Part shown: positions 1 through 61,687 of the stretch, piece by piece
Layout: every line of letters begins with the position of its first letter
Position numbering within the stretch: position 1 is the first letter of the stretch
DNA from: Thermoanaerobacterales bacterium UBA4877
GTDB lineage: Bacteria > Bacillota > Thermoanaerobacteria > Thermoanaerobacterales > UBA4877
DNA length: 61,687 nt
Assembly: GCA_002399345.1 (NCBI GenBank)
Contig: DHDL01000009.1
Span: forward strand, 1 to 61,687
Direction: 5' to 3'
Made by a program: the position numbers and the translations under genes
The notes under the pieces: model-generated
The model's database searches: none
Seen by the model: only the letters and a program-made list of their open reading frames with translations
Told to the model about the DNA's origin: nothing

Positions 1-26
1 CGAATCCATCTCCCTCCACCATTTAT

Positions 27-47
27 AAGCCTGTAAAGGCTTTTTTG
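27..47 (+). terminator. Intrinsic terminator of the upstream gene
   Basis: A 6-bp stem (AAGCCT/AGGCTT, loop GTAA) is followed by a run of six T. It closes whatever gene lies to the left of the window. Confidence 0.7.
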
Positions 48-53
48 TATATA

Positions 54-82
54 TTGACTTACTTTGTATTCTATGTTAACAT
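54..82 (+). promoter_or_regulatory. Sigma-A-type promoter of metK
   Basis: TTGACT and TAACAT are separated by 17 bp, placing the start of transcription about 20 bp before the SAM riboswitch. Confidence 0.55.
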
Positions 83-108
83 GTTTTTATCTTAATTGAA
101 TATAGGAA

Positions 109-216
109 AACTCTTATCAAGAGTGGTGGAGGGACAGGCCCTGTGAAACCCGGCAACCAGCATTGCATGGTGCCAATTCCTGCAGAATGAATAATTCTGA
201 AAGATGAGGAATAGGA
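109..216 (+). promoter_or_regulatory. SAM-I (S-box) riboswitch
   Basis: The leader holds the S-box core: the CTCTTATCAAGAG P1/kink-turn start, GGTGGAGGGA, the CCCTGTGAAACCCGGCAACC block, GGTGCCAATTCC and a closing GATGAGGA. These are the hallmark elements of the SAM-I riboswitch, which senses S-adenosylmethionine. It precedes metK and is followed by a terminator, so it should end transcription when SAM is plentiful. Recognition rests on conserved sequence; folding was not computed. Confidence 0.95.
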
Positions 217-222
217 GAAAAA

Positions 223-253
223 GCCTCTTCTTTTGTGAAGAGGTTTTATTTTG
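223..253 (+). terminator. Riboswitch expression-platform terminator
   Basis: A 7-bp stem CCTCTTC/GAAGAGG with loop TTTTGT is followed by TTTTATTTTG, directly downstream of the S-box aptamer and just ahead of the metK ribosome binding site. This is the expected off-switch of a SAM-I riboswitch. Confidence 0.85.
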
Positions 254-269
254 TTTAGGGAGGAATAAA

Positions 270-1463
270 ATGAAAAAGTTATTTACATCTGAATCAGTGA
301 CAGAAGGGCATCCTGATAAGATATGCGACCAAATTGCCGATGCCATATTGGATGAGATTATTGCTGTAGATCCAAATGCGCGTGTTGCTTGTGAGGTGGC
401 TACAAATACAGGTATGGTTGTGGTGATGGGCGAGATAACAACTAAATGTTATGTAGACATACCTAAGACGGTACGCAGAACAATAAAAGAGATCGGATAC
501 ACTCGGGCTAAGTTTGGTTTTGATAGTGATACATGTGCCGTGATTACAAGTATTGATGAGCAGTCACCTGATATTGCACTGGGTGTGGACCGCTCGATGG
601 AAGCAAAAAAAGAAAACCGTATTGAAGACTATGATGTGATAGGTGCAGGCGATCAGGGCATGATGTTTGGTTTTGCCTGTAATGAGACACCGGAGCTCAT
701 GCCTATGCCGATATCCTTTGCCAATAAGCTGACTAAGAGATTGGCCGAAGTGAGAAAAGATGGAACGCTTCCTTATTTGCGGCCGGACGGAAAGGCGCAG
801 GTTACCATTGAATATGATGAGGATAAACCTGTAAGGGTGGATACCATTGTTGTGTCAGCTCAGCATCATCCGGATGTGGATCATGATGTGATTGAAAAGG
901 ACATTATTGAGTATGTTATAAAGCCGGTGATACCGGATGATCTTTTAGATGATAAGACCAAGTATTATATAAACCCAACAGGCAGGTTCACTGTCGGCGG
1001 CCCGCAGGGCGATTCGGGGCTGACCGGACGTAAGATAATAGTCGATACCTATGGCGGGTATGCAAGGCATGGCGGCGGCTCTTTTTCGGGTAAAGACCCG
1101 ACAAAAGTGGATAGATCCGCAAGCTATGCAGCCAGATATGTTGCCAAGAACATTGTTGCCGCCGGTATAGCGGACAAATGCGAGGTGGAGCTTGCATATG
1201 CGATAGGCCTGGCCCGGCCGGTTTCGGTCAGGGTAGATACATTTGGAACGGGAAGGCTGTCGGATGACAAAATAATTGAACTTATAAACAATAATTTTGA
1301 TTTGCGGCCGGCCGCTATTATAGACAAATTAAAATTAAGACAGCCCATTTACCGACAAATAGCAGCGTATGGTCACTTTGGCAGGACAGATCTTGATCTT
1401 CCTTGGGAGAAGACCGATAAGGCAGATACTTTAAAGGAACAGGCTACATCTTTTGCGGTATGA
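270..1463 (+). CDS. metK: S-adenosylmethionine synthetase
   Basis: MetK makes S-adenosylmethionine from methionine and ATP in the cytoplasm. The protein of 397 residues has the normal family length and starts [17 protein letters not shown], where the GHPDK motif binds ATP. It carries [10 protein letters not shown] and the glycine-rich [16 protein letters not shown] loop, both family signatures. The reading frame extends upstream to position 204, but that part lies in the riboswitch terminator. The ATG at 270 follows a good GGGAGGA site and gives the conserved N-terminus. It is a single-gene unit controlled by the SAM riboswitch in its leader and closed by its own terminator. Confidence 0.98.
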
Positions 1464-1491
1464 AGCAATATAATATAATTCATAGATAATT

Positions 1492-1522
1492 AAAAAAGAG
1501 CCTTGACAAGGCTCTTTTTTAA
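1492..1522 (+). terminator. metK terminator
   Basis: A perfect hairpin AAAAAAGAGCCTT/AAGGCTCTTTTTT with a GAC loop ends in a T tract. Confidence 0.9.
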
Positions 1523-1609
1523 TTGAATACTTTATGATATTAACATTTATAGATATAGTTATATATGGAAATACTGTTTATTTGCATTGAAGGAGGAATA
1601 CGTAGATTA

Positions 1610-2479
1610 ATGGAATATACATGGCATGATAACAAACTGTGCATAAAGAATGCAGATAATTTTGAGCTGGCACAGATTTTTGAAAGCGGACAATGCTTTA
1701 GATGGATGAATGATACAGATGGGTATGTGGGTGTGATTGGGGGTAGGGTAGTTAAAGTCAAAAAACTGCAGGGGAATATATTAATCGAGAATGTGCCGAA
1801 GGGAATGATGGATGATGTATTACTTTATTTCGATATAGGCAGAGACTACGATTGCATTAAGCAGAAATTAGGATCAGATGCTTATCTCGCAAAAGCTATG
1901 GAATATGGAAGCGGGATACGAATATTAAATCAAGAACCGTTTGAGTGTATGATTTCATATATTATTTCAGCTAACAACAGGATACCTCAAATACAACGTG
2001 TTGTTAATAATTTATCAAAAATGTATGGAAGACAAGTGAACTTTAGAGGCAAGACATATTATACGTTTCCTGAGCCGGATGTTTTGGCCGATACAAAAGT
2101 TTGCGATGTAAAGGAGAGCAGATGCGGATTTAGGGCAACCTATATATGTGATGCGGCGAAACGTGTGGCCTGGGGCGACCTGGATTTAAATGCACTTAAA
2201 AAAGAAGATTATGAGAAGGCAAAGTTTAAACTCATGGAGGTCAAAGGCATAGGACCAAAGGTTGCCGATTGTATACTTCTTTATTCATTGCAAAATTATG
2301 ATGCATTCCCTGTGGATGTATGGGTAAACAGAGTAATGACTGATATATATATACACCGTAAGGTGAGTTTAAATAAGGTAGGCGAATTTGCCAGGGATAA
2401 ATTCGGACACCTGGCAGGTTTTGCGCAACTTTACCTTTTTTACTACTACAGAAATAATAGAGGAGACGATAACCAGTGA
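1610..2479 (+). CDS. 8-oxoguanine DNA glycosylase/AP lyase (OGG1-like)
   Basis: A base-excision repair enzyme of 289 residues that should remove 8-oxoguanine and nick the abasic site. The N-terminus (FELAQIFESGQCFRW) matches the OGG N-terminal domain. The helix-hairpin-helix-GPD region reads KGIGPKVADC with the Schiff-base lysine at K217, and FPVDVW carries the catalytic aspartate D236. The spacing of 19 residues equals that of K249/D268 in human OGG1. An upstream ATG at 1565 is in frame, but the AGGAGG at 1591 lies between the two and favours 1610. The stop overlaps the next start by 4 bp, so the two genes are translationally coupled. Confidence 0.9.
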   Translation: MEYTWHDNKLCIKNADNFELAQIFESGQCFRWMNDTDGYVGVIGGRVVKVKKLQGNILIENVPKGMMDDVLLYFDIGRDYDCIKQKLGSDAYLAKAMEYGSGIRILNQEPFECMISYIISANNRIPQIQRVVNNLSKMYGRQVNFRGKTYYTFPEPDVLADTKVCDVKESRCGFRATYICDAAKRVAWGDLDLNALKKEDYEKAKFKLMEVKGIGPKVADCILLYSLQNYDAFPVDVWVNRVMTDIYIHRKVSLNKVGEFARDKFGHLAGFAQLYLFYYYRNNRGDDNQ

Positions 2480-3150
2480 TAGGAGTTTTGATTGACACTT
2501 TGGCTATAGCTGCAGGCAGTATAATAGGTCTTTTTTTGAGAAGAGGTATACCACAGTCTATAAGTGATATCGTTATGAAAGGAATCGGGCTTGTTACGGC
2601 AATTATGGGTATATCCTTTTCACTTAAATCAACCAACTCTATTATAATGATTTTAAGTGTTGTTCTGGGTGGTATATTGGGAGAGATACTCAATATCGAT
2701 GGATTTTTAAATAACTTAGGTTTGAAATTGCAACAAAAATTTAAAGTCTATGGGCAGGTGGCCGAGGGGTTTGTGACGGCAACACTTATTTTTTGCGTAG
2801 GAGCAATGTCCATAGTCGGTTCCATACAGAGCGGGCTTAGTGGTAATAATACCGTATTGATCACAAAGGCCGGTTTAGACGGGATTACTGCAATTGTGCT
2901 CAGCTCTGCTATGGGTATCGGCGTATTGATGTCAGTGATCTCTGTTTTTACATATCAGGGTGTTATAGCCCTATCGGCGCGCCTTTTAAGTTCCTTTGCA
3001 AGCAATGCTTTAATAACTGAGATGACTGCCATAGGAGGTATTTTAATATTTGGATTATCCCTTGATATATTAGGAATAACAAAAATCAAGGTAGCAAACC
3101 TGCTGCCCGCGATATTTATTCCTATAATATATTTTTTGATATTTTTGTAA
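2476..3150 (+). CDS. DUF554 family membrane protein
   Basis: An integral membrane protein of 224 residues with about six to seven hydrophobic segments and the GTLIDTLAI-type N-terminus typical of the DUF554/YdfK family. Motifs seen are GSIIGLFLRRGIP near the start, VLGGILGEIL near residue 65 and FCVGAMSIVGSI near 110. The function of the family is not established; a transport role is only a guess. It starts with GTG inside the end of the glycosylase gene (4-bp overlap), so the two form an operon. A terminator follows. Confidence 0.8.
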   Translation: MIGVLIDTLAIAAGSIIGLFLRRGIPQSISDIVMKGIGLVTAIMGISFSLKSTNSIIMILSVVLGGILGEILNIDGFLNNLGLKLQQKFKVYGQVAEGFVTATLIFCVGAMSIVGSIQSGLSGNNTVLITKAGLDGITAIVLSSAMGIGVLMSVISVFTYQGVIALSARLLSSFASNALITEMTAIGGILIFGLSLDILGITKIKVANLLPAIFIPIIYFLIFL

Positions 3151-3179
3151 AACATAAATACTTGTCATAGTATATATCG

Positions 3180-3223
3180 GTCGCAAATCCACATTTAAAT
3201 GTGATTTTGCGACTTTTTTTTGT
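3180..3223 (+). terminator. Terminator after the DUF554 gene
   Basis: A long near-perfect hairpin (GTCGCAAA...TTTGCGAC, with an inner CACATTTAAATGTG) is followed by eight T. Confidence 0.9.
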
Positions 3224-3283
3224 AACAATAAATTATGACACAACATAATATGCTAACAGGAATATTTGAAGGAGGGTTACGAA

Positions 3284-3427
3284 ATGCCTTTTCTGGATTT
3301 TGTAGAAAGTGAAGATATTTTTCTTCTGTTCATTATTTTCCTGCTGTTTGAGGATAGTATGGATACGAACATACTCATGATGCTATTGCTAATATTACTT
3401 ATAAAATCTAATGATGAGTTATATTAA
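3284..3427 (+). CDS. Small hydrophobic protein, unknown function (47 aa)
   Basis: An ORF of 47 codons with a strong ribosome binding site (GAAGGAGGG, 9 nt before the ATG). The product starts MPFLDFVESEDIFLLF and holds two short hydrophobic runs, IFLLFIIFLLF and ILMMLLLILLI, separated by an acidic stretch. I do not recognise a family. It is the first of five consecutive tiny genes with similar leucine-rich segments and good ribosome binding sites, which supports that it is real. No function can be assigned. Cell-surface or spore-associated roles are possible for such short proteins but are not shown by the sequence. Confidence 0.6.
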   Translation: MPFLDFVESEDIFLLFIIFLLFEDSMDTNILMMLLLILLIKSNDELY

Positions 3428-3477
3428 CACAAATGAGATCGGCTACATATTATATAAAGTAGAAAAGGGGAGATACA

Positions 3478-3603
3478 ATGAAACAGGGATATAAAGTCAC
3501 TCCACAAGATCAGCTGTTGGTACTATTTCTATTTAAAATGTTTGAATGTGAATTTGAAGACCCTAAGCAATTAGTTGTTCTCCTTTTCCTACTCGTTTTT
3601 TAA
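3478..3603 (+). CDS. Small hydrophobic protein, unknown function (41 aa)
   Basis: An ORF of 41 codons preceded by AGGGGAGA at a good distance. It starts MKQGYKVTPQDQLLVLFLF and ends LVVLLFLLVF, with a charged middle (MFECEFEDPKQ). The pattern 'charged residues, then LL-V-LF-LF' recurs in the neighbouring small genes. No family is recognised. Shared context, spacing and ribosome binding sites suggest that the five genes between 3284 and 4444 are expressed together. Confidence 0.55.
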   Translation: MKQGYKVTPQDQLLVLFLFKMFECEFEDPKQLVVLLFLLVF

Positions 3604-3631
3604 TTCTTTTAAATTAGAAGGAGGGTTTTCT

Positions 3632-3853
3632 ATGTCAGATGTTAAAGGCGGCGGCGGATTTGGCGGCTTTGGAGGATTTGGACTTGATAGAGAAAATCTG
3701 CTGCTTATACTCTTCCTATCATGGTTATTTAAACCAGGATGCGATAAAGGTGGATGTAACGATGGCGGGGGCATAGGATATGGCAATGGTGGAGATTTCA
3801 ATCAACTACTGGTAATACTTCTGTTCCTTGTTCTTTCCGGAGGTTGTTTCTAG
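3632..3853 (+). CDS. Glycine-rich small protein, unknown function (73 aa)
   Basis: A 73-residue protein with a glycine-rich start (GGGGFGGFGGFG), then a hydrophobic segment RENLLLILFLSWLF, a Cys/Gly-rich middle (GCDKGGCNDGGG) and a second hydrophobic end (QLLVILLFLVLSGGCF). The frame is open upstream to 3575, but the strong AGAAGGAGGG site at 3617-3626 selects the ATG at 3632. It has three cysteines. Glycine-rich short proteins with one hydrophobic run are known among clostridial and bacillar spore-layer proteins, but no firm family match can be made by eye. Confidence 0.7.
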   Translation: MSDVKGGGGFGGFGGFGLDRENLLLILFLSWLFKPGCDKGGCNDGGGIGYGNGGDFNQLLVILLFLVLSGGCF

Positions 3854-3906
3854 AAATTGGGCCCTTTTGGGCCCGTACATAAATTATAATTAAAAGGAGG
3901 GGTATT

Positions 3907-4245
3907 ATGGATGAAATAGAGAAGCCTAGAGATGAAAACGATGATAAGGTGGACTTGACAAACAATAAAGACCTTCAAAATATAATGGGAAATGTACAAA
4001 AAGTATTGGATGATCCTGAAAAGCGTAAGATGCTCACACTTGTCCAGAAACTGATGGATAGTTCAGTGAATGAAAGTAGCGATCCCAGGATAAATCTTTT
4101 AAATGCCATAAAACCGTTTTTAAAACCCAAGAGACAGAGAACTCTTGATAGTTTTAAACAATATTATACATACTTAAATGTAATAAAAACTCAAGAAGAA
4201 TTTAACAAAATAAGTAAAGAGGAGGGGAAAGAAGATGGATTATAA
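3907..4245 (+). CDS. Small charged protein, unknown function (112 aa)
   Basis: A soluble, highly charged 112-residue protein after an AAAGGAGGGG site. Residues 20-60 are predicted helical (LQNIMGNVQKVLDDPEKRKM). A motif near residue 75 reads DPRINLLNAIKPFLKPKRQ, a pattern that I associate with small uncharacterised clostridial proteins. Its stop lies 11 bp inside the next ORF, so translation is probably coupled. Unlike its neighbours it has no hydrophobic segment, so it may be the soluble partner of the cluster; that is inference. Confidence 0.65.
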   Translation: MDEIEKPRDENDDKVDLTNNKDLQNIMGNVQKVLDDPEKRKMLTLVQKLMDSSVNESSDPRINLLNAIKPFLKPKRQRTLDSFKQYYTYLNVIKTQEEFNKISKEEGKEDGL

Positions 4246-4444
4246 TATGTATAATAATGGTTATAGCATGGATGAAGAAGACAATATAGCAGAAATCGAA
4301 GAAAATAACGAAGTAAAAGGCAAAGAAGTACATAAGAGCCTTGATTATACTGAAAACGAATCAACTCAGAGTACACAACCGTTTGACCTATCAAGTATTA
4401 TAATTTTATTATTTTTGATATTTTTTGTAAGTAGGAGATTTTAG
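4235..4444 (+). CDS. Small protein with C-terminal membrane segment (69 aa)
   Basis: A 69-residue protein preceded by GAGGAGGGGAAAGAAG. The first 48 residues are acidic and low-complexity (NMYNNGYSMDEEDN, then many Glu and Thr/Ser). The last 20 form one hydrophobic segment (SSIIILLFLIFFVS) ending in RRF, a tail-anchor-like layout. It overlaps the preceding gene by 11 bp and is followed by a terminator. Function unknown. Confidence 0.6.
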   Translation: MDYNMYNNGYSMDEEDNIAEIEENNEVKGKEVHKSLDYTENESTQSTQPFDLSSIIILLFLIFFVSRRF

Positions 4445-4470
4445 GGATGGATGACATCCCTTTTATTATT
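4443..4470 (+). terminator. Terminator closing the small-protein cluster
   Basis: Stem AGGGATG/CATCCCT with loop GATGA and a following TTTATTATTTTT. It supports treating the small genes 3284-4444 as one unit. Confidence 0.75.
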
Positions 4471-4576
4471 TTTACGCAAACATATGACCGATATCAATAT
4501 AATAAGAAATTAAAAGAAAACATATGATTTATTGAGTAAATGAGATTTAATTAACTATTAACACCTATTATGGCAC

Positions 4577-4605
4577 TTGATATAACAACTTCCATTTTCT
4601 ATTAT
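4577..4605 (+). promoter_or_regulatory. Sigma-A-type promoter of groESL
   Basis: TTGATA and TATTAT with a 17-bp spacer; the CIRCE operator lies just downstream of the predicted start point. Confidence 0.7.
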
Positions 4606-4616
4606 ATATACTGTAA

Positions 4617-4643
4617 TTAGCACTCGATGGATATGAGTGCTAA
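4617..4643 (+). promoter_or_regulatory. CIRCE operator (HrcA binding site)
   Basis: A perfect consensus inverted repeat TTAGCACTC-N9-GAGTGCTAA. HrcA binds this element and represses groESL until heat shock. It lies between the promoter and the groES ribosome binding site. Confidence 0.98.
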
Positions 4644-4667
4644 CAAAATTCTGAAGGAGGGATAAAC

Positions 4668-6600
<1,933 letters not shown>

Positions 6601-6611
6601 TATAGGCTATT

Positions 6612-6642
6612 AAAAGCAGGGAAATCTTCCCTGCTTTTTTTA
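6612..6642 (+). terminator. groESL terminator
   Basis: Hairpin AAAGCAGGGAA/TTCCCTGCTTT with a run of T. Confidence 0.9.
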
Positions 6643-6649
6643 TATACTG

Positions 6650-6679
6650 TTGACAGGGTATATCAAAATCTGATATATT
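6650..6679 (+). promoter_or_regulatory. Sigma-A-type promoter of guaB-guaA
   Basis: A perfect TTGACA and TATATT with an 18-bp spacer. The transcript would have a leader of about 135 nt before guaB. Confidence 0.7.
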
Positions 6680-6772
6680 ATTTACAAACTTTCTTTTGAT
6701 ATAAAAATTAGAGCTTTTGTTTAAAAACTTTCTTCCTTGCACAGTATAGTGTTTGGTTGTATTTATTGGGTT

Positions 6773-8289
<1,517 letters not shown>

Positions 8290-8291
8290 CA

Positions 8292-9821
8292 ATGAAAGAG
8301 GAAGTACTGATTTTGAACTTCGGGGGACAGTATACCCAACTGATTGCTAGGCGGATACGTGAGTGCAATGTTTATTGTGAGATTATAAGTCATAAAACCC
8401 CTGTGTATAAGATCAAGGAAATGAAGCCTGCAGCTATCGTGCTTTCGGGCGGACCTGCCAGTGTTTGTGCTAAAAATGCACCGCAGTGTGATAAAGGAAT
8501 ATTTAATCTTGGGGTTCCTGTCCTTGGCATATGCTATGGAGCACAGCTTATGGCAAAGTTATTAGGCGGCAGGGTTTCACAATCGGAGATAAGTGAATAT
8601 GGCAGGTCGGAGCTTATTATTAATAATGATAATCCTATTTTTGGTAATATTGACAAAGTTACAACAGCATGGATGAGTCATACGGATTCTATTGACACTT
8701 TACCCGATGATTTTGAAATTATTGCATTCACTAAGGATTGTCCGGTGGCTGCTATGGCCAATGAGAGTAAAAGGTTATATGGTGTACAATTCCATCCTGA
8801 AGTTGTGCATACAACAAAAGGTATGGAGATGTTAAGAAACTTCTTATTTAAAATATCTAAATTATCGGCGGATTGGACGATGGATTCGTTGGTAGAACAG
8901 ACTATAAAATCTGTAAGGGAAAAAGTGGGCGACAAGGAAGCCATATGTGCCATATCCGGCGGTGTTGATTCAACCGTTGCAGCAGTGCTTATACATAGGG
9001 CCATTGGTGACCGGCTGCATTGTATATTTGTAGATAATGGACTTTTGAGGTTGAATGAGGCTGACGAAGTTGAGCGGTTTCTTAAGGACAAATTTAAAAT
9101 GGATATAAGGAAGGTCGATGCCCATGAGCAGTTTTTATCTGCACTGAAGGGTGTTACCAAACCTGAACAAAAGAGAAAGATAATCGGCAATACATTTATA
9201 AGGGTTTTTGAAAAAGAAACGGATAAATATAGAGATGCTGAGTTTTTAGTTCAAGGAACTCTTTATCCTGATGTGATTGAGAGCGGTGACGATATGGCGT
9301 CTACTATAAAGAGTCATCATAATGTGGGCGGACTGCCTAAGGACATGCGGTTTAAACTTATAGAACCGTTGAGGATGTTATTTAAAGATGAAGTTAGGAA
9401 AGTGGGCAGGGAACTTGATATTCCGAACAGCATTTTGCATCGTCATCCTTTCCCGGGGCCTGGCCTGGCCATTCGGACACTTGGCGAAGTGACGGAACAA
9501 AAGCTTGATGTATTGAGGAAGGCCGACTATGTAGTAACACGGGAAATAAAAAAGGCTGGTCTTTATGATAAATTGTGGCAGGCATTCGCAATATTGCCGG
9601 ACATACACTCTGTGGGTGTCATGGGTGATGAACGCACATATGGTGAAACAATAGTACTCAGGGCTGTCAACAGCAGCGATGGTATGACTGCGGATTGGGC
9701 CAGGCTGCCGTACGAGGTGCTGGATAATATATCAAGACAGATAATAAATGAGGTTCATGAGGTCAACAGGGTCGTCTATGATATAACCTCAAAGCCACCT
9801 TCCACAATAGAGTGGGAATAG
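8292..9821 (+). CDS. guaA: GMP synthase (glutamine-hydrolysing)
   Basis: Aminates XMP to GMP with glutamine and ATP. The 509 residues show the class I amidotransferase domain with its triad (Cys81 in GICYGAQ, His168 and Glu170 in FHPEV). The PP-loop SGGVDSTV follows at about 222, then the C-terminal dimerisation domain ending KPPSTIEWE, the standard GuaA terminus. It lies 2 bp after guaB. Nothing is unusual. Confidence 0.98.
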
Positions 9822-9877
9822 TAGAATTATGGCCAAAGACCCAATACTCAAGTGGGTTGGAGGCCTTAGCTTTTATG

Positions 9878-9911
9878 AAAGTGTAGCAGTAATGTAGCAC
9901 TTTTATTTTTT
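9878..9911 (+). terminator. Probable guaBA terminator
   Basis: AAAGTG/CACTTT stem with a 14-nt loop, then TTATTTTTTG. A further hairpin (ACCCA/TGGGT inside GGCC/GGCC) lies just upstream at about 9830-9864. The loop is long, so this is a moderate call. Confidence 0.5.
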
Positions 9912-9970
9912 GCAAATAAGCAGGACTTTCCCCTTCATTGTAGAAATATGTGGAATAGGGAGGAATGATA

Positions 9971-10333
9971 ATGTCTGAAGAGGAACTCAAAGTATTAAAA
10001 CATGTATATTCATTAGCAAAAGACAGAAGAATAAAGAATGAGAAGGCTCAACAAGAAAATATTAAAACACTTGATGAAGATAAAGAAATGTATACATATT
10101 TAGAAAAGCTGGATCATGAAAAGATAAAAATGATACAAACACTAATGTACTTAGGAAAAGATAAAAATTTTGATAATACAGACTCACCGGAGATAAGGTA
10201 TAAAAAAGAAAGAGAATACATGGATGAAATAGGATGGAAGGATAAAGAACTTGATATCAAAGCGATTGAGGATAAAGAAGCATTGGATTTGTTTTTAAAA
10301 AGCGCATTTGAAATATTAAATATAAAGTTATAA
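9971..10333 (+). CDS. Unknown small helical protein (DUF3775-like pattern)
   Basis: A soluble, lysine- and glutamate-rich protein of 120 residues, predicted almost wholly helical. An in-frame ATG at 9965 sits too close to the AGGGAGG site (9957-9963); the ATG at 9971 is 7 nt away and fits better. The segment LDHEKIKMIQTLMYLGKDK followed by acidic helices recalls DUF3775 proteins, where a short 'ALMWLGR' motif lies in this place. This is a weak resemblance by eye. It stands alone between guaA and an XRE pair and has its own terminator. Function unknown. Confidence 0.6.
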   Translation: MSEEELKVLKHVYSLAKDRRIKNEKAQQENIKTLDEDKEMYTYLEKLDHEKIKMIQTLMYLGKDKNFDNTDSPEIRYKKEREYMDEIGWKDKELDIKAIEDKEALDLFLKSAFEILNIKL

Positions 10334-10339
10334 GTCAAG

Positions 10340-10371
10340 CAAATAGGCCCTGTTTGGGCCTATTTGTTTTT
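10340..10371 (+). terminator. Terminator after the 9971 gene
   Basis: Perfect 11-bp stem CAAATAGGCCC/GGGCCTATTTG, loop TGTTT, then a T tract. Confidence 0.92.
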
Positions 10372-10475
10372 AATTCCAAGATAATTCTTTAATGAGGATT
10401 GAAATAACTATAAGAAATTCACCTTTTTTCTTCTGCCAAAGCCTTTAACCATTGAGGCATAGTTACAGTTTTTAG

Positions 10476-10520
10476 CAAATGTAAAAAACATTTGACATTA
10501 TGATGCTGTAGTTATATATT
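10476..10520 (+). promoter_or_regulatory. Promoter with overlapping inverted repeat (XRE operator?)
   Basis: TTGACA at 10492-10497 and TATATT at 10515-10520 with a 17-bp spacer form a near-ideal sigma-A promoter. A perfect 7-bp inverted repeat, CAAATGT-N5-ACATTTG (10476-10494), overlaps the -35 box. It is a natural binding site for the XRE regulator encoded as the second gene of this operon; autoregulation is inferred. Confidence 0.55.
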
Positions 10521-10550
10521 TAGTATACAAAGTAAATAAGGAGATGAAAT

Positions 10551-10829
10551 ATGGTGATTTTATTTTGGTTGATAACAGTTGCTTTGCTAGTAGCGGTTAT
10601 TGCCATGCTTATAGTTATTGGCAAAAAAGGAGATGAACGGCGGAGATTCATTGTAGAGAAGGCTAGTTCAAGAACTTTTTACGTGGCTATTGGAATCTTG
10701 CTTTTGGATAGTATAACTGCATCCATAAAAGGTAAAGCGGCAGAGGAATCATCACTTATTATGTTAGCTGTCTTAGCCCTTGTATTTTTGATAGAATTAT
10801 TACATTTGAGTCGTATATATGGAGAATAA
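10551..10829 (+). CDS. Small membrane protein paired with an XRE regulator
   Basis: A 92-residue protein with three hydrophobic segments: residues 3-23, about 43-56, and about 68-85. KKGDERRRFIVEKASSRTF lies between the first two as a basic cytoplasmic loop. This two-gene layout, a short membrane protein of the DUF2178/DUF3796-like kind followed directly by a 60-70-residue XRE repressor, is common in Firmicutes. The membrane partner is thought to control the repressor. The exact family is not certain. It overlaps the XRE gene by 11 bp. Confidence 0.7.
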   Translation: MVILFWLITVALLVAVIAMLIVIGKKGDERRRFIVEKASSRTFYVAIGILLLDSITASIKGKAAEESSLIMLAVLALVFLIELLHLSRIYGE

Positions 10830-11010
10830 TATTCGTGATCGTCGAAAAAAGTTGAGTTACTCTCAAGAATCTCTCGCCCAAAAATGCCATGTTAGCCGTC
10901 AAACGATTAATGCTATCGAAAATAATAAATATGATCCAACTTTAGGATTAGCTTTCAGCTTAGCTCATTGTTTAAATACAACAGTTGATGAGTTATTTCA
11001 TAAGTTATAA
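10819..11010 (+). CDS. XRE-family helix-turn-helix regulator
   Basis: A 63-residue protein that is little more than one HTH-XRE domain: IRDRRKKLSYSQESLAQKCHVSRQTINAIENNKYDPTL, then the closing helices ending TVDELFHKL. This is the compact YvaO/Cro-type regulator that usually represses its own operon. It overlaps the upstream membrane-protein gene by 11 bp. The inverted repeat at 10476-10494 is the likely operator. Confidence 0.92.
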   Translation: MENNIRDRRKKLSYSQESLAQKCHVSRQTINAIENNKYDPTLGLAFSLAHCLNTTVDELFHKL

Positions 11011-11094
11011 GAACCCCATGATTTACATATTTATATTTTATGCTGGTGTTACAGATATTTAGGTGACCAAATTTTGTTAAGAGCCAGGACAAAT

Positions 11095-11137
11095 AGCTCC
11101 TATTGTAGTATCTAAACTGCATAAGGAGCTTTTTTAT
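11095..11137 (+). terminator. Terminator after the XRE gene
   Basis: Stem AGCTCCT/AGGAGCT with a loop of 22 nt, then six T. Confidence 0.6.
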
Positions 11138-11188
11138 TGTTTTACACTCATGTTTAATGTATACTAATAGTCAGGATGGTGAGTTTGC

Positions 11189-13372
11189 ATGGACGAGTTG
11201 GAAGGTGTTGTGGAAGACATCATATTCAAGAGTGATGATAGCGGATTTACAGTGTTCGACATAGATGCAAAGGGTGATTTGATTACATGTACGGGCAAGC
11301 TTTCCTACATTTCGGTGGGTGACAGCGTGAGGATGGGTGGCAGGTGGAAGGTTCATCCTGTGTATGGTGAACAGTTCAATATGGAGTGGTGTAAAGCTTC
11401 ACAGCCATCAACCCTGGATGCTGTAGAAAAGTATTTATCATCCGGTATGATAAAGGGGGTAGGTGCAGTTACCGCACACAGGATAGTGGAGTATTTTGGG
11501 GAGGATACTTTAAGTGTATTGGATGACCATCCGGAAAGACTTACTGAGATTGAAGGCATAGGCGAGGTTAGAGCTATAGAGATAGCACAGTCTTATATGT
11601 CACAAAAAGGCATAAGGGAGATTATGCTGTTCTTGCAAGGAATAGGCGTGACACCCGGCCAGGCCATGAAAATCTACAAAACCTATGGCCGTGAAACCGT
11701 AACCAAGGTAAAAACGAATCCGTACGATCTCACCTATAAGGTATACGGGATTGGCTTTGCCACCGCTGACAAAATAGCATCAAATATGGGTTTTTCCGGT
11801 GAATCACGGGAAAGAACGGCAGCCGGTACTTATTACTGTCTGCAGCGAGCGGCAAATAACGGTGATACTTACCTACCGCAGGATGTACTCACCGAGCGTG
11901 CCGCCAAACTTTTAAATGTTGACGAAGACATGATTACCGATGCCATCACCTCCTTTACGATAAACGATTACCTTTCAATGGAAAATATAGACGGCAGACG
12001 AGTCGTATACTTAAAACCCTTCTATGTGGCAGAAAATAATGTAGTAAAGAAATTAATGGATCTCTCCTCGGTAGAATTTAAAGAATTGCAAACGGACGAC
12101 AAACCTAACCTTGCAGAAATTGAAAGCGAAATGGGCATACTCTTTGCCGAAGAACAAAAGCGGGCCATATATGCGGCCTTGGCAAAGGGTATACTCATAC
12201 TTACAGGCGGCCCCGGTACCGGCAAGACAACCACATTAAAGGGCATAATATCTATATTTGAAAAGAACGGTATAAAAACATACCTTGCTGCACCGACCGG
12301 AAGAGCGGCAAAAAGAATGAGTGAAGCTACAGGCCGTGATGCGCAGACAATACATAGGTTATTAGAATATAACGGTATAGAGTTTAAACGCAATGAGGAT
12401 GAAAAGCTTGAGTGCGACGCCATCATTATTGACGAGGCCTCGATGATAGATGTCATGTTGATGAATAATCTACTTAAGGCGGTAAATCCCGGGACAAGAC
12501 TTATCATTGTGGGGGATATCGACCAGCTGCCGTCGGTTGGAGCGGGCAACGTGCTGCGTGATGTAATAGAAAGCGGCCTGTTTGACGTTGTAAGGTTAAA
12601 CCAAATATTCAGGCAGGCAAGCCTCAGCGATATAATAGTGAATGCACACAGGATAAACCGCGGGCTTTCCCCATTGATAGAAAACAGCGGTAACGGTTTC
12701 TATTTTATCCGAGAGAAGGATCGCAGTGGAATACTTGAGCTGATCAAAGACCTGATGATCAACAGATTGCCCAAAGCATATGACTTAAACCCTGGAGATA
12801 TACAGATTCTGACCCCCATGAAGAAGGGTGTACTGGGTACATACAACCTCAATAATGTGATACAGATGCTTTTAAACCCGCCGTCTGCTGGCAAAGCAGA
12901 GATAAAATTAAGCGACAGGATATACCGTGTAGGCGATAAGGTAATGCAGATAAAAAATGATTATAGTAAAGAATGGGAAAGCGCCGATGAAAGCGGCATG
13001 GGTGTATATAATGGCGATATAGGAATAATACGAAAAATAGACAAAGGAAACGGCACAATCTCTGTTGATTATGACGGACGTAAAACTAATTATGATATAT
13101 CCGATTTGGGCGAGATGCTATTAGCATATGCCATAACCGTGCACAAAAGCCAGGGTTCGGAGTTCAATACCGTTATCTTGCCAATAAATTATGGACCGCC
13201 GATGCTTATGACGAGAAACCTGCTGTATACCGCAATAACGCGGGCGAAGGAAAGGGTTGTACTTTTAGGTGATGATCAGCGGATGATTAAAATGATAAAG
13301 AATAACAGGATTGAAGAGAGGTATTCAGGTCTGAAATGGAAACTTCAAAGACTAAAGGAATTTATTTGTTAG
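11189..13372 (+). CDS. recD2: RecD2-type DNA helicase
   Basis: A 5'-3' DNA helicase of 727 residues, of the RecD2 class that works without RecBC. The N-terminal extension (residues 1-180) holds an OB-like start and helix-hairpin-helix repeats (KGVGAVTAHRIVEYFG, EGIGEVRAIEIAQ, KVYGIGFATADKIA). The SF1 core starts with Walker A GGPGTGKTT at 340-348, Walker B IDEASMID, GDIDQLPSVG and the C-terminal HKSQGSEF and YTAITRAK motifs. The ATG at 11189 has only a weak ribosome site, but the N-terminus aligns with the family. The 3' end reads into comFC. Confidence 0.95.
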   Translation: MDELEGVVEDIIFKSDDSGFTVFDIDAKGDLITCTGKLSYISVGDSVRMGGRWKVHPVYGEQFNMEWCKASQPSTLDAVEKYLSSGMIKGVGAVTAHRIVEYFGEDTLSVLDDHPERLTEIEGIGEVRAIEIAQSYMSQKGIREIMLFLQGIGVTPGQAMKIYKTYGRETVTKVKTNPYDLTYKVYGIGFATADKIASNMGFSGESRERTAAGTYYCLQRAANNGDTYLPQDVLTERAAKLLNVDEDMITDAITSFTINDYLSMENIDGRRVVYLKPFYVAENNVVKKLMDLSSVEFKELQTDDKPNLAEIESEMGILFAEEQKRAIYAALAKGILILTGGPGTGKTTTLKGIISIFEKNGIKTYLAAPTGRAAKRMSEATGRDAQTIHRLLEYNGIEFKRNEDEKLECDAIIIDEASMIDVMLMNNLLKAVNPGTRLIIVGDIDQLPSVGAGNVLRDVIESGLFDVVRLNQIFRQASLSDIIVNAHRINRGLSPLIENSGNGFYFIREKDRSGILELIKDLMINRLPKAYDLNPGDIQILTPMKKGVLGTYNLNNVIQMLLNPPSAGKAEIKLSDRIYRVGDKVMQIKNDYSKEWESADESGMGVYNGDIGIIRKIDKGNGTISVDYDGRKTNYDISDLGEMLLAYAITVHKSQGSEFNTVILPINYGPPMLMTRNLLYTAITRAKERVVLLGDDQRMIKMIKNNRIEERYSGLKWKLQRLKEFIC

Positions 13373-14067
13373 ACAGTTTTATTAAAAGCGTCAGTTCGAT
13401 AGTATATCCCCACCACTGTGCGTACTGTGGCAGGCCTTTAGAGGACGGATATTTTTGTGAGGAATGTTACAAAAAATTGCCCTTTATTGAAGGGAATACC
13501 TGCTCGGTATGCGGATGCCCGGTGAGCGAGGGTATGGATGTTTGCTACGAATGTAAATCCTCTTCTTTTTATTTTTATAAAAATGTCAGCATATTCATGT
13601 ATACAAGTAAGTTCAGTGATGTAGTACATAAATTTAAATACCATAATGGCAGATATTTAGCAAAACCTTTTGGAGCATTTATGGCGGAAAGATTAAAGAA
13701 AGACAACATATCCACCGATTTTATTATACCTGTCCCTCTGCATCCCCGAAAAGAGGAGGAGAGAGGATATAATCAGTCTGGGCTTCTCGCCAAATATATA
13801 GGACGGATCCTTGATATATCGGTTCTTAATAATGTCTTAATAAGAGATGTTTATACACAAAGCCAGACAAAGCTAAAAAAAGAAAGCCGAAGGGAAAATA
13901 TGTGCGGAGCATTTTCTGTAAAAAATAAAGAAGTTATTTATGGCAAAACAATTTTATTGATTGACGATATATTTACTACCGGATCGACTATGAACGAGTG
14001 CAGCAGAGTACTTTTAAATAACGGTGCTGGCGGAGTGTATTCGGCCACTCTTGCAACCGGGAGATAG
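13366..14067 (+). CDS. comFC: ComFC-type phosphoribosyltransferase-like protein
   Basis: A 233-residue ComF-family protein, linked with DNA uptake in competent bacteria. An N-terminal zinc-ribbon has four CxxC motifs (CAYCGRP, CEEC, CSVCGCP, CYEC). A PRPP-binding domain follows with VPLHPRKEEERGYNQ and the loop LLIDDIFTTGSTM. An in-frame ATG at 13336 would overlap recD2 by 37 bp; the TTG at 13366 has AAGGA at the right distance and gives a typical N-terminus (LLDSFIKSVSSIVYPHHC). It is followed by yvyF, the usual gene order at the head of the late flagellar operon. A mutilated copy of its 3' region lies at 26383. Confidence 0.9.
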   Translation: MLDSFIKSVSSIVYPHHCAYCGRPLEDGYFCEECYKKLPFIEGNTCSVCGCPVSEGMDVCYECKSSSFYFYKNVSIFMYTSKFSDVVHKFKYHNGRYLAKPFGAFMAERLKKDNISTDFIIPVPLHPRKEEERGYNQSGLLAKYIGRILDISVLNNVLIRDVYTQSQTKLKKESRRENMCGAFSVKNKEVIYGKTILLIDDIFTTGSTMNECSRVLLNNGAGGVYSATLATGR

Positions 14068-14081
14068 GAGTGTGTTGTTAT

Positions 14082-14480
14082 ATGAAGATTAGAAACTGTA
14101 AAAGATGCGGCAAAGTTTTCGTATATAATGGTGTTGATCTATGCCCTGACTGTTTGAAAGAGGATGAAGACGATTTTAAAAAAATCGAGGAAGTACTCCC
14201 CCGGCATCCCAGGGCGACTGTGTTTGAAATATCCGAGCTCACCGGTGTTGATTCCAAAAAGATATGGGATTTTTTAAAGCAGGGCAAGCTGGAGTTAGCC
14301 GATAATAATTCCGGTATCCAGTTAAAATGTGAAAGATGTGGCAGGCCCATAAGCTCGGGACGATTTTGCAGCAGGTGTCTTAAGGTCATAAATGACCGGC
14401 TTAAGATAGAACCTGAAAATGAACAAAGAGTAAAAAAGAATGAAAAGTTCCATATACAGGATAGGATAAAGAGACATTAA
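14082..14480 (+). CDS. yvyF: Flagellar operon protein YvyF (TIGR03826-like)
   Basis: A 132-residue zinc-ribbon protein with CKRCGKVF...CPDC at the start and CERCGRP...CSRC near residue 85, with a short winged-helix-like middle (PRATVFEISELTGVDSKKIWDFLKQG). It matches the YvyF flagellar-operon family found between comF and flgM. A GTG at 14070 is in frame but sits on the ribosome binding site, so the ATG at 14082 is preferred. Its 3' half (14284-14484) is repeated at 26435-26635, and the island at 14485 now separates it from flgM. The coding sequence itself is intact. Confidence 0.88.
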   Translation: MKIRNCKRCGKVFVYNGVDLCPDCLKEDEDDFKKIEEVLPRHPRATVFEISELTGVDSKKIWDFLKQGKLELADNNSGIQLKCERCGRPISSGRFCSRCLKVINDRLKIEPENEQRVKKNEKFHIQDRIKRH

Positions 14481-14484
14481 ATAA
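14284..14484 (+). repeat. Left 201-bp direct repeat (3' end of yvyF)
   Basis: Identical to 26435-26635 except for one base (G at 14465, A at 26616). The copies start at a shared GCAA and end just after the yvyF stop (TTAAATAA). They are 12,151 bp apart and bound the catabolic island. Confidence 0.97.
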
Positions 14485-15112
14485 TTTTTTACAAATTGTT
14501 TGAATGTGCATGTTGATTATAGAATTATTGATTATTGACAGTTTAATAATGAAATGGTGTTATTATATAACAACAATATGACCAATCTATTACTTTCAAT
14601 TCTTAACGGTAAAGCTCATTCGTTAAAGAGTCCATTTATTATTAGATCTATATGTTTAATAGTATTAAACTTTTTTCCCATACATTATGAGAGGAAATTG
14701 TATGGGAAACTTTTATATTTATCTGACATTAGTCAACAAAACCATGGTAGTTTCTCTTGCTTTTACTTGAACCGTTTTTGTTTTATGCATGTTATTATAA
14801 TAGAATTTGTTGGACGTATAGAGTGAGAACAGTTGTTTTGCTTAGAGATAGATGTTAGATATATTACGACTCATGTCTGTAGAGATCATAGTATTATGGC
14901 AATGAATAAACCACATATACGATTATTTTGAGTTAGTTTTTTAATTTATTTATTCCATAAGGCCTATTTTATATGACTATGATCTTATTTAAAAAATAGA
15001 TTTAAAACGCATATAAAGAATTATTAATTGTTGAATAAGTGGTTTGTACAAAAGCTGCCATAAAATTGTCATGGAATTTGCATATATATTTATTTATAGG
15101 AGTGATGTGGTA
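14485..15112. other. AT-rich stretch without a convincing gene
   Basis: About 630 bp at the left edge of the island. One 90-codon frame (14554-14826) has no ribosome binding site and a composition like random AT-rich DNA, so it is not called. No RNA gene, clear promoter or mobile-element end was found here. Confidence 0.6.
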
Positions 15113-18100
15113 GTGGATAAAATTATAGGTATTATTCAAAACGAGGATAAGAAAAACCCTCTTACCGATGAAAAAATAGCTTTAATGTTAAAAGTGAGCA
15201 GAAAAGATGTTACTGAATATAGGCTAATTAAAAAAATACCCGATTCAAGAGAGAGAAGGAGACCTTACCTGTATAAGGATATAGAAGAGGTTCTGAATAC
15301 AAAAGGGAATATTTCTGACAGAAAACTTACAAAAATATTAAATGATTCAGGGTACGATATATCCCGTTTTACTGTATCCCAAGTAAGGAAGCATGTTACG
15401 AATAAGGTAGATAATTCCAGAGAAAATAGGGATACAGAAGCGGCTGATAATGTCTACTTAAATAATGAAGCAGAAAGTACGGAGGTAGCTAATAACGTCT
15501 ATCTAAATAACGATGCAAAAAGTGCAGAAGTGGTTGATAATCTCTATCTAAAAAATAATGCAGATAATAAAGAAATTATGAAGGATAATGTCTACTTGCA
15601 GCGGGATGATATTTCATCATTTAAAGAAATAATAGGCCATGATGGTAGTTTAAGTATGCAAATCAATCAAGCAAAAGCTGCCATACTATATCCTCCCCAT
15701 GGCCTTCATACATTAATACTTGGCCCGTCTGGTGTAGGAAAGAGTCAACTTGCGGAGGCCATGCACAAATATGCGATGGAATCTACCAATTTTGCAAAGG
15801 ATAGTCCATTCATAGTATTTAATTGTGCTGATTATGCTGATAATCCACAACTTCTTATGGCACAGCTTTTTGGATATAATAAGGGTTCTTTCACGGGAGC
15901 AAATACATCCAGGGCCGGACTGGTAGAAAAAGCTGATGGAGGCATACTTTTTCTTGATGAAGTACATAGACTTCCCAGTGAGGGCCAGGAGATATTGTTT
16001 AGTTTACTTGATAAAGGGAGTTTCAGAAGGCTTGGGGAGACAGAAAACACAAGAAATGCCACAATAATGTTAATAGCGGCCACAACAGAAAACCCGGAGT
16101 CTTCATTACTGTTAACATTTAGAAGAAGAATCCCTATGGTCATTGAATTGGCACCAATTAACGAAAGACCATTTACTGAGCGATATCAGATAATTAAAAA
16201 TTTCTTTACGGAAGAGTCATTCAGAATTAAGAGGCCTATAAAGATTGATCTTGATGCTTTGAGAGCTTTGATGCTGTATGACTGTCCCGGCAATATAGGC
16301 CAGATAAGAAGCGACATACAGGTTGCCTGCGCGAGAGGCTTATTAAATACGCTTAATAACAAAGGGAACAATATAAATATTTATTTAACTAATCTTCCAT
16401 CGCATATAAGAAGAGGGATTCCAACAGTCAATACGAGAGATCCTGAGATAGAGAAGTATGCAGACAAAGATATGATGGTATATCCAGATAAAAGAGTCAA
16501 TTCATTTCCAAAGGGAGATAGGTATATGCTTCCAAATCAGATATACCAGTTTATAGAAGACAGGTTCAATGAACTTAAAAATCATGGGCTTTCCAAAGAT
16601 GATATATATGAGATTGTTGGCAGTGAGGTAGAGAATGAATTAAAGAAATTTGTAAATGACGTAAAATCAAGTACTTTAGCATCAAAAAAAGATTTAAAAG
16701 AGATTGTAGGCGAAAAAATTTTGTATGCAGTCGAAAATGCTCTCGAGATTGCAAAACAAAATTATAAATATATTAGACCGAATTTTTTATATTCTTTAGC
16801 AATCCATATAAGTGCAGCATATGACAGAATTAAATGCGGGAAGTCTATAATAAATCCTCAACTTAAGAGCATTAAAAGAAAGTATGTAAATGAATTTAAA
16901 ATTGCCAGGCAAATGGTGGAAAGGATAAATAAAGATCTAGAAATAGCATTAACTGACGACGAAGTTGGATTTATTGCGATGTATTTAAAAATATTTTCTA
17001 CCAGTGAAGATAATAGCAAAAAAAGAGTTGCAGTAATCGTATTAACACATGGGCATGTAGCCAAAGGTATGGCAGAGGTTGCCAACAAATTATTAGGTGT
17101 CAATATTGCACATGGTATAGAGATGGATCTTGACGAAAGACCCGAAGATGCACTGCTTAGAACTATTGCATTGGTTAAAGAATTGGACGAAGGTAAAGGG
17201 TGTGTAATTCTAATTGATATGGGGTCACTTATAACATTTGGAGAAATAATTACAAAAAGGACAGGCATACCAACACGCACAATAGGAAGAGTCGATACCG
17301 TAATGGTCTTGGAAGCTGTGAGGAGAGCAATTGTACCGGATACAACGATTGATGACGTTGTAAACGCTCTTGACTCAAGTAAATCTTATGTCGGACATGT
17401 TGAAGGAGCAAAGGATTCATATAAATTACCTAAAGCTGTAGTCACAATATGTATAACAGGTGAAGGTACTGCCGTTAAAATAAAAAAGTATATCGAAGAT
17501 AAAATCCATGGTATTGAAAAAAAATTTAAAATCATTCCTATTGGTGTATTTAACGAGCATGAAATTGATGAACAGATAACTAATATAAGGTATAAGAATA
17601 TTATAGCTGCTTTCGTAGGGACAATAGATCCTAAAGTTAATGGCATACCATTCATACCTGTTGAAGAGATAATGAGCGGAGAAGGTTTGGACAAGCTTGG
17701 AAAGCTTATAGGAATGGATGTAGAAGAAAAAAACCGACTTGAGAAGGTTATAACTGAAGATTTGATATTAAATAATCTTAATGTTAATAACAAAAACGAT
17801 GCTATTGATAAAATAATCAAACTAATGGAAGGCAACAAATGTGTAAAGGAAGGTTTTATGCTAAGTGTTTATAAAAGAGAATCAATAGGTGCAACGTGGT
17901 TAGAAGGAGGTATAGCAATACCACATGGCAGTACAAAATATGTCAATAAGTCCACAATAGCAATTGCAAAATTAAAACGGCCTATATATTGGGAAGATAA
18001 CATGAAGGCAGACTTAATATTTATGATTGCCATAAGAGAGGATTCTAAGGACTATATGTATGATTTATATAAAGTACTCAAAAATAAAAATATCATGAAT

Positions 18101-18163
18101 GCCTTAAGAACAGCGGAAAACTCGAGGGAAATGAAAGAAATAATTTTAAAAAGTACAATATAA
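15113..18163 (+). CDS. LevR-type sigma-54 activator with PTS regulatory domains
   Basis: A regulator of about 1016 residues. In order: an N-terminal DNA-binding region (1-105); a tandem-repeat linker (about 113-163); an AAA+ sigma-54 activator domain with Walker A GPSGVGKS at 204; the sigma-54 contact loop as GSFTGA at 258 (usual GAFTGA); a PRD domain around 540-620; an EIIA-Man-like domain (His646 in THGHVAKG); an EIIB-Gat-like domain (Cys780); and an EIIA-Fru-like domain (His938 in AIPHGS). The second PRD histidine position seems to read Tyr (FIAMYLK). It should sense PTS flux and drive the operon from the sigma-54 promoter at 18173. Start: GTG at 15113, or 15107. Confidence 0.92.
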   Translation: MDKIIGIIQNEDKKNPLTDEKIALMLKVSRKDVTEYRLIKKIPDSRERRRPYLYKDIEEVLNTKGNISDRKLTKILNDSGYDISRFTVSQVRKHVTNKVDNSRENRDTEAADNVYLNNEAESTEVANNVYLNNDAKSAEVVDNLYLKNNADNKEIMKDNVYLQRDDISSFKEIIGHDGSLSMQINQAKAAILYPPHGLHTLILGPSGVGKSQLAEAMHKYAMESTNFAKDSPFIVFNCADYADNPQLLMAQLFGYNKGSFTGANTSRAGLVEKADGGILFLDEVHRLPSEGQEILFSLLDKGSFRRLGETENTRNATIMLIAATTENPESSLLLTFRRRIPMVIELAPINERPFTERYQIIKNFFTEESFRIKRPIKIDLDALRALMLYDCPGNIGQIRSDIQVACARGLLNTLNNKGNNINIYLTNLPSHIRRGIPTVNTRDPEIEKYADKDMMVYPDKRVNSFPKGDRYMLPNQIYQFIEDRFNELKNHGLSKDDIYEIVGSEVENELKKFVNDVKSSTLASKKDLKEIVGEKILYAVENALEIAKQNYKYIRPNFLYSLAIHISAAYDRIKCGKSIINPQLKSIKRKYVNEFKIARQMVERINKDLEIALTDDEVGFIAMYLKIFSTSEDNSKKRVAVIVLTHGHVAKGMAEVANKLLGVNIAHGIEMDLDERPEDALLRTIALVKELDEGKGCVILIDMGSLITFGEIITKRTGIPTRTIGRVDTVMVLEAVRRAIVPDTTIDDVVNALDSSKSYVGHVEGAKDSYKLPKAVVTICITGEGTAVKIKKYIEDKIHGIEKKFKIIPIGVFNEHEIDEQITNIRYKNIIAAFVGTIDPKVNGIPFIPVEEIMSGEGLDKLGKLIGMDVEEKNRLEKVITEDLILNNLNVNNKNDAIDKIIKLMEGNKCVKEGFMLSVYKRESIGATWLEGGIAIPHGSTKYVNKSTIAIAKLKRPIYWEDNMKADLIFMIAIREDSKDYMYDLYKVLKNKNIMNALRTAENSREMKEIILKSTI
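15449..15598 (+). repeat. Four-copy in-frame repeat in the LevR linker
   Basis: The motif N-[VL]-Y-L-x-N recurs at nucleotides 15449, 15494, 15539 and 15587, with periods of 45, 45 and 48 nt (15-16 residues). It links the DNA-binding and AAA+ domains. Confidence 0.85.
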
Positions 18164-18172
18164 TCCAATAAA

Positions 18173-18190
18173 TTGGAATGAAACTTGCTT
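18173..18190 (+). promoter_or_regulatory. Sigma-54 (-24/-12) promoter of the PTS operon
   Basis: TTGGAATGAAACTTGCTT keeps the invariant GG of the -24 box and GC of the -12 box at exact spacing (TGG-N8-TTGC). It lies right after the sigma-54 activator gene and 34 bp before the EIIA start, where such a promoter is expected. Confidence 0.8.
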
Positions 18191-18223
18191 TAGTAAAGTG
18201 ATACAAGAATGGGGGCAGAATCT

Positions 18224-18703
18224 ATGCAGATATCGGAATTTCTTCATAAAGAACTGATTGTGACAAATTTAGAAGTAGAGAGTAAGGAAGAATTATTCAA
18301 TGTGTTATATGAAAAACTATATAATTCAGGTTTTGTTAAAAAAAGCTTCCTTGCGGGAATAAAAAGCCGCGAGGAGAAATTTCCTACAGGTTTACAGTTA
18401 AGTAAATATGGAGTTGCACTTCCACATACGGATCCAGAACATGTAATTTTACCTGCAATAGCCATCGCAACATTGGCAGAACCTGTAGAATTTAAGAATA
18501 TGGCACTTTCATCAAATGATTTAAATGTAAACGTAGTTTTTATGATGGCATTGAAAGAAGCAAACAGCCAAGTTGAAATGCTGCAAAAATTAGCTTGCCT
18601 AATCCAAAATGACTCCCAGCTAGAAAAGATAGTTCATGCAAAAAAAGGTGGGGAGATAATAGAAATAATAAAAAACTCTTCGTTATCAAATTTGAATTTA
18701 TAG
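18224..18703 (+). CDS. PTS EIIA component, galactitol/fructose type
   Basis: A cytoplasmic phosphocarrier of 159 residues (PTS_EIIA_2 family) that passes phosphate from HPr to EIIB. The active histidine is His68 in VALPHTDPEH. An upstream in-frame ATG (18209) lacks a ribosome site; the ATG at 18224 has GGGGG ahead of it and gives a typical start MQISEFLHKELI. It is the first gene after the sigma-54 promoter, and EIIB and EIIC follow. Confidence 0.92.
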   Translation: MQISEFLHKELIVTNLEVESKEELFNVLYEKLYNSGFVKKSFLAGIKSREEKFPTGLQLSKYGVALPHTDPEHVILPAIAIATLAEPVEFKNMALSSNDLNVNVVFMMALKEANSQVEMLQKLACLIQNDSQLEKIVHAKKGGEIIEIIKNSSLSNLNL

Positions 18704-18834
18704 GAAATTATATTCTAGTCAATGACCTTAAAATTATTTTATAAATAGATGTCGGTACATTATTCGAGTTTTTTAATTTAAAGGCCAAACTACTGTTTTT
18801 ATATAAGCAAATGCGAAAGGAGGTGTAAAAGATT

Positions 18835-19176
18835 ATGTTCAATAGAGCAAAAAAAGAAGAAAAAGTATTTAAAGAGGTCAGTGGGTTGGTTGTATGCGCA
18901 GATGGTGTTGCCACTTCTACAATCGTGCGCGTGGCATTGAAGGAAGGCTTGGAGGATATGGACATTGAAGCAGATTTGGAGCAAGGCCGGGTACTGGATG
19001 CAGGCAGGACTACTAAGGGTGGAAATTTTGATTTTGTCATATCTACTGCCGGGACAGATTTGGAAGATGTAGATATACCCATTATAAGTGGCGTTCCATT
19101 GCTGACAGGCATTGGGAAAGATAAGGTATTTGAGCAAATAAAGGATGTTGTTGATAAAAAATATGCAGGGAGGTGA
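18835..19176 (+). CDS. PTS EIIB component, galactitol type
   Basis: A 113-residue EIIB protein with the phosphorylated cysteine Cys21 in VVCADGVATSTI, the GatB-type loop. It takes phosphate from EIIA and donates it to the sugar carried by EIIC. The ATG follows AGGAGGTG. It lies 131 bp after EIIA, with no promoter seen between them, and 6 bp before EIIC. The N-terminus has a lysine-rich leader (MFNRAKKEEKVFKEV) before the first strand, slightly longer than usual. Confidence 0.93.
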   Translation: MFNRAKKEEKVFKEVSGLVVCADGVATSTIVRVALKEGLEDMDIEADLEQGRVLDAGRTTKGGNFDFVISTAGTDLEDVDIPIISGVPLLTGIGKDKVFEQIKDVVDKKYAGR

Positions 19177-19182
19177 TAGAAA

Positions 19183-20580
19183 ATGATATCAGAAATTATG
19201 AAAACTTTTGGTGCTGCAGTAATGCTTCCTGTTATAATACTCTTACTTGAATTGGTCATTGGAGTCAAACCTTCTAAGGCCATAAGGTCAGCAATTTATA
19301 TAGGTGTTGGGCTTAATGGGCTAGTAACAATTCTTAACCCGTTCTTTACAGGGTTAATAGGGAATGCAGTTTCCGATATGGTTACTACAAGTGGAATCAA
19401 TCTGCCATATGTAGATACTGGATGGTCACTTCTAGCTGCAATTGGTTATTCAACAACGATTGGCGCACTTGTTATCCCAATAGGCATAATTATTAATATA
19501 ATAATGCTTTTATTGCACTGGACAGATACATTAAATTTAGACATATGGAATTTTTGGCACTGGGCTTTTATAGGAAGCATGGTTTACTATGCTACCGGTA
19601 GTTTGCTATATGGTGTTTTAATAACAATAGCAGTTGAAATGTTCCTTTTGATAATTGGGGATATGACAGCTCCTACTATGCAGAAATTCTTTAATTTACC
19701 GGGAATAGCTTTTCCGCATGCAAGTGCTCAGAGCTTGGCAATAATAGCTGTTCCTCTGAGATGGATATTTGAGAAGATTGGATTAATGAGGATAAAGGTT
19801 GATTCTAAAACGATAAGAAAGAAATTCGGCATTTTGGGAGATTCAGTAGTGGTTGGATTTATTATCGCAGTAGTTATAGGGATTATTGCGTGGAAGGACA
19901 AATTAGGATTAATGTCAACATGGTCCGGAATATTATCATTGGGTATTGGTACAGGTGCTTTTATATACTTGTATCCCAAAGCGACGGCAGCCCTTTTGGA
20001 AGGTTTTGCGGCTCTCAGTGATAGGGTGAGGGATATACTCTCCAAGAAAGCTGTTAAGAGGAAAATTAGTTTTGGCATGGATGGTGCACTTACAATAGGA
20101 AACCCGGACGTTCTTACAACAGGTCTTTTAACTATGATAACCACTGTTCCCCTTATTTTCTTCTTACCCGGCAACAAATTTATTTTGTTGGCGGATTTAG
20201 GAGTTACACCATTTTTCCTGGCCTCAGCTGCAGTGGCAATTATGGGGGGAAATATTATTTGTTCATATATTACTGATGTTATTGGTGTCGCCCTTACATT
20301 ATATGGTGGCAGCTATTTTGCACCACTTTTTTCTCACACAGTAAAAACTATTGGGGTTGCACTTCCTAATACAGGATCAGCAACTGTTGGTGCTGATATG
20401 AGACCTATCCATAGTATTTTTACCTTTTTGGGGCAATCACCTATAGGAATTGCAGTTGCATTCGCATGCATATTTATAATGTTATACTCATTTAAAAAGC
20501 ATCCAAAGACATGGTATAAGGCTTTTGGATATATTGATAATGATTCGCAAACCAAACATATAAAAGAAGATGCCGTATAA
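19183..20580 (+). CDS. PTS EIIC permease, galactitol type
   Basis: A polytopic membrane permease of 465 residues, about ten or more hydrophobic segments, of the GatC family. Characteristic stretches are GVGLNGLVTILNPFF near residue 42, NLPGIAFPHASAQSLA near 170 and the C-terminal NTGSATVGADMRPIHS. It binds and translocates the substrate while EIIB phosphorylates it. The GatC family carries galactitol and related polyols; substrate cannot be fixed from sequence, and the downstream enzymes point to a sugar acid or polyol that enters as its phosphate. Confidence 0.92.
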   Translation: MISEIMKTFGAAVMLPVIILLLELVIGVKPSKAIRSAIYIGVGLNGLVTILNPFFTGLIGNAVSDMVTTSGINLPYVDTGWSLLAAIGYSTTIGALVIPIGIIINIIMLLLHWTDTLNLDIWNFWHWAFIGSMVYYATGSLLYGVLITIAVEMFLLIIGDMTAPTMQKFFNLPGIAFPHASAQSLAIIAVPLRWIFEKIGLMRIKVDSKTIRKKFGILGDSVVVGFIIAVVIGIIAWKDKLGLMSTWSGILSLGIGTGAFIYLYPKATAALLEGFAALSDRVRDILSKKAVKRKISFGMDGALTIGNPDVLTTGLLTMITTVPLIFFLPGNKFILLADLGVTPFFLASAAVAIMGGNIICSYITDVIGVALTLYGGSYFAPLFSHTVKTIGVALPNTGSATVGADMRPIHSIFTFLGQSPIGIAVAFACIFIMLYSFKKHPKTWYKAFGYIDNDSQTKHIKEDAV

Positions 20581-20658
20581 AATAGTCCATCTGATAAAGT
20601 AATAGAAATACTTACATTACTAGAGAAACTGGTGTGCAAATAAATATACAGTAATATT

Positions 20659-20698
20659 AGATAATAAGCCGCCTGTTTTAAAAGGCGGCTTATTATCT
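20659..20698 (+). terminator. Perfect 16-bp hairpin between PTS and enzyme genes
   Basis: AGATAATAAGCCGCCT and its exact reverse complement flank an 8-nt loop. There is no poly-T tract, so it may stabilise the PTS mRNA or attenuate read-through rather than fully end transcription. Confidence 0.6.
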
Positions 20699-20744
20699 AA
20701 AAGTTATATGAAACATAGTTGTTAATCAAAAAGGAGTTGCTTAA

Positions 20745-21704
20745 ATGAAAAAGTGGAAGGTTGTTGCAACGGCTGTTACATTTGGAAAAGTTAATAAAGA
20801 ACCTCTTGAGCGTCTTCAACAGGCAGGGTGTGATGTTATAACCAATCCTTTTGGGAGACCTTTTACCGGTGATGAATTGGTGGAGTATGCTCATGATGCA
20901 GATGCAATAATTCTTGGAAATGATAAAATTTCAGGCGATGTTATAAAGAAGTGTGAAAATCTTAAAGTTATCGCAAAACACGGTGTAGGAATAGATAGTA
21001 TTGATGTTAAAGCGGCTAATAGCATGGGCATAACAGTTACAAATGCACCCGGTACAAATAGCCAGGAGGTTGCCGATCTGGCTTTGGGATTTATACTTAT
21101 GCTGGCACGGGGATTATATCAAGCAAACCGTGATACTAAAGAAGGCAAATGGATAAAACCCACAGGTAAAAGTCTATACCAAAAGACAATGGGCATTGTT
21201 GGGCTTGGGGCGATTGGAGTTGCACTGGCAAAAAGAGCTTCAGGCTTTGATATGAATATTTTAGGATATGATATTAAAGAGAATTCTGCGGCATTAGCCG
21301 TTGGAGTAAAGTATGTTCCACTGGATGAGCTTCTTTCGAAGTCTGATTTTATTAGTTTACATTTACCACTAACAAGTGGTACGGAGAATATAATCGACGC
21401 AGATAAGTTTAAAATAATGAAAAAAGATACTATCCTGGTAGATACGGCTAGAAGGAAACTCATCGACTATGATGCCCTCTATAAGGCATTAACGGATGGA
21501 ACATTAAGAGGCTATGCTACCGATGTGTACGATTCTGAACCACCGACACATTTAGCACTATTTGACCTGCCCAATGTTTTATTATCACCGCATATTGGTG
21601 GAACAACCGTTGAGTCGAATAAACGTATGGGTGATACCGCTGTTGATAATGTTATTGCTGTTTTAAATGGACAAACTCCTCCAAATCTTGTTGTGCTGAG
21701 ATAA
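20745..21704 (+). CDS. D-isomer 2-hydroxyacid dehydrogenase (SerA-like)
   Basis: An NAD-dependent dehydrogenase of 319 residues. The nucleotide-binding motif is GIVGLGAIGVALAKR near residue 150. The catalytic Arg lies in VDTARRKLID, the Glu in YDSEPP and the His in SPHIGG, so all three active-site residues are present. VDTARRKLID departs from the usual NTARGGLVDE by replacing the two glycines. The true substrate is unknown; in this operon it most likely oxidises the phosphorylated sugar acid or reduces a keto acid. Strong ribosome site (AAAAAGGAG). Confidence 0.88.
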   Translation: MKKWKVVATAVTFGKVNKEPLERLQQAGCDVITNPFGRPFTGDELVEYAHDADAIILGNDKISGDVIKKCENLKVIAKHGVGIDSIDVKAANSMGITVTNAPGTNSQEVADLALGFILMLARGLYQANRDTKEGKWIKPTGKSLYQKTMGIVGLGAIGVALAKRASGFDMNILGYDIKENSAALAVGVKYVPLDELLSKSDFISLHLPLTSGTENIIDADKFKIMKKDTILVDTARRKLIDYDALYKALTDGTLRGYATDVYDSEPPTHLALFDLPNVLLSPHIGGTTVESNKRMGDTAVDNVIAVLNGQTPPNLVVLR

Positions 21705-21736
21705 GCAAATTTAAAATATGATTGAGGGGAATTTGC

Positions 21737-22042
21737 ATGGCTGATTTGAAACAGGCTATTTTAATGAACGAGAAAGATAATGTTGCAATAGTTTTGGCGC
21801 AGATTAGAAATGGTGAAAGGGTTCAAGTTGTTTTTAATAAAGAAATAGTAGTTGAAGTTACTGCACTGGAGGATATAGAAACATACCATAAAATTGCAAT
21901 AAAGCCTATACAGGATGGAGATATAGTTTATAAATATGGCGAGATTATAGGGAAAGCTGTATGTTCTATAAGAGTTGGCCAACATGTCCATATAGATAAT
22001 ATTGAAAGTGTGATGGTAGGAAATGAAAGTCAAAGCGTATAA
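21737..22042 (+). CDS. UxaA-type dehydratase, small SAF-domain subunit
   Basis: A 101-residue protein with one SAF domain (NEKDNVAIVLAQI...HKIAIKPIQDGDIVYKYGEIIGKA, then IRVGQHVHIDNI). It equals the N-terminal part of altronate/galactarate dehydratases, encoded here as a separate gene, as in two-subunit enzymes such as sulfolactate sulfo-lyase SuyA. It overlaps the large-subunit gene by 20 bp. The ATG at 21737 follows GAGGGGA. Confidence 0.88.
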   Translation: MADLKQAILMNEKDNVAIVLAQIRNGERVQVVFNKEIVVEVTALEDIETYHKIAIKPIQDGDIVYKYGEIIGKAVCSIRVGQHVHIDNIESVMVGNESQSV

Positions 22043-23192
22043 AAGACCAGATGGCAAATATGGAATAAGAAATAAAGTAATAATTTTATCAACCGCAGGA
22101 TGTGCTAATGAAACCGCCAGACTGATATCCCAGCAGGTGCGGGGTACAGTAAATATACCTAATCCAAAAGGCTGCGGCCAGATCGGAAAGGGTATAGAAA
22201 TTATGCGAAGGACACTTATTGGTTTGTCACTAAATCCTAATGTATTTGGGACCATAATTGTTGGATTAGGATGTGAAACAACTCAACCTTATAAACTATA
22301 TGAAGAAATAAAGGAAAGAAGTAATAAACCGATTGATGTAATAACGATACAGGACGAGGGCGGTACATTAAAGGCAACAGAAAAAGGTGTTAAGCTAGCC
22401 GGAAAAATGGTTGAAGATATGTCAAAGGTGAAAAGAGAAGAGGTTGATATATCCAATATTGTCCTGGCAACCAACTGTGGCGGGTCGGATGCTACATCTG
22501 GTATCTCTGCCAACCCAGCCTTAGGTTGTTGTAGTGACACTCTGATAAATATGGGTGGTACGGTTATTTTAGGAGAAACCACCGAACTTATTGGTACTGA
22601 ACACATACTAGCAAGGAGAGCGAAGGATGACACTGTGGGGAAAGATATATTAAAAATTGTTAAAGATTTGGAACTGGAGTTTCACAAACTAGGGATTGAT
22701 GTTAAAGGAGCTAATCCTACTCCAGGGAATATGAAAGGAGGCTTAAGTACCTTAGAAGAGAAGGCCTTGGGTGGAATCAGTAAGGGTGGCTCAAGTACCA
22801 TCAATGAAGTTGTATGCTATGGTGATATCCCTAAATCTAAAGGCTTAGTAATAATGGACACTCCAGGTTATGATATTGAATCGATTACCGGTATGACAGC
22901 CGGAGGAGCTCAAATATGCATATTTACAACCGGAAGGGGTAGCCCTATTGGGAATCCTTTAATGCCTGTAATTAAGATAACCGGCAATAAACAGACTTAT
23001 GAAAAAATGTTTGATAATATGGATCTGGATATTTCGGATGCTTTAACCGGCAAAAGAAGCATCAACGAGTGTGGAGATATGATTTTTCATGAACTGCTAG
23101 ATGTATGTAATGGAAAATACACAAAGGCTGAATCCTATGGATTTTCAGATATATGTATATATAGAAATCAAGAGGTATGGTGTTACCTATAA
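22023..23192 (+). CDS. UxaA-type dehydratase, large subunit
   Basis: A 389-residue protein matching the C-terminal catalytic part of UxaA/GarD-type lyases: KAYKRPDGKYGIRNKVIILSTAGCANET at the start, then ATNCGGSDATSGISANPALG near residue 150 and GGAQICIFTTGRGSPIGNPLMPVIKITGN near 295. Such enzymes dehydrate sugar acids with a bound metal. With the SAF subunit it forms a complete dehydratase, but altronate, galactarate, sulfolactate or another acid cannot be told apart by sequence. The ATG lies inside the SAF gene after GGTAGGA. Confidence 0.9.
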   Translation: MKVKAYKRPDGKYGIRNKVIILSTAGCANETARLISQQVRGTVNIPNPKGCGQIGKGIEIMRRTLIGLSLNPNVFGTIIVGLGCETTQPYKLYEEIKERSNKPIDVITIQDEGGTLKATEKGVKLAGKMVEDMSKVKREEVDISNIVLATNCGGSDATSGISANPALGCCSDTLINMGGTVILGETTELIGTEHILARRAKDDTVGKDILKIVKDLELEFHKLGIDVKGANPTPGNMKGGLSTLEEKALGGISKGGSSTINEVVCYGDIPKSKGLVIMDTPGYDIESITGMTAGGAQICIFTTGRGSPIGNPLMPVIKITGNKQTYEKMFDNMDLDISDALTGKRSINECGDMIFHELLDVCNGKYTKAESYGFSDICIYRNQEVWCYL

Positions 23193-23251
23193 TAAGAAAC
23201 GTGTAAAAACAAGTAAGTGCTATTTTGGTACATAAAGGAGGGATACAAAAA

Positions 23252-24397
23252 ATGAAGGTCACATCTTTGCAAATTTATAAAGTGAAACCAAGATGGATAT
23301 TCATAAAAATAAATACTGATCAAGGAATATCCGGATGGGGAGAACTTATATCTGGTACTAGAACGGAAACAGTAGCAACGGGTGCTATGGAGATTGGCGA
23401 TTACCTGATTGGCAAGGATCCAACGCAAATTGAAGATATATGGCAGGTACTTTACCGGTCATTTTTTAGAGGTGGTCCCATTAATATGACCATTTTATCT
23501 GGAATTGAAATGGCATTATGGGACATCAAGGGCAAATATTATAATATGCCGGTATATGAATTTCTTGGTGGGAAGGCAAGGAAAAACATACTGGTTTATT
23601 CTTGGATAGGAGGGGATAGGCCGTCAGATGTTGCTAATGAAGCTTTAAAGAGAAAAAACATGGGGTTCAAGGCAGTGAAAATGAATGCTACTGAAGAACT
23701 TCATTATATAGATTCATATAAAAAGATAGATGCGGTGCTTGAGAGAGTTGACTCGATAAGAAAGGCAGCAGGATATGATCTGGAAATAGGGATCGATTTC
23801 CATGGACGTGTTCATAAGGCAATGGCAAAAGTACTGGCTAAGGAATTGGAAAGATACAGGCCAATGTTTATTGAGGAGCCCGTGCTCCCGGAAAACAATG
23901 ATGCATTGATAGAAATTGCTTCGCACACGTCGATTCCAATTGCAACAGGTGAAAGGCTATATACAAGATGGGGTTTTAAAGATGTCTTAAAAAGCGGCGT
24001 CGTTGACATAATTCAGCCTGATCTGGCGTTAACAGGCGGGATTCTTGAAGGTAAAAAGATAGCTTCTATGGCAGAGGCATTTGATGTAGCCGTGGCTCCA
24101 CATGCTCCATATGGGCCTGTTGCTCTTGCCGCTACGCTGCAGCTCGATGTCTGCACACCCAATGTGTTTATACAGGAACAAAGTCTTGGAATACATTATA
24201 ATCAAGGTTTCGATTTGCTCGATTTTGTTAAAAACAAAGAAATATTTAAGTATGAAGATGGTTTTGTCAATATACCGACTGGCCCGGGGCTTGGTATTGA
24301 TATAGATGAGGAACTTGTCGAGAAGATAAACCGCGAAGGTTTACATTGGACAAATCCTAAATGGAAGAATTATGATGGGACCGTTGCTGAATGGTAA
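23252..24397 (+). CDS. dgoD: Galactonate dehydratase (enolase superfamily)
   Basis: A mandelate-racemase-group enzyme of 381 residues that removes water from D-galactonate or a close analogue to give a 2-keto-3-deoxy acid. Every residue known from E. coli DgoD is present with an offset of one: metal ligands D182, E208 and E234, and catalytic H184 (DFHGRVHK) and H284 (APHAPYGP). The ATG at 23252 follows AAAGGAGGG. In this operon the substrate may be phosphorylated, because the PTS delivers a phosphate and no KDGal kinase is seen; that would be a departure from E. coli. Confidence 0.93.
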   Translation: MKVTSLQIYKVKPRWIFIKINTDQGISGWGELISGTRTETVATGAMEIGDYLIGKDPTQIEDIWQVLYRSFFRGGPINMTILSGIEMALWDIKGKYYNMPVYEFLGGKARKNILVYSWIGGDRPSDVANEALKRKNMGFKAVKMNATEELHYIDSYKKIDAVLERVDSIRKAAGYDLEIGIDFHGRVHKAMAKVLAKELERYRPMFIEEPVLPENNDALIEIASHTSIPIATGERLYTRWGFKDVLKSGVVDIIQPDLALTGGILEGKKIASMAEAFDVAVAPHAPYGPVALAATLQLDVCTPNVFIQEQSLGIHYNQGFDLLDFVKNKEIFKYEDGFVNIPTGPGLGIDIDEELVEKINREGLHWTNPKWKNYDGTVAEW

Positions 24398-24459
24398 TAA
24401 TTATAATTCAATGCTTTTGACAGACAACCGTTAAAAATATTCTATTGGGGGGTAACTTT

Positions 24460-25104
24460 ATGAAAGACTATCAGGTATTAAATGAAATACGGGAACAGGG
24501 AGTTTGTGCTATAGTAAGAGGCACGTCTGCCGATTCGTTATGTAAAATTGCGGATGCTCTTTTAAAAGGCGGAGTAAAAACGATCGAGGTTGCATTCAAT
24601 ACGCCGGGTGCCGCAGGAATGATAGAAGAACTCATAAAAAAATATAGCAATGAAATGTTGATTGGAGCCGGAACGGTCTTAGACCCGGCCACTGCAAGAA
24701 TTGCGATACTTTCAGGAGCGTCATTTATATTGTCGCCTACTTTGAATATAGAAGTTATGAAAACATGCAACAGGTATAGCGTATTAGCTGTTCCAGGTAT
24801 TTCAACTCCTACGGAGGCCTTGACAGCATGGGAAAATGGTGCTCAGATCGTAAAAGTTTTTCCTGCGGGTATATTGGGTCCCAAATATATAAAGCAAATA
24901 AAAGGACCCTTATCTCAGATAGATATGATAGCTGTAGGAGCGGTAAACATTGATAATTATGCCGATTTCATAAAAGCTGGAGCATGCGCTGCGGGAATAG
25001 GCGGAGAACTTGTCAATAAGAAACTTGTTGAAGAAGGCAATTTCGATGAAATAACAAAAAGAGCAGCGGCGTTTGTCAATGTATTTAAAGAAGTTCATAA
25101 ATAA
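24460..25104 (+). CDS. KDPG/KDPGal aldolase
   Basis: A class I aldolase of 214 residues of the Eda/DgoA family that splits 2-keto-3-deoxy-6-phospho acids into pyruvate and glyceraldehyde 3-phosphate. The Schiff-base lysine is K132 in KVFPAGILGPKYIK, and the catalytic Glu lies in IEVAFNTPGA. An upstream TTG (24445) is inside the ribosome binding site GGGGGG, so the ATG at 24460 is chosen. As the only carbon-carbon cleaving enzyme of the island, it is the natural end of the pathway. Confidence 0.93.
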   Translation: MKDYQVLNEIREQGVCAIVRGTSADSLCKIADALLKGGVKTIEVAFNTPGAAGMIEELIKKYSNEMLIGAGTVLDPATARIAILSGASFILSPTLNIEVMKTCNRYSVLAVPGISTPTEALTAWENGAQIVKVFPAGILGPKYIKQIKGPLSQIDMIAVGAVNIDNYADFIKAGACAAGIGGELVNKKLVEEGNFDEITKRAAAFVNVFKEVHK

Positions 25105-25124
25105 TACTGAGGGGGAAGTTCTAT

Positions 25125-26105
25125 TTGGACATAAAAATTGCTATTGTAAATTCAAGCAGTTTGGGCAGGATCTTTCCCGAGCATCTTAACAGATTAAAGG
25201 CATTGGGAGAAGTAGACAGATTCGACTTTCCAGCAGATATGAAAGGAAAAGAGCTGGCGGAGGAACTTTTAGGATATTCTATAATTATCACAAGCGCCAC
25301 TCCCATGTATGATAAAGCGTTTTTTGAATATAAGGATAAGACTCTTTTAATTGCACGCCATGGTATAGGGTATAATAATATAGATGTAAAAGCTGCAGCT
25401 GAAAAAGGGGTCTGCGTTACAAGGGTACCCAGCTATGTAGAAAGAGAAGCCGTGGCAGAGAGTACTGTAGCCCTTCTCATGGATGTTATAAGAAAGATAA
25501 GATCTGCATCAATAAAAGTTAAAGAGGGAGAATGGACAGAAAGAGCCAAATTTGTAGGTTATGAGGTAAAAGGCAAGACTGTTGGAATAATTGGCTTTGG
25601 AAATATTGGCAGCAGGGTCGGACAAATAATAAAGAATGGATTCAATGCAAGACTTATAGCATATGATTTAAACCGGTCCCCTGAGGATATTAAAAAAGGC
25701 GGAGCAGAACCTGTATCTCTAGAAAAGCTACTCAAAACGGCGGATATTATTTCTTTGAATGCATCTGTAACTGCACAAAGTTACCATATGCTGACGGATA
25801 AAGAATTTTCTCTAATGAAAAAGGGAGTAATTCTTATTGATACAGCAAGAGGAGAGCTTATCAATCCCGACTCTTTGATAAAAGCCCTAGATGATGAAAT
25901 AATAGGAGAACTTGCTATGGATGCAGTGGAAGGTGAACCCATTGATAAAGATCATCCACTGTTATCATATGATAATGTATTGATCACTCCCCATATAGGC
26001 GCATATACATATGAGAGCTTATATGGTATGGGCGAAAAGATAGTTAAAGATGCAGAAAAGATAATTAGGGGAGAGATACCAGACGAGGTTGTAAACGCAA
26101 GATAA
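25125..26105 (+). CDS. Second D-isomer 2-hydroxyacid dehydrogenase
   Basis: An NAD-dependent dehydrogenase of 326 residues, not closely similar to the one at 20745. It has the GIIGFGNIGSRVGQ nucleotide-binding motif, the catalytic Arg in DTARGELIN, Glu in DAVEGEP and His in TPHIGAYTYE, so it should be active. The start is TTG after GGGGGAAG. It is the last gene of the island operon, 20 bp after the aldolase. Two such dehydrogenases in one sugar-acid operon suggest an oxidation/reduction (epimerisation) step or two different substrates. Confidence 0.88.
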   Translation: MDIKIAIVNSSSLGRIFPEHLNRLKALGEVDRFDFPADMKGKELAEELLGYSIIITSATPMYDKAFFEYKDKTLLIARHGIGYNNIDVKAAAEKGVCVTRVPSYVEREAVAESTVALLMDVIRKIRSASIKVKEGEWTERAKFVGYEVKGKTVGIIGFGNIGSRVGQIIKNGFNARLIAYDLNRSPEDIKKGGAEPVSLEKLLKTADIISLNASVTAQSYHMLTDKEFSLMKKGVILIDTARGELINPDSLIKALDDEIIGELAMDAVEGEPIDKDHPLLSYDNVLITPHIGAYTYESLYGMGEKIVKDAEKIIRGEIPDEVVNAR

Positions 26106-26156
26106 TTATAAGAAAAAAATCAATAATAGTTTGGCTGACTATTAAAATTACGCATG

Positions 26157-26222
26157 ATACTCTTTCTTGGCAGTACTTGGGCTAGCATTATACCAAATAT
26201 TGCTGGGGAAGAGTATTTTTTA
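26157..26222 (+). terminator. Probable terminator of the island operon
   Basis: Outer stem ATACTCTT/AAGAGTAT encloses a long arm with further imperfect pairing and is followed by six T. Confidence 0.6.
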
Positions 26223-26316
26223 TGCCAAGTAATCTAAAGTGGATATCAAGAAACTGCATTAATGAAAGTTACAAGTCCAATTGAGTTAATACTATTTTAC
26301 TTCAAAATATAATAAC

Positions 26317-26346
26317 TTGACACTATCCCGATATATAGGTTATATT
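26317..26346 (+). promoter_or_regulatory. Sigma-A-like promoter at the right end of the island
   Basis: TTGACA and TATATT with an 18-bp spacer, pointing toward the comFC/yvyF remnant and the flagellar genes. It could supply transcription that the island cut off from comFC-yvyF. Confidence 0.5.
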
Positions 26347-26382
26347 GCAAATATATAGCTATTTAGTACAATATCTTGAATT

Positions 26383-26631
26383 GTGGAAAATGTGTACGGA
26401 ATATTTTCTGCGCAGAGTGTATTCGGCCACTCTTGCAAGCTGGAGTTAGCCGATAATAATTCCGGTATCCAGTTAAAATGTGAAAGATGTGGCAGGCCCA
26501 TAAGCTCGGGACGATTTTGCAGCAGGTGTCTTAAGGTCATAAATGACCGGCTTAAGATAGAACCTGAAAATGAACAAAGAGTAAAAAAGAATGAAAAGTT
26601 CCATATACAGGATAGAATAAAGAGACATTAA
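26383..26631 (+). pseudogene. Mosaic comFC-yvyF remnant
   Basis: A frame that joins pieces of the two genes at 13366 and 14082. First come 26 bp with 22 matches to comFC 13894-13919 (its product reads ENVYGIFSA against ENMCGAFSV). Then comes an exact 24-bp match to 14033-14056, the comFC 3' end. A junction at the microhomology GCAA follows, and then the yvyF 3' end from 14284 onward, identical but for one base. The rest of comFC and the first half of yvyF are missing, so the frame is unlikely to make a useful protein, although one zinc-ribbon (CERCGRP...CSRC) remains. Confidence 0.85.
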
Positions 26632-26635
26632 ATAA
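26435..26635 (+). repeat. Right 201-bp direct repeat (3' end of yvyF)
   Basis: Second copy of 14284-14484 with one base changed (26616). The sequence just beyond it carries the flgM promoter, so this side keeps the original yvyF-flgM junction. Confidence 0.97.
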
Positions 26636-26654
26636 ATAAAAAACCTGCCGATAT
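26629..26654 (+). promoter_or_regulatory. Sigma-28 (SigD/FliA) promoter of flgM
   Basis: TAAA-N14-GCCGATAT fits the flagellar sigma consensus (TAAA, 14-16 bp, GCCGATAA). It lies directly upstream of flgM, the anti-sigma-28 gene, as in many motile Firmicutes. Confidence 0.8.
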
Positions 26655-26691
26655 ATATTTATGAAAGTTAAATTAAGGGATGGGGTATAGT

Positions 26692-26976
26692 ATGAAAATC
26701 AGCGATGTAAATTTAAAACAGGCCTTTACTGCGTATCATAACACAATCAAGGCCAGGCCAAAACCGGCCTATAGTCCGGATAAATTGGAGATAGGCAGCC
26801 TGTACAAAAAAGTGGAGGATGCTAAAAAAGTAAAGTTACCACCTGAACCTAAGATAGAGGAAATAAAGTCTTCTCTAAAAAATCATACCTATAATGTGCC
26901 CACGGACGATGTGGCCCAGAAGATGTTAGATGACGTTTTCATTTCCATGGGTATTAAAAGGGATGATAACCGATGA
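26692..26976 (+). CDS. flgM: Anti-sigma-28 factor FlgM
   Basis: A 94-residue protein of the FlgM family, which holds sigma-28 inactive until the hook is complete. The N-terminal half is basic and disordered (AYHNTIKARPKP), and the C-terminal half forms the sigma-binding helices (KIEEIKSSLKNHTYNVPTDDVAQKMLDD). An ATG at 26680 lies within the ribosome site; the ATG at 26692 is better. A sigma-28 promoter precedes it, and flgN overlaps by 4 bp. Confidence 0.88.
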   Translation: MKISDVNLKQAFTAYHNTIKARPKPAYSPDKLEIGSLYKKVEDAKKVKLPPEPKIEEIKSSLKNHTYNVPTDDVAQKMLDDVFISMGIKRDDNR

Positions 26977-27440
26977 ATATCAAAGGGCTGCTTTCCATAC
27001 TGGAAAAGGAATATGATGTATATCGGGATCTGAATGATTTGGCGCTTAAAAAAAAGGAGATTCTTATCCAAGGTAAGGTAGATGTATTAGATGAGATAGT
27101 CAGTGCGGAGCAGTCGTGTATATCTGCGGTCTCAAAGCTGGAAAATGAAAGAGAATGCTGGCTTGATGGTCATTCAATAAATAGTATGGAAGACATACAA
27201 AAATGCTTGATAAACACTGATGATAGAGAGAAACTATCGGTTTTTCAAGACAAATTCCGTAAGCTCCTTGAAAATGTAGAAGAGGCCAACGAACACAATC
27301 AGGTGTTGATCGAGCAGGCTTTGCAGTATGTCGAGTTTTCCATGAATTTATTAGGTGATGCTTTGACTTTTGACGATACCACATATGAGAAAAAAGGAAT
27401 AGAGAAAAATTCATCGTCAATATTTGATAAGAAAATTTAG
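26973..27440 (+). CDS. flgN: Flagellar export chaperone FlgN
   Basis: A coiled-coil protein of 155 residues of the FlgN family, the cytoplasmic chaperone for the hook-filament junction proteins FlgK and FlgL, which are encoded next. Long heptad-rich helices cover residues 1-60 and 75-125 (LSILEKEYDVYRDLNDLALKK). It overlaps flgM by 4 bp (ATGA). Confidence 0.85.
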   Translation: MNIKGLLSILEKEYDVYRDLNDLALKKKEILIQGKVDVLDEIVSAEQSCISAVSKLENERECWLDGHSINSMEDIQKCLINTDDREKLSVFQDKFRKLLENVEEANEHNQVLIEQALQYVEFSMNLLGDALTFDDTTYEKKGIEKNSSSIFDKKI

Positions 27441-27453
27441 CAATGAGGTGTTC

Positions 27454-28893
27454 ATGATGTCATCAACATTTTTTGGATTTGAGATAACCAAGACCGGTCT
27501 TTTTGCCGCTCAAAGAGCCCTGGATATAGTTTCGCACAATGTGGCCAATGCCAATACGCCGGGATATACTAGGCAAAGGGTTGATCTTGCTGCTCTGCCG
27601 CCTCTGCCGACAAGTGGCATGTATGGACAGGGAAGGGTTGGGTCTGGAGTTGACATAACTGGCGTAAATCAGATAAGGAATATCTTTTTGGATGCACAGT
27701 TTCGAGGCGAAAATGGTGTTTATGGTGAGTGGGATGCCAAGACACAGGTTTTAGACAGTATTGAGGCGATATTCAATGAACCCTCCGATTCAGGTATTGC
27801 AACCGTACTAAAACAGTTTTTTGATTCTTGGGAGGAATTGTCTAAATCTCCGGAAAGCCTGTCTACCCGAGCTACGGTAAGAGAGAGAGGAGTAGCTGTG
27901 GCACAGACTATAAGGACTACATATGACAAGCTTGTAGCTAAAAGAGAGGAAATAAATCAGGATGTAGTCACAAGGATAGATGAGGTAAACTCCTATGCTA
28001 AAAGGATTGCGGACTTAAATGATCAGATATATAAATTTGAATTAAATGGTGATAAGGCCAATGATTTAAGGGATGAAAGAAACATGCTTTTGGACAAGCT
28101 TTCCGAATTGGCATACACAACAAGCTATGAGGACAGCAGGGGGAGACTCCGGGTTGACATAGCAGGCCAGGCCTTGGTCGACCATACCAATTTCTATGAG
28201 ATAGAGGCCAAAGCTAACCCCGAGGACAGCATGGTTTCTCCCGTATGGAAGATAACCGGTAAGGCGGTGGATTTAAAATCGGGCAGGATCAAGGGCATGC
28301 TGGATGCCAGGGACGGCAGCGGCGACCCGGAATATAAGGGAGTCAAATTTTATATAGATGAATGGGATAATTTTGCGAAAACATTCGTAGATAAGATAAA
28401 TGAGCAGCATAGGGCCGGTTTTGGACTGGACGGTACTAAAGGTGTGGACTTTTTTAAAAGCACGTCCTCAGGTGTCTATTTAAATGCCGGTGATATGGAT
28501 ATTTCGGACGATATAAAAGACGATCTTAACAAGATAGCGGCCTCTTCCACTAAAGACGGGCTGCCGGGTGATAATGCAAACATTCTTGCCATTATAGGGC
28601 TCAGGGGGGATACCTCTGTATTTGGCGAGGGTACGTTTGAGGACTTTACCAGGTCGCTAGTTTCCAACCTTGGTGTTGATGCACAGCAGGCTCAAAGGAT
28701 GACAACCAATCAGGGTGTACTCAAGATGTATATAGATAATAATAGACAATCCATATCAGGTGTATCAATGGACGAAGAGATGACGGATATGATAAAATAT
28801 CAGCATTCTTATAATGCTGCAGCAAGAATGATAACGGCCATAGATGAGATGATAGACACCATAGTAAATAAAATGGGCGTAGTGGGGAGGTAG
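27454..28893 (+). CDS. flgK: Flagellar hook-associated protein 1 (FlgK)
   Basis: Forms the first ring between hook and filament. The 479 residues start MMSSTFFGFEITKTGLFAAQRALDIVSHNVANANTPGYTRQ, the hallmark N-terminus of rod/hook proteins, and end with the matching helical tail (SGVSMDEEMTDMIKYQHSYNAAARMITAIDEMIDTIVNKM). The frame is open to 27424, but the ribosome site ATGAGGTG selects the ATG at 27454. Export by the flagellar type III system is expected, with FlgN as its chaperone. Confidence 0.96.
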   Translation: MMSSTFFGFEITKTGLFAAQRALDIVSHNVANANTPGYTRQRVDLAALPPLPTSGMYGQGRVGSGVDITGVNQIRNIFLDAQFRGENGVYGEWDAKTQVLDSIEAIFNEPSDSGIATVLKQFFDSWEELSKSPESLSTRATVRERGVAVAQTIRTTYDKLVAKREEINQDVVTRIDEVNSYAKRIADLNDQIYKFELNGDKANDLRDERNMLLDKLSELAYTTSYEDSRGRLRVDIAGQALVDHTNFYEIEAKANPEDSMVSPVWKITGKAVDLKSGRIKGMLDARDGSGDPEYKGVKFYIDEWDNFAKTFVDKINEQHRAGFGLDGTKGVDFFKSTSSGVYLNAGDMDISDDIKDDLNKIAASSTKDGLPGDNANILAIIGLRGDTSVFGEGTFEDFTRSLVSNLGVDAQQAQRMTTNQGVLKMYIDNNRQSISGVSMDEEMTDMIKYQHSYNAAARMITAIDEMIDTIVNKMGVVGR

Positions 28894-28898
28894 AAAAA

Positions 28899-29816
28899 AT
28901 GCGTGTCACTAATAACATGATGATAAATAATTTCCTGCTCAATTTCAGCAAAAATACTCAGCGGTTGGATAACCTGCAGCAGATACTCGCATCCGGCAAG
29001 CTCATTCGTTATCCTTCCGATGATCCAGTCGGTACCGTGACTGTCATGAAGCTTAATAAAGACGTGTCATCCATTGCCCAGTATAAGAAGAATGTGGACG
29101 ACGCCGATTCCTGGCTCAATCTAACCGATACGGCTATAAAAAATGTGAACGACGTGCTTGCCAGGGTAAGAGAACTTCTTGTAGAGGGATCAAACAGCCC
29201 GACGGAGACCAAGGATATAGTCAGCGAGATAAATCAGCTAAAAAAGCAGCTTGTAAACGTAGGCAACACAAGGTATTCGGACAGATACATATTTGGAGGA
29301 ACAAAAACAACGACCGAGGCATATACGCTGGATGAGGGAAACGGCCCGAACGGCGGCGTGACCTATAACGGATCAAACTCAGAGTCAGATGGCCCCTGGG
29401 AGATCAAATTTAACGTGGGGGCGGATGATCAGGTAACCATAAATGTTACGGGTGATAAGATATTCGGGGATACAAAAAGCGGAGACAATATCTTTAAGCT
29501 GTTTGACGATATTGCGGCAAGCCTGGAAGATGGCAGCGTAGAGAAAGTCTCCTCATATATAGAAGATTTGGATAAGCATATAGACAATATTTTAGCGGTA
29601 AGGGCGGATACTGGTGCACGGTCTAACCGGGTGGAGCTTACTAAAAACAGGCTTGCGGATGACAAGATCAACTTCACCAATCTGCTTGCCAATGCCGAGG
29701 ATGCCGATATTGCGAAAACAATCATGGACATTTCGAATGCGGTGAATGTATACACCTCCTCACTTAATGTGGGAGCTAGGATCATTCAGCCATCACTTGT
29801 AGATTTTCTGCTATGA
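28899..29816 (+). CDS. flgL: Flagellar hook-associated protein 3 (FlgL)
   Basis: The second junction protein, 305 residues, flagellin-like at both ends: MRVTNNMMINNFLLNFSKNTQRLDNLQQILASGKLI at the start and a closing helix with ADIAKTIMDISNAVNVYTSSLNVGARII. It is 5 bp after flgK and followed by a terminator, so fliW-csrA probably have their own promoter or depend on read-through. Confidence 0.95.
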   Translation: MRVTNNMMINNFLLNFSKNTQRLDNLQQILASGKLIRYPSDDPVGTVTVMKLNKDVSSIAQYKKNVDDADSWLNLTDTAIKNVNDVLARVRELLVEGSNSPTETKDIVSEINQLKKQLVNVGNTRYSDRYIFGGTKTTTEAYTLDEGNGPNGGVTYNGSNSESDGPWEIKFNVGADDQVTINVTGDKIFGDTKSGDNIFKLFDDIAASLEDGSVEKVSSYIEDLDKHIDNILAVRADTGARSNRVELTKNRLADDKINFTNLLANAEDADIAKTIMDISNAVNVYTSSLNVGARIIQPSLVDFLL

Positions 29817-29820
29817 TTTT

Positions 29821-29840
29821 TAAAGGGCATTTAATATGCC
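29821..29840 (+). terminator. Terminator after flgL
   Basis: AAAGGGCAT/ATGCCTTTT hairpin with a TTAAT loop and eight T. Confidence 0.85.
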
Positions 29841-29911
29841 TTTTTTTTATTCACTTTTTTAAATTGGAATGTTAAAATTATATAAAGGATTTTACAATGG
29901 GGGGGAAGCTT

Positions 29912-31039
29912 ATGCTTTTAGAGACAAGAAATTTTGGCTCTATTGAATACGACGATAATGAAGTAATATATTTTCAAAAAGATATACTCGGTTTTGAGGG
30001 ATTGAAGAGATACATAATTGTCGGTAAGGAAGACAATGAACCCTTTATGTGGCTGCAGTCCGTTGATGAGCCCGGCCTGGCCTTTGTCATAATAGAAGGA
30101 GCCGATGTTATCCCGTATTACCGGCCGGAGATTCCTGCAGACGAACTCAAATGGCTGGATGCAAAGGAATCAACGTCGTTACTTATCTATAACATCGTCG
30201 TTATACCGGATAATATTGAGGAAATCTCGTGCAATCTTAAAGCGCCTGTAGTGATAAACAGCGATAATTGTAAGGCTGCCCAGGTTGTATTGGATGATAC
30301 TGACGACTATGAAATCAAGCATCACCTCAAAAAAGATCTGGAGAATTACAGCATTGAAAGGGAACGCTATAAGGAATGCGAAGGTTTTGTACGCCGTATA
30401 TATCAATTCACCGGCGGATTGAAACCGATGGAAAGCACTATGTTAAAGCAGAAATATAAGGGACCTTATGCTGTTTCTCTGCTGATAGTTGATATGATAA
30501 ATGGATTTTGCAGGTCGGGGGCATTATCCAGCCCTAGGATTCGTAATTTGGAAATGCCCATATTTGATCTTACCAAAAATATATTGTCTGAAGGAGCCAA
30601 AAATATAGCTTTTTTAAATGATTGCCATACCAAAAACTCAGCAGAGTTTGATGACTTTCCACCTCATGCCATAAAGGGAACTAAGGAGTGTGAAATAGTA
30701 GATAGCCTTAAGGTATTTACCCGCGGAGCAGCGATTTTTACAAAAAATTCACTCAATGCCTTTACTAATCCAGACTTTAATACATACGTCAAACAGCTTA
30801 TAAAAAATGGAACCCAGTGCTTTATAATTACAGGAAACTGTACGGACCTGTGTATTTATCAGACCGCCGTCACATTAAAGATGTTTTTGAACAGCAGCAA
30901 TGCCAAGATTGATATCATTATACCCTATAACTGCGTGGATACGTTTGACTCGTATGAGCATGCTGCCGATCTTATAAATCCCCTTTTTCTATATCACCTT
31001 AAAGCCAACGGAATAAAGATAGTTAAGGAGATAATATAA
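29912..31039 (+). CDS. fliW: FliW fused to an isochorismatase/nicotinamidase-type hydrolase
   Basis: One frame of 375 residues with two domains. Residues 1-139 are a complete FliW, the flagellar assembly factor that binds flagellin and antagonises CsrA (start TRNFGSIEYDDNEVIYF, FliW end VVLDDTDDYEIKHHL). After a linker of about 45 residues, 187-375 match cysteine hydrolases. The triad is Asp194 (VDMINGF), Lys278 (FTKNSLNAF) and Cys314 (CTDLC). Metal-ligand-like Asp237, His239 and His252 (NDCHTKN, PPHAIKGT) resemble nicotinamidases. Normal FliW ends near residue 150. The ATG at 29897 lies before GGGGGG; 29912 is the better start. csrA follows after 1 bp. The hydrolase substrate is unknown. Confidence 0.93.
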   Translation: MLLETRNFGSIEYDDNEVIYFQKDILGFEGLKRYIIVGKEDNEPFMWLQSVDEPGLAFVIIEGADVIPYYRPEIPADELKWLDAKESTSLLIYNIVVIPDNIEEISCNLKAPVVINSDNCKAAQVVLDDTDDYEIKHHLKKDLENYSIERERYKECEGFVRRIYQFTGGLKPMESTMLKQKYKGPYAVSLLIVDMINGFCRSGALSSPRIRNLEMPIFDLTKNILSEGAKNIAFLNDCHTKNSAEFDDFPPHAIKGTKECEIVDSLKVFTRGAAIFTKNSLNAFTNPDFNTYVKQLIKNGTQCFIITGNCTDLCIYQTAVTLKMFLNSSNAKIDIIIPYNCVDTFDSYEHAADLINPLFLYHLKANGIKIVKEII

Positions 31040-31040
31040 T

Positions 31041-31271
31041 ATGCTCGTACTTACAAGGAAAAAGGGCCAAAGCATCAAGATCGGGGATAATATTACAATA
31101 AGTGTGATGGATGTGGATGATGATAAGGTGAGTATAGGGATTTCGGCTCCAAAAGATGTAGAAATAGTCCGCACAGAGCTTTTAGATGTAAAAAATGAGA
31201 ATATAACAGCTGCTAATAATCCTAAAAACGGGTTCGATAATTTAAAAAGGTTTTTAGATAATCAACTTTGA
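31041..31271 (+). CDS. csrA: Translational regulator CsrA
   Basis: A 76-residue RNA-binding protein that blocks translation of flagellin mRNA in Firmicutes and is neutralised by FliW. It starts MLVLTRKKGQSIKIGDNITISV and includes the conserved GISAPKDVEIVRTEL. The last 20 residues (ENITAANNPKNGF...) are more variable. It lies 1 bp after the FliW fusion gene, which supports that the fused protein is the working FliW partner. Confidence 0.97.
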   Translation: MLVLTRKKGQSIKIGDNITISVMDVDDDKVSIGISAPKDVEIVRTELLDVKNENITAANNPKNGFDNLKRFLDNQL

Positions 31272-31321
31272 TTGATATTTATATGGTTTATAGTTATTAT
31301 ATTAACAGGAGATGATATTAC

Positions 31322-31732
31322 TTGTTTGTAAATAATTGCAAAATAAGGACAAGATACGAAGAAACCGATCAAATGGGAGTTATTTATTACGGCAATTATT
31401 ATAGATATTTTGAGGTTGCGCGGACGGAATGGCTTCGCAAGCTCGGATTGTCATGCAGGGATATGGAGGATATGGGAATATACCTTCCTGTGGTAGAGTC
31501 CTACTGCAAATATATACATTCGGTAAACTACGATGATGTTATTACGATAAAAACCTGGGTCAGTAAATTTACCGGTGTGAGGATAAAGTTTGAGTATAAC
31601 GTGCTCAGGGAAGGTGAGGACGATGTACTTGCCAAAGGTTTTACAACCATGGCCTTAACCAATGGTGAAAAAGCTATTAACCTCAAAAGACACAACCGGA
31701 AGGTATATGATATCATAAAGAGCGGTATATGA
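31322..31732 (+). CDS. Acyl-CoA thioesterase, 4HBT (YbgC) family
   Basis: A single hot-dog-fold thioesterase of 136 residues: RYEETDQMGVIYYGNYYRYFEVARTEWLRKLG carries the 4HBT catalytic segment, with Asp in ETDQMG where the family has its active residue. It should hydrolyse acyl-CoA esters in the cytoplasm; substrate unknown. Start TTG after AGGAGATGA. Confidence 0.9.
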   Translation: MFVNNCKIRTRYEETDQMGVIYYGNYYRYFEVARTEWLRKLGLSCRDMEDMGIYLPVVESYCKYIHSVNYDDVITIKTWVSKFTGVRIKFEYNVLREGEDDVLAKGFTTMALTNGEKAINLKRHNRKVYDIIKSGI

Positions 31733-31786
31733 TTTTATTATAAAATATGTACTTTTGTTAAATATAAACAAGGGAGGTATTTAATA

Positions 31787-32983
31787 ATGTCCATAAGAAA
31801 AGTAAAAGACGGGATTTATTCTGTGGGTGTTAAAGATCCTAATCTGCGTAAATTTGACATAGTATATGATACACCATGGGGGACAACCTATAATTCATAT
31901 CTTATAATGGCTGAGAAGCCTGTGGTTGTAGGAACGGTCAAACAGGGTTTTCATGAGGAATATCTTAATAATATTAAAACCTTGATTGATCCGTCTAAGA
32001 TTGAATACATTGTCTTGGACCATTCCGAACCTGACCATTCGTGGACTGTGGGAAAACTTCTGGATATAGCGCCTAATGCCAAGGTGGTGGCAACAAGGGC
32101 GGCACTTAATAATCTTAAGGAAATTTTAAACAGAGATTTTCAGTCGATAACGGCTATGGACGGAAATGAACTTGATTTAGGCGACAGGAAACTCAGGTTT
32201 ATATCTACGCCTTTTGTGCATTGGCCGGATACAATGATGTCCTATGACGCACATGATAAGATTTTATTTACGTGTGATGCCTTTGGCAGTCATTACTGCC
32301 CGGAAGGTGATAGAATATTTAATGATGAGGTAGGCGATATTACAGATGCCATTTGGGTTTATTTTAATTCGATAATCAGTCCTTTTAAACCAAAGGTTAT
32401 TGATGCCATAAATAAAGTAAGGAAACTGGACCCGGATTTTGATATGATTTGTCCCGGACACGGTCCAATCCTGAGGGATAATCCTTCTGCGAACATAGCT
32501 TTGTATGAGAAATGGGCAAAAGAGCCAGAGTATGACAGCAGAAAGGTTTCGGTATATTATGCATCGGCATATGGCAATACTAAAAAAATAGCTGAGAGGA
32601 TAGCCTGCGTTTTAAGAGAAAAGGGACTGAATGCATATACCATCGATGCAGCCGATGTTTCAAAAGAGGATATTGATACAAACCTGCAACAATCGGCCGG
32701 TATAGTGGTGGGTTCTCCGACTATTGCCGGCGATGTTGTAGAGCCTATATGGAATGTGCTTGTCAATATGAATCCTTTAAAGGCAAAGGGAAAGGTGGGG
32801 GCTGCTTTCGGATCCTACGGCTGGAGTGGAGAGGCGCTTAATATGATGGAGGATATGCTGAAATCTCGTAAAATGAATGTGGTACAGCCCGGTATAAGAT
32901 TTAAATTCTCACCGACAGAGGAAGATATGAGTAAGGTAGATGAGTTTGCATCAAGGATTGCAGAAACAGTTTTAAATATATAA
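31787..32983 (+). CDS. FprA-type diiron flavoprotein (A-type flavoprotein)
   Basis: A 398-residue flavodiiron protein that reduces oxygen (or NO) to protect strict anaerobes. The N-terminal beta-lactamase-like domain has the diiron ligands HSEPDH near residue 80, HWPDTM, DAFGSH and PGHGP. The C-terminal flavodoxin domain (from about 255) starts VSVYYASAYGNTKKIAERI. It stands alone with a strong GGGAGG site. Its presence fits an anaerobic host. Confidence 0.95.
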   Translation: MSIRKVKDGIYSVGVKDPNLRKFDIVYDTPWGTTYNSYLIMAEKPVVVGTVKQGFHEEYLNNIKTLIDPSKIEYIVLDHSEPDHSWTVGKLLDIAPNAKVVATRAALNNLKEILNRDFQSITAMDGNELDLGDRKLRFISTPFVHWPDTMMSYDAHDKILFTCDAFGSHYCPEGDRIFNDEVGDITDAIWVYFNSIISPFKPKVIDAINKVRKLDPDFDMICPGHGPILRDNPSANIALYEKWAKEPEYDSRKVSVYYASAYGNTKKIAERIACVLREKGLNAYTIDAADVSKEDIDTNLQQSAGIVVGSPTIAGDVVEPIWNVLVNMNPLKAKGKVGAAFGSYGWSGEALNMMEDMLKSRKMNVVQPGIRFKFSPTEEDMSKVDEFASRIAETVLNI

Positions 32984-33094
32984 CTCATTTGGATAGATGC
33001 GAATATAATAAATTAGGGATAGATATGTACAACTGATGGTATGTGATTCACAGACAGGTGTTTCATCAAAAATGCTGATTTGGAGGCGGTAAAT

Positions 33095-33433
33095 TTGAAT
33101 GATGTACCAGATGTTGTGATAAAGTCTTTGGAAGAGATAAAAAAAAGTGGAGGGTATAGGGCTGTGAAGTCAGGCGGCGCTTACTACCTTATTGCGGCTA
33201 CAGGACAAAGGCCCACCGGTGGATATAGCATAAAGATATACAATGCACGAAGCTCCGAAGACGGCAGCACCGATGTTTTTACTTTGGAGCATTCTCCGCA
33301 GCCTGGAGATATGGTAATACAGGCTATTACTTACCCATACGATATCAGGGTTATTAAACCGGCGGAAGACTTAAATAAGATAAGGTTTCTTGATAACAAG
33401 GGGAATGTGATTAAGATATTGGATTGTGATTAA
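33095..33433 (+). CDS. PrcB-like (PF14343-type) protein
   Basis: A 112-residue protein resembling the C-terminal domain of PrcB, a protease-complex subunit: GGYRAVKSGGAYYLIAATGQRPTGGYSIKI, then PQPGDMVIQAITYPYDIRVIK. The motif TGGY is typical of the domain. It has no signal peptide. The TTG at 33080 is part of the ribosome site GGAGGCGG; the TTG at 33095 is the likely start. Molecular role unknown here. Confidence 0.75.
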   Translation: MNDVPDVVIKSLEEIKKSGGYRAVKSGGAYYLIAATGQRPTGGYSIKIYNARSSEDGSTDVFTLEHSPQPGDMVIQAITYPYDIRVIKPAEDLNKIRFLDNKGNVIKILDCD

Positions 33434-33460
33434 AGCCGGGCTTGGCCCGGCTATTATTTT
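33432..33460 (+). terminator. Terminator after the PrcB-like gene
   Basis: AGCCGGG/CCCGGCT hairpin with CTTGG loop and ATTATTTT. Confidence 0.85.
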
Positions 33461-33489
33461 AAGTATACGGTATTAGGGGATTATACAAA

Positions 33490-34485
33490 ATGAATAAATT
33501 GAGTACAAGCTTGGGATATGATATATTTTTAAATAAAACATTTGATTTTAGCTTGTTCGATGATGAGGTGGGTAGCCTTTATGTGATTGACAAGAGTATA
33601 TATGATATATATGGGAGAGGTATTCCCGGAAAGAAGGTTGTGGTTGGCCCGGGTGAGAAGGCAAAGGATATGTCCGTTATTACGGAATTATATGATGCAT
33701 GCATTGAGGAGGATATAGACAGGTCCGGCTGCATCATTGCCGTTGGAGGCGGAGCGACAGGTGATGCTGCAGGTTTTGCGGCGTCTACCTTTAAAAGGGG
33801 TATCGGTTTTATAAACGTACCTACAACGCTGTTGTCTATGGTAGACAGTTGTATAGGCGGCAAGACGGCAATCGATTTTGGCGGTGTTAAAAACCAGGTA
33901 GGTACTTTTTACGATCCCAAGAAAGTTTATATATGCATGAGTTTTCTTAAGACCTTGCCTCAAAGGGATATATGTTCCGCCATGGGTGAAGTCGTTAAGT
34001 ATGCCGTATTAAGCAAGGAATTTTATGATTGGCTCAACGATAATTTACTAAGGGTTCATGAAGCGGATTATAATGTATTGGAAGATATGATAGCACGCTG
34101 CTTAAAAATAAAAGCCGGGATTGTGGCCAAGGACAGATTAGATAGAGGTATGAGAGCGTGTCTTAACATGGGTCACACCATAGGACATGCTATTGAAATA
34201 CAATATGGCGTAAGCCATGGCCTGGCCGTGGCGGCAGGCTTATATAATGAATCCGCGATTTCATACAGGCTGGGTATTTTGAGCAAACCGCATTTCTTGG
34301 CTATACAAGACATGACAGATAGAATGGATTTAAACACGGATTATCCCATAAATAAGGAAACGGTAGACCTTACTATCTATGATAAGAAGAATGATCAAGG
34401 AAAGATAGGATTTATTTTACCTGAGGAGATTGGAAAATGGAGAAGAGTACTATTAAGTAAAGAACAATTGATCAATCTGATATAA
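33490..34485 (+). CDS. aroB: 3-dehydroquinate synthase
   Basis: Second step of the shikimate pathway: DAHP to 3-dehydroquinate with NAD and zinc. The 331 residues are short but complete: AVGGGATGDAAGFAASTFKRG (NAD site) near 90, PTTLLSMVDSCIGGKTAID, the zinc ligands Glu in GEVVKYA and His in NMGHTIGHAIE and SHG. It is a single gene with no other aro gene near, and it ends in a bidirectional terminator shared with the gene on the opposite strand. Confidence 0.95.
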   Translation: MNKLSTSLGYDIFLNKTFDFSLFDDEVGSLYVIDKSIYDIYGRGIPGKKVVVGPGEKAKDMSVITELYDACIEEDIDRSGCIIAVGGGATGDAAGFAASTFKRGIGFINVPTTLLSMVDSCIGGKTAIDFGGVKNQVGTFYDPKKVYICMSFLKTLPQRDICSAMGEVVKYAVLSKEFYDWLNDNLLRVHEADYNVLEDMIARCLKIKAGIVAKDRLDRGMRACLNMGHTIGHAIEIQYGVSHGLAVAAGLYNESAISYRLGILSKPHFLAIQDMTDRMDLNTDYPINKETVDLTIYDKKNDQGKIGFILPEEIGKWRRVLLSKEQLINLI

Positions 34486-34493
34486 GTGTATAA

Positions 34494-34529
34494 ATTATAG
34501 TGCCGGGTACAAGCTTTCGGCACTATAAT
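34494..34529. terminator. Bidirectional terminator between aroB and the UbiB-like gene
   Basis: A 12-bp perfect stem ATTATAGTGCCG/CGGCACTATAAT between convergent genes; both sides are AT-rich. Confidence 0.85.
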
Positions 34530-34534
34530 TAATT

Positions 34535-36130
34535 TTATATAAGGGATGCTATAAATAATATCCCTGTTACTATAAAACCACATATCCCGTATATTTTAAA
34601 ACCGGATAGCAAAAGAAAGACGGATATCAGCCCAGAGCTGCATGAATATACTGAGAGCATAAGCTTTCTTGTCCTCTTTTTTTCTTCGGCTAATAGGCTG
34701 TCCATATCAGGTAAACTTGAGCTAACATTAAAACTTCCTCCCTTTAGCATTTTTATGCTGCTGTCAAATATATTGGGGAGCTCTATAAGATCTGTAAACA
34801 TTTTACGGCTCATTCTCGATAACTCACTAGGTAAACGTGAAACCCAGCTTTTAATTATCTTCTGAGCAAATTCGTTGGTCAGAACGCCATAATTAAGGCT
34901 TTTATCAAGGGCCGTACATATTCCAAAGAGAGTTATAACCGTTTTGCCTAAAAAAGCAAAATTAGAAGGAAGCTGCAGCGACTGCTCGTATATAAACTGC
35001 TCGCTCTCTGCTGCCATGGCACGCAAGAATTCATCATCCAGTTCGGAAAGTGTAGACCTGGACCAGTACTTGTCAACAATATACTCCAAGGCGGAGTTGA
35101 GTCTCTTTTTATCAGCACCGGGTTTAATAAAACCCATATCGTCAAGAGCTTCTAAGAGCTGGTCTGTTTCACGAAATACAATGGATAAGACAAGCTTGCG
35201 TATATTTCTCATATTTTTCGGGGTTATACTGGCTACCATGCCGAAGTCTATCAGTGCCACCCTGCCGTCTTTTAAGACAAATATATTACCTGGGTGCGGG
35301 TCGGCATGATAGAATCCATTCTCAATAATCTGATGAAAGAATACATCTATAAGTACCCTGCTTATTTTTTTCTTATCGCAGTTTATGGAGGCCAGGCCCT
35401 TTTCGTCGGTTATCTTGACTCCGCTGACATATTCCATGGTAAGTACACGACGGGCACAGTATTCATGATAATATTCCGGTATATAGAAATCTTCAAAATC
35501 CGACAGATTTTCTTTAATGGTCTCGGCATTTTTGAGCTCTGTTTTATAATCCATCTCGTTTTTCAATGTCTGGTAGAATTCAGTATAGAGACCGTCAAGA
35601 TCTACATCATTGGATATCCAGCTGATGTGCTTCATTATATCAAATACCCTGCGTAAAGCCTTGAGGTCGGTAGATATTATTTCCTCTATACCTGGCCGTA
35701 GCACCTTTACAGCGACATCCCTTCCGTCAGGAAGCTTTGCCATGTGCACCTGGGCGAGCGAAGCGGAGCCAATGGTATCCCGTGAGAAGTATGTATAAAC
35801 CTCGCTAATGGGTTTTTTAAATTCATTTTCAACAGTTTTCTTAATAGTGTTATAGTCCACAGGCGGAATTCTATCCTGAAGTTGAGACATTTCCTGTATA
35901 ACTTCTTCAGGCAGTATGTCTATTCGCGAACCAAAAAACTGTCCGAACTTTATAAGCAGTCCTCCCAGCTCTACAGCGGTATTTTTGTATAGTTTTGAAA
36001 GCCTCATCATAAGTTTCAAAAGGTCATCCTTGTGAGTACTGTCCTTAAGCCATCCCCTCCATTGAGCAACCTGAAGTTGCCAAATAATATGTATAAACAG
36101 ATTTAGAATCCTGTAAAATCTGCGTCTCAT
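34535..36130 (-). CDS. UbiB/ABC1/AarF-family atypical kinase
   Basis: A membrane-associated atypical kinase of 531 residues. The family KxGQ motif is in LIKFGQFFGSR near residue 60. The Ala-rich nucleotide loop reads GSASLAQVH, the lysine lies in DVAVKVLRPG, and the catalytic motifs are HADPHPGN and LIDFGM. Two hydrophobic segments at the C-terminus (about 490-528) anchor it. In aerobes UbiB supports ubiquinone synthesis; its role in clostridia, which lack ubiquinone, is not settled. It is the only - strand gene in this part. Confidence 0.92.
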   Translation of the reverse strand: MRRRFYRILNLFIHIIWQLQVAQWRGWLKDSTHKDDLLKLMMRLSKLYKNTAVELGGLLIKFGQFFGSRIDILPEEVIQEMSQLQDRIPPVDYNTIKKTVENEFKKPISEVYTYFSRDTIGSASLAQVHMAKLPDGRDVAVKVLRPGIEEIISTDLKALRRVFDIMKHISWISNDVDLDGLYTEFYQTLKNEMDYKTELKNAETIKENLSDFEDFYIPEYYHEYCARRVLTMEYVSGVKITDEKGLASINCDKKKISRVLIDVFFHQIIENGFYHADPHPGNIFVLKDGRVALIDFGMVASITPKNMRNIRKLVLSIVFRETDQLLEALDDMGFIKPGADKKRLNSALEYIVDKYWSRSTLSELDDEFLRAMAAESEQFIYEQSLQLPSNFAFLGKTVITLFGICTALDKSLNYGVLTNEFAQKIIKSWVSRLPSELSRMSRKMFTDLIELPNIFDSSIKMLKGGSFNVSSSLPDMDSLLAEEKKRTRKLMLSVYSCSSGLISVFLLLSGFKIYGICGFIVTGILFIASLI

Positions 36131-36292
36131 ACCTTTCCTCCCTTGAAGTTTATATGATTATTATATATTGAAAGTATATCAAAAAGCAAACATCAAATGA
36201 TTAAATATAAAGGCTTTTTTATTAGTTTAGGATATGCTATAATAAATTAATAATAGTTATTAGATGAAAACATTTTTAAATGGGGTCTGGAA

Positions 36293-36678
36293 ATGGAATA
36301 TAATATTTTAATTGACGTGAAGCTGGGCAGGGCATGGATACCTTAAGCGGTCTTCTGGAGAAGGCATTAAAACGCTGCGGTTTTTATGGTTTTACAAATA
36401 ATGACTATATGTCCCGAATAAGAGGAGGGCATAACTTCAATCAGATCAGGTTTTCTGATAAGCCTGTGTATACATACAGCCAGCGTCTGGATATTATATT
36501 CGCTTTAAATGAAGATACGATAAATCTGCATAAATCCGATCTAAAGGACGGAGGAGTAATAATATGCGATGATGGCATAGCCGAAGACAAAAGTATCATG
36601 CATCTGCCGCTGATGGAGGCATCCAAAGAGATTCAGGATAAGCGTGTTTTTACTACCACCGGGTTGGGAGAATTATAA
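36293..36678 (+). pseudogene. 2-oxoacid:acceptor oxidoreductase (KorA-type) remnant
   Basis: Residues from 36334 on (MDTLSGLLEKALKRCGF...NNDYMSRIRGGHNFNQIR) match the gamma-like domain at the N-terminus of 2-oxoacid:ferredoxin oxidoreductase alpha subunits. The expected start 'NILIG-EAGQG' is present but out of frame: from the ATG at 36293 the frame reads MEYNILID and stops at 36346. One extra base near 36317 would restore GREAGQGMDT. The match breaks off after TTTGLGEL, so the alpha domain and the partner beta gene are both missing. A recent frameshift plus truncation. Confidence 0.85.
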
Positions 36679-36727
36679 AGCTCTTTGGTTTAACCCCGCC
36701 GGCAGTGCCGTCACTGCTGTTAACTGA

Positions 36728-36753
36728 AACCTTCCCGATTCTTGGAAAGGTTT
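36728..36753 (+). terminator. Hairpin after the KorA remnant
   Basis: AAACCTTCC/GGAAAGGTTT stem, loop CGATTCTT, followed by ATTATTA; a weak terminator, perhaps left from the lost gene. Confidence 0.5.
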
Positions 36754-36841
36754 ATTATTACAAAGTTATAATGTTGAGTCAACGGTAACATAATATAATA
36801 TAAGTTGTAGACATGACGGCAGTTACAAGGTATAATATTAT

Positions 36842-36871
36842 TTGTCGTGATAATATGAAGAGTGCTATAAT
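36842..36871 (+). promoter_or_regulatory. Probable promoter of the L25 gene
   Basis: TTGTCG and TATAAT with an 18-bp spacer, about 30 bp before the start codon. A second TATAAT-like box lies at 36794. Confidence 0.5.
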
Positions 36872-36902
36872 GAGATATGCAGAAATATGAGGAGGGATAT
36901 AT

Positions 36903-37526
36903 ATGGCTGTCGATATTAACGTATATGCCAGAGAACCTGGTAAGAATCAAAACTTGAAGCTCAGGGCGGAAGATAAAATACCTGCCATACTATATGGTAA
37001 AAATATAAAGAGTACTCCTATTTGCCTGAGCGGTAAGGATACAAATAGAATACTGATGAGACATGGGACAAGTGCCGTATACAATGTTATCATTAATGGT
37101 TCAACCTTTTCAGCGATATTAAAGGAGATTCAAAAAGATCCTGTAACGGGAAATATACTGCATATGGATTTTCAAGAGGTATCGCTTACTGAAAAGTTGG
37201 AAAGAAAAGTTCCGGTAACGATAAAGGGTGCAGGTTTTATCGAAAACAAAGGCGGCATTGTGCAGCATCAGATGAGAGAGCTTCCTTTGGTTGGGTTTAT
37301 TAACGATATACCCGGTGATATAGAGCTTGATGTCTCCAATATGAATATCGGTGATACCATATTCGTCAAGGATATCAAACTGCCGGACAGCGTTGAAACA
37401 AAGGTAGACCCAGATGAGGTAATATTAAGTATAATTTACTCCAAGGTTACAGATGAAGAATTAGAAGGAACAGGAGAAGAAGAGGAAGAAGAACAGCCGG
37501 AAGACGAAGGACAGGAAGAAGAATAA
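36903..37526 (+). CDS. rplY: Ribosomal protein L25 (general stress protein Ctc)
   Basis: The 207-residue long form of L25, which binds 5S rRNA. Residues 1-92 are the L25 domain (REPGKNQNLKLRAEDKIPAILYGK), 98-185 the TL5-type beta domain, and the tail is strongly acidic (EGTGEEEEEEQPEDEGQEEE). It starts after GAGGAGGG and is a monocistronic unit. Confidence 0.93.
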   Translation: MAVDINVYAREPGKNQNLKLRAEDKIPAILYGKNIKSTPICLSGKDTNRILMRHGTSAVYNVIINGSTFSAILKEIQKDPVTGNILHMDFQEVSLTEKLERKVPVTIKGAGFIENKGGIVQHQMRELPLVGFINDIPGDIELDVSNMNIGDTIFVKDIKLPDSVETKVDPDEVILSIIYSKVTDEELEGTGEEEEEEQPEDEGQEEE

Positions 37527-37561
37527 AGCCGAGGGGCCTCATTATATGAGGTTTACACGTG

Positions 37562-37595
37562 AAGCGGGGGTGCTAATGCCTCCGCTTTATTTGTT
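37562..37595 (+). terminator. L25 gene terminator
   Basis: AAGCGGGGG/CCTCCGCTT hairpin (one G-U pair) followed by TATTTG. A second short hairpin with CCTCAT/ATGAGG lies just upstream. Confidence 0.7.
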
Positions 37596-37752
37596 GGAAT
37601 CATTTATTTTTTATACTACAAAAATAATTGGGAGTATAAATTACTATAATTCACCTATTACCCTCCTATTAAATATTATATTTTATGATAACAATCACTA
37701 TATATTGAAGTAGGAGCCTTATTTCAACTTTTAAATATGATAATATAATAAA

Positions 37753-37780
37753 TTGCTATATACAGATTGTGTGCTATAAT
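37753..37780 (+). promoter_or_regulatory. Promoter of the peptidase-coaX operon
   Basis: TTGCTA and TATAAT with a 16-bp spacer, 30 bp before the TTG start codon. Confidence 0.5.
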
Positions 37781-37809
37781 GTTATTAGTTTTTTTGGGAG
37801 GGGATAAAT

Positions 37810-38766
37810 TTGAACGGGACTATAACGGATGTTCCGGGAATAAAGGTAGGACACTACAGTGATTATAAGGCATTAACCGGTTGCTCCGTAGTTATCGCAG
37901 AAGAAGGTGCTGTAGCCGGCGTTGATGTAAGGGGCTCATCACCTGGAACCAGAGAGACAGACCTCCTTCGCCCGACAAATATGGTACAAAAGATATATGG
38001 GATTTTACTTACAGGTGGTAGTGCTTTCGGACTTGATGCCACCGGAGGTGTTATGCAGTACCTGGAGGAAAAGCATATCGGTTTTGATACCGGAGGAGCA
38101 TTGGTGCCGATAGTACCTGCGGCCGTTATATATGACCTTGATATAGCTTTATCCAGTGTAAGGCCGGATAAAAAAATGGGATATATGGCCGCCAAAAATT
38201 CCTCCGATTGTAAGGTGGAACAGGGGTCTGTGGGAGCCGGAACAGGCGCCACCGTGGGTAAGATACATGGTATGGACTGGGCAATGAAGAGCGGTATCGG
38301 CAGTTATTCCATAGATCTTGGCAGCGATGTGTTTATAGGTGCCATGAGTGTTGTTAATGCTTTGGGAGACGTGTATGAAAATGGTAATATTATAGCAGGT
38401 GCCAGAGAGGAAGACGGATTTTTGGATACCTATGAATATTTAAAGAGCCAAAATTCGTATTCAAAACCCTTAGGTAAAAACACAACTTTAACTGTGGTTG
38501 CTACAAATGCATCTATGACCAAGGATGAAGCCAACAAGATGGCTCAGGTGGCACACGACGGTTATGCTCGGGCTATCAAACCCGTACATACGGTTTATGA
38601 TGGCGATTGTATTTTTGCGATGTCTACGGGTGACGTGAAATACGATGTAATGACCCTGTGCGAGGCTGCTGCCGAAGCAACTGAAAAGGCAATAATAAAT
38701 GCCGTAAAATCAACAGAGGGTGTAATGGGACTGCCATCATATACTGAGATATCAAAGAAAGGGTGA
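37810..38766 (+). CDS. P1-family (DmpA-like) aminopeptidase
   Basis: An autoprocessing N-terminal-nucleophile hydrolase of 318 residues. Typical motifs are [12 protein letters not shown] at the start, [19 protein letters not shown] near 75, the [13 protein letters not shown] loop near 142 and [18 protein letters not shown] near 225, which should hold the cleavage site before the Thr/Ser nucleophile. The family cleaves beta- or D-aminoacyl substrates; its natural substrate is unknown. Start TTG after GGGAGGGG. coaX follows after 4 bp. Confidence 0.9.
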
Positions 38767-38770
38767 TTTT

Positions 38771-39547
38771 GTGCTGCTGGGATTCGACATAGGTAATACA
38801 AATATTGTAATGGGAATTTTTGATGGAAATAAGCTGATTCATTCATGGAGGTTTTCTACCGACAGGGATAAGTCTTCCGATGAATACGGACTTCTAATAA
38901 ATGATATGCTGGAATGGTCTGATATATCTTCAGGTTCTATTGACTCAGTTATTATATCTTCGGTTGTGCCCCCGGTGAATCATGCATTGTTCAGCATGTG
39001 TATTAAATATTTAAGGATACAGCCTATTATCATCGGACCGGGTATAAAGACCGGGCTTAATATAAAATATGATAATCCTAAGGAGCTAGGTGCCGATAGG
39101 ATAGTTGATGCTGTTGCTGCATACGATATTTATGGCGGGCCGGTGATTGTTATAGATTTTGGAACAGCTACGAATTTTAGCGCCATTACGGAAGATGCCG
39201 TATACTTGGGCGGTGCCATAGCTCCCGGTATTGGAATTTCCGCGGATGCATTGTTCCTGCGGACAGCAAAATTGCCTAAGATAGAACTGGAAAAGCCGGA
39301 TTTTGTGATAGCCAGGAATACGGTGACAGGTATGCAAGCCGGTATAATTTACGGGTATGCAGGCCTGACGGATTACATTGTAAGAAAGATGAAGAAAGAG
39401 CTAAAAAAGGATGCATTTGTTGTAGCCACAGGCGGCCTGGCCCGGTTGATATCCGATGAGTCCAAGGAAGTAAATGAAGTAGATAGCCTCCTTACCATGG
39501 AAGGTCTCAGAATAATATTTGAAAAAAATAAGGACCTTGCGAAATAA
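38771..39547 (+). CDS. coaX: Type III pantothenate kinase
   Basis: First step of coenzyme A synthesis. The 258-residue enzyme has the ASKHA-fold phosphate motifs [12 protein letters not shown] and [10 protein letters not shown], the [12 protein letters not shown] helix and [15 protein letters not shown]. Type III kinases need no feedback by CoA. GTG start with an overlap-free gap of 4 bp after the peptidase gene; a terminator follows. Confidence 0.96.
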
Positions 39548-39571
39548 TAACTTTATAATTGCTGAATGTAT

Positions 39572-39613
39572 AAAGGAGCATTCTCACTGTTTAAATGAGA
39601 TGCTCCTTTTTTA
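39572..39613 (+). terminator. coaX terminator
   Basis: AAAGGAGCATTCTCA/TGAGATGCTCCTTT stem with a loop of 9 nt and six T. Confidence 0.9.
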
Positions 39614-39743
39614 GTTAAGTTATACGAAGTATTAATAGGCTTTTGTTTAGTAATTTACAGCACCAATGTTCATAGAAATATAAATAATGCACAAATATAC
39701 GTTTTGTTTAATATATATTTTTTGAAGAAATAGGGTGATAAAT

Positions 39744-40131
39744 ATGTCAAGCAAGGATTATGTGTGCAAAGATCCAAAAAAGCACTCAAACAGTCATTGG
39801 CGGAACTCATCAAAAAGAAAAGTATGTTGTCTATCACGGTATCAGATATCGTAGAAAATGCAGTTACAGCCGAGGAGCATTTTATTCCCACTATAATAGC
39901 AAAGAAGATTTTTTGATGAGTATTATTGATGAAGAGATTCTAAAATATATTGATATTGTTCATGACTCCATAAAAGACGTGCATGCTAAGGACTCAGCCA
40001 ATTGGGTTTATAATGTTACTTTAAATCTGTTTGAGCACTATACGATAATAAGGAAAAGCATATATAATGTTAATAATATACGATTATCACTAATAAAAAC
40101 CTGTTGTTTTTACAATAATAACACAGGGTGA
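39744..40131 (+). pseudogene. TetR-family regulator, broken by two frameshifts
   Basis: The N-terminal helix-turn-helix of a TetR regulator is readable only by changing frame twice. MSSKDY is in the first frame from 39744; QRSKKALKQSLAELIKKKSMLSITVSDIVENA is in the next (about 39767-39862). SRGAFYSHYNSKEDFLMSIIDEEI is in the third, from about 39868. The C-terminal ligand domain also stops early (about 128 residues in all against about 190). It has a ribosome site (AGGGTGAT). The genes that follow may once have been its targets. Confidence 0.85.
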
Positions 40132-40138
40132 TTATAAT

Positions 40139-40582
40139 ATGAAGATCAAAGATGGGGAGCAGGAAAATCTACGTCTGTATATGAAAAGAGCAATGGAACA
40201 TGAAAATGCAATGATTGTAAGAACGAAAACATTCAAGAAATATATTAAAGATAAAAAGCTGGTAGGATTATTGAATCAATGTCAAAAAGTCGCAGAAAAT
40301 CACCTCGTGATTTTAAAAAAGTATTGGGACGAGCTTAAAATCGAGGTTGTTACTAAAGCAAATATGAGTGTTGATACATTGGATCAGTTAGAGGAAACAC
40401 AGAAACAGCTTAGGAAAAATGAGGCTTTCTATAATGAAGCAATTCTCGATGTTTTAAATCCTTTAATACGAGATATGTTAACGGATTTTATTGAGGATGA
40501 CTTAAAATTATATTTCAGTATCCGGGAAGAGGTCATAAAGATAAAAAATAAACCGCAGGCTCCCACTCTGGGGATTAAGTAA
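40139..40582 (+). CDS. Helical protein of unknown function (147 aa)
   Basis: A soluble, predicted all-helical protein: MKRAMEHENAMIVRTKTFKKYIKDKKLVGLLNQCQKVAENHLVILKKYW suggests a four-helix bundle, perhaps ferritin-like, given the EHEN and EN-HL spacing, but I cannot assign a family. Start ATG 40139 lies 8 bp after the stop of the TetR remnant. The next gene follows after 5 bp, so it belongs to an operon with the membrane protein at 40588. Confidence 0.7.
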   Translation: MKIKDGEQENLRLYMKRAMEHENAMIVRTKTFKKYIKDKKLVGLLNQCQKVAENHLVILKKYWDELKIEVVTKANMSVDTLDQLEETQKQLRKNEAFYNEAILDVLNPLIRDMLTDFIEDDLKLYFSIREEVIKIKNKPQAPTLGIK

Positions 40583-40587
40583 AATAA

Positions 40588-41022
40588 ATGCCGTGGTTTT
40601 TTCCTTTTTTATTAAGTTGGCTTCTGTTTGCTGTGTTTTTAGACTGTAACAGACTGAAAGAAACGTTACCTTTTGGCTTTATTACAATGGCTATGGAATT
40701 GTTGGTAGACATTTCGGCTGTCAAGCTTGGACTGTATGATATTGATCTTCAGGTGGTAAATTTTTTCGGCGTATCTTTATTTTTTACAATAGGCCCTGCG
40801 TTTACTTTGGGTATATTATATGTTCAAAACATACCAAAAAATAAATTGATGATAGTAATAAATACAGTTGTCTGGGCACTTATGTTTATGGCGGAAGAAG
40901 TTTTATGGGTAAGGGAAGGGGCAATTGTGTACATTAACTGGAGTCATATAAAAAGTTTGTGTGTTGATATTGGTGCCTTTACTTTATTGGCTGTCTTATA
41001 TTATAAAAAGAGGGCTGCGTGA
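40588..41022 (+). CDS. Small integral membrane protein (CBO0543-like)
   Basis: A 144-residue protein with about four membrane segments: residues 3-18, about 29-45, 58-78 and 86-102, with a further hydrophobic end. The pattern DCNRLKETLPFGFITMAMELLVDISAVKLGLYDID resembles the CBO0543 family of clostridial membrane proteins of unknown function; this is a resemblance by eye. It has no clear ribosome site, so it may be coupled to the upstream gene. Confidence 0.65.
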   Translation: MPWFFPFLLSWLLFAVFLDCNRLKETLPFGFITMAMELLVDISAVKLGLYDIDLQVVNFFGVSLFFTIGPAFTLGILYVQNIPKNKLMIVINTVVWALMFMAEEVLWVREGAIVYINWSHIKSLCVDIGAFTLLAVLYYKKRAA

Positions 41023-41033
41023 GGTGGGTTTTT

Positions 41034-41114
41034 ATGTTTTATTTTAGATCGCTAGCGGTCTTTACTGTCATTTATCTATGGCTTAAGTTTTTAAAAAGAT
41101 TTGGAGGAAATTGA
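41034..41114 (+). CDS. Possible 26-residue membrane peptide
   Basis: ATG at 41034 follows GAGGTGG at a good distance and opens 26 codons. The peptide has one hydrophobic segment (SLAVFTVIYLWL) and a basic tail (KFLKRFGGN). Its stop lies 2 bp before the start of the next gene, an arrangement that could couple translation. It may be only a leader; too short for proof. Confidence 0.3.
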   Translation: MFYFRSLAVFTVIYLWLKFLKRFGGN

Positions 41115-41116
41115 AA

Positions 41117-42202
41117 TTGAAGGTGGCTATTATAGGCGCAGGTTTATCAGGCCTGACATGTGCCTTGGAACTTGAGAAAAACGGTATACAGCCTGATATC
41201 TTTGAAAAGAAATTTATGATCGGCGAGGTGTTTGATCATTGCGGGGCACTTCTAGAAGTGGTGTCGCGGCCGGCCGGGGATCCGCTAGAGTATCTTAAGA
41301 ATAATTTTGGGCTTGACATAAAACCTATACGGCCTATTAATTCAATCTATATGCATGGTCCCAATGCCAATGTGAAGCTTAAGAAAAAATACTTAGGTTA
41401 TTTTTTGAGCAGGGGAGAGGATAAATCCAGCGTAGAAAACCAGTTATACAGCGATTTGATGGGGAAAGTCAAATTTGATACGGCCGTTGATTATAGGGAT
41501 GTCATGAAAGATTATGATTATGTGATAATAGCTACCGGTGATAATAGTGTGAGTAAAGCTGTGGGCTGCTGGCAGGAGCTTGTTGATATTTGGTTATACG
41601 GATGTGAGGTTATAGGAACCTTTGATCCGTCATGCCTTCAAATGTGGATGGATACAAGATACTCCAAGAGCGGATATGCCTATCTTACACCTTACAGCAA
41701 TAAGAGAGCCACCTTGGCATTGGCGGTTCCTTATATTGGGAATGATGAGATAGATTATTATTGGGATAAATTCCGGGAAATAGTGAAGCTGCCTTATTCA
41801 ATTGTTAAAACATTTAAATGTGAACACATAAGCGGGTTCGTTAAGCCAATGATATATAAAAACATGTTTTTTGTAGGTAATGCGGCCGGCGGCCTTGATT
41901 CTTTTCTCGGTTTTGGACAGGAGTTTGCTTTGATTAGCGGAATATATGCGGCTAGAGCTATATGCAAAGGTGAGGATTATGAAAACAATATGAAAGGCCT
42001 TGTTAACAAAGATCTGAACTTGCTGGAGCTTAGAAAGGCTTTGGACAAATTAGATAATAAGAATATAGATCTGCTTATGAAGGCCTTGGGCTTCCCATTT
42101 TTCCGGCGCTTGGTTTACAGTACTGATTTAAACGTTGTAAAAAACGGTTCCTTTTTGGTAAAAGAATTATTTAATCGTTTCAAGTTAAATTACAGGAGGT
42201 AG
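41117..42202 (+). CDS. FAD-dependent oxidoreductase, geranylgeranyl-reductase-like (copy 1)
   Basis: A 361-residue flavoprotein with the dinucleotide motif VAIIGAGLSGLTCALELEKNG at the start, the second FAD motif near residue 139 (YDYVIIATGD) and GNAAGGLDSFLGFGQEFALISG near 258. This is the FAD-ribityl segment of the geranylgeranyl reductase/halogenase group. A TTG at 41111 is too near the GGAGG site; TTG at 41117 fits. The next gene is a paralogue, so the pair arose by tandem duplication. Substrate unknown. Confidence 0.85.
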   Translation: MKVAIIGAGLSGLTCALELEKNGIQPDIFEKKFMIGEVFDHCGALLEVVSRPAGDPLEYLKNNFGLDIKPIRPINSIYMHGPNANVKLKKKYLGYFLSRGEDKSSVENQLYSDLMGKVKFDTAVDYRDVMKDYDYVIIATGDNSVSKAVGCWQELVDIWLYGCEVIGTFDPSCLQMWMDTRYSKSGYAYLTPYSNKRATLALAVPYIGNDEIDYYWDKFREIVKLPYSIVKTFKCEHISGFVKPMIYKNMFFVGNAAGGLDSFLGFGQEFALISGIYAARAICKGEDYENNMKGLVNKDLNLLELRKALDKLDNKNIDLLMKALGFPFFRRLVYSTDLNVVKNGSFLVKELFNRFKLNYRR

Positions 42203-42205
42203 TTT

Positions 42206-43270
42206 ATGAATGTAGCCATTATAGGAGCAGGCGTGGCCGGCCTGGCCTGTGCAAAAGAACTTAACAGATTTGGTATTATCCCTACAATATATGAGAAACG
42301 AGACAAAAAAGACCTTCCATATATGTGTAGTATGGCTGCTTTGAATATTTATTACAATAATATGGACGTATTAAGTATTTTAAGAAGGAGATATAATATA
42401 GGTATTAATCCACTGGGGGCCATACGGCACATTGAAATATTTTCTCCACATAAGAAAGCAGCTATAGGAGGGAATCTAGGCTATTATTTTTTGCGCGGAG
42501 CATCAGAGACATCAGTGATAAATCAGCTAGCACAAGGGATAAAAGCTAAGGTAAACTATAATATGAATGTGGACGTTGGAAAGATTAAAAACCGCTACGA
42601 TTATGTAGTTATTGCTACAGGAGACGCGTCTGTATCTAAACAGATGAATCTTTGGGAAGATATTGCCAATACTTGGGCAATAGGCTCGGCTGTTATGGGT
42701 AATATGTCTGACGATACCCTTAGCGTACGGTGCGAAAGTTTTGATAAAGGATTTGGTTATATCTGCCGCATACCTATAGATAAAAGAAAATCCTCTGTAT
42801 TTTTAACAATACCGAATATGAAGGATAGTGATCTTGAATATTATCGCCGATGGCTTTTATTTAATAAAGAAAAGGACTGCGATATTTTATATAACTTTGA
42901 GCAAAAAGTAAACGTGGGAAAATTAAAGGTACATAGTTTTGATAACATATTAATTACAGGTAACTCGGGAGGTTTTTTAGATCCGTTTCTAGGTTTCGGA
43001 TTTTATAATGCCGCCGCAACTGGAACGTTAGCTGCCAGGGCAATAGCAGGAAAATTAAACTATGAAAAAGCAATAACGCCATTTAAAGAACAGCAAAGTG
43101 ATCTGCTCACCTTACGAAAGACATTTGATGGATATAAAAATAACGATATCGATAAGTTGGTTGCGGTTTTAGGTACTTACCCGGTTAAGCGCTTGATTTA
43201 TGGTAAACATCTCAATGAGGTTAAGTTATCTTCTCTGCTTATAAGGTTTTTTAATGACGGAAACAATTAA
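42206..43270 (+). CDS. FAD-dependent oxidoreductase, paralogue (copy 2)
   Basis: A 354-residue paralogue of the gene before it. The FAD motifs align (VAIIGAGVAGLACAKELNRFG; YDYVVIATGDASVSKQM; GNSGGFLDPFLGFGFYNAAATG), but overall divergence is high, so the duplication is old. Start ATG after AGGAGG. The last 45 bp overlap the end of the convergent permease gene on the other strand, which is uncommon. Confidence 0.85.
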   Translation: MNVAIIGAGVAGLACAKELNRFGIIPTIYEKRDKKDLPYMCSMAALNIYYNNMDVLSILRRRYNIGINPLGAIRHIEIFSPHKKAAIGGNLGYYFLRGASETSVINQLAQGIKAKVNYNMNVDVGKIKNRYDYVVIATGDASVSKQMNLWEDIANTWAIGSAVMGNMSDDTLSVRCESFDKGFGYICRIPIDKRKSSVFLTIPNMKDSDLEYYRRWLLFNKEKDCDILYNFEQKVNVGKLKVHSFDNILITGNSGGFLDPFLGFGFYNAAATGTLAARAIAGKLNYEKAITPFKEQQSDLLTLRKTFDGYKNNDIDKLVAVLGTYPVKRLIYGKHLNEVKLSSLLIRFFNDGNN

Positions 43271-44317
43271 AAAGATTAAGGGCAACAATACTTCCTGTGT
43301 CAAGAAAAAAAAGGGAAGTATTTTTTCTAAAAAAATTACCACTTCAGTGACATTTTCAAATGAAAGTACAGACAAGGGTATGGTTATACCTGCCAGGGGT
43401 ATTAAAAATGCTTTGTATGACTTGACATTCAAGACATATTTTAATGTGAGAGCAGCAAGGTAGAAGTATAATGCTAGTTTTATAAATATACCTCCTACCC
43501 ATATTGACATTATTATTGCATCCAGTCTTTGTATGAAGTTGGCCAAATCGATAACCTGTACCATTTCTAACGTAGGTATCATAAGATCTGCAGTAAACTC
43601 AGCGCCAAATATTGCAATAACCAGTGCCCCTAGTAAAAATGATACCCCCAGTAGAGTTATTGTTATCATCATACCTCTTTTTGCTTTGTCTTTATTATTT
43701 ATGAATGGATACAAGTACAGTATTATAGAGCATTCGCCCATACAGGAATAAACAGTAAGTGTACCAAGTGAAGGAGGCTTTATTCCATTTTCTAATACCG
43801 GAAGAAAGTTATCGAACTTCATATATCTGCTCGTAAATAAGGTTACAATTAAAAGGAGGAGTATACCAATCGGGAACAGAGTTTCATTAGTTCTGGCAAT
43901 CACCTCTATATCCTCGAAGGCGGCATAAATGGATACTATCGATATGGCAGCGATTAATACAACTATAGGTGTAAGAGGAAGAAAGGCCACAGACATAAGC
44001 GCACCGAATTCTCTGCTTATTAAAGCATTATTATATATGAAAAAGAAGGTATATAATATACCTAAAAACTTGCCTATAGGCTGCCCAAATATTTTAGGAA
44101 GATATTCGGGCAGTGTCTCATTGGGAAATTTAGATGCTAATGATAGCCATATAAAGCTAGAGAATATTGTAATAATGGTTGCAATTATTACGGATATCCA
44201 TCCGTCCCGCCCGGCCTGTCTTGCAATAATTGCCGGTATAAAAATATCGGTGGTAGATATCACAAAAATTATCAGCAGAAATATAGTTTGGGATACGGAG
44301 ATCCTTTTTTTAGCCAT
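43226..44317 (-). CDS. GerAB-type spore germination permease
   Basis: A membrane protein of 363 residues with about ten hydrophobic segments, of the GerAB/endospore-germination permease family (APC superfamily), the nutrient-binding B subunit of germinant receptors. The start ISVSQTIFLLIIFVISTTDIFIPAI and the motif NETLPEYLPKIFGQPIGKFLGILY are characteristic. The gerAA and gerAC partners are not next to it, so it is an orphan B subunit. A GTG at 44326 is in frame; the ATG at 44317 follows GGGTG and is preferred. Confidence 0.88.
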   Translation of the reverse strand: MAKKRISVSQTIFLLIIFVISTTDIFIPAIIARQAGRDGWISVIIATIITIFSSFIWLSLASKFPNETLPEYLPKIFGQPIGKFLGILYTFFFIYNNALISREFGALMSVAFLPLTPIVVLIAAISIVSIYAAFEDIEVIARTNETLFPIGILLLLIVTLFTSRYMKFDNFLPVLENGIKPPSLGTLTVYSCMGECSIILYLYPFINNKDKAKRGMMITITLLGVSFLLGALVIAIFGAEFTADLMIPTLEMVQVIDLANFIQRLDAIIMSIWVGGIFIKLALYFYLAALTLKYVLNVKSYKAFLIPLAGITIPLSVLSFENVTEVVIFLEKILPFFFLTQEVLLPLIFLIVSVIKKPYKQRR

Positions 44318-44372
44318 ATTATTCACCCATGTTATATACTTTTCATAATAAGGTATAAATATTCTATGTAAG

Positions 44373-44402
44373 TTATTAACAGTTTACACAGATTTATCCA
44401 CA
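44373..44402 (+). promoter_or_regulatory. DnaA-box-like cluster upstream of ftsE
   Basis: A perfect DnaA box TTATCCACA at 44394-44402 and a near match TTATTAACA at 44373-44381 lie between the divergent permease and ftsE genes. Two boxes are too few for an origin; DnaA control of the ftsEX operon is only a possibility. Confidence 0.4.
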
Positions 44403-44509
44403 GAGCTATTACCATCAATTACCAACATATTTTTTAGTATTTGAAGAAGGATTTTGATAAAAAGAGGAGAATTAAGTATATATGTAATTATGCCATTTGG
44501 AGGTTTATT

Positions 44510-45199
44510 ATGATTGAATTTAAAAACATATCGAAAAAGTATTCTGCAAATATTATTGCACTTAATGATATAAATTTTCTTATTAAAAAGGGTGAGTTTG
44601 CGTTTCTGGTAGGTCCAAGCGGTGCGGGTAAGTCGACAATTTTAAAACTTATTTTAAAAGAAGAAAATCCATCGGAAGGTAGTATAATAGTAAATGATTA
44701 TGATGTAGTAAATATGAAACCTGCAGCTATTCCTTATTATAGAAGACGGATAGGTATGGTTTTTCAGGATTATAAGTTGCTGCCTGATAAAACGGTATAT
44801 GATAATGTGGCTTTTGCATTGATTGTTACAGGAGCGCATGACAATGTAATAAGGAAGAGAGTACCTATGGTTTTATCATTAGTCGGTTTATCTGACAAAG
44901 CTTATAGATATCCGAGGGAACTGTCCGGCGGTGAGCAGCAGAGAACTGCCATAGCCAGGGCACTTGTGAACAAGCCGACTATTTTTATAGCCGATGAACC
45001 GACAGGAAATTTAGACCCTGATACCGCATGGGGTATTATTGATTTAATCAGTGAGATAAATAGAAGAGGGACAACAGTATTGGTAGCCACCCATGCCAAA
45101 GATATAGTAACAGGCATGAGAAAACGTGTTATATCTATTGACAAAGGCAATGTTATAAGGGATCAGACAAGGGGTGTATACAGTAATGTCATTAAATAA
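44510..45199 (+). CDS. ftsE: Cell-division ABC transporter ATPase FtsE
   Basis: A 229-residue ABC ATPase: Walker A GPSGAGKST near 36, signature LSGGEQQR near 138, Walker B IFIADEPTGNLD, then H-loop THAKD. FtsE and FtsX pass signals across the membrane to peptidoglycan hydrolases. The frame is open upstream to 44441, but the ATG at 44510 has TTGGAGG and gives the canonical MIEFKNISKKY start. ftsX overlaps it by 14 bp. Confidence 0.96.
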   Translation: MIEFKNISKKYSANIIALNDINFLIKKGEFAFLVGPSGAGKSTILKLILKEENPSEGSIIVNDYDVVNMKPAAIPYYRRRIGMVFQDYKLLPDKTVYDNVAFALIVTGAHDNVIRKRVPMVLSLVGLSDKAYRYPRELSGGEQQRTAIARALVNKPTIFIADEPTGNLDPDTAWGIIDLISEINRRGTTVLVATHAKDIVTGMRKRVISIDKGNVIRDQTRGVYSNVIK

Positions 45200-46073
45200 C
45201 ATCGAGTATTACTTTAAAGAGGGTTTTTATAACCTCAGGCATAATAAAGTGATGGCAATAGCGTCGATAACCTCTGTTATAGCAGCTTTGTTTATGCTTG
45301 GCATTTTTTTTGCATTGATATTAAATGTTGACAATATCGCTTCTCAGGTTGAGTCACAGCTTGAGATAAGGGTATTTTTAAAAGAAGGTTTAAGTGATGA
45401 AAAGGTAGGCATGTTAAAAAGCAAGATAAAAACACTGCCGGGAATTAAGGATATAAAATATGAATCCAAGGGAACGGCATTGAATAAATTTAAAAAGCAG
45501 TTGGGTGAAAAAAAGGAACTTTTGATGGGACTTGAGAGTGATAATCCAATGCCGGCTTCTTTTATTGTTAATACTGCTTCACCAGAAAATATGGGGGGTG
45601 TTGTAAATAAGATTAAAGAAATGGATGGGATTGATCAGGTAAAGTACGGTAAGAATGTTGTAGACAAGATTCTAAATATCACATATGTTGTACGTATAAT
45701 AAGCATGGTTCTTATAGCCGTACTTAGTATTGTATCAGTGGTGATTATTTATAATACTATTCGTTCAGCCGTTTATGCCCGTCATAACGAAATTACTATA
45801 ATGCGTTATGTCGGAGCAACAGATTGGTTTATAAGATGGCCTTTTATAATTGAGGGAGCTATAATGGGGCTTATCGGTACTGTGGGGGCTTTACTAATTC
45901 TGAGAATTGGTTATTCTTATGCGGCAAAATATATGGCGGGAAGTTTGATCATGTTTGGCCTCTTGCCTGTCGGGACGATTATAGGCAATGTCTTTCCAAT
46001 ACTTTTTGCAATAGGCTTGGTTATTGGGACGATGGGGAGCACACTTTCAATACGCAAATTTCTTAAAGCATAA
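45186..46073 (+). CDS. ftsX: Cell-division permease FtsX
   Basis: A 295-residue membrane protein with four transmembrane segments (about 22-44, 170-195, 218-240, 262-285) and a large extracytoplasmic loop (about 50-165) that contacts the hydrolase or its activator. The end has the FtsX motif with RHNEITIMRYVGATDWFIRWPFIIEG. A GTG at 45174 is in frame; the ATG at 45186 is the better start. The murein hydrolase activator that follows is a likely partner. Confidence 0.95.
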   Translation: MSLNNIEYYFKEGFYNLRHNKVMAIASITSVIAALFMLGIFFALILNVDNIASQVESQLEIRVFLKEGLSDEKVGMLKSKIKTLPGIKDIKYESKGTALNKFKKQLGEKKELLMGLESDNPMPASFIVNTASPENMGGVVNKIKEMDGIDQVKYGKNVVDKILNITYVVRIISMVLIAVLSIVSVVIIYNTIRSAVYARHNEITIMRYVGATDWFIRWPFIIEGAIMGLIGTVGALLILRIGYSYAAKYMAGSLIMFGLLPVGTIIGNVFPILFAIGLVIGTMGSTLSIRKFLKA

Positions 46074-46091
46074 TATAGGGGGTTATACAGT

Positions 46092-47228
46092 ATGGAGTAC
46101 AAAAGACTAATATCGGCGTTTACAGTTACGGCAGTCTCAGTCACGCTTTTTATGGGGTCAGCCAGCGCCGATACACTGAACAATTATGAAAAACGAAAGC
46201 AATCGGTTGATAGTAAAATCAAAGAGACAAGGACCCAAATAACTACCGTAGATAATCAGAAGAAAAAGTATCTTCAAGATTTAAACAATATAAATTCTAA
46301 AATAAATGATACCAACTCTCAGCTGCAAAATTTGCAATCTGAGCTTAACAAAATACAAGAGAATTGTAACAAATCGCAAGAGGAACTTAATCATGCACAA
46401 AACTCACTTAACAAAGAGGATGGTTTGTATAAAGAGAGACTGAAGGCTATGTACATAAATGGGCCGACAGGTTACATAGAGGTACTTTTAGACTCCAGCA
46501 GTTTCAGTGATTTTATTTCACGTTTGGATATGATACAGAGGGTTGTCAAGTATGATGAAGACCTTCTTAAAGAAATGAAGTCTAAAAGGGATAGTATTGA
46601 ATCGGAAAAACGCAGTCTTTTATCTCAAAAGGCTGAGCTTTTATCCACTAAAAATCAAATTGATGTGAGAAAACGGGATTTAAAAAATCAGGAAACAGAC
46701 AGAAGTCTGCTTGTGAGCAGACTCAGTACACAAAAAAATGAGCTTAAAGCTGACCTTGAAAAGCAGGAGAGAGAGTCGGCCGAGATAGGTAATATAATAA
46801 AGAAGTCACAGGTACATTCAAAACTGACGTATACCGGCGGCGCAATGGGTTGGCCGGCTCCAGACTATGTTAGAATTTCCAGCCCGTACGGTTGGAGGTT
46901 TCATCCGGTACTCAACAGGAGAAAATTACATACGGGCGTAGATTTGGCTTCACCCAGCGGAAGCAGAGTTTTAGCGGCTGCGGATGGAGAGGTAATATTT
47001 GCAGGTTCATATGGGGGTTATGGCAACGCTGTGATAATTGATCACGGCAGCGGTCTTTCCACACTTTACGGTCATAATTCAAGTCTCATGGTAGGGGTTG
47101 GAGAAAAGGTAAAAAGAGGACAACAGATAGCGAGGGTCGGAAGCACCGGTCTTGCTACAGGTCCCCATGTACATTTTGAGGTGAGAAAGAGTGGTTCACC
47201 GGTAGATCCGATGCCGTATTTGAAATAG
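46092..47228 (+). CDS. Murein hydrolase activator / M23 peptidase (EnvC-like)
   Basis: A secreted 378-residue protein. A signal peptide ends near ASA-DT (residue 27), a long coiled coil spans about 30-250 (KIKETRTQITTVDNQKKKYL), and the C-terminal LytM/M23 domain has zinc-type residues in HTGVDLASP and HVHFEV. In other bacteria FtsX binds such coiled-coil hydrolases or activators. The position directly after ftsX supports that role here. A terminator follows. Confidence 0.93.
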   Translation: MEYKRLISAFTVTAVSVTLFMGSASADTLNNYEKRKQSVDSKIKETRTQITTVDNQKKKYLQDLNNINSKINDTNSQLQNLQSELNKIQENCNKSQEELNHAQNSLNKEDGLYKERLKAMYINGPTGYIEVLLDSSSFSDFISRLDMIQRVVKYDEDLLKEMKSKRDSIESEKRSLLSQKAELLSTKNQIDVRKRDLKNQETDRSLLVSRLSTQKNELKADLEKQERESAEIGNIIKKSQVHSKLTYTGGAMGWPAPDYVRISSPYGWRFHPVLNRRKLHTGVDLASPSGSRVLAAADGEVIFAGSYGGYGNAVIIDHGSGLSTLYGHNSSLMVGVGEKVKRGQQIARVGSTGLATGPHVHFEVRKSGSPVDPMPYLK

Positions 47229-47250
47229 GTACATACTGTACCTATTTTTT
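47223..47250 (+). terminator. Terminator of the ftsEX operon
   Basis: AAATAGGTAC/GTACCTATTT hairpin with an ATACT loop and a T tract. Confidence 0.88.
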
Positions 47251-47283
47251 TTATTGATATTAATGTATAATCTTATAGTAGAC

Positions 47284-47297
47284 GTAAACTTGTTTAC
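47284..47297 (+). promoter_or_regulatory. Inverted repeat in the ctpA leader
   Basis: GTAAAC-TT-GTTTAC is a perfect palindrome about 25 bp before the ctpA start and just after a TATAAT box (47266-47271). It may be an operator; no regulator is identified. Confidence 0.35.
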
Positions 47298-47321
47298 ATA
47301 CATTTTTAGAGGTGATATTGC

Positions 47322-48521
47322 GTGTGGAATAAGAATATTATTAAAAATATTGCACTTGTATTGGTTGGATTTGTTGCAGCTGTAGCTTTAATGAATTTTG
47401 TGCCGCTATCCTTACCGATCGGTTCTTCAGTTGGGAATAATGATGATTTGCAGGCATATAAAAAATTAACGACCATAAAGTCTATTTTAACCAAAGGATA
47501 CGTATCCGATGTAGATCCAAAAACATTGGATGACGGCGCCTTTAAGGGAATGACTTCCTCTCTTAATGATCCTTATACGGTTTATATGACAAAAAAAGAA
47601 TACGGCGATTTTATGACTGAGACCACAGGCAATTACGCGGGTGTCGGTTTGGTCGTATCAGCCGACGACAAGGGAAATATAGTCGTAGTGTCCCCTATAA
47701 AGGGTTCTCCTGCAGAGACTGCGGGTATCAAAGCAATGGACATAATTAAGGCGGTAGATAATAAACCTGTATCCGGGAAGAATTTGGATGCGGCAGTAGC
47801 ATTGATGAAGGGCCAGGCCGGTTCCGCAGTAAAGATTACGGTAACGAGAAAGGGTACGGAAAAGCCCGTCGTTTTTGATGTAAAAAGAGATATAATAAAA
47901 TTAGAGACCGTAGGTTATGAAAAGCTTAATAATGATATAGGATATATAAGGCTCACCATGTTTGATGAACACACAGACGAAGACTTTAAAGAAGCCGTAG
48001 ACAAACTCAAATCGAAAAATATGAAGGGATTGATCATCGATCTCAGGGATAATCCAGGTGGCCTGTTGGATGTATGTGTAAATATAGCCGATGAAATTCT
48101 TCCCAAAGGAACCATTGTATATACTGAATACAGAAACGGCAAGAAAGATTATAATTACTCCGATGCCAAATCGTTGGGCCTCCCGTTGGTTGTTTTGGTG
48201 AATGGCGGCAGTGCTAGTGCTTCGGAGATATTGTCCGGCGCCATAAGAGACAATAAGGCCGGTACGCTGATTGGGACTAAGACCTTCGGTAAAGGGCTTG
48301 TTCAGACTACGCATAAATTTAATGACGGCTCCGGAATGAAATATACCATTGCCAAATACTACACGCCCAATGGAACAGATATACAGGGCAAGGGTATAAC
48401 ACCCGATATAGTTGTAAACCTTCCTAAGGATTTGGAACAGAAACCAAATATTACAAGGGATCAGGATAACCAGCTCAATAAAGCTATAGAGGTTCTTGAA
48501 CAGAAAATAAGCAGCAGGTGA
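47322..48521 (+). CDS. ctpA: S41-family carboxy-terminal processing protease
   Basis: A membrane-anchored secreted serine protease of 399 residues. A single N-terminal segment (IIKNIALVLVGFVAAVALMNF) is followed by a PDZ domain (about 100-185) and the S41 core with the Ser/Lys dyad: Ser in GGSASASE near 297 and Lys near 324 in TFGKGLVQT. Start GTG after AGAGGTGAT. In Bacillus the homologue CtpB lies in the same place, between ftsX and minJ, and processes regulators in spore formation. Confidence 0.94.
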   Translation: MWNKNIIKNIALVLVGFVAAVALMNFVPLSLPIGSSVGNNDDLQAYKKLTTIKSILTKGYVSDVDPKTLDDGAFKGMTSSLNDPYTVYMTKKEYGDFMTETTGNYAGVGLVVSADDKGNIVVVSPIKGSPAETAGIKAMDIIKAVDNKPVSGKNLDAAVALMKGQAGSAVKITVTRKGTEKPVVFDVKRDIIKLETVGYEKLNNDIGYIRLTMFDEHTDEDFKEAVDKLKSKNMKGLIIDLRDNPGGLLDVCVNIADEILPKGTIVYTEYRNGKKDYNYSDAKSLGLPLVVLVNGGSASASEILSGAIRDNKAGTLIGTKTFGKGLVQTTHKFNDGSGMKYTIAKYYTPNGTDIQGKGITPDIVVNLPKDLEQKPNITRDQDNQLNKAIEVLEQKISSR

Positions 48522-48526
48522 TAATT

Positions 48527-49768
48527 ATGTTATCAGATTTTATTCGATTTAGCTGGCTAATAATAAAGTCTTATTCGCTCTCTTTAGTGCAGCCTATGTT
48601 TTGGGTGGTTGTTTTCTTAGTGTATTTACAATACCGCAGGACGGCCAAGATGGAAAAAGACATCCTCGGCACTGTCCAGTACCCTACGGGTGAAAGGGTA
48701 CTGGATTCTATATTTTTCGGACTCATGGGCGGACTTGTAGGAAGTTTTATAATGGTTTTACTTGGAGTGACTATGGATCAATCCGGACTGGAGTATGTTT
48801 GGCCGTTGGCCATACTGCTTATGCTTATAAATCCCAGGTATATTTGTTTTTCATATGCAGGAGGTATAGTATCTCTTATAAGCCTTGTTTTTGGATATCC
48901 ACATATAAATGTTGCGGGGCTTATGGCACTGGTGGGTATACTTCACCTGATGGAAAGCCTGCTTATTTGGATTGATGGGTACAGAGGACGGCTACCTATA
49001 TTTATGGAGCGCAGAGACGGCAGTATTGTCGGAGGTTTTAATCTGCAGAGATTTTGGCCGATCCCCATACTTATGCTTGTCTTGTATTCCGGCCCGTTTT
49101 TAAACAGCGGGACGGTGGAGACTCCGGGATGGTGGCCACTCATCCATTTTCCGGGTGCAACTGCAAGCTCCGTATTTGTTATTATGAATGGCATGGCGGC
49201 ATTGGGGTACGGCGATATCGTCCTCACCGAAACCCCTGAGGAAAGAAGCAGAAGCTCAGCAATCGGTCTTCTGGGATTCAGTATAATACTCATAGTCTTA
49301 TCAGTGCTTGCATCAAAGAATATGGTAATGAAATATATAGCCGCACTTTTTGCTCCTATAGGTCATGAGGTGCTGATTTTATACGGAAGGCATGTGGAGG
49401 ACAATGGAGAACCTCTATATGTGGCACCCGAAAGGGGTATGAGGATATTGGAAGTTATAAAGGGCGGCCCTGCCTATAAAATGGGTCTAAAACCGGGAGA
49501 TATAATACTTAATATAAACGGCGAGAGTGTCAATAACGAGACGGATTTAAGAAACTTTCTTTACAACATGACATCGCATATATATGTGAATTCGGTTAAC
49601 CCGGATGGAGTTACAAGAACGTCGGAGTACACCGATCATGAGGGTATAAGCCATTTGGGTATACTCTTTGTGCCTAAAAACGAACCGCCTGCATTTACGG
49701 TTGCCGAGGCACCGTCGTTGCTCAGCAGGATATTTAATAGTATTACACATAAATTGGGCCACCATTGA
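48527..49768 (+). CDS. minJ: MinJ-like PDZ membrane protein
   Basis: A protein of 413 residues with about eight membrane segments between residues 10 and 280 and a PDZ domain at about 285-380 (MRILEVIKGGPAYKMGLKPGDIILNINGESV). The same order ftsE-ftsX-ctpB-(swrA)-minJ-uvrB-uvrA occurs in Bacillus subtilis, where MinJ (YvjD) places the MinCD/DivIVA division-site system. Homology is supported by layout and context; function here is inferred. The swrA gene is absent. A GTG at 48518 is in frame, but the AGCAGGTG site fits the ATG at 48527. Confidence 0.78.
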   Translation: MLSDFIRFSWLIIKSYSLSLVQPMFWVVVFLVYLQYRRTAKMEKDILGTVQYPTGERVLDSIFFGLMGGLVGSFIMVLLGVTMDQSGLEYVWPLAILLMLINPRYICFSYAGGIVSLISLVFGYPHINVAGLMALVGILHLMESLLIWIDGYRGRLPIFMERRDGSIVGGFNLQRFWPIPILMLVLYSGPFLNSGTVETPGWWPLIHFPGATASSVFVIMNGMAALGYGDIVLTETPEERSRSSAIGLLGFSIILIVLSVLASKNMVMKYIAALFAPIGHEVLILYGRHVEDNGEPLYVAPERGMRILEVIKGGPAYKMGLKPGDIILNINGESVNNETDLRNFLYNMTSHIYVNSVNPDGVTRTSEYTDHEGISHLGILFVPKNEPPAFTVAEAPSLLSRIFNSITHKLGHH

Positions 49769-49794
49769 CAATATGGAGGCCTGTTTCATTATAT
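49765..49794 (+). promoter_or_regulatory. Promoter of uvrB-uvrA
   Basis: TTGACA (starting at the minJ-like stop) and TTATAT with an 18-bp spacer. No LexA/DinR box (CGAAC-N4-GTTCG) is visible. Confidence 0.5.
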
Positions 49795-49848
49795 GTTGCC
49801 TTGTGTGATATAATAAAATAATAGGCTAATTTAGGCGGTGGTGATTTT

Positions 49849-51846
49849 ATGGGGAAATTCAAATTAGTAAGTGATTATAAACCAAGGGGTGATCAGCCTC
49901 AGGCTATAGATAAGCTGTCCGAGGGCGTGGAAAAGGGTTTAAAGTATCAGACAATGCTCGGTGTAACAGGGTCGGGCAAGACATTTACTATGGCCAATAT
50001 TATTCAGAAGGTTCAAAGACCAACCCTTGTATTGGCGCATAATAAGACACTGGCGGCACAGCTTTGTAGTGAGTTTAAGGAATTTTTCCCGGAGAATGCT
50101 GTAGAGTATTTTGTGAGTTATTATGATTATTATCAGCCGGAGGCCTATGTGCCTGAATCTGACTTGTATATTGAAAAAGATGCATCGATAAATGATGAAA
50201 TAGATAAAATGCGGCACTCGGCTACGGCTTCATTGTTCGAAAGACGGGATGTTATCATTGTAGCCAGTGTATCGTGTATATACGGCCTGGGTGATCCTAA
50301 CGATTACAAGAATCTTGTACTTTCACTGCGGCCGGGGATGACCAAGGATAGGGATGAGGTACTGAAACACCTTGTCGATATACATTATGACAGGAATGAT
50401 ATTGACTTTTCCAGAGGAAAGTTCAGGGTTAAAGGGGATACAGTTGAGGTCTTCCCAGCTTCATCAACCAACAGAGCTATAAGAATAGAATTTTTTGGAG
50501 ATGAGATAGACAGGCTTACAGAGATAGATGTACTCACGGGTGAGATTATCGGAAATTTACGCCATGTTTCCATACTTCCCGCATCACACTATGCGACTAC
50601 GAAGGAAAAATTAAAGAAAGCTATAAATAGTATTCAGGAAGAATTTGAAGGGTGGGATAAAAAGCTTAAGGACGATGGGAAAATACTTGAGGCAGAGAGA
50701 CTTAAGCAGCGGACTATGTTTGACCTGGAGATGCTTCAGGAGATGGGCTACTGCAAGGGAATCGAGAACTATTCGCGGCATTTGTCGGGAAGAAAGCCGG
50801 GGAGCGCGCCATATACCCTTATAGATTATTTTCCCGATGATTATTTGCTTTTTATCGACGAATCCCATGAAACGATACCCCAGGTTAAGGCAATGTATAA
50901 CGGAGACAGATCAAGGAAAGATTCTTTAGTGGAGCATGGCTTTAGATTGCCGTCTTCGTATGACAACAGGCCGCTAAAGTTTAATGAATTTGAAAAAAAG
51001 ATAAATCAGGTGGTATTTACATCGGCTACCCCCGGTCAGTATGAACGTGAACATTCACAGCAGGTTGTAGAGCAGATATTAAGGCCGACGGGTCTTGTGG
51101 ATCCGTCTATTGAGGTCCGGCCGGTTACCGGTCAGATAGATGATTTGGTAGCTGAAATAAATAGGACTGCCAAAGGAGGACACAGGGTCCTTGTAACTAC
51201 GCTGACAAAACGAATGGCGGAGGACCTGACCGATTATTTAAAGAATATAGGTATAAAGGTAAGATATATGCATTCGGATATAGATGCTTTAGAGAGAATG
51301 GAGATTATCCGTGATTTAAGACTGGGCAAATTTGATGTGCTGGTTGGTATAAACCTTTTGAGAGAAGGACTGGATCTGCCTGAGGTGGAGCTGGTGGCAA
51401 TCTTGGATGCTGATAAAGAGGGTTTTTTACGGTCGGAGGTATCCCTGATTCAGACAGCGGGAAGAGCTGCACGAAATGTAAGGGGAAGGGTAATAATGTA
51501 TGCGGATGTTATAACGAGAGCCATGCAAACAACCATTGATGAGACCGGCAGAAGAAGAGAGATTCAGATACGTTATAATGTTGAGAATAACATAACGCCG
51601 AAATCCATTCACAAGGGTGTAAGAGACATACTTTCCATGACAAAGGTGAGTGAATCCGAGGGTGAGTATAAATCGGGAAAATCTAAGAGATCCCGCAAAA
51701 AGCCTGTAAATAAAGATGAGCTCAAAGTAACCGTTAGTTTTCTAGAGGATCAGATGATGGCGGCAGCAAAGGATCTTAAATTTGAAAAGGCTATTGAGCT
51801 ACGGGATAAAATGATGGATCTTAAAAAGCTTCTTGCCAAGAAATAA
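49849..51846 (+). CDS. uvrB: Excinuclease ABC subunit B
   Basis: Damage-verification helicase of nucleotide-excision repair, 665 residues. Walker [11 protein letters not shown] near residue 38, the beta-hairpin region [21 protein letters not shown] near 92, helicase motifs [11 protein letters not shown] and [29 protein letters not shown], and the C-terminal UVR coiled coil ([22 protein letters not shown]) that binds UvrC. uvrA follows after 29 bp. Confidence 0.98.
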
Positions 51847-51875
51847 GTAAGTTTAAATCTGAGGTGAAAAGTTGA

Positions 51876-54653
51876 ATGTCAAAAGATAAAATTTTTGTGA
51901 AAGGCGCCAGGGAACACAACCTTAAGAATGTGGATGTAACTATACCGAGAGATAAGTTTGTAGTTATAACCGGGCTTAGCGGTTCCGGGAAGTCGTCTCT
52001 GGCATTCGATACGATTTATGCAGAGGGACAGAGGAGATATGTTGAGTCGCTTTCAGCTTATGCTAGGCAATTTTTAGGCCAGGTTGACAAACCGGATGTA
52101 GACTATATAGAAGGACTTTCTCCCGCTATATCCATAGATCAGAAAACGACCAGTAAGAATCCGCGTTCCACGGTTGGAACGGTAACTGAGATTTATGATT
52201 ATATGAGGTTGCTGTATGCACGCATTGGCATACCTCACTGCCCGAAATGTGGACGGGAAATAAGCCAGCAGACCGTAGATCAAATGGTTGATAAGGTTAT
52301 GTCCTTAGAACAGGGAACAAAGATCCAGGTATTGTCACCTGTGGTAAGAGGCCGGAAAGGTGAGTTTGCCAAGATATTTAAGTTTATCCGTAAGAGCGGT
52401 TTCTTGCGTATGCGGGTTGACGGTTCCATATTTGATGTAAATCAGGATGTAAATCTGAAGAAGAATAAAAAACATTCAATAGAAATTATAGTAGACCGGC
52501 TTGTTATAAGACCGGGAATAGAAGGAAGGCTGGCAGACTCTCTTGAGATTGCTCTCAAGCATTCGGAAGGGCTTGCTATGGTTGAAATCGTGGACGGAGA
52601 CGAATGGTTGTTCAGTGAAAATTATGCTTGCCCCAACTGTGGTATAAGTATTGAGGAGCTGAGCCCCAGGGTATTTTCTTTTAACAGTCCGTTTGGAGCA
52701 TGTCCAGTATGCAGCGGCTTGGGTACCGACCTCAAGGTGGATCCTAACCTGTTATTGCCGGATAAAACCAAGGCGATAACATCGGGGGCCATTAACTCAT
52801 GGTTATATGCAAAAGATACAGTAGCTTATCATAATATGATTACTAATATGAGAAAAATGGGGATAGATGTTTATGTGCCCATTGAAGATATGGAGGAAGA
52901 CGAGTATAATAAATTTCTCTATGGTGACGTTGAGTATGAAGGTATAATCGGTGAAATGGAAGCTAGATTTAAAAAATCAAAGTCAGGATTTGTGAGGGAA
53001 GAGATATTTAACTTTTTAAGAAAAACCCCGTGTCCTGCCTGCCATGGTAAAAAACTTAAACCCGAGAGCTTGGCAGTGACGGTGGGTGGTATAAATATTT
53101 CCGATATGACCGATATGTCGGTAAGGGATCTTATTGAATTTTTAAAATCCCTTAACCTGTCTGAAAGAGAAAACCTAATTGCATCCCAAATACTCAAAGA
53201 AATAAAAGCCAGACTTGGATTTTTAATAGATGTGGGGCTTGACTACTTAACACTTTCCCGGGCATCGGCTACCTTGTCTGGAGGTGAGTCTCAGCGGATA
53301 CGGCTGGCAAGCCAAATAGGGTCGGGACTAGTAGGTGTCCTCTATATATTAGATGAGCCGAGTATAGGACTGCATCAAAGGGATAATAAAAGACTTCTGA
53401 AAACTTTACTAAATCTGAGAGATCTTGGCAATACTTTAATTATAGTTGAACATGATGAGGAAACCATGTATACGGCAGATTATATTGTTGACGTTGGACC
53501 CGGGCCGGGAAGTCATGGTGGTGAAATAGTTGCCAGCGGTACGATTGATGACATAAAGAAATGTAAAAGATCTATAACCGGACAATATTTAAGCGGAGCA
53601 AAGAGCATACCTGTTCCAACAAAAAGAAGAAAACCTAATGGACATTGGCTTACCATAAAGGGAGCGAAAGAAAATAATCTCAAAGATATAGACGTTTCTT
53701 TTCCAATGGGAGTTTTTACATGTGTGACAGGGGTGTCCGGGTCGGGGAAAAGCAGCCTTGTAAATGAAATATTGTATAAAGCATTGGCAAAAGAACTTAA
53801 TGGAGCCAGGGAAGAAGCCGGCCGCCACGACAGCATAGAGGGAACCAAGTATCTCGATAAGGTGATTAATATAGATCAATCGCCCATCGGGCGTACACCG
53901 AGATCTAACCCGGCTACCTACACGGGAGTTTTTAATTATATAAGAGATGTATTTTCTCAGACTCCCGATGCTAAAATGAGGGGTTATAAACCGGGCCGTT
54001 TCAGCTTTAATGTAAAAGGAGGACGCTGCGAGGCATGCCGGGGCGATGGGATTATCCGTATTGAAATGCATTTTCTTTCGGATGTATACGTTCCATGCGA
54101 GGTATGTAAAGGGAAGAGATATAACAGAGAAACACTGGAGGTTAAGTATAAAGGTAAGAATATAGCTGATATTTTGGATATGACAGTGGAAGAGGCGTTG
54201 GACTTTTTTGGGAATATACCCAGAATAGAATCTAAGCTCAGCACGCTTTATGATGTGGGATTGGGATATATCAAGCTTGGCCAGCCCTCTACTCAATTAT
54301 CAGGCGGGGAGGCACAAAGAGTAAAATTAGCAACCGAACTGTCCCGGCGGCCCACAGGCAAGACACTGTATATATTGGATGAACCGACCACCGGCCTTCA
54401 TGCGGCAGATGTTCAGATGCTTTTGAACGTACTTGAGCGTTTGGCGGAGGGCGGCAACACAGTGATAGTTATAGAACATAACATGGACGTTATAAAGACG
54501 GCGGATTATATTATCGACCTTGGTCCGGAGGGCGGCGACAGAGGCGGCGAGGTGATTGCCAAGGGTACACCGGAGGAAGTTAGTATGATTGAAAGATCCT
54601 ATACAGGTCAGTATTTGAAACCTTACCTGAAGGATGTTGTGGGGGTTGTGTAG
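51876..54653 (+). CDS. uvrA: Excinuclease ABC subunit A
   Basis: The damage-recognition ATPase, 925 residues, with two ABC modules: Walker [10 protein letters not shown] at 33 and GVSGSGKSS at 619; signatures LSGGESQR at 467 and LSGGEAQR at 808; and zinc-binding CxxC sets (CPKCG near 121, CPNCG near 253, CPAC near 387, CEAC/CEVC near 715). It works with UvrB, encoded before it, and UvrC at 57689. Confidence 0.98.
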
Positions 54654-54656
54654 CCT

Positions 54657-55049
54657 ATGTATGAATTTTTGGCAGGTCTTTTTAAATGGATACTAGCATC
54701 TTTAGTTTATTTCTTCTTGTTCCATACAATACAGGTAATACGTCTTACGGGATGGTATGGGGAGAAGGCCAATGCGTACCTGATTGCTAATGATGAAAGC
54801 AAAATAAAGTATGAGCTTAAAGGAAATAATGTCATCGGCAGAGGACAAGGCTGTGACATAGTACTTAACAATCAGTTTGTATCATTAAGACATGCCGTTA
54901 TTACTAAAAACTGGCAGGGTTATTATATAGAAGACCTTAAAAGTTCCAATGGGACTATGGTAAATAGGAGATTTATCAAGAAGAGGAAGAAGCTTAAAGA
55001 TGGAGACATAATTACTATTGGCCCAATAAAACTGACATATAGGAGCTGA
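54657..55049 (+). CDS. Membrane-anchored FHA-domain protein
   Basis: A 130-residue protein with one N-terminal membrane segment (LFKWILASLVYFFLFHTI) and a C-terminal FHA phosphothreonine-binding domain (NNVIGRGQGCDIVLNNQFVSLRHAVI, DLKSSNGTMVN). It leads an FHA-SEDS-PBP trio, an order also seen in actinobacteria and other clostridia, where Ser/Thr kinases tune cell-wall growth. No kinase is in this window. It starts 3 bp after uvrA. Confidence 0.9.
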   Translation: MYEFLAGLFKWILASLVYFFLFHTIQVIRLTGWYGEKANAYLIANDESKIKYELKGNNVIGRGQGCDIVLNNQFVSLRHAVITKNWQGYYIEDLKSSNGTMVNRRFIKKRKKLKDGDIITIGPIKLTYRS

Positions 55050-55053
55050 TTAT

Positions 55054-56268
55054 ATGACAAGGGCTTCCAGACATTATAAAGTAATGCTTTTTACGTTATA
55101 TCTGTTTCTTATTATTTGTTTTTCGCTGCTTGCTATAAAAAGTGACCCTTTTGATCCCAAGCCTATTTATATGGGATTGGGATATATGGCTATTATAACA
55201 ATAGGATTTATTACAATGCGCATTTTTGCATTAAACGGTGATGCGATGCTTTTTATGCTGAGTAATTTTCTGTGCGGTATAGGACTCGTCATGTTATATA
55301 GGGTTGACGAGAATCTGGCTTACCGCCAATTTATATGGATTACGGGCGGAATCGCTTTATTTATTGTGATTACATTCTTGTTTAAATATTATGGTCAAGT
55401 GATGAGTAATTACAAACTGCTTGCTTTTTTTTCACTGGCGCTATTGGCCGTTACAATTATATTCGGCAAAGAGCACGGAGGATCGACAAACTGGTTGAAA
55501 ATAGGTGGTATTCAATTTCAACCTTCCGAGTTTGTAAAAATATTATTTTGTTTGGCGTCGGCATCCTTTTTAAAGGATCATAAGGAGCAGAAGGATGTGA
55601 TTATATATACCGTTTTTGTTCTTATGGTTGTTATGCTGCTCTTTATACAAAAAGATCTGGGTATGGCTATCATTTTCTTTCTTACCGGTATGGTGTTTGT
55701 GTATACGGCCACAGGAGTAGTTAAATATCCGGCAATCGGCCTGGCCATGCTTGCAATAGGCGGCGGGGCGAGCTATTTTATGTTTTCCCATGTGCGAGTG
55801 AGGTTTGAGGCGTGGCTTAACCCGTGGATGGATGTTCCGGGTAAGAGCTACCAGATTGTACAGTCTCTTTTTGCCATAGGTGCAGGAGGGCTTTTCGGAT
55901 CGGGCCTGGGTCTGGGCCATCCTGAATATATACCCGCGGTGGAAACGGATCTTATATACTCTATAACAGTGGAGGAGTTTGGGCTGCTGGTAGGCCTGGC
56001 GATTATTATAATATATCTTTTGATATTTGTGAGAGCGTATTTGAGTGCCATGGCTTCAGAAAAAACCGCCAAGCAGCTTTTGCTGACTGGGATATCATCC
56101 ATGCTGGCTTTTCAGACGTTTATTATTATAGGCGGGGTTACCAAGTTTATACCTCTTACCGGCGTTACACTGCCATTTATCAGTTATGGCGGGAGTTCCA
56201 TACTTACCAGTTTCTGTTTTCTCGGTATCATGAACTCCCTCAGTATAGAAGAGGTGCAACAACAATGA
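55054..56268 (+). CDS. SEDS glycosyltransferase (FtsW/RodA/SpoVE family)
   Basis: A polytopic protein of 404 residues with about ten membrane segments that polymerises lipid II into glycan strands. Typical SEDS stretches are GSTNWLKIGGIQFQPSEFVKI near residue 144, GKSYQIVQSLFAIGAGGLFGSGLG near 260 and GVTLPFISYGGSSIL near 370. The next gene is its class-B transpeptidase partner, with which it overlaps by 4 bp. Whether it serves division, elongation or spore formation cannot be told from sequence. Confidence 0.94.
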   Translation: MTRASRHYKVMLFTLYLFLIICFSLLAIKSDPFDPKPIYMGLGYMAIITIGFITMRIFALNGDAMLFMLSNFLCGIGLVMLYRVDENLAYRQFIWITGGIALFIVITFLFKYYGQVMSNYKLLAFFSLALLAVTIIFGKEHGGSTNWLKIGGIQFQPSEFVKILFCLASASFLKDHKEQKDVIIYTVFVLMVVMLLFIQKDLGMAIIFFLTGMVFVYTATGVVKYPAIGLAMLAIGGGASYFMFSHVRVRFEAWLNPWMDVPGKSYQIVQSLFAIGAGGLFGSGLGLGHPEYIPAVETDLIYSITVEEFGLLVGLAIIIIYLLIFVRAYLSAMASEKTAKQLLLTGISSMLAFQTFIIIGGVTKFIPLTGVTLPFISYGGSSILTSFCFLGIMNSLSIEEVQQQ

Positions 56269-57650
56269 AAAGAAATATACGAAATGTATTAATAGCAACG
56301 GTGCTGCTGTTCTCTGTATTAATAGGGTATCTCCTTTATTTTGAGTTTTTTAAAAAGGATGCGCTTCTGACATCGGATTATAACAGACGGTTATGGGAAG
56401 AAGAGAATAAAATGGTAAGAGGCAGCATAGTCGATAGAAACGGCCAGGCCATAGCCGAGACGGTAACAGAGGGTAATAATAGAAGAAGGGTGTATCACGG
56501 CGGTAAATCCATGGGACCTTTGATAGGCTATAATAACAAGCAGTACGGAAGAACAGGCATTGAAGCGGCGTATAATAAGGATTTGCTTGGGGTGGAAACA
56601 AAAAACCCTATTCAGTTGTTTAGGCAAGATATACTTGGCATTGATGATAAAGGAAACGATGTGGTACTTACGATAGACTCCGGTTTACAGGAGGCGGCAT
56701 ATGATGAGCTGGATGGGAGAAAGGGTGCGGCTGTAGCCATAAACCCACAGACAGGCGAGGTGCTGGCTATGGTTTCTTCCCCCGGGTTTGACCCTGAAGA
56801 TATTGATGATAATTGGAAGGAATTGCAATCGGATGAAAACAGCCCGATGTTTAACCGGGCTACACAGGGCTTATATCCGCCCGGTTCGGTTTTTAAATTA
56901 ATACCCTTGTCTGCGGCGCTGGAAAATATAGACGACCTGGATGATACGAGATTTCATTGCTCGGGTGCCACCGATGTAAACGGGCTGACAATAAGAGACT
57001 TCAATAGCACCGCCCACGGCGATATTGGCATTGACCGTGCATTCGAGGTATCCTGCAACTCTACGTTTATTAATCTCGGGCTTAAGATCGGTACAAAGGA
57101 AATGCGGCAGTATGCCGATGGTTTTGGTTTTAATAAAGAACTTGACTTTGATTTGCCCGTTAAAAAAAGTGTATATCCTAATAAGTTGAGCAAGAAAGAA
57201 TTAGCACTGTCATCAATCGGCCAGGCCGACGTATTGGCAACGCCAATGCAAATGGCCATGGTTGCCTCCGCTGCAGCAAACGACGGTACCATCATGCAGC
57301 CTTATTTAGTAAAGGACGTAATGGACTCAAACGGTAAAATGAAGAGCAGCACGGAAAGTGATGAATATCTGAAGCCCATATCGCAAACAACCGCGCAGAG
57401 GATTAAAGATATGATGGTGGATGTTGTAGAAAAGGGTACGGGAAGATCTGCACGTATTTCAGGCATAAATGTTGCCGGAAAGACCGGGACAGCGGAGGTA
57501 CAAGACAAAGAGTCCCATGCATGGTTTATAGGTTTTGCTCCTGCCGATGATCCACAGATAGCCGTTGCGGTTATTGTGGAAAACGGAGGCGGTGGAGGAA
57601 AGGTAGCGGCACCCATTGTACGGAATATCATTAACGATTATTTAAAGTAA
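56265..57650 (+). CDS. Class B penicillin-binding protein (transpeptidase)
   Basis: A 461-residue bitopic transpeptidase: one N-terminal anchor (IRNVLIATVLLFSVLIGYLLYF), a short dimerisation domain (MVRGSIVDRNGQAIAET) and a transpeptidase with Ser208-x-x-Lys211 (PPGSVFKL), Ser263-Cys-Asn265 and Lys406-Thr-Gly-Thr. It cross-links the strands made by the SEDS protein before it. The length is on the short side for class B PBPs, like the PbpA group. Confidence 0.95.
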   Translation: MKRNIRNVLIATVLLFSVLIGYLLYFEFFKKDALLTSDYNRRLWEEENKMVRGSIVDRNGQAIAETVTEGNNRRRVYHGGKSMGPLIGYNNKQYGRTGIEAAYNKDLLGVETKNPIQLFRQDILGIDDKGNDVVLTIDSGLQEAAYDELDGRKGAAVAINPQTGEVLAMVSSPGFDPEDIDDNWKELQSDENSPMFNRATQGLYPPGSVFKLIPLSAALENIDDLDDTRFHCSGATDVNGLTIRDFNSTAHGDIGIDRAFEVSCNSTFINLGLKIGTKEMRQYADGFGFNKELDFDLPVKKSVYPNKLSKKELALSSIGQADVLATPMQMAMVASAAANDGTIMQPYLVKDVMDSNGKMKSSTESDEYLKPISQTTAQRIKDMMVDVVEKGTGRSARISGINVAGKTGTAEVQDKESHAWFIGFAPADDPQIAVAVIVENGGGGGKVAAPIVRNIINDYLK

Positions 57651-57688
57651 AATTGTATGATGTATAATTATATATAAGGTGATAGCAA

Positions 57689-59566
57689 ATGGAAGTTACT
57701 CCGCTAATAGCAGAAAGGCTTAAAGTACTTCCGGATCAGCCCGGGGTTTATATAATGAAAAATGACAGTGGGGATATTATATATATAGGCAAGGCAAAAA
57801 TACTCAAAAACAGGGTGAGACAATACTTTCATAATACAAAGAACCAGCTACCCAAGGTAAAATCCATGGTCAGGCATATACATGACTTTGAATATATCAT
57901 AACAGACAATGAAATGGAGGCACTTATATTAGAATGCAACCTGATAAAGAAGTACAGGCCCAAATACAATATATCATTAAAAGATGATAAAAGTTATCCA
58001 TATATAAAGGTTACAATGAACGAAGACTATCCCAGGATATTTGTCACACGGAAGGTAAGCCATGACGGAGCAAGGTATTTTGGACCGTTTGCCAGTGCTT
58101 ATGCGACTAAAGAAACAGTGAGTATTTTAAAAAATATGTTTCCGGTGCGGACATGTAAGATGGATATCGAGGATCGTATGGGCAAGGTCAGGGAGTGCCT
58201 CTATTATTATATCGGTGAATGCTCGGCTCCTTGTACAGGCAGGATAAGCCAGCAGGATTATTATGCCATGTGTAAGGAGATATGTGATTTTTTATCCGGT
58301 CATCAAGACAGGCTGATAACAATACTCCATAAAAAAATGGAACATTACGTAGCAAACCTCGAATTCGAGAAAGCCATGGAACTGCGTGATCAGATAGAAT
58401 CCATAAAGAAGATAAGTTATGGTCAGAAGGTCCTTAAAACAAAGAAAAGGAATACGGATGTCATAGGTTATTATTTTTCAGATAGAGATCTATGTGTACA
58501 GGTATTTTTTGTAAGGGAAGGCAAATTGATAGATAGGGAACACTTTTTCTTTAGCGGTTTAGATAAGGAGAACCTGGCTGAGACCATGACACAGTTTATA
58601 GAGCAGTTCTACTCCAATGTCTCACACATCCCTTCAGAAGTTTTGATACAGGATGAGATAGATGAAAAGCAGCTTATCCAGGGATGGCTTACCTCAAAGA
58701 AAGGGAAAAATGTAAAAATAACCATACCTAAAAAAGGTGAAAAGCATGATTTTGTAAATATGGTTGAAAAGAATGCGCAGGATATGCTGGAAAACTACAG
58801 GGACCGTCTTAAAAAAGACAAACAGTCTTCTGAAGAAGCACTTAAAGAACTCATGGATTATTTGAAGCTTAGTTATAGGCCATATCGTATAGAAGCCTAT
58901 GATATCTCGAATATACAAGGTACTAATTCTGTGGCGTCAATGATAGTATTTGAGAATGGCCGGCCCAAAAACAGTGACTATAGAAGATTTAAGATAAAAA
59001 CGGTTTTTGGGCCGAATGATTATTCCAGTATGAGGGAGGTCATCGAGCGCCGTTTTGTCCATAGTATAAACGAGGCGGAGCAGCTCAAGAGTGAGGGCAT
59101 TGATCCTGCAGAAGGTAAATTTACGACCTTTCCCGACCTCATAATGGTTGACGGTGGCAGAGGGCAGATCAATGTATGTAAGCAGGTATTGGATGAAGTG
59201 GGTTTTGACATACCCGTATGCGGTATGGTTAAAGATGACAGGCACAGGACCAGGGGACTGATATATAACAATAAAGAGATCCATATACCCATGGAGAGTG
59301 ATGCATTCAGACTTATTACGGCTATCCAGAATGAGGCCCACAGGTTTGCTATAAACTATCACAGATATTTAAGACAAAAACAAGAAGTAAAATCTGTGCT
59401 GGATGATATTTCGGGTATCGGTAAAACAAGGAGGAATGCACTGCTAAAGTATTTTGGCTCGGCCGAAGCCGTAAGCAAGGCAAATGTGGATGAGCTGAAA
59501 AAAGTTCCTTCCATGAATGTAAAATCGGCTGAGCAAGTATATAATTATTTTAGGGATTCTAAATAG
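57689..59566 (+). CDS. uvrC: Excinuclease ABC subunit C
   Basis: The dual-incision nuclease of excision repair, 625 residues: GIY-YIG domain at the start (PDQPGVYIMKNDSGDIIYIGKAKILKNRVRQYF), Cys-rich middle, a UVR motif near 225 that binds UvrB, the RNase-H-like endonuclease domain with EAYDISNIQGTNSVASMIVFENGRPK, then a C-terminal pair of helix-hairpin-helix motifs (DISGIGKTRRNALLKYFG). Strong start after AAGGTGAT. Confidence 0.98.
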   Translation: MEVTPLIAERLKVLPDQPGVYIMKNDSGDIIYIGKAKILKNRVRQYFHNTKNQLPKVKSMVRHIHDFEYIITDNEMEALILECNLIKKYRPKYNISLKDDKSYPYIKVTMNEDYPRIFVTRKVSHDGARYFGPFASAYATKETVSILKNMFPVRTCKMDIEDRMGKVRECLYYYIGECSAPCTGRISQQDYYAMCKEICDFLSGHQDRLITILHKKMEHYVANLEFEKAMELRDQIESIKKISYGQKVLKTKKRNTDVIGYYFSDRDLCVQVFFVREGKLIDREHFFFSGLDKENLAETMTQFIEQFYSNVSHIPSEVLIQDEIDEKQLIQGWLTSKKGKNVKITIPKKGEKHDFVNMVEKNAQDMLENYRDRLKKDKQSSEEALKELMDYLKLSYRPYRIEAYDISNIQGTNSVASMIVFENGRPKNSDYRRFKIKTVFGPNDYSSMREVIERRFVHSINEAEQLKSEGIDPAEGKFTTFPDLIMVDGGRGQINVCKQVLDEVGFDIPVCGMVKDDRHRTRGLIYNNKEIHIPMESDAFRLITAIQNEAHRFAINYHRYLRQKQEVKSVLDDISGIGKTRRNALLKYFGSAEAVSKANVDELKKVPSMNVKSAEQVYNYFRDSK

Positions 59567-59620
59567 GATGCAGTGGCATTTTAAAACCATAAGTTATGGA
59601 TTTACCCAGGGAGGATAAAG

Positions 59621-60550
59621 ATGAACAGGATATCTGTAACAAAGCTTGCCGAGGATTTTAGTCTGGAAGTTATTAATGACAATTTCGATGAGAATATTTG
59701 TATTGAATCTGCCGATGTCAATCGGCCTGGCCTGGAATTGGCAGGCTTTTATGAGTATTTTGGCTATGAAAGGGTACAGGTCATAGGCAAAGCGGAAGTC
59801 ACTTATTTTATGACCTTAGACGGAGGCACAAGGAGGAAGAGGGCCTGTGAGCTGTTTAGATTTGGTTTCCCATGTGCCATAATTTCCAGGAATTTGGATA
59901 TTCCCCAGGAAATCAAGGATGCAGCCGTAAAATACAGACGGCCGCTTTATAGGTCAAAAGAGTCAACCACCCGTCTTATATATAACCTGTATAATTATCT
60001 GAATGATACATTGGCTCCTTCCATAACGATTCATGGAGATCTAGTGGATGTATATGGTGTAGGTATACTTCTGCTTGGGCAGAGCGGCATAGGAAAGAGC
60101 GAAACCTCATTGGAGCTTATCAAAAGGGGTCACAGACTTGTTGCCGACGATGCGGTGGAAATAAGACGAACCGATGAACTTACACTGACGGGTTGTGCAC
60201 CCGAACTTATCAAGTATTATATTGAGATCAGAGGGATAGGTATACTGGATATAAGAACATTATACGGTGTGGGGGCAATCAGACAATCTAAAGCCATAGA
60301 TTTAGTAATGCAGCTTGAACAGTGGGATGAAGGCAAATTCTATGAAAGAGTGGGCTTGGATGATGAATTTATGGAGATGCTCGGGGTAAAAAAGCCTAAG
60401 GTTACCATTCCTGTTAAGCCCGGCCGTAACTTGGCTATTATTGTAGAGGTGGCGGCTATGAATCAACGGCAAAAGGAAATGGGTTACGATGCAGCAAAGG
60501 AATTTGACGAGCGGCTTTTGAAAAAATTAAAACAACAGAAGAAGGGATGA
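59621..60550 (+). CDS. hprK: HPr kinase/phosphorylase
   Basis: Phosphorylates HPr on Ser46 to drive carbon catabolite repression, and reverses it. The 309 residues have the N-terminal MurF-like domain and the kinase domain with Walker A GQSGIGKSE at 153, followed by the signature EIRGIGILDIRTLYG and GRNLAIIVEVAAMN. It gives the cell the means to restrain PTS use, including that of the island. Its stop overlaps the ribosome site of the next gene. Confidence 0.97.
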   Translation: MNRISVTKLAEDFSLEVINDNFDENICIESADVNRPGLELAGFYEYFGYERVQVIGKAEVTYFMTLDGGTRRKRACELFRFGFPCAIISRNLDIPQEIKDAAVKYRRPLYRSKESTTRLIYNLYNYLNDTLAPSITIHGDLVDVYGVGILLLGQSGIGKSETSLELIKRGHRLVADDAVEIRRTDELTLTGCAPELIKYYIEIRGIGILDIRTLYGVGAIRQSKAIDLVMQLEQWDEGKFYERVGLDDEFMEMLGVKKPKVTIPVKPGRNLAIIVEVAAMNQRQKEMGYDAAKEFDERLLKKLKQQKKG

Positions 60551-60555
60551 TTAGT

Positions 60556-61611
60556 ATGAACAAACTGGATGACTTAGACAGGCTGCACAAACTTGACAAA
60601 GAAGGTATGCTTGATGCTGTCTATCATCTGCCGGAGCAGATGGAGGAAGCACTCTCAATTTCTGAAGAGTTTTCTTTTAAGGTATCAAATCTTAAAAATA
60701 TAGTGATTGCAGGTATGGGCGGTTCTGCTATAGGCGGAGACATCGCAAGGGTATACCTCGCGGGATGTGCACCCATTCCCATAACGGTTATCAGATCATA
60801 TGATGTACCCGCTTTTGTAGATAGCAGCACACTCTTTGTGACCAGTAGCTATTCCGGCAATACGGAAGAGACCCTGTCATCATACGATGAGGCCAAAGGA
60901 AAGGGCGCACAGATAATTGCCATAACCACGGGTGGCAAATTAAAGGAGTTGGCGAGCTCCGATGGATATCCGGTGCTTGTCATACCTAAAGGTTATCAGC
61001 CCAGGGCGGCGATCGGATACTCCTTTGTGACAATAATCATGTCACTTTATAAAGCAGGTATTGTTGAAGATCCGTCAGATGATATTAAGGATGCCTGCGA
61101 AACCTTGAAAGGACTCCGTGAGCAACTCAAGCAGGATGTGAAATGCGAGGATAACACGGCAAAACAATTAGCCGACGACTTCTGCGGCAGGCTGCCCGTT
61201 ATATATGGCAGTGCGGGTACTACTGAGATTATTGCACAGAGATGGAAGACCCAGGTGAGTGAAAATGGGAAGGCCATGGCTTATTATAACGTATTTTCCG
61301 AGCTCAACCACAATGAGGTGGTAGGATTTTCATATCCAAAAGAATTACTTAAGAAATTCGTTATAATATATCTTGAGGATAGTGATGACAATGCAAGAAT
61401 TAAAAAACGTATGGAAATTACCAGAGATATAATCAAGGATGCCGTATACAAGGTAGATGAGGTTCGATCTGCTGGCGGAAGCAAATTATCGCGGCTGTTT
61501 TCGCTTATATACATAGGCGATTATGCCAGTGTCTATTTAGCATTTCTTAATGGTACCGATCCGTCTCCGGTAACAAAGATAGACTATTTAAAGGATCAAT
61601 TAGCCAAGTAG
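60556..61611 (+). CDS. Bifunctional phosphoglucose/phosphomannose isomerase
   Basis: A SIS-domain isomerase of 351 residues interconverting glucose 6-, fructose 6- and mannose 6-phosphate. Motifs: VIAGMGGSAIGGDIARVY near 50, SSYSGNTEETLSSYDEAKGKG near 95, the domain-linking PRAAIGYSF near 150 and SELNHNEVVGFSYP near 250. An in-frame ATG at 60547 lies over the hprK stop; the ATG at 60556 has AGAAGGGA at a better distance. Confidence 0.92.
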   Translation: MNKLDDLDRLHKLDKEGMLDAVYHLPEQMEEALSISEEFSFKVSNLKNIVIAGMGGSAIGGDIARVYLAGCAPIPITVIRSYDVPAFVDSSTLFVTSSYSGNTEETLSSYDEAKGKGAQIIAITTGGKLKELASSDGYPVLVIPKGYQPRAAIGYSFVTIIMSLYKAGIVEDPSDDIKDACETLKGLREQLKQDVKCEDNTAKQLADDFCGRLPVIYGSAGTTEIIAQRWKTQVSENGKAMAYYNVFSELNHNEVVGFSYPKELLKKFVIIYLEDSDDNARIKKRMEITRDIIKDAVYKVDEVRSAGGSKLSRLFSLIYIGDYASVYLAFLNGTDPSPVTKIDYLKDQLAK

Positions 61612-61687
61612 CAAGCGGACGGTTTTATTAGAATAATGTTTGACGGCAAAAATATAAATAGGATGAAGGGATGATGAAATAATATGC

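Follow-up and report, generated by a model that had tools for sequence, protein, structure and literature searches.

The window, by which we mean the whole analyzed stretch of 61,687 nucleotides of contig DHDL01000009.1 (Thermoanaerobacterales bacterium UBA4877), contains a gene in which fliW is joined to a sequence encoding a nicotinamidase-like hydrolase (Table 1). The PF02623 (FliW) domain occupies residues 19–139 of its product (E-value 3.5e-36, 124.1 bits versus a gathering score of 25), and the PF00857 domain (isochorismatase-type cysteine hydrolase) occupies residues 190–323 (E-value 1.1e-16, above the gathering score). The initial annotation of this DNA, made from the sequence, had read the two proteins as one frame with csrA 1 bp behind it, and both statements are confirmed. 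The spacing to csrA is identical in the related genomes G001 and G002, which also encode the fusion; G001 is a metagenome-assembled genome of a Thermoanaerobacteraceae bacterium, and L001 is its contig. Pfam domains define FlgN, FlgK, and flagellin-type (FlgL) genes upstream in the window, and csrA followed by a thioesterase-type gene downstream. In L001, flgM-, flgN-, flgK-, and flgL-like frames precede the fusion gene, and csrA, thioesterase, and flavodiiron protein genes follow it, as in the window; in G002, the fusion gene is surrounded by frames of matching size and order, with csrA after it. The gene names in L001 and G002 are given by resemblance, not by a domain scan.

Table 1. Features of the fliW-hydrolase locus in the window.
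Feature	Position	Strand	Remarks
flgK	27454..28893	+	Start codon chosen; longest frame from 27424; PF22638, PF06429, PF00460
flgL, named from its place after flgK	28899..29816	+	Flagellin_N and Flagellin_C domains
Terminator-like hairpin after flgL	29822..29844	+	By eye, G001 and G002 have similar hairpins there
Promoter-like site TTCACT-17-TAAAAT before the fusion gene	29850..29878	+	By eye, TTCACA-17-TAAAAT at this spot in both G001 and G002
fliW-hydrolase fusion gene	29912..31039	+	375 aa; single uninterrupted frame from ATG (29912) to TAA (31039); fusion also in P0002–P0006
FliW domain, residues 1–140	29912..30331	+	
Joint, helix predicted at residues 140–168	30329..30415	+	AlphaFold2 model
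Nicotinamidase-like hydrolase domain, residues about 188–375	30473..31036	+	
Asp194	30491..30493	+	Catalytic by analogy
Asp237 to His239	30620..30628	+	Two metal ligands by analogy
Glu245	30644..30646	+	Metal ligand by analogy; absent from the initial annotation
His252	30665..30667	+	Metal ligand by analogy
Lys278	30743..30745	+	Catalytic by analogy
Cys314	30851..30853	+	Nucleophile by analogy
csrA	31041..31271	+	76 aa; 1 bp past the fusion stop codon; PF02599, 1.6e-22

The terminator-like hairpin and the TTCAC(A/T)-17-TAAAAT site between flgL and the fusion gene suggest that the latter has a transcription unit of its own. The number of promoter-like sites is at the chance level, so the weight of this suggestion lies on the recurrence of the site in G001 and G002. 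An internal start in the linker was considered and rejected: the Met codons 173 and 177 of the window gene are missing from the fused proteins P0003–P0006, and the possible starts at residues 135–191 fall at different places in the window, G001, and G002, all with at most 4/6 Shine–Dalgarno matches.

A search over about 5.8 billion proteins, restricted to lengths of 0.55–1.75 times that of the query, gave 2063 candidates, 12 of which reached E ≤ 1e-3. These are five full-length fusions (P0002–P0006) and seven unfused hydrolases. The five fusions are 66–99% identical to the window protein, with which they make up the six fused proteins considered below, and all pass both Pfam cut-offs. P0002 differs from the window protein in two residues, and the two may come from one species. 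The fusion of L001 is P0005 itself, and that of G002 is almost the same as P0006; neither genome is thus additional to the five clusters. A word-based search of fusion-length proteins with residues 1–150, which is blind to relatives sharing no 5-residue words, returned the same five clusters only, among 158 candidates. FliW was found in 174 of 249 sampled genomes of the phylum; among the matches listed, only that of G001 has a C-terminal hydrolase. Long FliW frames of G175, G222, G246, and G254 were rejected as further fusions: by eye, their extra length lies ahead of the FliW start, and only short tails follow.

The fusion is present in two of 61 genomes (G001 and 60 relatives), namely in G001 and G002, each of which has one PF00857 match and one FliW, both within the fusion. 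FliW and the hydrolase are encoded by separate genes in 20 of the 61 genomes, including G023, whose hydrolase is a contig-end fragment. In ten of them the genes are on different contigs, and in the other ten they share a contig with at least 200 kb between them. Standalone neighbors divided by a stop codon, which the initial annotation had named as a finding that would speak against its reading, are therefore not what the relatives contain. PF02623 was detected in 50 of the 61 genomes and PF00857 in 39 (38 above the cut-off). The class of G001 (37 genomes, the same ones as before as far as the matches go) includes, at E ≤ 1e-45, 19 separate hydrolases besides the two fusions. FliW and PF00857 do not generally occur together, since G025–G037 have FliW and no PF00857 match at all. 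The genomes G004 and G006 have flagellin and lack FliW, CsrA, and PF00857; their flagellin leaders lack a GGA hairpin, and in their loci (L087, L088, L091, and L092) flgL is followed by frames resembling, by eye, flaG, fliD, and fliS. The co-loss in G004 and G006 was rejected as evidence because of G025–G037.

In the hydrolase tree, built by a quick method from 75 rows and with several long branches flagged, the fused proteins make up a single clade of six with SH-aLRT support of 98, and the unfused P0007 is its sister (99). In the FliW tree (40 rows), the six fused proteins again form one clade (99/96). The simplest reading of one clade in both domain trees is that two separate genes were joined once and that the fusion has been inherited since. 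P0007 is the closest unfused relative of the hydrolase half (233 aa, 57% identity). The unfused hydrolases of Thermoanaerobacterium, Chloroflexota, and others (loci L002–L046) are also among the closest unfused relatives of the C-terminal half and have the same active-site residues; in the Thermoanaerobacterium proteins, similarity to the fusion begins at residue 159, within the joint.

Between the window, G001, and G002 proteins, the FliW half is 62–77% identical and the hydrolase half 73–84%; residues 141–185 are the least conserved part of the fusion (44–64%). The dN values are 0.11–0.24 in both halves, with dS of 1.7, 4.9, or saturated. The dN/dS ratio is 0.11 for the FliW half in the window–G001 comparison and 0.04 for the hydrolase half in the window–G002 comparison; in the remaining four half-comparisons dS is saturated, with pN/pS of 0.12–0.25. 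The low dN against largely saturated dS places both halves under purifying selection and makes the fusion an old one.

FliW holds CsrA off flagellin mRNA, and flagellin in turn captures FliW (PMC6070490); in B. subtilis, flagellin, FliW, and the CsrA dimer act at a ratio close to 1:1:1, and the translation of csrA is coupled to fliW (PMC6529632). The fusion resembles the FliW proteins of B. subtilis and G. thermodenitrificans (5dmb, 5dmd) in its domain, fold, and csrA adjacency; however, the latter have a single domain and about 150 residues, while the fusion has 375. The fold was matched to 5dmd and 5dmb by structure comparison of the FliW half. Across 34 unfused FliW proteins, 27 columns reach a conservation of at least 80%, and 24 of these are kept in at least five of the six fused proteins, the exceptions being residues 69, 115 (I/V), and 133 (Y/F). 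The FliW half is assigned to none of the eight NCBIfam FliW equivalogs: it scores 143.7 bits versus 208 for NF009798 and 120.4 versus 130 for NF009793, and is below the cut-off in the other six as well.

The window CsrA passes the Pfam cut-off and is just below those of NCBIfam (72 versus 73 and 65.5 versus 70.1). The FliW-contact residues of CsrA are given as I52/N56 in G. thermodenitrificans and V51/N55 in C. jejuni (PMC7829508). In an alignment with the G. thermodenitrificans protein (5dmb), its interface Ile and Asn are matched by Val50 and Asn54 of the window CsrA, which have one residue fewer before them. Val50 and Asn54 are invariant in 4/4 aligned CsrA proteins, those of L001, G003, and G014 being the same as in the window, and CsrA was found in both fused genomes, G001 and G002. 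The window's own flagellin gene lies outside the window, and the leaders described here are those of G001 and G002. Both flagellin leaders contain GGCA-UGGA-UGCC about 33 nt before the start codon and a second GGA inside the Shine–Dalgarno sequence, and the GGA hairpin forms in whole-leader folds. The same arrangement occurs in G003 and G014, which have a separate FliW, and was not found in the flagellin leaders of G004 and G006. The pattern GGCANGGATGCC-N10..28-AAGGAGG is present in 23 of the 61 genomes, namely in all 22 of G001–G024 other than G004 and G006, and in G041; the reversed control gave 0/61, and 27 of the 50 FliW-bearing genomes lack the exact pattern. Its position before flagellin was confirmed in G001, G002, G003, and G014; both G019 and G022 contain a second site. 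The fused genomes thus contain the parts of the switch, including the FliW-contact residues of CsrA and a predicted CsrA target before flagellin, as in the B. subtilis and G. thermodenitrificans switch. Flagellin and fliW-csrA are on different contigs in the fused genomes (G001 contig 25, G002 contig 8); in G003, G008, and G014, flagellin lies within about 250 bases after csrA.

The initial annotation had compared the hydrolase with nicotinamidases. The six residues it named, Asp194, Asp237, His239, His252, Lys278, and Cys314, are all at the positions it gave; it overlooked Glu245, which completes the metal site. The nicotinamidase of S. pneumoniae has the zinc ligands Asp53, His55, Glu64, and His71 and the triad Asp9-Lys103-Cys136 (PMC6271260). 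The corresponding triad of the fusion is D194, K278, and C314, and its metal-site residues D237, H239, E245, and H252 are each present in 76/76 aligned rows; all seven are present in 75 of these rows, some of which are identical or nearly so. In L061, the standalone hydrolase of G013, Asn replaces the catalytic Asp. By alignment, the hydrolase half carries the complete residue set of metal-dependent nicotinamidases. The hydrolase-family profile searched against PDB gave 13 matches at E ≤ 1e-6, ten of them nicotinamidases by name or title. B. subtilis PncA (5zn8) and the S. pneumoniae enzyme (3o90–3o93) share with the hydrolase half the Asp-Lys-Cys triad, the Asp-His-Glu-His metal site, and probably the fold; however, they are standalone enzymes, and their identity to the hydrolase half is only 25–28%.

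We also compared 46 loci of hydrolase relatives, 45 of them unfused, with flanks of up to 6 kb per side (neighbors by phmmer, E 1e-6). Genes of NAD metabolism are near the unfused hydrolase in 20 of the 45 loci, unlike the fusion gene, which is in the fliW-csrA unit: NrtR-like genes in 18 loci (L004–L043, e.g., L007, L008, and L028, chiefly Chloroflexota), NadE-like in six, and NAPRT-like in three. In the other 25 loci, no NAD genes were found in these flanks. Curated models agree in the four loci tested: NAPRT is the next gene in L038, NrtR is present in L004, L007, and L028, where it is under the NCBIfam cut-off and passes Pfam NrtR_WHD, and NadE is present in L028. The 20 loci are not independent, since they are mostly from Chloroflexota; L038 and L042 are from Bacillota. 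No NAD-gene neighbor was found in the flanks of the loci closest to the fusion, Thermoanaerobacterium L002 and L003 and the truncated L044. In Caloramator L018 (5890–6564) and L023 (5875–6549), the longest frame of the hydrolase overlaps the end of the preceding frame by 4 bases; in L018, that frame encodes a YjjW-type activase and itself follows the gene of a YjjI glycyl radical enzyme. The presence of NAPRT is not useful as a test of function, because matches occur whether or not the hydrolase is present; the model is matched in 48 of 61 relatives, only three of them above the cut-off.

To our knowledge, the FliW proteins described so far are bare CsrA antagonists with no enzyme as partner. 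The initial annotation knew of no described FliW of this kind, and no description of a FliW-hydrolase or FliW-nicotinamidase fusion was found in the titles and abstract starts of the open-licence PMC papers listed; an automatic database label exists, the JGI name "FliW protein./Isochorismatase family.". The fusion is real, and its architecture, composed of two families that are each known, is apparently new and undescribed. In the Rosetta-stone sense, the conserved linkage of FliW to an enzyme of the salvage type hints at possible wiring between NAD turnover and the flagellin/CsrA homeostat, and it offers a single protein in which such wiring can be tested.

We consider it probable, with some room for doubt, that the product is a two-function protein, a working FliW and a metal-dependent nicotinamidase joined once; judging from the sequences, both halves are likely functional. 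By analogy with FliW elsewhere, the N-terminal module would bind CsrA, so that flagellin mRNA can be translated up to the point at which flagellin captures FliW. The C-terminal module would be a metal-dependent nicotinamidase like PncA of S. pneumoniae and B. subtilis, deamidating nicotinamide to nicotinate for NAD salvage. The fusion gene has its own promoter-like site and lies 1 bp before csrA, so translational coupling of the kind known from B. subtilis would, if present, keep the ratio of enzyme, FliW, and CsrA constant. The benefit of the joining that we infer and prefer is that the number of nicotinamidase molecules, and perhaps their activity, would be tied to the flagellin homeostat.

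A weaker form of this explanation, compatible with it, is that both halves work and the shared chain adds nothing past co-expression. We give this somewhat less than an even chance. It agrees with the unfused state of the two proteins in relatives and with the weakly conserved joint; on the other hand, the six fused proteins are all still fused despite largely saturated synonymous sites (three genes compared), and the unfused state of the sister P0007 may be either ancestral or a later split.

Two working modules merely sharing one chain are at least as likely as mutual regulation of the halves. In such regulation, a stronger and likewise compatible form of the two-function explanation, the occupancy by nicotinamide, nicotinate, or metal would alter FliW binding of CsrA or flagellin, or these partners would alter the enzyme rate, and flagellin synthesis would sense NAD turnover. 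The one-clade fusion kept under purifying selection, the finding of no PF00857 or FliW outside it in G001 and G002, and the predicted helix spanning the joint all speak for it, but the joint is the least conserved part and is modeled with lower confidence (AlphaFold2 pLDDT of 64 at residues 141–150 and 78 at 151–160, pTM of 0.64), and the two proteins are unlinked in 20 of the 61 genomes. We regard this as possible but rather unlikely. About equally doubtful is a metabolic gate in which the nicotinamidase module would sense nicotinamide or NAD turnover and, via the joint, set the amount of FliW available to CsrA, or in which flagellin capture of FliW would switch NAD salvage on or off; if true, a single polypeptide would link the recycling of NAD with flagellin translation and the remainder of the CsrA regulon.

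The PF00857 family covers many substrates, and a small amide other than nicotinamide is an unlikely alternative substrate of the hydrolase half. The window domain passes none of the NCBIfam nicotinamidase cut-offs, and for NF008623 (E. coli-type nicotinamidase/pyrazinamidase) it gave no match at E 0.1 and is not filed as that type. By fold, other amidases score as high in VIA-align, where the list covers mostly residues 171–375 and the absence of a family carries no meaning. The best PDB match of the hydrolase-family profile is 3eef. Against another amide are the complete nicotinamidase-type triad and metal site in nearly all aligned rows, the NAD-gene neighbors of the unfused relatives, and the highest identity among the listed structural matches, 28%, which belongs to B. 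subtilis PncA. A dead scaffold that alters only the size or oligomeric state of FliW is very improbable: the seven active-site residues are retained in 6/6 fused proteins, the hydrolase half is conserved at least as much as the FliW half, and G001 and G002 have no other PF00857 match. An assembly or sequencing error in the fusion gene has practically no probability, because five other protein clusters carry the fusion with open frames and diverged sequence. No sign of such an error was found in this gene; a perfect 201-nt repeat elsewhere in the window could reflect faulty assembly at that place.

This direct repeat (positions 14284–14484 and 26435–26635) is the 3′ end of a yvyF-like gene, the complete copy of which is at 14070–14480, and it flanks about 12 kb of genes that resemble, by eye, PTS and sugar-acid genes. 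The arrangement may stem from the insertion of a segment that duplicated the end of the gene, or from an artefact of assembly. In L001, an flgM-like gene directly follows the yvyF-like gene.
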